Made by a program: the position numbers and the translations under genes. A stretch of 35,492 nucleotides of DNA from Candidatus Vogelbacteria bacterium RIFOXYD1_FULL_46_19. Its GTDB lineage: Bacteria > Patescibacteriota > Minisyncoccia > Phycocordibacterales > XYD1-FULL-46-19. Below are positions 1 through 35,492 of this stretch, in pieces. The notes under the pieces are model-generated. The model did not search any database, had not been told where the DNA came from, and saw only the letters and a program-made list of their open reading frames with translations. The stretch covers positions 1 to 35,492 of the forward strand of contig MHTK01000008.1 in assembly GCA_001824825.1 (NCBI GenBank). Reading direction: 5' to 3'. Position 1 is the stretch's first letter; each line of letters opens with the position of its first letter.

Positions 1-218
1 GAAATGCTTGGGTTTTTGTATAAATTGATGAACTAAATAGTGGATAAAGTAAAGGGGAAATAGAAAAAATTATTACTCAAACAAATTAGAAATATATTAA
101 TTATTTATATAAAATTATTACTACACAAAACACTCGAGAATGAGATGGTTGAGTGAAGGAAAAAAGCGGGTAAAATACAAGCAAATCTTAAGCTATCCAC
201 AGCTCCCATTTCTAATAC

Positions 219-246
219 TTGACTAATATAATAATTAGTGTATAAT
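219..246 (+). promoter_or_regulatory. sigma70-like promoter TTGACT-N16-TATAAT
   Basis: TTGACT 219-224, 16 nt spacer, TATAAT 241-246, upstream of the 300..836 ORF. Confidence 0.65.
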
Positions 247-299
247 TACCCTAGATAATTTAGTCAATGGACTAATTTGCAAAACAAGGAGGACTCGTT

Positions 300-836
300 A
301 TGTCGCAGCAAGACTATAGCCAGTTTGAACAAAAGATGTTCAGGGTTGTCATTAGCGGAATAGTGCTCTTGAGCATCATCCTCGCTACCGGGTGGGCCGT
401 CGGATCCATCTGGGTCGATTCTTATCCCGGGCAGGTGGTTAAGGTGGTGTCGCCCATCTTAAACGGCACTTCGGCCGCCCGTGAAGAACGGCGAGCCAGA
501 AATGCTGAAAAATGGGCCGTCCAAGAGGAAGAGCAGCAGCTACTCCTCACTGCGACATTTGACGAGCGCTTCATCGAGTCGACCGGCTCAAACTTTGAGC
601 CAATAGACAAAGGTGTGGTTGAAACAGTCACTGAGGTATGTTTCTTCAATGAATCTCCTCTCCAATTCGTTGCCGTGCGCGGCGAAAAAGACAAGTACGA
701 GCAAGTGCTGGTTGCTCCCGGTGACAACCTTCAGCCTGGAGACCCAGTGGAAGTTATCATAGACACCGAAAGAGCAAGGGGAATTCGTTTGGGAAAACCA
801 CTTTCCAAAAAGCATCCGACGCTCGCTCGCCTCTAA
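300..836 (+). CDS. hypothetical protein with one N-terminal transmembrane segment
   Basis: ORF with SD (AAGGAGG) 7-8 nt upstream; hydrophobic helix VVISGIVLLSIILATGWAVGSIW; downstream terminator. Confidence 0.8.
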   Translation: MSQQDYSQFEQKMFRVVISGIVLLSIILATGWAVGSIWVDSYPGQVVKVVSPILNGTSAAREERRARNAEKWAVQEEEQQLLLTATFDERFIESTGSNFEPIDKGVVETVTEVCFFNESPLQFVAVRGEKDKYEQVLVAPGDNLQPGDPVEVIIDTERARGIRLGKPLSKKHPTLARL

Positions 837-853
837 GAGAGACTGCCATCTCC

Positions 854-888
854 GCCCCGATCCTTTACCGGATTGGGGCTTGTTTCTT
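854..888 (+). terminator. intrinsic terminator
   Basis: GCCCCGATCC-TTTACC-GGATTGGGGC followed by a T-rich run. Confidence 0.75.
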
Positions 889-944
889 CAATGAGTTTTA
901 ATTTTTCAAATATTAAAGTTATACGGATTGTACTTTGGATATTT

Positions 945-1919
945 TTACGGTAAATACACTTCCTCTAGTCGGACTCCCTCGCCACCACGAAGCCATAAGC
1001 GTAACAACATTGGGCCGGCGGTACCCTTTAACCTAGCCTCCAACTCCGCTACGGTTCCACCAATCGGTCTCGCCTCTTGCTGTAAAATAATTTGAGTCTC
1101 TGGTGTCAGTTTAATATTTTCCGTCTCTACTTCTTGATTGCGAATATAATAATCCTGCTCAAGTTCCTGGTTACAATCTGCAGCAGCAGCCGCTTCACAG
1201 TCGGCCAAGGCGGCCGCTTTGGCCACCTCACCTGTTAGCAACTCCACAAAGTCAACGGTGATTTGAGAAGCGTCCGCCACCACCTCAACTCTTTCCACCA
1301 AGGCTACCCTTTCCTCAGTTTGTCCCACTGTCCGGACTATCTCTAATGAACTCGCTACCTGCTTGGCTAAATCTTCCGCCTCCGGACCGGTGTAAAAAGC
1401 CGGTTCTACTGACAAGATCGCTAACTCTGGATCCGCCAATTGATGGGAAAAATTGAAAGCATAAACTGGTCCCCACTGGTCATTAAGAGCTTCTCCAGAT
1501 TCAAAATTTTCATGGACTCGATTCCAAATTAAGCGTTCACCAAGAAAATTTTCATCGGTCATAAAACTGTCCCGTTCTACAATATCGGTGCAATAAAGTG
1601 TTTCAGTTGGTCCATCGGCTGCACACATATTACGCAACTGGTCGGTCACAAAATCGTTATAACTATTAAAACCAACAGCCGCCCCCGCGGTGTATAGTCG
1701 AACATTAACCAAAGCCTCAAACTCCTCTCCTTGTCGTCGACCCAGGGCAAGCGATGAGGGCTGATACTCCACTAATTCGTAATCGGCCGGATAAGAAAAA
1801 GTGTAACCATAAACTGTACTTTGGTAAGTTTCCCCAGCTCCTGATGAACCAAGCCAAAGAGTAAGACCTAATAAAACAATCACCACTAATAATACTCCAA
1901 TGATTAATTTTTTAGACAT
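945..1919 (-). CDS. hypothetical membrane-anchored extracytoplasmic protein
   Basis: 324 aa ORF, N-terminal TM/signal anchor, YGYTFSYPADYE motif common in secreted CPR hypothetical proteins. Confidence 0.8.
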   Translation of the reverse strand: MSKKLIIGVLLVVIVLLGLTLWLGSSGAGETYQSTVYGYTFSYPADYELVEYQPSSLALGRRQGEEFEALVNVRLYTAGAAVGFNSYNDFVTDQLRNMCAADGPTETLYCTDIVERDSFMTDENFLGERLIWNRVHENFESGEALNDQWGPVYAFNFSHQLADPELAILSVEPAFYTGPEAEDLAKQVASSLEIVRTVGQTEERVALVERVEVVADASQITVDFVELLTGEVAKAAALADCEAAAAADCNQELEQDYYIRNQEVETENIKLTPETQIILQQEARPIGGTVAELEARLKGTAGPMLLRLWLRGGEGVRLEEVYLP

Positions 1920-2035
1920 AAATTATAAATCTATTAACAGTATAAAATTATTTTCTAAATTACCAAGTATTAACTAAACTAGACCCGAAACCACATTCAC
2001 CTAGTGTAACAAAATTTTTAACTAAAGCCGACTAT

Positions 2036-2075
2036 AACAAAAACACCGCCTGAACTTAAATGCTCAAGCGGTGTT
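2036..2075 (-). terminator. intrinsic terminator of the 2103..2843 gene
   Basis: Minus-strand hairpin ACACCGC...GCGGTGT followed by TTTTTG. Confidence 0.6.
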
Positions 2076-2102
2076 GTTTGATACTAATCTACCTATTGTT
2101 TA

Positions 2103-2843
2103 TTAGTTGTCATCCTCTGCCTCTGAATCATCATCACTATCATCATCACTATCATCATCACTATCATCATCACTATCATCACTAGTAGAGCTTGCGGTAT
2201 TTCCTACACCACGATGATACGGCTTGACCTTAACTTTCACCTCCTCATTACCATTATTGAACTTTATCTCGATCCGAACCTGATCACGAAGAAAACCAAC
2301 CGGAATTTCATCTTCTCCTTCAATCCCTGCTTCGCTTAAAATCTCATTCAATTGGGCTCTGGTCATCGGACCCACACTTCCCACCGGCTCGATTCTAATT
2401 TTATTTTGAAACCGGCGAACAGCCACCTCTGTTAGAGGTCCAAAAAATCCAGTGATCAAACCCGATGGGTAAATATCCGGATCAGTCGCTAACAGTTTTT
2501 GTAGCTGTCTCACGTCTTCACCACTAGAACCCAACTTTAAATTTCGTTCGATTTTAATTTTTGCCAAATTTGAAACAATATTCCCTTGGGCCTCGCCACT
2601 GGTCATCCGTTCCCGAATAGTTTGAATTTGAGCCCGTAAGGACTCCAGTTGAGCCAACAATTTGGCCAGAGTACTACTGTCACTGTCTTCGTTTTCTGGA
2701 GTCGTGGTAGCAGTGGAGGTAGCGGTAGTTGTGGCGGTGGTAGTGGCTGTTGAGGTCGCAGTTTGAGCGGAAGCACCTGATGGAATCAGGCCGACGACCA
2801 GAATCATTACCATCAACCAAACAAAAGATAAGCTAATTTTCAT
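2103..2843 (-). CDS. secreted peptidoglycan-binding-domain protein with Thr/Ala-rich and Asp/Ser-rich low-complexity tracts
   Basis: Signal peptide; PG_binding_1-like LKLGSSGEDVRQLQKLLATDPDIYPSGLITGFFGPLTEVAVRRFQ; (DDDS)n C-terminus. Confidence 0.85.
   Translation of the reverse strand: MKISLSFVWLMVMILVVGLIPSGASAQTATSTATTTATTTATSTATTTPENEDSDSSTLAKLLAQLESLRAQIQTIRERMTSGEAQGNIVSNLAKIKIERNLKLGSSGEDVRQLQKLLATDPDIYPSGLITGFFGPLTEVAVRRFQNKIRIEPVGSVGPMTRAQLNEILSEAGIEGEDEIPVGFLRDQVRIEIKFNNGNEEVKVKVKPYHRGVGNTASSTSDDSDDDSDDDSDDDSDDDSEAEDDN
2127..2183. repeat. 12-bp tandem repeat (ATCATCATCACT)n encoding DDDS
   Basis: Direct repetition of atcatcatcact. Confidence 0.9.
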
Positions 2844-2997
2844 AAAATTACATTTAATATGATTTTGTTAATAATACAGGGAAGGACCATTTTGGCCGGT
2901 CGCCTGTTTAAGTTTATTTTAGCATAAAAACTAAAACCAACTACTAGTTATTAGCTAGTCCTCAAAAACAGCTTGATTTTGTGGTAAACTTTATCCT

Positions 2998-3447
2998 ATG
3001 CGTTGGCAAGCAAAATACAATTGGTACCTCCTCGATATGAGCCTGTTTACGGCTTTTAATGTTTTAATGATTTATCTTTTACACCGCTCTAATACCCTGT
3101 TCTGGCCGATCGACCGGCTTAGCTTATTTGTCCTTGGTCTCGCCGCTTGGCGCGGAGCTAATATGATAGCGAATGAAGAAATTACCAAGTCCGTTCGTGC
3201 CCCTTTTGTGGATGTAGTCGAGAAAAACGGTAAGTCGGTCGAGCAACCCAAGCCCTATGGCTGGCGGGGGGCGGTGGGTTCTTTAATTTACTGCTCCTCT
3301 TGTACTGGTGTCTGGGTAGCGGCCATTTTAGTTTACAGCCATGCCTTCTTTCCGGTCACCGTTTCCATTATTGCTCTTATTCTAACCCTGAGCGCCTGCG
3401 AAAGATTTTTTACAGTTATTTTTGATGTGTTAAAGAAACGAACTTAA
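2998..3447 (+). CDS. DUF1360-family membrane protein
   Basis: YGWRGAVGSLIYCSSCTGVWVAAILVY ... ACERFF pattern. Confidence 0.7.
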   Translation: MRWQAKYNWYLLDMSLFTAFNVLMIYLLHRSNTLFWPIDRLSLFVLGLAAWRGANMIANEEITKSVRAPFVDVVEKNGKSVEQPKPYGWRGAVGSLIYCSSCTGVWVAAILVYSHAFFPVTVSIIALILTLSACERFFTVIFDVLKKRT

Positions 3448-3476
3448 AATTCATATTTAATTTTTAGATTTTTTAA

Positions 3477-3518
3477 AAAAATACCCAGGCCAATCCATAA
3501 GACTGGTCCGGGCTTAAT
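3477..3518 (-). terminator. intrinsic terminator, possibly bidirectional
   Basis: Minus-strand CCCGGACCA...TGGCCTGGG followed by TATTTTTTT. Confidence 0.6.
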
Positions 3519-3534
3519 AGTCTCCTTCGTTATT

Positions 3535-4458
3535 TTAGCTTGCCGCAAACTCTCGGAAGGCGTTTAAAGCCGCTTGATTCCTTCCAATCTCATACTGGAG
3601 CTGGAGGACGCGTGCTTCCAACTGTGTGATTGTCTGAAGCAACATGGCTTCAGTCGAGTTTTCCGTTGCCCCTTCCATCGGTAACACCACCAGACTTGCC
3701 TCTTCAATTGTTTGCTCAGTTGGATCCCGTTTGACCTCCATCACCTGAATGACTTCAGGAATCGACGGGGCCGGACGTCCTAAGAGCGCGCAACCTTTCG
3801 CAGTCAATTCAACTGTACGAGGTTCAACCTTACGCCGATAGATTACGTATTGACCTCGCTTAAGTTTGATCAGGACTTGATCAATTTCGGCCGGAGTTGG
3901 TTCCTTACCGATCAGATCTTTCAAAATAGACTTGATCGACACAGCAGATACCAAGACCGGCGATGTAGGTTGGGGCCAAACCCCTAGCAGTAAAAGGGTT
4001 ACGATATCCAAGTCTTCAAACATCTCGGACACGGTAATACCCTTTTTGTGACCCGCTGATTTTTGTGCCGAGTGGCCATTACGGCCACCTGATCCCAGCT
4101 TCTCCATCACCTTCACAGTTGATTTCTCCACGATCGGTTCCTTTCCGCCCGCGACGGCTAACTTGTTGTACAATTGAACCAGAGTTAAGCGACAATTCTG
4201 GGCTGGCCGAAGATAACACTTTCGGGATGTTGTGTTATCGCCCGACTGAATTCCAAAAGATATTCGCAAATGTTTCCTATCCAACCCAATCAAACGAAAT
4301 GACTTCAGATGATGAGTACCTTTAACCGCCGCTCCAAGCATGATGATCCAGGTCAAGTTCAAATCTAAGCCAGCCCGAGCAAACTCCCCGGCAATGAGAC
4401 TCTCAATTCCCTTTGGAATGGGGGTAGAATGGTGGCCCAACTTAATCTTGATTGGCAC
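3535..4458 (-). CDS. hypothetical protein; possible wHTH-like central region and C-terminal coiled coil
   Basis: 307 aa ORF, GTG start with AAAGGAG upstream; LLQTITQLEARVLQLQYEIGRNQAALNAF coiled-coil-like tail. Confidence 0.75.
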   Translation of the reverse strand: MPIKIKLGHHSTPIPKGIESLIAGEFARAGLDLNLTWIIMLGAAVKGTHHLKSFRLIGLDRKHLRISFGIQSGDNTTSRKCYLRPAQNCRLTLVQLYNKLAVAGGKEPIVEKSTVKVMEKLGSGGRNGHSAQKSAGHKKGITVSEMFEDLDIVTLLLLGVWPQPTSPVLVSAVSIKSILKDLIGKEPTPAEIDQVLIKLKRGQYVIYRRKVEPRTVELTAKGCALLGRPAPSIPEVIQVMEVKRDPTEQTIEEASLVVLPMEGATENSTEAMLLQTITQLEARVLQLQYEIGRNQAALNAFREFAAS

Positions 4459-4588
4459 AATTTATCTCCTTTCTGTGGTTGAACATTCTACTAGAAACAC
4501 TACCGCCAAATCTCTGACAAGTCAAAAGCAGAGTTAAAAGGGCCCCGGCCCACTTGCACTAACTGTGGGGCACTTTTAGGTAAATTAA

Positions 4589-4621
4589 TAGCCTTGGCGT
4601 CTGAATGCTCGCCAAGGCTAT
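4589..4621. terminator. strong hairpin (terminator-like)
   Basis: TAGCCTTGGCG...CGCCAAGGCTA perfect stem; no long T tract. Confidence 0.45.
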
Positions 4622-4642
4622 GATCCGGAAAAGAGATTTGAA

Positions 4643-4891
4643 TCAACGGACTCGTCCTCCTTCATAATGGTCCGAGAACCGCGGACAAAAATCTGTCTGC
4701 CCAGTATGAGTATTGAAGAATAGTCCCTTGTCACCACAAATAGGACAAACTCCTCGTTCCCACCTTGTGGGCGACCGATCTTCGGTTGAAACCCGCTCGC
4801 GCGCCGCCGCTTTGATCAGAGGCTCATCACTAGTCGCAATGAACCACCTCTTCAACAATCGCCAACACTGTCTAAAAAATCGGGAGATCAT
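4643..4891 (-). CDS. small zinc-ribbon-like protein
   Basis: CPICGDKGLFFN...CP motif; purine-rich SD (AAGGAAAAGGGGGTAGGT) upstream of ATG. Confidence 0.6.
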   Translation of the reverse strand: MISRFFRQCWRLLKRWFIATSDEPLIKAAARERVSTEDRSPTRWERGVCPICGDKGLFFNTHTGQTDFCPRFSDHYEGGRVR

Positions 4892-5009
4892 ACCTACCCC
4901 CTTTTCCTTGCCCCGAACCTATGGTCCAGTTTCCCAGTCCTAATACCATCATAGAGGCCTAATTAGGAGGCGTCAATCACCTCACTTAGTTTAGTTCTTA
5001 GAATTAAAT

Positions 5010-5042
5010 ATCCCCCGGCGACGCGTAGCGTGCCAGGGGATT
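5010..5042 (-). terminator. intrinsic terminator of the beta-helix gene
   Basis: Minus-strand ATCCCCTGGCACGC...GCGTCGCCGGGGGAT then ATTTAATT. Confidence 0.5.
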
Positions 5043-5062
5043 TGCGAGAGCGGTTGTTACTG

Positions 5063-6445
5063 CTATCGCTCTAGTTGGTAGCCAACTTCAACCGATTTCG
5101 GTCGAAGCAGGCGGTGAGTAAAGATCAGGGCCAGGAGACCAATCAAAAAGAGTTGACCCGGGAGATTTGTCGCTGGCACACTCGGTGCCAGCGGGTCGGT
5201 AGTTTGCCAACCCCCAGCGTTGAAATCTACTGGCAGGTCGACTGGCCCATCGGAAGTGCCCCACCAAGAATTAGTGACATCCACTACGTTGCCCGTGTCG
5301 TTCTCCCCAATCACTCCATTTCCCAGGAAACGGGAACCGGGGAAGGCCACGTTGGTACTAGTACCACCCGAGATCAGCCCGTAGGGATTATTCTCAAAAG
5401 TGTTCCCCGTACCATCAGCGGAGACTACGTCATAGAGCCAGAGCCCGATGCCGTAATCGCCGGCGCCGTCGGCAAAGGTGTTGTCGGTAAACGTGCCGGA
5501 ACCGCCGTACACCAGATTGAAATCGTTTCCAATAAACGACGACTCACTTACCACCAATCCAGTCGGGGCGTAGGCGTAGAGGCCAGCCTGACAGTTTTCC
5601 ACCATCATATTTTCAAACGTTACGTTTGAATACTGAGTCAACAGGGCCGAGGCTGTCCAAGTGGCCCCCGTGTACCAAATGTCACGCACGGTGACATTCC
5701 GAACAGTGCCACTAGCCCCAGCCGAGGTCCCAAACTGGATCCCGTTCTGGGCAGTGATACCCGTCGGTCCAGCTCCAACCACCGACCCACCATTCCAAGT
5801 CACGGTCGTGTCTGGGAAAGCCGCGAAAGCATTCTTCTGGAAATCACTGATGTCCAGATTGGTAATCTGAAGATCACTACCCACGGCCGCCATCAGGCCC
5901 ACTCCATGTTGGCTTCCATCGAAAGGTGTATTTCGCACACCCACGATAGCTACATTGGAAATCGTGACATTGGAGGAAATCACCAACAAACCGATAAACC
6001 GGTAATTGGTATTTCCTTGACCCGCGCCGTCGATCAAAATGTCTGCGACGGCCACGGTGGCGCTTTGGATATAAAGCGTCGGGTGGTAAGTATTCGTGCC
6101 GAGAACCGCCTCTAGAGGCATCGACGCCGTGGCCACAATGGCGGCCGTGGCATCACCGCCCACGAGGGTGATATTTTTGTCCACCAAAACCGGCCCCGAC
6201 TGTGGTCCAAAGACCACTACCGTATCCCCCGCCGCGGCGGCATCTACCGCTTGCTGCACCGTGGGAAAGTCCCCCGGTACATTCAAGGTTGCCCCGACTT
6301 TGGCACCACCAGACTTCTCGACCGGTCCAACCGCCAGGCCGGCGGGCGCCGTAAGCTCGTCGTCTACGTACGGCGACGCGGTGGGCACCGCCCCCGCCGA
6401 CACCGCCACTACGATTCCTAATACCATCACTCCCCAAATCTTCAT
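5063..6445 (-). CDS. secreted right-handed parallel beta-helix (pectin-lyase-fold) protein with C-terminal TM anchor
   Basis: Signal peptide, VPGDFPTVQQAVDAAAAGDTVVVFGP start, repeated beta-helix rungs, C-terminal TM plus basic tail LFLIGLLALIFTHRLLRPK; GGAGGTAGACGATG start. Confidence 0.85.
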   Translation of the reverse strand: MKIWGVMVLGIVVAVSAGAVPTASPYVDDELTAPAGLAVGPVEKSGGAKVGATLNVPGDFPTVQQAVDAAAAGDTVVVFGPQSGPVLVDKNITLVGGDATAAIVATASMPLEAVLGTNTYHPTLYIQSATVAVADILIDGAGQGNTNYRFIGLLVISSNVTISNVAIVGVRNTPFDGSQHGVGLMAAVGSDLQITNLDISDFQKNAFAAFPDTTVTWNGGSVVGAGPTGITAQNGIQFGTSAGASGTVRNVTVRDIWYTGATWTASALLTQYSNVTFENMMVENCQAGLYAYAPTGLVVSESSFIGNDFNLVYGGSGTFTDNTFADGAGDYGIGLWLYDVVSADGTGNTFENNPYGLISGGTSTNVAFPGSRFLGNGVIGENDTGNVVDVTNSWWGTSDGPVDLPVDFNAGGWQTTDPLAPSVPATNLPGQLFLIGLLALIFTHRLLRPKSVEVGYQLER

Positions 6446-6663
6446 CGTCTACCTCCACTCTTCTCTTTTGTGAAGACCAAACAAGAACCCACCACGGGTT
6501 CTCCAGCTCTACTTATAACACGTCTTGATCTGAAAATCAAGCACTCTAAGGATAGTTCTTAAAGTACTTTTAGGATTAGGATTAGGATTAACTACAAAAA
6601 ATTATAAAAGACCCGCCACCAAAGAAAGTAGTGACGAGTCTAGCCTTAGAGCCGGCCAGCTAT

Positions 6664-6993
6664 TTACCGTTGCTGTCGCAATTTGAAATACTTCGAGTAA
6701 TACACGGGCTGACGGCCCAATAACATAGAAAAAGTTCTGGGGACTAGGACTTTTTGCTCTGGAGTAATACAGCCCTGGAGCGACAGCGGCTGAAAGCCCC
6801 GACGAACCAACTGGCTTTCCCAGTAGATCCAGTTTATCCAAGCTTGTTTAATGTTCACCTTCAACCCGGCCGGGCTACGCACTTTCCACAAAGCTACGCG
6901 ACCAATAGCCAAGCGATAAAAACGAATAATCCACTCGTCGGTCCACAACACAATCAACTCGGACGGCGATAGTGGTGCTCTTTTTTCAGCCAT
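6664..6993 (-). CDS. hypothetical protein (start re-assigned to MAEKRAPL)
   Basis: AAAGGAGGACCCGATG at the internal ATG supports a shorter start than the ORF track (7071). Confidence 0.6.
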   Translation of the reverse strand: MAEKRAPLSPSELIVLWTDEWIIRFYRLAIGRVALWKVRSPAGLKVNIKQAWINWIYWESQLVRRGFQPLSLQGCITPEQKVLVPRTFSMLLGRQPVYYSKYFKLRQQR

Positions 6994-7189
6994 CGGGTCC
7001 TCCTTTCCCCCAAGCGTTCTATCTCTACCAATATTTCTAACACAAATTAAACTAATGGTAAATCCGCTCAACTTTAACTATGATCGACGCTCCCCCGCTA
7101 CCAATCCGCTGGCACTTTAGACTCTTCGGTTTTGTTCATCAAACCTAAAATATATCTCTATTAGAAGCTCCAGAACTTAACTAACTTTT

Positions 7190-7675
7190 CTAATTTCTTA
7201 TCTTTCCTGGTCTGCCGTCCATACTATTTTCCTGAAGATACTGACGCATCATTCCCCTCATCGGACCCCGCCGGAGCAGGAGGTCGTTTAACCCGCTAAT
7301 ATCTACAATCAAGCCTCCCACCAAGACTGCCAATAAAAACCCGATAATCAATAATCTAAAACTTATTTTAAAAGAAAAATCATACCGTCGTATCAGCCAA
7401 ATACCACAAATGAGTCCAACCACCGCCAGCCCCAAAGCCCACCAAGGAAACTGGGTCAGTATCTGCTCTAACCGGTAGCTACCCATCGGGCCATGAGAGC
7501 GAAACGTAAAACGGATCAAACCCACAAAAAACATAGACACCACCACCGATGACACCAGACCGCCGAAAGTCAAAATTGACCCAAGTATAAAATATAGCCG
7601 AGGACGCATTTTTATTTTATCGTTACGGATCTGATCCATAACCCGATCAGTGATATTTTTTAGTTTTTGGTCCAT
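7190..7675 (-). CDS. membrane protein, putative anti-sigma factor
   Basis: Four hydrophobic segments; start overlaps the 3' end of the ECF sigma gene. Confidence 0.6.
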   Translation of the reverse strand: MDQKLKNITDRVMDQIRNDKIKMRPRLYFILGSILTFGGLVSSVVVSMFFVGLIRFTFRSHGPMGSYRLEQILTQFPWWALGLAVVGLICGIWLIRRYDFSFKISFRLLIIGFLLAVLVGGLIVDISGLNDLLLRRGPMRGMMRQYLQENSMDGRPGKIRN

Positions 7676-8202
7676 AAATTTTTCATTAGCTTTTTAGCTC
7701 GACTAAGACGAATAGCGACAGTCCCCACGGGTATTCTCAAGATGTCACTAATTTCTTGGTATGATTTTTCTTCTAAATAAAACAGGTTAAGAATCTCTGA
7801 GTAAATAAGGGGTAAGGCGTTAAGATATTTTCGAACCTGCTCGCTGGTTTCTTTTTCCTCAAAGCTTTTGATCAGATCTTCTTCACTGGCAAATTCTAAC
7901 TCTACTAAAAGGGGTACTTCTTTCCGACCCTTTTTAATAATATTCAACGCTTCATTATGAGCAATACGATAAATCCAGCTCGAAAATTTTTTATGGCTAT
8001 CAAATCCGCTCAGATTAATATAGCTTTTTATGAAAGTATCCTGAACAATGTGAGCAGCCTGATCATCGTCATGTACTAAATTTAAGACATAGCGCATTAA
8101 TTTTTGGGAATATCTTTCCATTATCACTGCGTAAAGATCCCGATTACCCGAGCGAATTCTGTCCACTATATCTTCATCAGTTAATGTCACTGGGTCGCTC
8201 AT
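7660..8202 (-). CDS. ECF (sigma-70 family) RNA polymerase sigma factor
   Basis: Region 2 (YSQKLMRYVLNLVHDDDQAAHIVQDTFIKSYINLSGFDSHKKFSSWIYRIAHNEALNIIKK) and region 4 (YLEEKSYQEISDILRIPVGTVAIRLSRAKKLMK). Confidence 0.93.
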   Translation of the reverse strand: MSDPVTLTDEDIVDRIRSGNRDLYAVIMERYSQKLMRYVLNLVHDDDQAAHIVQDTFIKSYINLSGFDSHKKFSSWIYRIAHNEALNIIKKGRKEVPLLVELEFASEEDLIKSFEEKETSEQVRKYLNALPLIYSEILNLFYLEEKSYQEISDILRIPVGTVAIRLSRAKKLMKNLWTKN

Positions 8203-8229
8203 ATGTATATTTTACACCGCTTCCACCCA

Positions 8230-8264
8230 TAAACTAAACTCCGACAAGGCCGGAGTTTAGTTTA
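8230..8264. terminator. 14-bp-stem hairpin between secreted-protein gene and sigma gene
   Basis: TAAACTAAACTCCG-ACAAGGC-CGGAGTTTAGTTTA. Confidence 0.6.
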
Positions 8265-8275
8265 CCTAATTTCCC

Positions 8276-8662
8276 TTATCGATTAAGACCTCTACCCATA
8301 CCCATATTCATACCCCCACCCTGCCTACCTGATCCATTTTTTAAACCTAAACCTAGTTCTTGACGAATTTTTTGAGCCTCCTCCAGTTTACCTTCTAAAG
8401 CCAGCTCATGAGCTTCCACCAATTTGGCAAAATTGGCTTCAGTGATAATTTGTGTTACCCGACCTTGATTTTGCTTTAAACTCTTCCAGGCTTGATAGTC
8501 TTTATTTTGGAAGATTGTCCGCATCTCTGCCTGACGGTCGGCCGAGCAGTTTGGCCCGGCTACCGAGGGGTCGCCCTGGTAAGCCAGAGCGGAACCGGCC
8601 GACAAAGCCGTTACTCCCAAAATCACCGCCAGTGACCCTAATCCTAATTTTGTCTTGTTCAT
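8276..8662 (-). CDS. secreted small protein with Gly/Met-rich C-terminus
   Basis: Signal peptide (LGSLAVILGVTALSAGSALA) and tail GRQGGGMNMGMGRGLNR. Confidence 0.75.
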   Translation of the reverse strand: MNKTKLGLGSLAVILGVTALSAGSALAYQGDPSVAGPNCSADRQAEMRTIFQNKDYQAWKSLKQNQGRVTQIITEANFAKLVEAHELALEGKLEEAQKIRQELGLGLKNGSGRQGGGMNMGMGRGLNR

Positions 8663-9073
8663 ATTTAGATTAATTATTTAATAAAAAGGTGATCGCGCGT
8701 CTCTTCAACCTTTATACCCCTAATACAAAGCCAACGAGGTTTTTCTTTCCTTCGGAGTTACAGCTTATTTCAACTAGAATAAGACAACGAAAAAACGCTA
8801 ACCAGGGACTGTGTTGTTTAAAAAATTACCACTACTGCAAAAAGTCAGTAAATTTTACTTCTGGCAAACCTCCCACTGTTTGCCCGCCTTTATATGTGGA
8901 CACTAAGCGCGGTAATCCATCATCACAATGCTAGCTGTAAGTTGATGGAAGTAAAAATTTTGATCGTCTCATTAAATTTTCCCACCACCACTCCCACCTT
9001 TCTAGCTCCCGACACACTTAATAAGCTGTGGCTATAAATGTCAAAAATAGTATTTGTATTAATTTTATCAAAA

Positions 9074-9106
9074 TAAAATACCCCGAGATGTCTGTCTCTC
9101 GAGGTA
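9074..9106 (-). terminator. intrinsic terminator of purH
   Basis: Minus-strand TACCTCGAGA...TCTCGGGGTA then TTTTATTTT. Confidence 0.7.
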
Positions 9107-9132
9107 TAAGTCTGCTGTCATCCAACATTACT

Positions 9133-10704
9133 TCAGTGGCCGAAGAAACCTCGACCCACCTGATCGGGAATCATGTACAAGACGACGCCGTGCTTGGCAC
9201 ACACCTCAATCGTCGCCTGGTCCTTCACCGAACCACTTGAAGTGAAGATGGCGGTAACACCAGCTTCAATAAGCGTCTGCGGTCCGTCCGGAAACGGGAA
9301 GAAGGAATCGCTGTAAGCCACAGCGCCGGTCACATCGTGTCCGGAACGCCGCGCTCGAGTAACGGCCAAATTTGCCGCCCCGACCCGATCTTGCTGACCG
9401 ACACCATTGCCGATAAGCTGTCCATTTTTCACCAGCGTGATGGTGTTGCTGTTCGAGGTCGAGCCAATGGCCCAGGCGAGCACCATATCGCACTCTTGCA
9501 TCGGGGTCGCCTGTCCATACTTCACAATCACCCCCTGATTGAAGTCGGGAACAAAAGTGTAGTTTGGCTGTGCCAAAAATCCGCCACGAACAAAACGAAA
9601 GCGCGGTGTCTGATCCAGATGGCCAACCAGTTCGTTTAGTAGCGCCGGATTGACGACAAAGCGACACTTGTCGCCCTTGCGACGAAGCATCGCGATGGCG
9701 CCTTCCGTGAAAGCTGGGGCGATAATGCCGTCCAACATTTTGCCGGCCAGCAGTTCACCCAAACCCTCGTCCACTTTAAAGTTCACCAGGACCAGCCCGC
9801 CGAAAATTGCCAGCGGATCGCCCGCCATCATCTTCTTCACCAATTCGGCCCGAATAGGTCCCGCGGCTGCTTCACACGGATTGCCGTGCTTCACGCCGAC
9901 TGCCAGCGAAGTTTTAGCTGCATTGATCGCATAGCCTTCGGCGATGTGAGTCGCCGTCAGAATCAGTCGATCAATATCGCACCAGTTGTTGTAGCTCGGA
10001 GGCGTGCCTTCAATCACTCCAAACTTGTCGAGCGCGAGGGGATCGGGAGTGCCAGTCGAGTAGAGATGCGCCGGTGCCTGCCAGGCATTTTCGCCGTACT
10101 TGCAGGTAGCGACTCGTTCGCCGGAAAATCCGGTGTACTTGCCGTCACTCAAGTATGAAGCCGAAGCCAAGCAATATCTCGCGATTATAAACTCGCCCTT
10201 GGCCCCAAGTTCGTCCACGAAGCCGTTTGCCGGCTCGCCAGCCTTCAGCCAATCGATGACTTTTTGACGGTCCTTCGGATCGCAGATCACGATGCGCCCA
10301 CCTTTGACACCGGAGCGAATCATGGTGGGTCCGCCAATATCCGTCTGCTCAATCACCGACTCCCGAGTACTGCCTGGCCTGGCAATTTCTGCTTCGAGTG
10401 GGTACAGATCAACACCGACCAGATCAAGACGCGGAATGGCGAGACTCGCTAGTTCGGCGATGTCTGCCTCAGTATTCTGCGCCAACAGTCCGGCATGAAC
10501 CTCGCGCGACAGGGTAACTACTCGATGGCCAAGAATTGCTTCCCCGCCAACAAGGTCCGCCACTGGTAGGGCCGAGATGCCATTTGCAGTGAGATGTTTG
10601 AAGGTCCCACCCGAGGCATAGATCGTAAAGCCGAGCTCTACGAGAGCCTGGGCAAATTCGACAATGCCCTCCTTGTGATAGACGGACAACAGTGCATTCC
10701 TCAT
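9133..10704 (-). CDS. purH: bifunctional AICAR formyltransferase/IMP cyclohydrolase
   Basis: IMPCH domain (LLSVYHKEGIVEFAQALVELGFTIYASGGTFKHL) and AICARFT domain (KHGNPCEAA...); SD AAGGAAGGGG before MRNALL. Confidence 0.93.
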   Translation of the reverse strand: MRNALLSVYHKEGIVEFAQALVELGFTIYASGGTFKHLTANGISALPVADLVGGEAILGHRVVTLSREVHAGLLAQNTEADIAELASLAIPRLDLVGVDLYPLEAEIARPGSTRESVIEQTDIGGPTMIRSGVKGGRIVICDPKDRQKVIDWLKAGEPANGFVDELGAKGEFIIARYCLASASYLSDGKYTGFSGERVATCKYGENAWQAPAHLYSTGTPDPLALDKFGVIEGTPPSYNNWCDIDRLILTATHIAEGYAINAAKTSLAVGVKHGNPCEAAAGPIRAELVKKMMAGDPLAIFGGLVLVNFKVDEGLGELLAGKMLDGIIAPAFTEGAIAMLRRKGDKCRFVVNPALLNELVGHLDQTPRFRFVRGGFLAQPNYTFVPDFNQGVIVKYGQATPMQECDMVLAWAIGSTSNSNTITLVKNGQLIGNGVGQQDRVGAANLAVTRARRSGHDVTGAVAYSDSFFPFPDGPQTLIEAGVTAIFTSSGSVKDQATIEVCAKHGVVLYMIPDQVGRGFFGH

Positions 10705-10779
10705 AACTACCCCTTCCTTTAGTTTAATAGACAAAGACCCCTTAACATCGAGAACCTTTCCCGACCACACCTGGAACGT

Positions 10780-10807
10780 ATACTACTCAAAAATTATAAA
10801 AAGACAA
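10780..10807 (-). promoter_or_regulatory. purH promoter TTGTCT-N16-TAGTAT
   Basis: -35/-10 layout with TTTTTGAG before -10, shared with the purB and purC-purE promoters. Confidence 0.6.
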
Positions 10808-10843
10808 GAAAAAAAGATCTGCCTGGTTTTCCAAACAGATCTT
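10806..10843 (-). terminator. intrinsic terminator of purB
   Basis: Minus-strand AGATCTG...CAGATCT followed by TTTTTTC. Confidence 0.75.
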
Positions 10844-10870
10844 CTGACTTTTTCAACTTCGTCATCGCCC

Positions 10871-12298
10871 CTAGCCTTTGAGGTAGGCTTCGGCAGCAGT
10901 GGCGATCTCGAGGGCTTTCATCTTGGCCGCGCCAGTATACAACTCCGGCTTTTCCAACATCTGGAGAGTTTCGGCCGGAATTGCCTCCCAGACCTGGCCC
11001 ATGAACGCGAGGCTGTGCTGGTATTCCAGTGCCCGCTTGGTGGCCTCAAGAAGCGAAACTCCGTTCTTCTTCGAGTACGGCATAGCTGTATGGTTGACCA
11101 GCTCGTGGGCGTCCCCCTCATAGCCCGCCATTTGCAGAGCGATATAGATCGGCTCGGCGAGAATGGCGTCACCTTGGGCTTTAAAGTTTCGCCCCAGCGA
11201 GACTTCGTCGATTGAAAGGCGGGAGATAAATGGTTTACCGCCTACCTCTCGCAACAAAGTGTTGAGCTGATTGACGAGATTGACCACGATGGTCGGAAAA
11301 TCCCGAGCCACCGAACTGCCGACCAAGTCACGCTGATGTTCACTCACCATTGTCGCGAGGACCTTGCCGAATTCAGCTTGATTCTTGAGCCAAGTCCCCT
11401 CGAGGTTCTCGCAATTAATCGGGTTCCTCTTGTGAGCCATGGTCGACGAGCCGACTTGTCCCTGCTCGAAGGGTTCGCCCAGTTCCCCGATCTCCGTCCG
11501 CATCAGATGACGTCCGTCACGTCCGAACTGGCCGAAAGTAGCCGAGAGCTTCACGCAGGCAAACAAGTAATCCGCCAGTGGCTCCGGTGGGAGAATTTGC
11601 GTACTAATGGGCGCGGGTTCCAGACCGAGCTTGGCGAGCACCCGCTCCTCGAAAGTTTTCCCACCGCAGCGTGCCGCGATGCCGAGGCCGACTTGGGCGT
11701 TGTAGACGCCAACCGCACCGGAAATTTTTCCCACCAACTTGGCCGCTGCCCCATTGGCACTTTGAATGTTGGCGAGAATCCGACTGAGAATGGTTGCGAA
11801 CCAAAAACCAACCGTGATCGGCAACGCGTGCTGTCCGTGGGTCCGGCCAATCTGAAGATGGGCCGCCAACAAATGAACCTGTTCGACGAAGTGGCCAATC
11901 ACCTTGTCGGTGAGCCGCCTCACCACCTCATGTCCGCGCACAAACTGCAGCGCACGAGCGGTGTCGAGGGCGTCGTAGCTCGTGAGCGGAACATGGATCC
12001 AGCGCCGAAGCTTCGGGTCCACTTTACTCTGAGCGATCCGCACCCAAGCGCGAATGTCATGCTTGGTCACCCGGCGCTCCATCTCGTCAACGTCGGTCGT
12101 CGGAATATAGAGAAGCTCCTGTGCTACATCCTGCGTAAGCAGGGCTATGTCCGAGGCGGGAATAACTCCGATTTCCGCCAACGTCTTCATAGTGGCAATT
12201 TCCACTTCGGCGACAGCTCCAAACAAGTGGTCGTAGCCGAAACAGTCTTGCAAATCCTTCGGCTGATACCGAGGATTACCGGGCAGAGAAAGATTCAT
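10871..12298 (-). CDS. purB: adenylosuccinate lyase
   Basis: Fumarase/ASL superfamily signature GSSTMAHKRNP; GRTHGQHALPITVGFW. Confidence 0.93.
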   Translation of the reverse strand: MNLSLPGNPRYQPKDLQDCFGYDHLFGAVAEVEIATMKTLAEIGVIPASDIALLTQDVAQELLYIPTTDVDEMERRVTKHDIRAWVRIAQSKVDPKLRRWIHVPLTSYDALDTARALQFVRGHEVVRRLTDKVIGHFVEQVHLLAAHLQIGRTHGQHALPITVGFWFATILSRILANIQSANGAAAKLVGKISGAVGVYNAQVGLGIAARCGGKTFEERVLAKLGLEPAPISTQILPPEPLADYLFACVKLSATFGQFGRDGRHLMRTEIGELGEPFEQGQVGSSTMAHKRNPINCENLEGTWLKNQAEFGKVLATMVSEHQRDLVGSSVARDFPTIVVNLVNQLNTLLREVGGKPFISRLSIDEVSLGRNFKAQGDAILAEPIYIALQMAGYEGDAHELVNHTAMPYSKKNGVSLLEATKRALEYQHSLAFMGQVWEAIPAETLQMLEKPELYTGAAKMKALEIATAAEAYLKG

Positions 12299-12361
12299 AT
12301 CAAGGTTCCCTTCTTTAGTTGAAACTCCCATTCACCAAAACTACCAGACCATCCGCTCCTT

Positions 12362-12389
12362 ATACTATTCAAATATGAAGAAAAAGCAA
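12362..12389 (-). promoter_or_regulatory. purB promoter TTGCTT-N16-TAGTAT
   Basis: Same layout as purH and purC-purE promoters. Confidence 0.6.
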
Positions 12390-12405
12390 ATCTATATAAT
12401 ACTTC

Positions 12406-12433
12406 TTGCTTTTTGTCACTTTTTGAGTAATAT
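12406..12433 (+). promoter_or_regulatory. purC-purE promoter TTGCTT-N16-TAATAT
   Basis: TTGCTT 12406-12411, TAATAT 12428-12433. Confidence 0.6.
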
Positions 12434-12467
12434 GGGCCCCAGACCAGTGGGAATTATCCCCAAAGCT

Positions 12468-12485
12468 GATACGGCTGTCCGTATC
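12468..12485 (+). other. hairpin in purC-purE 5' leader
   Basis: GATACGG-CTGT-CCGTATC, 26 nt before the ATG. Confidence 0.6.
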
Positions 12486-12511
12486 AAGAACCTTAAGAAA
12501 GGACTTAAATT

Positions 12512-13846
12512 ATGAACGTCCTAGATGAATCCTTGTCTCTTCCGCCTATCGCGGAGGGCAAAACCAAGCGGATCTTTAGGTCGACCGCCGACGCGAGAAA
12601 GATCTTCGTGATCTCCAAAGACGACATCACCGCTGGCGACGGCGCCAAACACGACGTCATTAGCGGTAAGGCGCGGCTCGCTACCCAGACCACCTGCAAT
12701 GTCTTTCATCTGTTAAAAACCTGTGGCCTGCCGGTCGCCTTCGATCAGGCAATCCAGCTAATCGGACCCGATGACTCCTTGTGTTACGGCTTTGAAGCGC
12801 CAGCTTGCCAGATGTTACCGTACGAGGTTGTCATCCGGCGTGAAGCGCACGGTTCGTATCTCAAGCGCGCTCCCCATCTTCCGAAAGGCCACTTGTTTCC
12901 TCGTCTGGTGTTGGAGTTCTACCTGAAGACGAGCGGCCGGAGGTGGAAAGAGCACGTACTCGTCTGCGACGATCCATACATGATCCACGATGCGGACGCC
13001 CACGCGATCCGCCTCTACAACCCCAAGGAGCCCAATCTGGCCCAAAGTCCGGCGACGTCTTTCTTGAAACTTGCCGAGGCCGAAGTTTTCACCCAAGACA
13101 ATGAGGCCCTGATTATCGAGCAGATGGGGATCATCGCCCGCCAAACCTTCCTCATCCTCGAGAAAGCTTGGCAACTTCAAGGGGGAAGGTTGGTCGACTT
13201 CAAAGTCGAGTTTGGCCTAAACTCCAGCGGAAACCTGCTACTGGCCGACGTGATCGACAACGACTCGTGGCGAGTGGTGGATAGCGCCGGCGGCTACATT
13301 GACAAACAGGTCTACCGCGATGGTGGCGACCTCAACACGGTGACGGCGAAGTACCAGCAAGTGGCCGAACTCACCAGTCAATTCAACATCCCGTTCCAGC
13401 GCCTGACCTTCTGGCGCGGCTCCGAGAAAGACGACCTCCAGCCTTTCTATGAACCACTGGGCAAGCTGCCTTTGATGCCGGTGGTTACAACGAGCAGGTT
13501 CACTTGTTCGATACACAAGCAGCCGGGCGTCGCCTACAGACAGCTTCAACAGCACCTCCAAGAAGTGCCCGACACGGTCATTGTTGCCTACGTTGGCCGC
13601 TCCAACGGCGCCGGTCCCACTCTATCGGCCAACGCCACCATTCCGGTGATCACCGTCCCGGCCGGCTACCAGGACTTCCCCGACGATATTTGGTCCTCGC
13701 TTCGAGCGCCGTCAAATGTCCCAGTGATGACCGTCCTCGACCCGGCCAATGCCACCCTGGCCGCGCTGCAGATTCTCGCCATGCGTAACCCCTCGATCTA
13801 TGCCGCCTTGCGGTACGAACAGGAAACACGCCTGAGCGACATCTAA
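12512..13846 (+). CDS. PurC (SAICAR synthetase)-PurE (class II-like AIR carboxylase) fusion, PAICS-like
   Basis: N-terminal PurC (EGKTKRIF, VVIRREAHGSYLKR, DFKVEFG, LADVIDNDSWR); C-terminal PurE-like (SIHKQP, VIVAYVGRSNGAGPTLSANATIPVITVP, DDIWSSLRAP). Confidence 0.9.
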   Translation: MNVLDESLSLPPIAEGKTKRIFRSTADARKIFVISKDDITAGDGAKHDVISGKARLATQTTCNVFHLLKTCGLPVAFDQAIQLIGPDDSLCYGFEAPACQMLPYEVVIRREAHGSYLKRAPHLPKGHLFPRLVLEFYLKTSGRRWKEHVLVCDDPYMIHDADAHAIRLYNPKEPNLAQSPATSFLKLAEAEVFTQDNEALIIEQMGIIARQTFLILEKAWQLQGGRLVDFKVEFGLNSSGNLLLADVIDNDSWRVVDSAGGYIDKQVYRDGGDLNTVTAKYQQVAELTSQFNIPFQRLTFWRGSEKDDLQPFYEPLGKLPLMPVVTTSRFTCSIHKQPGVAYRQLQQHLQEVPDTVIVAYVGRSNGAGPTLSANATIPVITVPAGYQDFPDDIWSSLRAPSNVPVMTVLDPANATLAALQILAMRNPSIYAALRYEQETRLSDI

Positions 13847-13866
13847 GGCCGTCGGCCCTCTTACCT

Positions 13867-13908
13867 ACAGCTCCACTAGGACTATCGTCCAACCGGAGCT
13901 GTTTTTTT
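13867..13908 (+). terminator. intrinsic terminator of the purC-purE gene
   Basis: ACAGCTCC...GGAGCTGT followed by TTTTTTT. Confidence 0.85.
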
Positions 13909-13979
13909 GTATTATTAATAAGAATCAAGGCAAACACCGCTAGCGATTATTTCCCCAACACACAGCCACCTCTTACTAT

Positions 13980-14573
13980 TTAACTGAGTAGCCCCAGCGC
14001 CGTCTCCCAAGCCAGGTCGGCCGACTCAAACACCGGATAGCCATACTTTTCGGCTTCAGCTTGGTACCGTGGTCGCTCCACCTCAAAAAAAGTTTTCGCC
14101 TCGAGCCGGATTAATTCCGGCGTCTCACCCCAGCGAGGGTCCGCCAAGTTTCGCTCTAATGTTTCCTCCAAGAATTTACCAATTAGTACCACCCCGGGAA
14201 AAGGCAAGTCCTTTTTAGCTAGATGAGGTAGCAAATTCACACACTCAAAAATAACCGGCCGCTCTTCCAACTCATATTTTTTAATCTCAGCCACCAAAGC
14301 TGGCCACAAGGCTTCCGATTGAGCCACCAAATTTTGCCACTGCTCCTCCGGTGGCACTTGCGTTAAATATTCTTCTTCATTTTTATCCAAATAAAAGTTA
14401 ACCCACTTACGATAGCGCGCGTCTCCGGCTAGTTCCTCCCTGGTGTCGTCTAAAGACACTGCTAAACCTCCGCTTGCCGCCGCCAGCTTCCGCGCCAAGT
14501 ACGATTTTCCACTAGTTGGGATACCCGAAATAAACAGTCTTTTCCCTTGGTGTTTGTCCTCAATCATACTCAA
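13980..14573 (-). CDS. P-loop kinase/AAA-type NTPase
   Basis: Walker A GIPTSGKSYLARKLA; TTG (14573) or ATG (14567) start. Confidence 0.8.
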   Translation of the reverse strand: MSMIEDKHQGKRLFISGIPTSGKSYLARKLAAASGGLAVSLDDTREELAGDARYRKWVNFYLDKNEEEYLTQVPPEEQWQNLVAQSEALWPALVAEIKKYELEERPVIFECVNLLPHLAKKDLPFPGVVLIGKFLEETLERNLADPRWGETPELIRLEAKTFFEVERPRYQAEAEKYGYPVFESADLAWETALGLLS

Positions 14574-14576
14574 ATA

Positions 14577-14702
14577 TTACATCCCTTCCGCTATCTCAAC
14601 CGCATCATCTTCATCGATTCCCATATCAATCAACTCCTCCGCTTGTTCCGCTATATACTCGTCTACTTCATGTTCTTCCATCAATCTTTTGATTTCGTCC
14701 AT
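14577..14702 (-). CDS. 41-aa acidic small protein, not in the ORF track
   Basis: MDEIKRLMEEHEVDEYIAEQAEELIDMGIDEDDAVEIAEGM*, directly upstream of the kinase on the same strand. Confidence 0.55.
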   Translation of the reverse strand: MDEIKRLMEEHEVDEYIAEQAEELIDMGIDEDDAVEIAEGM

Positions 14703-14755
14703 ATTAGTCACTGTTTACAGTTTATAACAAGTCATCATTTTCTCATCACGTTCCC

Positions 14756-14873
14756 CTATTCTCTAATTCCGGCCCGCCTTTTTTTACCACCCACCTCACC
14801 CCCCTCCCCACCCGTCCCCTTATCCCCCAGCCTATTTCTTATTCCCCACTATTCTCTAATTCGCGCGAATAAG
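14756..14873. repeat. composite repeat copy 1: half palindrome + C-rich block + GCGCGAAT palindrome core
   Basis: CTATTCTCTAATTC ... CCACCTCACCCCCCTCCCCACCCGTCCCC ... CTATTCTCTAATTCGCGCGAATAAG. Confidence 0.7.
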
Positions 14874-14954
14874 CAAATATTAAAACAATAAAACCGCCAA
14901 ACACCTGATTATAGAAAATAAAATATTATAATTCTTAACTTACCCGCATGTTTC

Positions 14955-15557
14955 CTAATACTTTTTTCGATATACAACCTCTCGAATTTCATTTTTTGCT
15001 GAAGAAGTAGAAGCTTGGGCTAGAATCAATTTGTCTTCAATAACCTGCCAATCTTTGTAAAGTAAGTCGAGGGAATCGCCATCATCATAAAAAAAAGTTT
15101 TATCTGATTGTCTGTAAAAATCACTGTCACTAGTAAAAATTCTAAAACAATTTAAACCTGACGTTTTGGTATTCTTCTGCAAAACAGCTATAACCTTATG
15201 GAAGTCATTATATGTCAAATGATGGGCAGTGAGAGCAAACAAAATTAAGTCGTACTTAAATTTTACTTTAAAGTCCTCAATAGGAATGATATGGGTCTTT
15301 ATGTGATCAAAATCAGTAACAGCAGTAAATGCATTACTAGAAAAATCAACAGCATCCACAATAAATCCCACATCCGCTAAATATTGCGAAGTTAGACCAT
15401 TACCAGGACCAATATCAAGTGCTCTCCCGTCATTAAAAGTGCAAGAATGTAAAATTTTTTTTAAAAAAATTAAACTAGAATTACCAAAAATGTTGGGGTT
15501 GTCTTGGTAGAGGTTATCATAATAATCTTTTAACCCTATTTTAGACATGTTGACCAC
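14955..15557 (-). CDS. class I SAM-dependent methyltransferase
   Basis: Motif I ALDIGPGNGLTSQYLADVGFIVDAVDFSS; FKYDLILFALTAHHL. Confidence 0.85.
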   Translation of the reverse strand: MVNMSKIGLKDYYDNLYQDNPNIFGNSSLIFLKKILHSCTFNDGRALDIGPGNGLTSQYLADVGFIVDAVDFSSNAFTAVTDFDHIKTHIIPIEDFKVKFKYDLILFALTAHHLTYNDFHKVIAVLQKNTKTSGLNCFRIFTSDSDFYRQSDKTFFYDDGDSLDLLYKDWQVIEDKLILAQASTSSAKNEIREVVYRKKY

Positions 15558-15631
15558 TATAGACTATTTTGATAATGTTTACAAATGTCCAATATGGTGT
15601 TGGATATGGTTCATAAATAAGGAGGACCAGA

Positions 15632-16054
15632 ATGGCTGTGCTTTCCCTCGCACCTTATCCAGACATTAGTCTGGCAAGAGTGATCCCACAAGTTGTAAAG
15701 AAGAATTCCGACTGGAGCGACGAATATTTGGAGAGAGTCCAAGAGGAATACCGTCGGTTCTTGCAACTCTGTAAGACGTACCCGGAACATAAGATTTCGG
15801 CACCCCCAGCCATCGACGAACTCTGGCATGCCCACATGCTAGACAGCGTTCACTACATGAGCGACTGCGACCTATATTTTGGTTATTATCTTCATCACGA
15901 CCCATGTGTCAGTGATGAAGTGGATCTTGAAGGCGGCAACAATACGCTCAAGATTTACACCGAAACATACGGCGTCGAGCCACCTGACATCTGGGTCGGT
16001 CTTATGACTTGTGCCAACCCTGGCCAAGGATGCGGAAGTGTTCCGATCCGCTGA
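15632..16054 (+). CDS. glycine-rich-domain-protein-like (DUF1399-like) small protein
   Basis: IDELWHAHMLDSVHYMSDCDLYFGYYLHHDP; SD AAGGAGG; Cys/Gly tail TCANPGQGCGSVPIR. Confidence 0.65.
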   Translation: MAVLSLAPYPDISLARVIPQVVKKNSDWSDEYLERVQEEYRRFLQLCKTYPEHKISAPPAIDELWHAHMLDSVHYMSDCDLYFGYYLHHDPCVSDEVDLEGGNNTLKIYTETYGVEPPDIWVGLMTCANPGQGCGSVPIR

Positions 16055-16078
16055 AACTTCCATTTAGGAAGATTCACC

Positions 16079-16110
16079 ACGACCTTCCGTTTTTGGGAGG
16101 TCGTTTTTTT
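16079..16110 (+). terminator. intrinsic terminator
   Basis: ACGACCTTCC-GTTTTTG-GGAGGTCGT followed by TTTTTT. Confidence 0.85.
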
Positions 16111-16218
16111 TAAAAAACTACTTCCGACACTTTAACCACAATGAAGTCACTCATTCAAATTCGGCTACGAAACTGGAATTCGAAATCATTAGCGCTATAA
16201 ACCCGCACCTTTTTCAAC

Positions 16219-16301
16219 GCCCCACCTCACCTCCCTCCCCACCCGTCCCCCTTTTCTCTTATTCATACCCTTATACCCTTATTCGCGCGAATTGGAGAAT
16301 A
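16219..16301. repeat. composite repeat copy 2: C-rich block + imperfect palindrome
   Basis: CCCCACCTCACCTCCCTCCCCACCCGTCCCCC ... CTTATTCGCGCGAATTGGAGAATA. Confidence 0.7.
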
Positions 16302-16400
16302 CATCAAGATAAGGATCTTTTTTTAATATTTACAGATCCAAACTTTAGGGCTATACTCCCACCAGAGTTGAATCACAACCTCAAGAAAAGGAGACTGGTC

Positions 16401-16799
16401 ATGGATCATAATATAGATATTACCCGGCAAGAAGTGGAGGAAGCTAGTAACATCTTTATGTCCTACTGGAACACTGGTGACCTGGAGAATGCTTGCGACC
16501 TCTACGCTGAAGACGCTGAGTTTCTCACCGCCGCCCATGGGCGGATCGTAGGGCGAGCTAATATCCTCGCTTACTACCAGTCCCACTATCCGGACCGCGC
16601 CGCCATGGGACGCCTGTCCCTACGGATGGACTCCTGCCGAACAGTTCCGTCATACCCGACTCCGGCGGCCGTCGCCGTCTTCGGATGGAAGCTCATGACC
16701 CCCGGTAGCCCGCCACCGCGCGTTCATACCGGTTTTACACTTGAGTACTACGAGAAGCGCGACGGTCAGCTGTTTCTGCTCTACGACGCCTCCTTGTAG
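16401..16799 (+). CDS. SnoaL-like/NTF2-like domain protein
   Basis: ASNIFMSYWNTGDLENACDLYAEDAEFLTAAHGRIVGRANILAYY; SD AAAAGGAG before the ATG at 16401. Confidence 0.75.
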   Translation: MDHNIDITRQEVEEASNIFMSYWNTGDLENACDLYAEDAEFLTAAHGRIVGRANILAYYQSHYPDRAAMGRLSLRMDSCRTVPSYPTPAAVAVFGWKLMTPGSPPPRVHTGFTLEYYEKRDGQLFLLYDASL

Positions 16800-16818
16800 T
16801 AGAATGCCCCCTCAACCC

Positions 16819-16856
16819 AAAAGAGGCTGCCTCCTATGCAGCCTCTTTTATTTTTT
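16819..16856 (+). terminator. intrinsic terminator
   Basis: AAAGAGGCTGC...GCAGCCTCTTTT then a T run. Confidence 0.85.
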
Positions 16857-16881
16857 AAATTTAAAATCCCCACCTATCCTT

Positions 16882-16913
16882 CTATTCTCTAATTCGCGCG
16901 AATTAGAGAATAG
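16882..16913. repeat. 32-bp perfect palindrome
   Basis: CTATTCTCTAATTCGCGCGAATTAGAGAATAG. Confidence 0.95.
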
Positions 16914-16949
16914 TCTAGTTAATAAAAACTACCATCAATATTTAAGATC

Positions 16950-18506
16950 TTATTGCTTCAACTGACCATTTTCTAAGGTAAGGACGCGATCGAAACCAAC
17001 TTGCTCAACAAATCGGCGATCGTGAGAAACCACAATCAGCGTCCCTTTATACTCGACTAGAGCCAACTCGAAAGAATGAAGGGCTTCTAAATCGAGGTGG
17101 TTGGAGGGTTCATCGAGAATAAGGCAGTTGGGCGCATTGACCATCAACAGAGCTAGGGTTAGGCGCGAACGCTCTCCTGCCGACAGACTAGAGGCTTCTT
17201 TTTGAATATCCTCAGCCGACAACCGTAACCGATTGAGAATACGCCGGGCCACCGGCTCGGCCAACTGGGATTCTTGCATTAAAATCTCACGCACAGAAAG
17301 GCCGGTAGGCCAAGTTACTATTTGTGGCAAGTAGCCAATATCCACCCTAGTTCCCCGCTCGATACTACCAGCCTCCGGCCTCATCTCCTCCATCAGTAAT
17401 TTAAGGAACGTGGTTTTACCAGCCCCATTGTCACCCGTGATTAGTATTCTATTCCCCGCTTCAATCCGTAAATCAAGCGGCCCTAGTTTCTGACTGGGCA
17501 TACCCTTCTCCACTCCAGCTAAAACAAAAACCTGCTGGCCACTTGGCCGTGAAAGGGGTAAAGCTACCTTTAACGGTAGCTCACGTTTCGGCTTGGCAAG
17601 CGCCTCGGTGGCCTTAAATCGGTCTAAGCGATTTTTCAAAACTTTGGTCCGTCGGCCAGCGCGACCTTCTTTATCTCGCAGAATAGCATCATCCGGCTTT
17701 TCCGATAACTTAGGATTTAAATACTTAATATTTTTTCTGGTAGTTTCGATTTTTCTAATATAGCTCTTTTTCTTCTCCACCAAGGAGGCTAGACGATTGG
17801 TCTCCTCTGCTTGGTCTTGATAGTTTTTCCATTCGCGACCAATTTCTGCGGTACGCTCTTCCACGTAGTCTGAAAAATTGCCATCGTACAAGCGGGTGGT
17901 TTTGTCTTGTTCATCAATTTCTAAAACCCGGGTCACTGTTTGATCAAGAAAATAACGGTCATGCGAAACGATAATAAAAGACTGCCGGCTGTCATTAACA
18001 TAGTTTGCTAGTAGTTGTAGGGCTTCGGCATCCAGGTTGTTGGTGGGTTCATCAAGTAGCAACAAATCAGCTGTGGCTAAAAAAATTGGTAGGAGATTAA
18101 CCTTGGTCTTCTCCCCGCCCGAGAGACTACCAACTGTTCGCTTAAGCAAACCAAGCTGAAGACCCAACTTAGCTAGAAGTGGTCTTAGCTCTGTCTCGAT
18201 CTGACTTATTTTCTTACCCACTGTATGTTCCAGCAAGTCGGCCACCAACCAGTCAGCCAAATGATCAAAGTCCTGGGCCACATAGCAAACAGATATCCCC
18301 TTGGCAACATAAATGTGGCCTGCGTCTGGCTTAATATGTCCTAAAATCATTTCCAACAAAGTGGTTTTACCGCTGCCGTTTTTGCCTACCAGGGCTACTT
18401 TTTCACCGCGCTGAATGGAAAAATCAACATTTTTAAAAACCTTAAAATCCTCGAACGTTTTGGCAACGCCGACCACACTCACTAGAGATTGTTTTGGTTT
18501 GGGCAT
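16950..18506 (-). CDS. ABC-F family ATPase (ribosome-associated type)
   Basis: Two Walker A (GKNGSGKTT, GDNGAGKTT), two LSGGE/LSAGE signatures, no TM domain; ATG at 18506 preferred over TTG at 18518. Confidence 0.92.
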   Translation of the reverse strand: MPKPKQSLVSVVGVAKTFEDFKVFKNVDFSIQRGEKVALVGKNGSGKTTLLEMILGHIKPDAGHIYVAKGISVCYVAQDFDHLADWLVADLLEHTVGKKISQIETELRPLLAKLGLQLGLLKRTVGSLSGGEKTKVNLLPIFLATADLLLLDEPTNNLDAEALQLLANYVNDSRQSFIIVSHDRYFLDQTVTRVLEIDEQDKTTRLYDGNFSDYVEERTAEIGREWKNYQDQAEETNRLASLVEKKKSYIRKIETTRKNIKYLNPKLSEKPDDAILRDKEGRAGRRTKVLKNRLDRFKATEALAKPKRELPLKVALPLSRPSGQQVFVLAGVEKGMPSQKLGPLDLRIEAGNRILITGDNGAGKTTFLKLLMEEMRPEAGSIERGTRVDIGYLPQIVTWPTGLSVREILMQESQLAEPVARRILNRLRLSAEDIQKEASSLSAGERSRLTLALLMVNAPNCLILDEPSNHLDLEALHSFELALVEYKGTLIVVSHDRRFVEQVGFDRVLTLENGQLKQ

Positions 18507-18622
18507 AAGATACGCCAAGCCACCACTTGTGATGGGACCTGTTCATTAATAATGACTAAATTATTGGCGTCTTACCATTAGTTTATCGTTAAGTCGTTTA
18601 AGTCGTAAGGAGTAACCCTTTG

Positions 18623-18652
18623 TATTCTCTAATTCGCGCGAATTAGAGAATA
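18623..18652. repeat. 30-bp perfect palindrome
   Basis: TATTCTCTAATTCGCGCGAATTAGAGAATA; overlaps the stop codon of the ArsR-like gene. Confidence 0.95.
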
Positions 18653-18912
18653 GACAAAACAGTTTTAATGAGGGGATGTCTCTTCGAGGCCAAGCGATAC
18701 CTCATCTCCAAATTCTTCTGCTTTTTAGCAACAACGTCAACGGCATACAAAACTTGTAAATGTTTAGACGTCGCCTTAAACGACAAGTCGATTTTTTCGG
18801 CAATCTCCCCCACAGTCGCTTCTTTCGCCTGACTCAAATACCGCACTATTTCTAGCCGGCGAAGATTGGCTAAAGCCTTAAGCACTCGCTCTACCTCTCT
18901 GACTTTATTCAT
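18643..18912 (-). CDS. ArsR-like winged-helix transcriptional regulator
   Basis: VLKALANLRRLEIVRYLSQAKEATVGEIAEKIDLSFKATSKHLQVLYAVDVV. Confidence 0.88.
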   Translation of the reverse strand: MNKVREVERVLKALANLRRLEIVRYLSQAKEATVGEIAEKIDLSFKATSKHLQVLYAVDVVAKKQKNLEMRYRLASKRHPLIKTVLSIL

Positions 18913-18926
18913 AGTTCCATTATATC

Positions 18927-18960
18927 CCTATTCTCTTATTCGCGCGAATAAGAGAATAGG
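18927..18960. repeat. 34-bp perfect palindrome upstream of the ArsR-like gene
   Basis: CCTATTCTCTTATTCGCGCGAATAAGAGAATAGG, adjacent to TATAAT (minus, 18919-18924). Confidence 0.95.
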
Positions 18961-19020
18961 AGGTATAAAAACATCAGCGACTTACTTATTATTTTTTATT
19001 TATCACCTTTCTGATTATTT

Positions 19021-19058
19021 AAAAAACAGCCCATGTACTTGGTGGGTACAGGGGCTGT
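19021..19058 (-). terminator. intrinsic terminator of pyrF
   Basis: Minus-strand CAGCCCCTGTAC...GTACATGGGCTG followed by TTTTTT. Confidence 0.75.
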
Positions 19059-19083
19059 GACCGTCAGAAACCGGAGATACTAG

Positions 19084-19845
19084 CTAGGCCGCGGCCGAAG
19101 CGATCTCCTCAAGAGTGCGCATGACCGCGTCGTAAGGATTTTTGGCCTGAAGAATCGGCCGGCCGACCACGATACGATCCGCGCCGGCTTGGATGGCCTT
19201 GGCAGGGGTCATGATTCGATCGGGGTTCTGATCATCGCCGGGAACAATCGCCCACTTCGGCCGGATGGCCGGGGTGTTGAGCGACAAGACGAGCCCGAAT
19301 TTCGCGCGGAGTACTGCCGCCTCTTTAGGAGAGGAGATAAGTCCATCGATCTTCGCCTCGGCTGCGACTTTGGCAAACCGCATAACAGCTTCCTCGGTCG
19401 AGCAGGTGAACATCGTACGTGTGCTATTGCCGTTTCCATCGTCTCTATCGTTGAGACTCGTGAGAACCGTCACGCCGAGAACTTCCGTGTCCGGCAATTC
19501 GGCCTTGAGCGCCTGCATGGCAGTGAAGCCGGCGACACACATCGTCGTAAGCAGTTCCGGCTTCGCTTCGCGCAAGAGAACACCGTCCGTGGATAAGGTC
19601 TCGCCGATGTCGATGAGTTTGAGATCCGCAAAGACCCGCAAACCGTGCGACTGAATTTCGCTGATCAGGTCGTAGCCGCAGGCACGCAGAGCAGAGTTCA
19701 CCTTGATGATGACCCCTGTTCCTTTGAGACTGTCGGCCAGTGTTAGAACTTGGGACCGAACATCGGCTCTACCCTGCCCCATAATGGCGCGCGGTTTGAA
19801 GTCGGCGGCCACGATCAATCGTTCCGCCGGTGTCAGTGTTTTCAT
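19084..19845 (-). CDS. pyrF: orotidine 5'-phosphate decarboxylase
   Basis: LRVFADLKLIDIGETLSTDG (DxKxxDI motif); AGADRIVVGRPILQAKNP. Confidence 0.88.
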   Translation of the reverse strand: MKTLTPAERLIVAADFKPRAIMGQGRADVRSQVLTLADSLKGTGVIIKVNSALRACGYDLISEIQSHGLRVFADLKLIDIGETLSTDGVLLREAKPELLTTMCVAGFTAMQALKAELPDTEVLGVTVLTSLNDRDDGNGNSTRTMFTCSTEEAVMRFAKVAAEAKIDGLISSPKEAAVLRAKFGLVLSLNTPAIRPKWAIVPGDDQNPDRIMTPAKAIQAGADRIVVGRPILQAKNPYDAVMRTLEEIASAAA

Positions 19846-19875
19846 TCTCCTTCTCCTTTCGTACCCATTTGAGAA

Positions 19876-20592
19876 TCACTGTTGCATGGCTGCCACAAGG
19901 CGTGCCCAGTTCTTCTTCACTTCGAGCTCGAGCTTGCCGGCCACGATATCGGCGGCAACTTCAGGATCGTCCTGTTTGTACTCGGGATAGGCTTGCCGAA
20001 TGGCGGCAACGACAGGTAGACCCTGATAGGTCGTGTCGTAAATCGGAGAGCGATTGAGCGCCCCAACTAGGAGCACAATGTTCGCTCCAGTGGCATGGAT
20101 TTCCGCGAGAGTGTGGTCGGTATTCTGGAAGTTGTTGTAAACATCTTCCGCGATTGCCACCCGCTCCCCCGGCTCAAAATCGAACTGCGAGAGGTCCCAG
20201 GTGTATTCCTGTTTCTTGCCCGCTTCCGTCGGTTTTGGCTTCTTGTCCGCATAGACGAACTTTTTGCCGGCGACGAGCGCCAGCATCTGTCCGAACGTCC
20301 GACCACCATGTGGAATGCCACAGACAGTCTCAAACGTATCGAGCAGTCCCTGATCACTGAGCTTCTGGCAGGCGGCCTCGGCGAAGGCAAGAACCACTTT
20401 CGGATGACGTTCGATTCGGCGGAAGTTTAAGTAAATGTCGCCGACCAAATTTCGTCCCTGGTCGTCCTTTCCTGCGTACGGGACCAAAGGTCCAGTACGG
20501 ACGGAGCCCTGCTTGGGGCAAATATACACGGCGTTGCAGCGCTTGGCGAGCTCCAGGAGATCTTCCCCTGGTGTGGGAATGATTGCTTCCAT
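19876..20592 (-). CDS. pyrE: orotate phosphoribosyltransferase-like protein
   Basis: PRTase architecture with GERVAIAEDVYNNFQNTDHT; 30 bp upstream of pyrF on the same strand; SD GAAAGGGG before MEAIIPT. Confidence 0.7.
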   Translation of the reverse strand: MEAIIPTPGEDLLELAKRCNAVYICPKQGSVRTGPLVPYAGKDDQGRNLVGDIYLNFRRIERHPKVVLAFAEAACQKLSDQGLLDTFETVCGIPHGGRTFGQMLALVAGKKFVYADKKPKPTEAGKKQEYTWDLSQFDFEPGERVAIAEDVYNNFQNTDHTLAEIHATGANIVLLVGALNRSPIYDTTYQGLPVVAAIRQAYPEYKQDDPEVAADIVAGKLELEVKKNWARLVAAMQQ

Positions 20593-20707
20593 AGTTTTTC
20601 CCCTTTCAAAGGTCAAATTAAGCGTTTTGAGGCAACGCTTTGGCCTGGTCGAAAATCGACTCTAGCAAAAACACTATCGCAAAAAAAATATAATGTAAAG
20701 AAGACAA

Positions 20708-20740
20708 CAAAAAATCAGCCGTGGCAATGCGGGGGCTGAT
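20708..20740 (-). terminator. intrinsic terminator between tRNA-Gln locus and pyrE
   Basis: Minus-strand ATCAGCCCCC...GGCTGATTTTTTG. Confidence 0.65.
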
Positions 20741-21081
20741 CCACCTGCCCTGCAAGGCACGAGCAGGCAGGTACTTTTCCACCTCGCTTCGCTCGTTAAA
20801 AATTAACTGAGATAGGACTAGGAATCTTTCCTTACAGGAACAGTACAGGCTTCACAACTCGTTTCGCTACGCTCACTGCGATATGTTCAGCCTCTTCGAG
20901 TCCTAGACGCGAGACAAGCAGTTGTCTCGCTTTCAGGACTCTTTCCCTACGGGAACTGTACACCTTTTGGCTAAAATTTTCACTAGTTCAATTTTAGGCT
21001 CAAAAGCTTTTCGAGTCCTAGCCGGAGTGCCACCCAGGCACTCCTTCCCGCAGCAAAGCTCACGCTTCGCTTTCGCTTTGC

Positions 21082-21124
21082 TGCGGGACTAGGACTCGAA
21101 CCTAGATAGTCAGCTCCAAAAGCT
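21082..21124 (-). pseudogene. 3'-half copy of tRNA-Gln (anticodon arm to acceptor)
   Basis: 43-nt exact match to the 3' part of the intact tRNA: agcttttggagctgactatctaggttcgagtcctagtcccgca. Confidence 0.9.
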
Positions 21125-21152
21125 CCCTATTTCCGGTTCTTCCGACCAAAGC

Positions 21153-21222
21153 TGCGGGACTAGGACTCGAACCTAGATAGTCAGCTCCAAAAGCTGATGT
21201 CCTACCATTAGACGATCCCGCA
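21153..21222 (-). tRNA. tRNA-Gln (anticodon UUG)
   Basis: Cloverleaf: TGCGGGA/TCCCGCA acceptor, GTCT/GGAC D stem, TCAGC-TTTTGGA-GCTGA anticodon arm, CTAGG-TTCGAGT-CCTAG T arm. Confidence 0.92.
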
Positions 21223-21290
21223 GCTTTACCCAGAAGAACAACGGAAATTCCTTCGGATCAGATGAAAAGTAAAGCAGTTCACTTTTCATT

Positions 21291-21350
21291 CCCACCATTA
21301 GACCTGTCCGCCACCGCAAGCTCAGGCGTTGCGGGCGGGCGATCCCGCAA
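21291..21350 (-). pseudogene. 5'-half copy of tRNA-Gln interrupted by a hairpin insert
   Basis: Minus: TTGCGGGATC-[GCCCGCCCGCAACGCC...GGCGGACAG]-GTCTAATGGTGGGA versus TGCGGGATC-GTCTAATGGTAGGA. Confidence 0.7.
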
Positions 21351-21458
21351 TATATTATGAAAACTCCACTTAAAAATCTTAAACCCGGCCCACGGTGAGC
21401 GATCCCACCATAGATAATCAACTGTTGTATTTTGCAATATTTGGGCGGGAATTGCAAT

Positions 21459-22508
21459 TTAGGTACGGTGGCGTAAGCGGCGCAAGAGGTTGTAAGCGTG
21501 ATAGATAGTCGGCCGGAGGGGTAGGTCGATATTGCCCACATACTCAAATTCCTCCCCTCTAAATTGACGCTTAAACTCGGTCAGGCTCGGCCACTTGTAA
21601 AAGTCGATGCCACCTAAGTCATAATAGCGAAAGCCCGCCGCCCGCGCGGCCGACAAGGCTTCCCAGTGCAAAGTGGTGGTAACTTTCGACGGCAAGTGGG
21701 CCCGGAAACACGCGCCATAAATATAAGTCGCCGTACTACCAAAAAATAAAACAAAGTGAATAGCAGCCAACTGATTGTGTTCGTAACCACAGAAAGCCAC
21801 CACCGATAGTTTGGTCGGATCAAGGTTGGATAGGGGCTCAGCCGGAATAGACTGTAAAAAAGAGGTAAAGTACTGACGAGGCGGATAAATATTTTGGCCA
21901 CCGTTCCGGGCGGCCGTGTCAGCACTCATAGCTAAAAATTGATCAAGTAGTTCCACTCCTAAATCCGTGACCACCTGCACCGAAACCCCCCGCCGGGTGG
22001 CTCGCCGCAAGTTGGACCGAGTGGACGGGTGGAAGGTGGCGGCAATCGCCTCCGGTTCGGCCTCAAGCTGAATGGCCAAATTAAAACGCGGCTGCACATA
22101 GTAAAGTGGGCGGTAAAAATCGTAACGAGCGTAATCGATAGGCAGTTCAGACCGCGGTGGCTCCAAACGTAAAAAAACCAAATGCGATAATTCTTTCTTG
22201 GCCCACTTCTTGATGGCTATAAAAATTTCTAAAATTTGCTGGTGGCTAAGACCAGCTTTTAAAACCGGCCCACGGGGTAAGTAACCATAACTAAAACCCA
22301 AGGGTAAATGATGTTCGACTAAATTAAAAACGGCCAGTGTTTGCTTCGACTGCTTAACTAGGTACTGCCGCACCGGCCGGCCAAGCCCGGCTTGAAACTC
22401 GCCCCACTCCCTCGTCTGCATAAAAGCCCCAATGGGTGGATAGTTGTTATGAACAAAATTGTTCCACTCCCTTAAATCTTTTTCACTAGCCGGACAGACA
22501 GTAATCAT
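21459..22508 (-). CDS. FemAB/FemX-like peptidoglycan bridge aminoacyltransferase
   Basis: GNAT-type FemAB features: GAFMQTREWGEFQAGLGRPV, FHPSTRSNLRRATRRGVSVQ, YYDLGGIDFYKWPSLTEFKRQFRGEEFEYVG. Confidence 0.88.
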   Translation of the reverse strand: MITVCPASEKDLREWNNFVHNNYPPIGAFMQTREWGEFQAGLGRPVRQYLVKQSKQTLAVFNLVEHHLPLGFSYGYLPRGPVLKAGLSHQQILEIFIAIKKWAKKELSHLVFLRLEPPRSELPIDYARYDFYRPLYYVQPRFNLAIQLEAEPEAIAATFHPSTRSNLRRATRRGVSVQVVTDLGVELLDQFLAMSADTAARNGGQNIYPPRQYFTSFLQSIPAEPLSNLDPTKLSVVAFCGYEHNQLAAIHFVLFFGSTATYIYGACFRAHLPSKVTTTLHWEALSAARAAGFRYYDLGGIDFYKWPSLTEFKRQFRGEEFEYVGNIDLPLRPTIYHAYNLLRRLRHRT

Positions 22509-22511
22509 AAA

Positions 22512-23114
22512 TTATATATTCTCAAAAGTGAGTTGGTCGCCAACAGTTAAACCACTCCGCGCCATAAACCCAGCGTTCACTTCCAAAACATAGTTGATGG
22601 GCTCGGGTGGATAATAAAAGTCCGGGTTAGCCTGATCAAACTCATTAGAAACATTAGCGGTAATCCCCACAATCTCGCCGTCTCTAATCCACACCATATC
22701 AATTGGGAAATTCATATCCGGCATCCAAAAGGCCGGCTTACTAAACTCCGGAAAAATAAAGAGCATACCTTCGTCCGCCGGGAGGTTCGGCCAGCCAGAC
22801 AAACCGGCCGCCAGTTCCGCGTGCGTCCGCCGCACTTCGACGGGAATCACTTGATGTTTAATCCGCACCAGCGGGCCCACTTGAGCCTTCTTGGTCGCTT
22901 GAGTCTCGGAGGTAGAAATGACTTCGGGAATCTCGGCGACCTCTTCTAATTCTTCAACGGTCGAGATCATGTCAGACTCCAGTTCCGTCTCCGGCACTTG
23001 AACTTCCCCCGCCCAGTAAAAAACACTGGCGACAATAATTAAAACCACTAGGCCAAAAACCACTTGAAAGCGAAAGCGGCGATTTAGGCGGCCCGAGTCA
23101 GGATTAATAAACAT
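22512..23114 (-). CDS. DUF192-family membrane-anchored protein
   Basis: LAAGLSGWPNLPADEGMLFIFPEFSKPAFWMPDMNFPIDMVWI. Confidence 0.9.
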   Translation of the reverse strand: MFINPDSGRLNRRFRFQVVFGLVVLIIVASVFYWAGEVQVPETELESDMISTVEELEEVAEIPEVISTSETQATKKAQVGPLVRIKHQVIPVEVRRTHAELAAGLSGWPNLPADEGMLFIFPEFSKPAFWMPDMNFPIDMVWIRDGEIVGITANVSNEFDQANPDFYYPPEPINYVLEVNAGFMARSGLTVGDQLTFENI

Positions 23115-23180
23115 AGCCTGATTTTAGCAAAAAACCGCCCCGAGGGCGATTAGTAGCTATAAATACCCTTATTTTTAGCC

Positions 23181-23834
23181 CTATTCATTAGTTTCGGCCA
23201 GATGCTCATGATCGTTCCAGGTCATGAGCCGCCACGGCTTAGCGTGGAAACTCTCATCGTATAAACACCAAGTGACGCCAGTATTTTTAGTGTTAAAGCC
23301 GTGAATCAGGGCTTTAAACTCCCGACCCGTAAACTCGTTCCCAAAAATCATCAAGCCCACCAAAAAGCGGATAAATAAACCGTGCGACACTACCACAATA
23401 TTTTGCCCCGAATGGGCCGCAAGGAGAGATAAGGTTTTCTGTCCCCGCTCTTTCAACTCAGCAAAACTTTCGGCATCGTCCTGTTTAAAATCCTCCTCCA
23501 CATACTGGTCATGAATATAAAGCGCCGACTCCAAAACATCAGGCGCCCGATGATGTTTGCCAATCGTCCAACTGGGATAACGATTTTCAAATAAGAAATC
23601 ATAAGTTTCTACCGGAAGACCAGTGGCTTCACTAATTGTGGCGGCCGTCTGCTGGGCCCTTAGATAATGGCTAGCCATTAAAGTGTCGGGCTTAAGCGTT
23701 TGGACGCGAGCCGCCACTGTCGTAGCTTCCTGTCGGCCTTGGGCTGTTAGCGGGGCCGTGCCATCACTTAAAATACCCGATTCATTTTCGGCGGACTGGC
23801 CATGGCGAATTAGATAAATATTTTTAAGCGCCAC
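23181..23834 (-). CDS. histidine phosphatase family protein
   Basis: YLIRHGQSAENESG; VVSHGLFIRFLVG. Confidence 0.9.
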   Translation of the reverse strand: MALKNIYLIRHGQSAENESGILSDGTAPLTAQGRQEATTVAARVQTLKPDTLMASHYLRAQQTAATISEATGLPVETYDFLFENRYPSWTIGKHHRAPDVLESALYIHDQYVEEDFKQDDAESFAELKERGQKTLSLLAAHSGQNIVVVSHGLFIRFLVGLMIFGNEFTGREFKALIHGFNTKNTGVTWCLYDESFHAKPWRLMTWNDHEHLAETNE

Positions 23835-23835
23835 T

Positions 23836-24885
23836 TTACTTAAAATTAGTTTTTAATTTCTCAGTGATATTAATAACGGCCAGCTCCAGTGGTAGCGCCG
23901 CCAAGTATGTACTGCCAATTAAGTCGTGAGCTTCTAACAACTCTTTTAATATCGCCGACAACTTGCCCGCCTCACGATGAGCGGCAATGGTCTCGTAAAA
24001 TCCAAAACGATCAGCGCCGGCGGCTGCTTTGATGTCAGGACCCAAACCCGGAGCATACTTCACCAACATCGCCGATCGAAGCTCGGCCAACACCCGCTTA
24101 TTAAAAGTTTTTAAGTCTAAATTAGCCTCTACTAATTGCGCCAAAATTTTTAAAGCCTGATCAGCATCAGCCGCCAGTAGATCTTTAATAAACTCCTGGA
24201 CCAAACTAAGACTAGTGGCGCCGGTTACGGCTTCCACCAACTCTAGAGTAATCACCGGCTCGCCACCGGCCGCCAACACTTTTTGTAATACTCCCAAGGT
24301 GTCGCGGAAAGAACCATCGCCCAAAAAAGCCACTAGGGCCGCGGCCTCCTGATCAATTTTAGTCCCCTCTTTTTTAACAATTTTAGTTACCGTCTCGGTG
24401 AGTGTTTCAATGGTCGGCCTTTTGAAAGCGTATAATTCACAGCGCGAAATAACCGTGTCCGGCACTTTATGCAATTCGGTGGTGGCTAAAATAAAAACCA
24501 CATGAGCCGGTGGCTCCTCTAGCGTTTTAAGGAGAGCATTGAAGGCCGCTTTGGAGAGCATATGCACTTCGTCGATCAAATAAACCTTTAGTGGCGACTC
24601 AAAAGGTAAAGAGCGAACTCCCTCCCGTAGCACCCGCACATCATCCACCCCGGTATTAGAAGCAGCGTCTATTTCGTATAAATCTTTCGAGCTACAGCCC
24701 AGCTCTTTGGCTAAAATTCGGGCCACCGAAGTTTTACCAGTACCCCGACTACCAGAAAAAAGATAAGCGTGAGCAAAATTACCGGACTTAATTTCCCCGG
24801 CTAGAATAGAAATAATGGATTCCTGACCACTAACTTCGGAAAATTTTTGGGGTCGGTATTTACGATAAAGTACGTCGTGAGACAT
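23836..24885 (-). CDS. dnaX: DNA polymerase III subunit gamma/tau
   Basis: YRKYRPQKFSEVSGQE, GSRGTGKTSVARILAKELG, YLIDEVHMLSKAAFNALLKTLEEPP, DTVISRCELYAFKRP. Confidence 0.95.
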   Translation of the reverse strand: MSHDVLYRKYRPQKFSEVSGQESIISILAGEIKSGNFAHAYLFSGSRGTGKTSVARILAKELGCSSKDLYEIDAASNTGVDDVRVLREGVRSLPFESPLKVYLIDEVHMLSKAAFNALLKTLEEPPAHVVFILATTELHKVPDTVISRCELYAFKRPTIETLTETVTKIVKKEGTKIDQEAAALVAFLGDGSFRDTLGVLQKVLAAGGEPVITLELVEAVTGATSLSLVQEFIKDLLAADADQALKILAQLVEANLDLKTFNKRVLAELRSAMLVKYAPGLGPDIKAAAGADRFGFYETIAAHREAGKLSAILKELLEAHDLIGSTYLAALPLELAVINITEKLKTNFK

Positions 24886-24905
24886 CGTTTGAGATTATAG
24901 CATTT

Positions 24906-25889
24906 TTAATCTGTGGCTAAAAACGAATCCAAAACGGCCGTGACTCCAGCCGCTGTCTCCTCTTTCATTAAGTCGGACCGCAGTTCGGCCGCCCCAGCAA
25001 AACCTTCCACGTAAGCTTTGAAATGTTTTTTCATCACCGCAAAACTTTTTTGATGACCGTTAAAAAGTTTTAGATTGGTCTCAGTCGGACCGTATAAATC
25101 CCAAAAAAGATTAGTATGCTCTTTTAATACTGCGAGTCGCTCCGGCAAGTCTGGAATCCGCTCGGACCATAACCAGGGATTACCATAAATCGCCCGCCCC
25201 AACATGACCCCAGCCACATCATACTCTTGCACCTTCTCTCTGGCTTCCGTTAAGTTCTTTACATCGCCATTGCCTAAAATTAAAGTTTGACTGTCGGCCG
25301 CTAAGGCCACCGGTAATTTTATGTCCTCCCAACGGGCCGACACTTTAGACATTTCTTTCCGGGTGCGTAGGTGAAAGGTAATAGCCGCCGGCTCTGCCTT
25401 AAGTAGACTTTCGGTCCAAGTGGCCAGCTCATTGTGATTGTAGCCGATGCGAGTTTTCACCGACACTGGCAAACCGCCAGCCCCCTCCTTTGCCGCTTCG
25501 ATCAGGGCCACCGCCCGGGCCGGATCTTTGATGAGACTGGCGCCGGCCTGCTGGCGCTCGACCGACCGATCTGGGCAACCCATATTAAGGTCAATTCCGG
25601 CAAAGCCTAAAGTAGCCACATAAGCGGCGGCGGCTTTCATTTTAGCCGGCTCACCACCAAAAAGCTGAGCAATAATCGGCCGTTCGGCGGAGGTAAAGTA
25701 GAGCTCCCGTTTCAGCTTTTCCCGACCGGTCGGATGGACCAGACCGTCGGCCGAAACAAACTCGGTAAAAAAAAGGTCCGGCTGACCGTACTTACTAATA
25801 ATAGCCCTGAAAGCCGCGTCGGTAACATCAGCCATCGGTGCCAAAACAAAAATTGGCTTCTGTAGTTGCTGCCAAATATTCATACTCAT
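24906..25889 (-). CDS. dus: tRNA-dihydrouridine synthase
   Basis: LAPMADVTDAAFRAII, GIDLNMGCPDRSVERQQAGASLIKDP, VSVKTRIGYN; start at MNIWQQ/MSMNIW. Confidence 0.9.
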   Translation of the reverse strand: MSMNIWQQLQKPIFVLAPMADVTDAAFRAIISKYGQPDLFFTEFVSADGLVHPTGREKLKRELYFTSAERPIIAQLFGGEPAKMKAAAAYVATLGFAGIDLNMGCPDRSVERQQAGASLIKDPARAVALIEAAKEGAGGLPVSVKTRIGYNHNELATWTESLLKAEPAAITFHLRTRKEMSKVSARWEDIKLPVALAADSQTLILGNGDVKNLTEAREKVQEYDVAGVMLGRAIYGNPWLWSERIPDLPERLAVLKEHTNLFWDLYGPTETNLKLFNGHQKSFAVMKKHFKAYVEGFAGAAELRSDLMKEETAAGVTAVLDSFLATD

Positions 25890-25952
25890 CTTGTTAAGCC
25901 TAATCAAAAAAGACCGCCCGTCAAATTTTCCATTCAAGGATTAAACCCCAAA

Positions 25953-26900
25953 CTACTTCGACTTAGAAAAATAATCAACTAGGCCGCGGTAAGTAGCCTC
26001 GGCTAAAATTGGCAGGAATTTTTCTCGCCGGGCCAGCAAATAATATTTAGACTCATAAATATAACCGTACTCCACCAACAGGGCGGGGTGAGTTTGGGAG
26101 TTATGAGATCCAACCGCAATCAAATCTTGAGTTTCAATAATGACATCCGCCTCTAGGGGAAAATTACTAGGTGGACTAACACGACCTAAAGCGGCCGCCA
26201 AACTGTCGCCGGCAATTTTACTACTAGTGGCATTAGTAAACTGTCGCTCCGGAATATAAATAGCAAAACCCTGGTACTTACCAATATGATCTTTTAACTC
26301 ACGTGGATAATCGTTGAAGTGGAGGTGGAGGGCGAGGTCCACCTCATTATCATTAGCCCATTTATTAATGCCATATAAAATGAAAGCAGTCTGGTTGGGA
26401 GCATAATTATGGTCGACAGCGGGTTCGGTCGCCGTAATGGCGCCGGTTTTTAATAACTGATCCATAGCTTGGCGCACCGTTCGACGAAAGCTTAAAATCT
26501 GAACTTCAGCTGAAGAAAAATACTGTTGAAATTCTTCCGTGTATTCACCAGTGTCGTAGTCTCTGGTGGTAATAACTTCAAACCGGCCATCGGCTTTGAG
26601 TTCTTTGGCAATAACTCGTGCCAATTCCCGGGCCACTTGCTCTTCGGTTAACTCCTTAAAAAAACCACCTCGAGACACTAGGTCATGACCAGGAACCAGT
26701 AGAATTTTATAAGGCTTAGCCGTAAAATCAAACTCCGCTGACACCACCGTTTGATCCGGCCAGGCAATTTGATCGGTGGTAGCCACAGGCACCGGGAGCC
26801 TTGATCTATGGTTAGAGCTCCAGTACCACCAAGTCACCAACAGCACCACTATGACCATCACTATGCCGCCACTAATTAAATGAGACTTAGTGATGATCAT
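25953..26900 (-). CDS. N-acetylmuramoyl-L-alanine amidase (Amidase_3-like)
   Basis: ILLVPGHDL, LALHLHFNDYPRE, ALLVEYGYIYESKYY. Confidence 0.8.
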   Translation of the reverse strand: MIITKSHLISGGIVMVIVVLLVTWWYWSSNHRSRLPVPVATTDQIAWPDQTVVSAEFDFTAKPYKILLVPGHDLVSRGGFFKELTEEQVARELARVIAKELKADGRFEVITTRDYDTGEYTEEFQQYFSSAEVQILSFRRTVRQAMDQLLKTGAITATEPAVDHNYAPNQTAFILYGINKWANDNEVDLALHLHFNDYPRELKDHIGKYQGFAIYIPERQFTNATSSKIAGDSLAAALGRVSPPSNFPLEADVIIETQDLIAVGSHNSQTHPALLVEYGYIYESKYYLLARREKFLPILAEATYRGLVDYFSKSK

Positions 26901-27874
26901 AAAGAGGAAGCAGAACTAGTGGCAACCAATTCGTCTCCGCCCTCGGTATTGGCGGGACCAGGACGATAAGAAAACTGATCGGTAAATTTATAAAATATTT
27001 TTTTACCAAACCGCAAATCAATATATTCCAGTTTGGCCCCAGCCTGACCTTTCTGATCGATAAAATCAGCGGCTGACCACACCGCTGCTAAGTAGGTGGC
27101 AACTACCGACAAGTCCTGTTGGTCGTTCCATTTAAGTTGCCACTGGTCCCGACTGATTGGGCTACGCTCGACGATATGAAAAGCGTAGTCGCCGAGTGGT
27201 AAAATCTCCACTTCACTGACTTCCACTCGGCTTAACTTAGCTGTCCGTAAAATTTCAGGCATGGCTTCAATAGCTAGGACTAAACGCTGGAAACTGGCTA
27301 TCTCCAAAGGTCTAGTACCTAAAGGAGACGCCGGTAAGGAGCTATTTATAATAAACATAATATTGTCGGAAAAAGTGGGAGCTGTGGAAAACAGATAGCC
27401 AGATGAGTCAGCCAAAAAACAACTCTGCTCAACTCCAGTGGCACACCAAATATAAGCCGCCGACCGCTCCTTCACCTCAATTATTAGCTCTTGCCAATTA
27501 TTGACTTTAAAATTCAAAGACTCCACATACCCCGAGGTTTCTAAAATATCTTTAATGATAGCTTGTTTGGGATAAGTGAGAGCCGTGGACTTAGGGATCA
27601 ACCACCAGTAACTTTCTTGCAAGTGCCTGCTCGCAATCTCCATCACCACTTGAGCGGAAACGGTTTGATTGCCTACAACTTTAACTTCACTGATAGTAAA
27701 CCGCTCATGATGCAAGCCCCAAAAGACACCACCAATCAATAACAGCAAAAAAATGCCGGTGGTATAAAACCGGACAACTCGTTTTCGCCTAGTCTGCAAG
27801 CGCTTCTTCCGTTTAATCTCCTCCCGCGCGTCAGTATTGGCTCTAGTTATCGAAACCGATTTTGGTCTGTCCAA
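26897..27874 (-). CDS. FtsQ-like POTRA-domain division protein
   Basis: Single N-terminal TM then FTISEVKVVGNQTVSAQVVMEIA (POTRA) and VKERSAAYIWC. Confidence 0.75.
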   Translation of the reverse strand: MDRPKSVSITRANTDAREEIKRKKRLQTRRKRVVRFYTTGIFLLLLIGGVFWGLHHERFTISEVKVVGNQTVSAQVVMEIASRHLQESYWWLIPKSTALTYPKQAIIKDILETSGYVESLNFKVNNWQELIIEVKERSAAYIWCATGVEQSCFLADSSGYLFSTAPTFSDNIMFIINSSLPASPLGTRPLEIASFQRLVLAIEAMPEILRTAKLSRVEVSEVEILPLGDYAFHIVERSPISRDQWQLKWNDQQDLSVVATYLAAVWSAADFIDQKGQAGAKLEYIDLRFGKKIFYKFTDQFSYRPGPANTEGGDELVATSSASSL

Positions 27875-29114
27875 AGTAGGGCTGCAAAGCCTCCGGAACT
27901 AAAATAGTGCCATCGGCCTGCTGGTAATTTTCTATTAAAGCTACCAATAGCCGGGGCGTGGCGGCCATTGTTCCGTTTAGTGAATGAACAAAATGATTCT
28001 TGCCTTCCGCGTCCAGATACTTTGTATTAAGCCGTCTAGCTTGAAAGTCGTGAAAATAAGAAATGGAATGTGTCTCTCGATATTTCTCCTCTAGGGGTAC
28101 CCAGGCTTCCAAATCATATTTTTTAACTTGACCCAAACCTAAATCACCACCACAGTTAACCACTACCCGATAAGGAATGTTGAGCGACTGCATATAGCTT
28201 TCGGCGAGCTTAAGCAATTCTTCGTGCCAGTGGACCGATTCATCGTGACGAGCTTCACACAGCACGACTTGTTCAACCTTATAAAACTCATGCAAGCGGA
28301 TGAGCCCCCGTGTATCTTTACCGTGGCTACCGGCTTCCCGCCGAAAACAAGGAGACCAAGCGGCCAGCTTTTTTGGTAAAGCCGAAAGAGGTAAAACTTC
28401 ATCCATAAAATAACCCATCGTCGCCACTTCCCCGGTCCCAGCCAAAAAATCGCCGTCTTGTGTTTGATACAGGTCCTCTTCACCTTGAGGTAAGTAGCCG
28501 GTGCCCAAAAACGGCTCACGCCGCACCAAACTCGGCACCAACATTTCCTCATAACCGGCTTGCCTTAACATAGCGAAGGCGTGTTGCCACAAAGCGAAAG
28601 ACAAACGCACTCCAGCTCCTTGTAAAAAATAACCACGAAACCCAGCCACCTTGGTGCCACGCTCTAAGTCCACCATTTTTAAACCCGTCATAATATCAAT
28701 ATGATTTTTTGGTGAAAAAGAAAATTGTGGCTTATCCCCCCAAACCTTAATTTCTTGATTGGCCGAATCATCATCACCAGCCGGTACCGACATATCGGGA
28801 ACATTAGGCACCCGAATCATTAGTTGTTGCCACTCCTTGACTAGGGTTTTTAGTTTTTCTTCTTTTAATTGCAACTCGTCTTTAAGAACTTTCATCTCGG
28901 CAATATGCCGCTGACGCTCATCCGGGTCAGTGGTTTGACTGATTAATTGATTAGCCTCATTTTGCTCAGAACGCATCAGCTCCACCTCGGCCAACACTTT
29001 TAGTCGCCGAGTATCTACCGCGAGCAACTCGTCCACTTGAAAGTCGATTTTTTTCTTCTCGGCCGCCGCCTGAACCAAGTCTTTATTTTCCCGAATGAAT
29101 TTTATATCCAACAT
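27843..29114 (-). CDS. serS: seryl-tRNA synthetase
   Basis: MLDIKFIRENKDLVQAAAEKK; class II motifs CFRREAGSHGKDTRGLIRLHEFYKVEQV; SLNGTMAATPRLLVALIENYQQADGTILVPEALQPY. Confidence 0.97.
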   Translation of the reverse strand: MLDIKFIRENKDLVQAAAEKKKIDFQVDELLAVDTRRLKVLAEVELMRSEQNEANQLISQTTDPDERQRHIAEMKVLKDELQLKEEKLKTLVKEWQQLMIRVPNVPDMSVPAGDDDSANQEIKVWGDKPQFSFSPKNHIDIMTGLKMVDLERGTKVAGFRGYFLQGAGVRLSFALWQHAFAMLRQAGYEEMLVPSLVRREPFLGTGYLPQGEEDLYQTQDGDFLAGTGEVATMGYFMDEVLPLSALPKKLAAWSPCFRREAGSHGKDTRGLIRLHEFYKVEQVVLCEARHDESVHWHEELLKLAESYMQSLNIPYRVVVNCGGDLGLGQVKKYDLEAWVPLEEKYRETHSISYFHDFQARRLNTKYLDAEGKNHFVHSLNGTMAATPRLLVALIENYQQADGTILVPEALQPYFGQTKIGFDN

Positions 29115-29205
29115 AATTATTAGAATACCAAAATCAGAGCTAAAATAAAAGCCGGGGCCCCAAAGTGTTAGGACGCCGGCTCAGCAGAATTCTTTCTGAA
29201 CTTTT

Positions 29206-29439
29206 CTAATAAGAAGAATGTTTCCATAAATTGAACTTCCCTATCAAGTCAAGTTCAATCTGGGATCTCAAGCTGGGATAATCGTGCAACCGAAAAGCGG
29301 GCAGGTGGAGTTGTGAATCCAACCGATCCTTCTTCGAAACGACTTGTCTCGCTTTACGTAAACGCGCCAACGTGTCCTCCTTATTTCTTTGTTGCTCTGC
29401 TTCAATCTCATTCAGTTCAGCCACCTCTTCAGTCAGCAT
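29206..29439 (-). CDS. small hypothetical protein
   Basis: 77 aa ORF with purine-rich SD (AAAGAGGGGG) near the ATG. Confidence 0.5.
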   Translation of the reverse strand: MLTEEVAELNEIEAEQQRNKEDTLARLRKARQVVSKKDRLDSQLHLPAFRLHDYPSLRSQIELDLIGKFNLWKHSSY

Positions 29440-29512
29440 TGGCCAGCCCCCTCTTTAAGACTCCCTCTTAGCCTAATATAGCAAGTAACAATATCTGTTA
29501 CAATAATAGATA

Positions 29513-30382
29513 ATGTATAAGGTACAGACTCTAGCGGCCGCCGACTGGCCACCACTTTTAAACGAAATTAACGATCCACCGAAAAAATTGTGGCTGGCCG
29601 GTCAATTACCGGACCCTAAAAAATTTACTTATTTAACCGTCGTTGGCTCACGACATTTTTCTCAGTACGGGGCCGCAGCCTGCCGCCACTTAATCCAAGG
29701 TCTCGTGGGCCAGCCAGTAGTAATTGTCTCTGGTTTAGCTTTGGGAATAGATACTATTGCCCACCAAACAGCTTTGGCGAGTGACTTAGCGACCCTGGCC
29801 GTTCCTGGCTCTGGTCTTGATCCGACCGTTTTATACCCCCGCCGCAACCTAAACTTAGCTCAAAAAATTATCGAGACCGGTGGGGGCTTACTCTCAGAAT
29901 ATGAACCTAATTTTAGAGCCACTCCCTATAGCTTTCCGCGCCGCAATCGCCTGATGGCAGGACTGTCACCAGCCACTTTAATAATAGAAGCGGCTGAGCG
30001 CTCAGGGACTTTAATTACCGCCCGGTTAGCTTTAGATTATAACCGCGACGTTTTGGTGGTCCCCGGAGAAATTTTTAAGACCGGCTCAGCTGGCCCTCTA
30101 AACCTCCTTCAAGATGGGGCCCAACCGGTTTTAAGTGCCTTAAACATTATCGACGCCCTCCATTTAAAACGGCCAACGCCGACCGCCATTAAAGCCTCGA
30201 GCCCTGCCAATTTAACCACTACCGAAAAAATTATTTATGAATTACTGGGTCGTGAAGCGTTAGCCGCTGATGATCTGGTAGCAAAAATGAATTTACCAAT
30301 AAGTGAGATAAGTGGGGCTTTATCATCTCTAGAAATCAAAGGCTTAGTGACTGACCAAGGTGGCTATTTTTATCTTCATTAA
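29513..30382 (+). CDS. dprA: DNA-processing protein DprA
   Basis: VGSRHFSQYG, VSGLALGIDTIAHQTAL, SEYEPNFRATPYSFPRRNRLMAGLS; C-terminal winged helix. Confidence 0.95.
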   Translation: MYKVQTLAAADWPPLLNEINDPPKKLWLAGQLPDPKKFTYLTVVGSRHFSQYGAAACRHLIQGLVGQPVVIVSGLALGIDTIAHQTALASDLATLAVPGSGLDPTVLYPRRNLNLAQKIIETGGGLLSEYEPNFRATPYSFPRRNRLMAGLSPATLIIEAAERSGTLITARLALDYNRDVLVVPGEIFKTGSAGPLNLLQDGAQPVLSALNIIDALHLKRPTPTAIKASSPANLTTTEKIIYELLGREALAADDLVAKMNLPISEISGALSSLEIKGLVTDQGGYFYLH

Positions 30383-30509
30383 TTTTTATTTAGCAAAAAA
30401 TTTTTGATAACCAGCGGTAAAAGTCTAGTAAGTAATTTGCTAGCCTCTCGATTATCTGCTATTACTGAAAAATCAATTGAACTAAAATATCACCATTTAA
30501 ATTTATTTT

Positions 30510-32696
30510 ATGAAATTATTAATTGTCGAGTCCCCAGCTAAAGCTAAAACCATTGCCAAATATTTAGACAATGCTTATACGGTTAGAGCTTCTGTCGGAC
30601 ATATCCGTGATCTGCCCAAGTCGAATAAAAACGCCATCGACATCGAAGGAGGCTTTGTGCCGAATTATGAAATTGCCAAGGATAAACATAAAATTGTCGC
30701 TGAACTCAGACAATTAGCTAAAAAAGCCGACGAGGTGGTCCTCGCGACCGACCCCGACCGCGAAGGCGAGGCTATTGCCTGGCACATTGCCCAAGTCCTA
30801 GGCTTAGACCGGACCAAAAGCCAAGCCAAAAATCTAAAGCGGATTACTTTTCATGAAATTACTAAAGAGGCCGTGCAAGCGGCCATGCTCTCTCCTCGCC
30901 AGATTGACCAGAATTTGCGCCAAGCCCAAGAAGCCCGTCGAGTTTTAGACCGCTTGTTTGGTTATGATCTATCGGGGCTAATTTGGAAAAAACTGCGCTA
31001 TGGTTTGTCGGCCGGCCGAGTGCAATCACCGGCCCTGCGTATTTTAGTAGAGAGGGAAAAACTAATCCAGGCTTTCCAACCCGAAGCCTTTTGGGTGATT
31101 GGAGCATTATTTGAAACAGCCAAGGGGCAGTCGATCCCTTTCACCGCCGGCGTGGAGCCGAAGAATGAGAACGAAGCTACCCAAATCGTTACGGCCGCTA
31201 AACACACTACCTGGACGATTGGTGACATTAAAGAGAGCGAAGCTAAACGCCAACCACGAGCTCCTTTTACCACCTCCACTTTACAGCAAACTGCTTCCAG
31301 TCGTTTGGGTTATTCGCCCAGCCAAACGATGCGCCTAGCCCAAAAACTCTACGAAAAAGGCCTCATCACTTACATGCGAACCGATAGCACCTTTTTAGGA
31401 GCTCAAGCTATGGCGGCCATTGCTGGAGTGGTCAAAGACAGTTTTGGGAGCGAACATTACGAGTCGCATCAATACGTGCGTAAATCCAAGAACGCCCAAG
31501 AGGCCCACGAGGCCATTCGCCCGGCCCATGCCACCACCAAATCGGCCGGCGCTAGCGAACCGGAAAAAAAATTATACCGTTTAATTTGGGAAAGGACCGT
31601 GTCGAGCCAAATGAAGCCGGCTCTCACTCTGCGCACCAAGCTCATCGCCAAAGCAGCGGACCAGGCGGTGCCGGAATTTTATGCCAATGGTTCCCAAGTT
31701 TTATACCCCGGCTGGCTCCTGGCTGATCCGCGGGCCCGTGGCGAAGATATTGATCTACCGCCCTTAAACCCCGGCGACCCTTTGCAACTCCTCTCTATTG
31801 AAGCGGAGGGTAAAGAAACTCAACCCCCACCCCGTTATACGGAAGCGGGCTTAGTGAAAGAATTGGAACGCCGCGGCATCGGCCGGCCGAGCACCTATGC
31901 TCCAACCATTAAGACCATTGTGGATCGGGGTTATGTCGAGAAAGAGAATCGGTCCCTTCGACCGACCGATATGGGTGAGTTGGTCTCCGACTTTTTATCA
32001 GAGCATTTTGCCACCTACATCAGTGACGACTTTACCGCTTTAATGGAAAATGAGCTCGACGAAATTGCCAGTGGCCAGCGGGAGTATATTAAAACTTTAG
32101 CTGATTTTTACGGCCCGTTTACAAAAGCGATCAAATCTAAAAACAAAATTGACAAGATTTCTAATTTAGGCGAAGCCCCAGCTGGCACCAAGTGTCCCGA
32201 CTGCGAGGGAAAAATGATTATTAAGCTTGGTAAAGGCGGTAAGTTTTACAGCTGTGCTAAGTTTCCCAATTGCGTCGGTGCTCGAACTTTGGAAGGCAAA
32301 GTACTGGAAGGGCCGAAAGATACTGGCCGCTTGTGCCCCAAATGCGCCAAAGCTAACTTGGTAGAAAAAGAGGGTCGCTTTGGACGCTTTATTGCTTGCG
32401 GTAACTATCCAAAGTGTAAACATATCGAACAAGACCCTAATGCGGAAAAGCCGGGTGATACCGGCGTCGCTTGTCCGGAATGCAAAAAAGGAACGATGGT
32501 AGAAAAGCGGGGTCGCTTTGGCTTGTTTTATGGCTGCTCCCATTACCCCGACTGTAAACATATTATTAAAGCCAAGCCGACCGGCGCCCTCTGCCCCGAC
32601 TGCGGCGCATTAATAATGCAAGGCACTAAAACTATCCCCGATCGTTGTTCCAACAAAGCGTGTCCTCGACATAATCCACACAAATTAGATAAGTAA
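30510..32696 (+). CDS. topA: DNA topoisomerase I with four C-terminal zinc ribbons
   Basis: Toprim LLIVESPAKAKTIAKYL, DPDREGEAIAWH, active site GLITYMRTDST, four CxxC zinc ribbons. Confidence 0.97.
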   Translation: MKLLIVESPAKAKTIAKYLDNAYTVRASVGHIRDLPKSNKNAIDIEGGFVPNYEIAKDKHKIVAELRQLAKKADEVVLATDPDREGEAIAWHIAQVLGLDRTKSQAKNLKRITFHEITKEAVQAAMLSPRQIDQNLRQAQEARRVLDRLFGYDLSGLIWKKLRYGLSAGRVQSPALRILVEREKLIQAFQPEAFWVIGALFETAKGQSIPFTAGVEPKNENEATQIVTAAKHTTWTIGDIKESEAKRQPRAPFTTSTLQQTASSRLGYSPSQTMRLAQKLYEKGLITYMRTDSTFLGAQAMAAIAGVVKDSFGSEHYESHQYVRKSKNAQEAHEAIRPAHATTKSAGASEPEKKLYRLIWERTVSSQMKPALTLRTKLIAKAADQAVPEFYANGSQVLYPGWLLADPRARGEDIDLPPLNPGDPLQLLSIEAEGKETQPPPRYTEAGLVKELERRGIGRPSTYAPTIKTIVDRGYVEKENRSLRPTDMGELVSDFLSEHFATYISDDFTALMENELDEIASGQREYIKTLADFYGPFTKAIKSKNKIDKISNLGEAPAGTKCPDCEGKMIIKLGKGGKFYSCAKFPNCVGARTLEGKVLEGPKDTGRLCPKCAKANLVEKEGRFGRFIACGNYPKCKHIEQDPNAEKPGDTGVACPECKKGTMVEKRGRFGLFYGCSHYPDCKHIIKAKPTGALCPDCGALIMQGTKTIPDRCSNKACPRHNPHKLDK

Positions 32697-32832
32697 AATA
32701 GTAGCCTGCGGCCTACGCTACAGGCCCAACTAGTTTTTGTCGAGCGGAGCCATGTTTTTTCAGCAGGAAAAACGGGCTAGCTGGGGTCGAAAAAATTTTC
32801 GAGTGAGCGACGAAAAAATTATTTGTGACCCA

Positions 32833-32893
32833 AGACGGTCCCCGACCGCTTTGCCAACAAAGTGTCTCCTCGACACAATCTCCACCAACTAAC
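32833..32893 (+). pseudogene. degenerate duplicate of the topA 3' end
   Basis: Translates TVPDRFANKVSPRHNLHQLT* versus TopA C-terminus TIPDRCSNKACPRHNPHKLDK*. Confidence 0.8.
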
Positions 32894-32957
32894 CTAAATA
32901 ATAAAGGTATGGTCCAGTTTTCTCTTTCACTCCGCTTTTGCTAGGATATAGAAACCT

Positions 32958-34421
32958 ATGTTTAAGCTATTCACCAAGGAACTTGACCCGCAAGAAATTT
33001 TCGATCTGATGAATTCGCCGACCGAGGAGGATAAAGAAAAAATCACACACGGTTTAGAGTTTGCTAAAAAAGCCCACGCCGACCAGCTACGATTTTCCGG
33101 CGAACCCTATGTTACTCACCCTTTTGAAGTGGCCAAAATTTTAGCCGGGCTAAAAGCCACTCCAGATATGATTGTCGCGGGCTTAATTCACGATACTCTG
33201 GAGGATACCCCAATTACTGAAGCGGATATTGAAGTGGCTTTCGGTCCCAATATTCTTTTTTTAGTCGAAGGCGTTACCAAGTTAGGTAAGATCAAGTACC
33301 GTGGTTTAGAGCGGCACGTTGAAAGTTTACGTAAACTCTTTTTTGCGATGGCCGAAGATATTCGCGTGGTTATCATTAAACTGGCCGACCGCTTGCATAA
33401 TGTGCGGACCCTGCAATATGTGCGAGCCGACAAAAGAGAACGCATCGCTCTAGAGACCATTCAAATTTACGCCCCCATAGCGAACCGGCTGGGCATTTGG
33501 CGCCTTAAAGGCCAGCTAGAGGATGCCAGTTTTCCTTTCGCCCATCCGGCCGAGTTTGAAAGTGTAACTCGAATGCGCAAAACTAAAGGCAAGGAATCGC
33601 TTAAGCGCATCCAAAAATTTTCTCGGAATATTCAAACGGCTTTAGCTGACGCCGGCCTGAGACACGCCACCATCGACTACCGAATCAAATACCTCTATGG
33701 TTTGTATAAAAAACTGATGCGTAAAAATATGGACATCGATCAAATTTACGATATTCTCGCCCTGCGGGTGATTGTCAATACTATCCCCGAGTGTTACCAA
33801 GTGCTCGGTATTGTCCACGGACTTTATCGACCAATGCCCGGCCGCTTAAACGACTATATCGCCCATCCCAAGCCCAACGGCTATCAAAGTATTCATACCG
33901 ACGTTTTTTCACCCGATGGCACTATTGCTGAAATCCAAATTCGCACTCAGAAAATGCATGAAGAGTCGCAGTACGGTATTGCTTCCCACATTATTTACAC
34001 AGAATCCAATAAACCCAAGCAAGGCGGCATTTTACGACCAAAACTCAACTGGATTAAAAACTTAATTGACTGGCAAAAACAGACGGAGGGTTCGGAAGAA
34101 TTTTTAACAACTTTAAAAACAGATTTTTTTGAAGATCAAATTTTTACTTTTACGCCCAAGGGGGACGTGATCGAACTACCGGTCGGGGCCACCGTGATCG
34201 ATTTTGCTTACGCCATTCACTCCGACTTAGGCAACCACGCATCCGGTGGTCGGATTAATGGTAAATTTTCCAGCTTAAACACCAAGTTGCAGAACCGAGA
34301 CTGTGTTGAAATTGAAACTAAAAAAAGCAATCGACCAACTCAGAAGTGGCTAGAATTTGCTAAAACCAGTTTAGCCAAACGCCACATCAGATCTTTCCTC
34401 CAAAAAGTGGACGAGAGTTAG
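32958..34421 (+). CDS. RelA/SpoT homologue (HD + synthetase + TGS, no ACT)
   Basis: HD domain GLIHDTLEDT, VIIKLADRLHNVRTL; RSH synthetase and TGS (FTPKGDVIELPVGATVIDFAYAIHSDLGNHA). Confidence 0.95.
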   Translation: MFKLFTKELDPQEIFDLMNSPTEEDKEKITHGLEFAKKAHADQLRFSGEPYVTHPFEVAKILAGLKATPDMIVAGLIHDTLEDTPITEADIEVAFGPNILFLVEGVTKLGKIKYRGLERHVESLRKLFFAMAEDIRVVIIKLADRLHNVRTLQYVRADKRERIALETIQIYAPIANRLGIWRLKGQLEDASFPFAHPAEFESVTRMRKTKGKESLKRIQKFSRNIQTALADAGLRHATIDYRIKYLYGLYKKLMRKNMDIDQIYDILALRVIVNTIPECYQVLGIVHGLYRPMPGRLNDYIAHPKPNGYQSIHTDVFSPDGTIAEIQIRTQKMHEESQYGIASHIIYTESNKPKQGGILRPKLNWIKNLIDWQKQTEGSEEFLTTLKTDFFEDQIFTFTPKGDVIELPVGATVIDFAYAIHSDLGNHASGGRINGKFSSLNTKLQNRDCVEIETKKSNRPTQKWLEFAKTSLAKRHIRSFLQKVDES

Positions 34422-34422
34422 A

Positions 34423-35379
34423 CTAGAGCGAAAAATTACGAATCGAGTACAGCTCATCATCAGCTGTAGAATCATCAATAGGAGCCGGCAAGTCTTCGGC
34501 CCCAACCAAGTCGTCAGCAAGAACCTCGGCTGAATTTAAGGTTGAGGGTTGTTCGATTAACGATAAAATTTTATTTAAATCTTCCGGGGAGAAAAAGGCA
34601 ATGGTCAAACGGCCACCCTGATCTTTTTTTTCTACTTTGACTTTCGTCCCAAATTTTTGCGACAAGCGCTCCTCCACGGCGTATAACTCCGGATTGATAA
34701 AGGCGTCGATTTTGCGCACGCGCTCAATAGCCACTCGCCGGGCCGCCGCTTCAGCTTCGCGGACGGTCAGCCGCCTAGCGGTAATATCTTTAAACAAAGT
34801 CATCTGCTCGGCCGGGCGATCGATCAGCATTAAAAGGGGTCTAGTATGACCCTCGGTAATTTTACCAGCCACCAGAGCATCGAGCATTTCCTGGGGCAAG
34901 CCTAAAATTCGGACACTGTTAGAAACATACTCTCGACTGCGACCCACTTTCTTGGCTACTTCCGTGTGTTTTAAATTAAATTCTTTGATCAACTTCATAA
35001 AAGCCTCCGCCCGGTCAATCGGATTTAAATCTTCACGCTGGAGATTTTCGATAATAGCCATCTCCAACTTCATCTTATCAGTTTGGTTGCCGGCTCTAAT
35101 AATAGCCGGCACCTGATAGAGGCCGGCTATTTTTGAGGCCCGCAGGCGACGTTCACCGGCAATTAGCTCGTATTCCGTATACAGGCTACCATCCTCCCGC
35201 TCTATTTCTCGCCTGGTCACCACCAAGGGTTGTAACACTCCGTACTGACGAATAGAATCAGCCAAATCGCGTAGGCGGTCCTCATCGAACTCCCGGCGCG
35301 GCTGATAGGGATTGGGCTTGATTTTTTCCAAATCAATCCAAAAAATCGAGTGATTATAGAGATGTTTCTCTTCATCCAT
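34423..35379 (-). CDS. parB: ParB/Spo0J family chromosome partitioning protein
   Basis: IKPNPYQPRREFDEDRLRDLADSIRQYGVLQPL, ELIAGERRLRASKIAGL, HTH LKHTEVAKKVGRSREYVSNSVRILGLP. Confidence 0.95.
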   Translation of the reverse strand: MDEEKHLYNHSIFWIDLEKIKPNPYQPRREFDEDRLRDLADSIRQYGVLQPLVVTRREIEREDGSLYTEYELIAGERRLRASKIAGLYQVPAIIRAGNQTDKMKLEMAIIENLQREDLNPIDRAEAFMKLIKEFNLKHTEVAKKVGRSREYVSNSVRILGLPQEMLDALVAGKITEGHTRPLLMLIDRPAEQMTLFKDITARRLTVREAEAAARRVAIERVRKIDAFINPELYAVEERLSQKFGTKVKVEKKDQGGRLTIAFFSPEDLNKILSLIEQPSTLNSAEVLADDLVGAEDLPAPIDDSTADDELYSIRNFSL

Positions 35380-35492
35380 ACTAAATATTATAGCACAGAG
35401 ACAGTAGGTCTAAAAACACATAACGTAACTTTGGTTGGTAGTGCCGGAGGTGGGACTTGGTCACGAGTTACTAAGCAAATTCATCACTACGT

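What the first reader, a model, noticed from the sequence alone, without database searches (positions are those of the whole stretch)
21082..21350. Intact tRNA-Gln nested between the separated 5' and 3' halves of a second tRNA-Gln
On the minus strand the order is: a 5' tRNA-Gln fragment (TTGCGGGATC...GTCTAATGGTGGGA), a hairpin-containing spacer, a complete tRNA-Gln(UUG), a short spacer, then an exact 43-nt copy of the 3' half (AGCTTTTGG...TCCCGCA). The two outer pieces together make one tRNA-Gln split around the anticodon arm, as if a segment carrying a replacement tRNA had inserted into it. The outer 5' half also has a ~36-nt hairpin insert exactly between the positions equivalent to tRNA nt 9 and 10. 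The halves are seen directly. The insertion scenario is inference; alternatives are unequal duplication or trans-spliced/processed tRNA halves.
Basis: partly seen in the sequence, partly recalled or inferred. Interest (0 to 1): 0.78.

Follow-up and report, generated by a model that had tools for sequence, protein, structure and literature searches.

The report
Tiny mobile hairpins invading tRNA genes
In a group of ultra-small bacteria (Paceibacteria), a previously undescribed family of roughly 100-letter non-coding hairpin elements inserts itself at the ends of tRNA genes, flanked by forward and reversed copies of the gene's own sequence, and the oddly nested tRNA-Gln gene in this window sits in one such invaded locus.

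Summary
An intact tRNA-Gln(UUG) lies between two pieces that together rebuild a second tRNA-Gln, split at nt 23|28. The arrangement recurs in relatives with the split at other tRNA positions, while other relatives keep a single plain tRNA-Gln.

The larger finding lies just downstream. The outer 3' half is followed by two ~91-nt structured units of a family that Rfam does not hold, which folds as a covarying three-way junction. This genome has 20 copies, 18 within ~240 nt downstream of a tRNA on the same strand. I found the family in 86 of 147 genomes of the order and almost nowhere else in the phylum.

Each unit carries a reversed copy of its own tRNA's 3' arm (307/343 matches; permutation mean 199, maximum 227) plus a second direct copy.

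A same-genus pair gives a clean filled/empty site: a 112-nt element plus an 18-nt duplication of the tRNA 3' end.

Best reading: small, structured, non-autonomous mobile elements with target-derived arms. How they move, and whether the tRNA-in-tRNA nesting uses the same process, is inferred.

The parts
21341..21349 (-). outer tRNA-Gln, nt 1-9 (TGCGGGATC)
21304..21340 (-). 37-nt REP-like hairpin inserted between outer tRNA nt 9 and 10; same repeat dispersed in the sister genus (G013, G015)
21290..21303 (-). outer tRNA-Gln, nt 10-23 (D arm), 13/14 identical
21125..21289 (-). 165-nt segment lying between the outer halves; carries the intact tRNA
21262..21289 (-). hairpin ATGAAAAGTGAACTGCTTTACTTTTCAT at the 5' end of that segment; homologous hairpin in G040
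21223..21239 (-). 5' strand of long helix extending the inner tRNA acceptor stem
21151..21222 (-). intact tRNA-Gln(UUG)
21136..21152 (-). 3' strand of the same helix (overlaps the tRNA 3' end)
21080..21124 (-). exact 45-nt copy of tRNA nt 28-72: outer 3' half, the T segment of the element
21046..21059 (-). reverse complement of the outer acceptor strand plus 7 nt of trailer (pairs with 21075-21088)
21024..21044 (-). 8-bp hairpin interrupting the reversed arm at the acceptor/T-stem boundary
20932..21022 (-). element unit 1: reversed T arm (A), P2, GUAC, P3, direct copy (T'); 80.2 bits to model R1
20909..20930 (-). hairpin of unit 2 (GCGAGACAACTGCTTGTCTCGC)
20817..20907 (-). element unit 2: A, P2, GUAC, P3, T'; 86.8 bits to model R1

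Best explanation
The locus is a tRNA-Gln gene that has been invaded repeatedly by small structured non-coding elements. A family of ~90-130-nt elements, restricted to this order of Paceibacteria, inserts directly behind tRNA (and tmRNA) genes. After insertion the order is T - spacer - A - core - T'. T is the intact 3' arm of the tRNA, A is a reversed copy of it (often split by a short hairpin), the core folds into arms P2 and P3, and T' is a second direct copy that pairs with A as P1. The tRNA survives because the insertion duplicates its 3' end. SHOWN: the anatomy, the structure, the tRNA linkage, the cognate match of A, and one clean filled/empty site. INFERRED: (i) the reversed arm is copied from the target at insertion, for example by snap-back or template-switch synthesis, with the conserved T-loop sequence as microhomology; (ii) the elements are selfish and non-autonomous; (iii) the tRNA-in-tRNA nesting in the window is a product of the same or a related loop-insertion process, in which a tRNA-bearing segment entered an older tRNA-Gln and the inner copy took over.
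For: Structure: 195 double-change cells against 72 shuffled and 19-55 in slid controls; 86.5% of cells paired. Linkage: 76 of 93 elements have a same-strand tRNA within 450 nt upstream, mostly 40-95 nt, across more than 30 isoacceptors; 7 of the other 17 are at contig edges. In this genome 18 of 20 lie downstream of a tRNA and 1 lies downstream of tmRNA. Cognate arms: 307/343 matches against a permutation mean of 199. Acceptor part 6.1/7 against 4.6. Median exact A:T complement 11 nt against a null of 5.8. Unusual T loops are followed too (TTCAAATCC in L091; GTCAGCACCCATCA of tRNA-Asp in L182). Mobility: the Val(gac) locus of G046 has a 112-nt element plus an 18-nt target duplication and G123 is empty; 70/70 nt upstream and 36/36 nt downstream are identical. 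At the 3' end of a protein gene that I read as rplK, G123 has T-A-core-T' and G046 lacks it. Perfect 156-nt tandem unit in G116. In G116, cassettes lie inside another structured element that also occurs without them. Nesting.
Against: Only one insertion is seen as a perfectly clean filled/empty pair. At the tRNA-Cys site the T arm also differs between the two genomes. No mobilising enzyme is identified: Y1 transposase does not track copy number and no integrase or transposase was found among the window ORFs scanned. The reversed arm could be refined by selection rather than copied at insertion; the fresh Val copy has one T-loop mismatch and only a 4-nt acceptor match. The inner tRNA-Gln segment is not itself a member of model R1, so the link between nesting and elements is by analogy.
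Confidence: 0.66

Rival explanations
1. The units are cis-acting RNA devices that serve the host: the reversed arm A can pair either with the tRNA 3' arm (unfolding the tRNA) or with T' (releasing it), so the element is a folding or termination switch or a tRNA trailer for processing.
For: A tracks the functional tRNA copy T better than T' at sites where the two differ (18 against 5). Strong conserved three-way junction. Continuous T-spacer-A hairpins, often with a terminator-like spacer. 16 of 39 tRNAs in this genome carry one.
Against: Copy number varies from 0 to 27 within the order. Orthologous tRNAs in one genus differ in presence. Relatives have bare tRNA-Gln genes. The same arrangement occurs at a protein gene end. 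Cassettes also occur without arms.
Confidence: 0.17
2. Ordinary tandem duplication of the tRNA-Gln gene with decay, plus replication template switching that makes inverted and direct partial copies; there is no distinct element.
For: Direct-inverted-direct copies are what template switching leaves. Partial tRNA copies occur upstream and downstream of tRNA-Gln in many relatives.
Against: A conserved, covarying core is shared by dozens of unrelated tRNA loci. The clean 112-nt insertion cannot come from the target alone. The outer halves abut without overlap, and in relatives the split lies at other tRNA positions.
Confidence: 0.1
3. A split, intron-containing or trans-spliced tRNA: the outer halves are joined after the inner tRNA is cut out.
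For: Outer acceptor and T stems are intact in the window; the outer 3' half is 100% identical to the inner one.
Against: No group I or other intron family match. The outer acceptor is degenerate in G010. An intact copy always exists. An intron idea for protein-gene copies was checked and failed, because the cassette sits between two genes.
Confidence: 0.04
4. Scar of tyrosine-integrase islands that use the tRNA 3' end as attachment site.
For: Direct repeats of the tRNA 3' part (45 nt here, 18 nt in Val) resemble attL/attR.
Against: The insert is only 112-165 nt with no open reading frame. It has a reversed target copy and a conserved RNA-like core. More than 30 isoacceptors are hit with matching arms. 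No integrase was found among the window ORFs scanned.
Confidence: 0.03

Closest known systems
Rickettsia palindromic elements and GTAG/CGTC REPs (PMC3733652)
   Same: Small, non-coding, hairpin-forming, dispersed, presumed non-autonomous mobile repeats in bacteria; some lie within genes
   Different: As I know them, REP/RPE flanks are not copies of the target. Here the outer stem is made of reversed and direct target copies, tRNA 3' arms are the main target, and the core is a three-way junction of ~75 nt. GTAG-tagged REPs are linked to RAYT/Y1 transposases; here Y1 does not track copy number
Repetitive hairpin-forming elements of sponge mtDNA (PMC2800124) and mobile GC-cluster-type DNA of yeast mtDNA (PMC4478555)
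   Same: Invasive hairpin elements that vary between close relatives
   Different: Organellar, intergenic, simple hairpins; no tRNA-templated arms described in the passages read
IStrons, group I intron plus IS (PMC4227781)
   Same: Structured RNA joined to mobility, insertion harmless to the host gene
   Different: No group I intron match, no protein, far smaller; harmlessness here comes from duplicating the tRNA end, not from splicing
Integrative elements at tRNA attachment sites
   Same: tRNA kept intact by a duplicated 3' part
   Different: No integrase, no cargo, insert of ~110 nt, inverted target copy present, many tRNA species targeted

Membership tests
Group I intron (Rfam Intron_gpI) | Conserved catalytic core detectable by covariance model | tested here: not met
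   No Rfam match other than tRNA at gathering level; none in permissive scans of the window region or of related loci
REP/RAYT elements | Mobilised by a Y1 (RAYT) transposase present in the genome | tested here: not met
   G018, G025 and G046 hold 26, 18 and 21 elements with no PF01797 match; past or trans action not excluded
REP/RAYT elements | GTAG or CGTC tetranucleotide tag at one end of a 20-40 bp palindrome | not tested
   Elements contain GUAC and a GUA triloop; end tags were not analysed
Rickettsia palindromic elements | Sequence or structural homology to RPE families | not tested
   No RPE collection at hand; the core motif search of genome contigs returned only Paceibacteria-type contigs
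tRNA-site integrative elements | Integrase gene and cargo between direct repeats | tested here: not met
   Insert 112 nt (Val) or 165 nt (window), no ORF; no integrase or transposase Pfam hit in the 30 window ORFs scanned
tRNA gene | Complete cloverleaf | tested here: met
   Inner copy 21222-21151, 63.9 bits
Split or trans-spliced tRNA | Halves expressed and joined | not testable with these tools
   Needs tRNA-seq; outer acceptor degenerate in G010
Mobile element (general) | Filled and empty orthologous sites with target duplication | tested here: met
   tRNA-Val(gac) of G046 against G123, 112 nt + 18-nt duplication; G123 protein gene end against G046

The most novel reading that the evidence does not exclude
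A new kind of mobile element that re-addresses itself at each hop: its core copies the target in reverse to build its own base-pairing arm, so one core can settle behind dozens of different tRNA genes. It may move by RNA-primed or snap-back synthesis and carries no protein.
Probability: 0.33. Interest if true: 0.95.

Novelty: new variant of a known kind. Interest (0 to 1): 0.83.

Why it matters
Paceibacteria have some of the smallest bacterial genomes, yet many carry 10-27 copies of a non-coding element beside their most essential RNA genes. If the elements move as inferred, they spread without a known enzyme and make insertion harmless by rebuilding the tRNA end, with arms that match any tRNA. 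That would add a mobility mechanism, explain odd partial tRNA copies in these genomes, and warn annotators that tRNA fragments here are insertion footprints. If instead they serve the host, they would be a tRNA-gene-linked RNA switch found across an order.

Tried and rejected
Intron or splicing: no Rfam intron match; the one copy that seemed to interrupt a long ORF lies between two genes, a transporter and metG. Y1 transposase as mover in cis: no tracking of copy number. Phage link: zero matches in viral contigs; two later viral scans gave no answer. Opposite-strand RNA: disfavoured because the tandem G.A pairs, G.U pairs in P1 and GNA triloop read on the tRNA strand (weak evidence, since P2b has many A.C cells). 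Same-genus G116/G038 comparison: orthologous tRNA clusters differ in element presence, but tRNA sequences were too diverged for a base-exact empty site. Empty site for the terminator-loop copy L192: ortholog found only for the upstream gene. Donor of a new T arm at tRNA-Cys: no other copy among loci held. Literature: searches of the open library found no description of tRNA-linked elements in Parcubacteria/Patescibacteria; subscription papers are not covered.

Full report
OBSERVATION. On the minus strand the order is: outer tRNA-Gln nt 1-9, a 37-nt hairpin, outer nt 10-23, a second hairpin, the intact tRNA-Gln(UUG) at 21222-21151, and an exact 45-nt copy of nt 28-72 at 21124-21080. The 165 nt between the outer halves carry the intact gene, which sits on a long helix made by its own flanks (21239-21223 with 21152-21136). 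ARAGORN and Rfam call only the inner tRNA. The outer halves abut at nt 23|28, so they are better read as one interrupted tRNA than as two independent partial duplications (inference).

WHERE. The window is contig 8 of a 708-kb genome, 99% complete. So this is a Paceibacteria (Parcubacteria) genome; its exact name was not given.

RELATIVES AT THIS GENE. Single tRNA-Gln genes without outer pieces occur in same-family genomes G002, G004, G007, G008, G009, G011 and G014. Nested copies occur in the window, in G040 (another family; same split point, with covarying flanks around the inner tRNA), in G019 (split in the D loop) and in G010 (same family; inner tRNA inside the T loop of the outer one, on the stem CCCCGTCACTAAGTT/AACTTAGTGACGGGG). 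L048 and G024 show related partial or second copies. Nesting is therefore recurrent, with at least three split points.

THE 36-NT INSERT. The hairpin between outer nt 9 and 10 belongs to a repeat dispersed in the sister genus (hits to query 121-158). In G015 the same repeat sits in the loop of a hairpin that is uninterrupted in G013. It is a REP-like insertion and not part of a tRNA.

THE LARGER FEATURE. Below the outer 3' half lie two ~91-nt units (21022-20932 and 20907-20817). Similar units follow tRNAs of many kinds in this genome and across the order. An exact core motif search of a collection covering 85,462 species returned 52 stretches, all Parcubacteria or unnamed MAG contigs of that kind; named ones are Nomura-, Yonath-, Zambryski-, Taylor-, Kaiser-, Vogel- and Lloydbacteria. 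No viral contig matched. A covariance model finds 20 copies in this genome, matches in 86 of 147 genomes of the order (1-27 copies), and 8 of 290 phylum-wide, of which 7 belong to the order and one is weak.

STRUCTURE. Thirty-two aligned units support a three-way junction: P1 (reversed T arm with T'), P2 (with tandem G.A pairs), and P3 (five base pairs and a GUA triloop), joined by conserved GAA, GUACNG and AGA. There are 195 cells with changes on both sides against 72 in shuffles and 19-55 in slid controls, and no shuffle reached the observed covariation score. The seed was collected with a pattern fixing most of P3, so P3 alone is weaker evidence, although variants outside the pattern keep the helix. 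Rfam has no match.

LINK TO tRNAs. Of 93 distinct units, 76 have a same-strand tRNA within 450 nt upstream, mostly 40-95 nt away; 7 of the others are at contig ends. In this genome 18 of 20 follow a tRNA (16 of 39 tRNAs), and one more follows what I recognise as the tmRNA 3' end.

COGNATE ARMS. The reversed arm matches the T arm of its own tRNA at 307 of 343 sites; 20,000 permutations average 199 and never exceed 227. The acceptor part matches 6.1 of 7 against 4.6 (maximum 5.0). Median exact complement to T is 11 nt against a null of 5.8. Where T and T' differ, A follows T 18 times and T' 5 times. Related copies within a genome are not independent, so these numbers overstate certainty, but different isoacceptors in one genome share near-identical cores and have different arms.

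MOBILITY. In the same-genus pair G046 and G123 (85-93% identical in many flanks) the tRNA-Val(gac) locus gives an exact filled/empty site. G123 reads ...GAATCCTCTATCGCCCAC|CGTATAATT...; G046 has a 112-nt unit plus a second GAATCCTCTATCGCCCAC (18 nt) between identical flanks. Its fold has the hairpin, P1, P2 and P3 of the family. At a protein gene end that I recognise as rplK, G123 reads GTTGATGTGATC TAA ATCACATCAAC-core-TTGATGTGATTGGATAA, while the G046 ortholog has only the plain end GTCGACGTGATTGGGTAA. The T-A-core-T' layout thus arises outside tRNAs as well, which favours target-derived arms over selection on tRNA folding. In G116, tRNA-Arg(ccg) has a perfect 156-nt tandem of the unit, and arm-less cassettes lie inside a second structured element that also exists without them.

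HOW IT MOST LIKELY WORKS. Shown: insertion behind the tRNA, duplication of the 3' end, reversed copy, conserved core. Inferred: at insertion the strand that carries the tRNA 3' arm is copied back on itself (arm A), continues into a core copied from another unit through the conserved T-loop sequence, and returns to the start of the 3' arm (T'). The tRNA remains whole, so the insertion is tolerated. Loops of other structured RNAs and gene ends are also entered. In the window, a tRNA-bearing segment entering an older tRNA-Gln would give the nesting; the outer 3' half then served as T for two units in tandem. No enzyme is identified: Y1 transposase does not track copy number and the window ORFs scanned include no mobility gene.

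LIMITS. One clean filled/empty pair and one good second; no expression data; two viral scans failed; the literature search covers open papers only. The tRNA-Cys T arm differs between G046 (filled) and G123 (empty) and cannot be polarised.

Noticed in passing
L117, L130, L131 (G116), L031 and L227 (G013), L228 (G015), L017 (G005): A second class of tRNA-linked structured element with another core (GGGGTCGGG..CCCGTGGAGG..ACCGTGGGTT), also between a reversed T arm and a direct T' copy; in G116 it carries 0, 1 or 3 class-I cassettes.
   Followed up: partly
L183-L193, L202-L214 (G046, G123): Arm-less cassettes GTGAG-hairpin-CGCAAGACC...GTGTACAGCTCCTGTA|AGGAG at gene ends, 5' leaders and a terminator loop; the P3 5' strand is complementary to the right flank, often an AGGAG (Shine-Dalgarno-like) site.
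   Followed up: partly
L192 (G046), about 1450-1600: Cassette in a transcription terminator loop, with ~20 nt of the terminator 5' arm duplicated.
   Followed up: partly
L194 against L195: tRNA-Cys: genome with the element has T arm GGCGGTTCAATTCCGCC, genome without has GCGAGTGCGATTCTCGC, the rest of the tRNA nearly identical; possible T-arm replacement on insertion, or decay after loss.
   Followed up: partly
L098 (G000:C5:28529), L175/L198, L080: Units behind tmRNA-like 3' ends, so tmRNA genes seem to be targets too.
   Followed up: partly
L182/L177 (G046 tRNA-Asp): tRNA-Asp with an aberrant T-loop region (GTCAGCACCCA) whose element arm follows it over 14 nt.
   Followed up: no
L039/L062, L049, L076, L133, L134: Other recurrent structured repeats, e.g. 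GAGGCGGGGTCGCGAGCACTTAG...CTTAGTGACTCGTGACCA, near or around the cassettes.
   Followed up: no
window 945-1919, 3535-4458, 19876-20616, 26897-27874 (-): Four long ORFs without any Pfam match.
   Followed up: no
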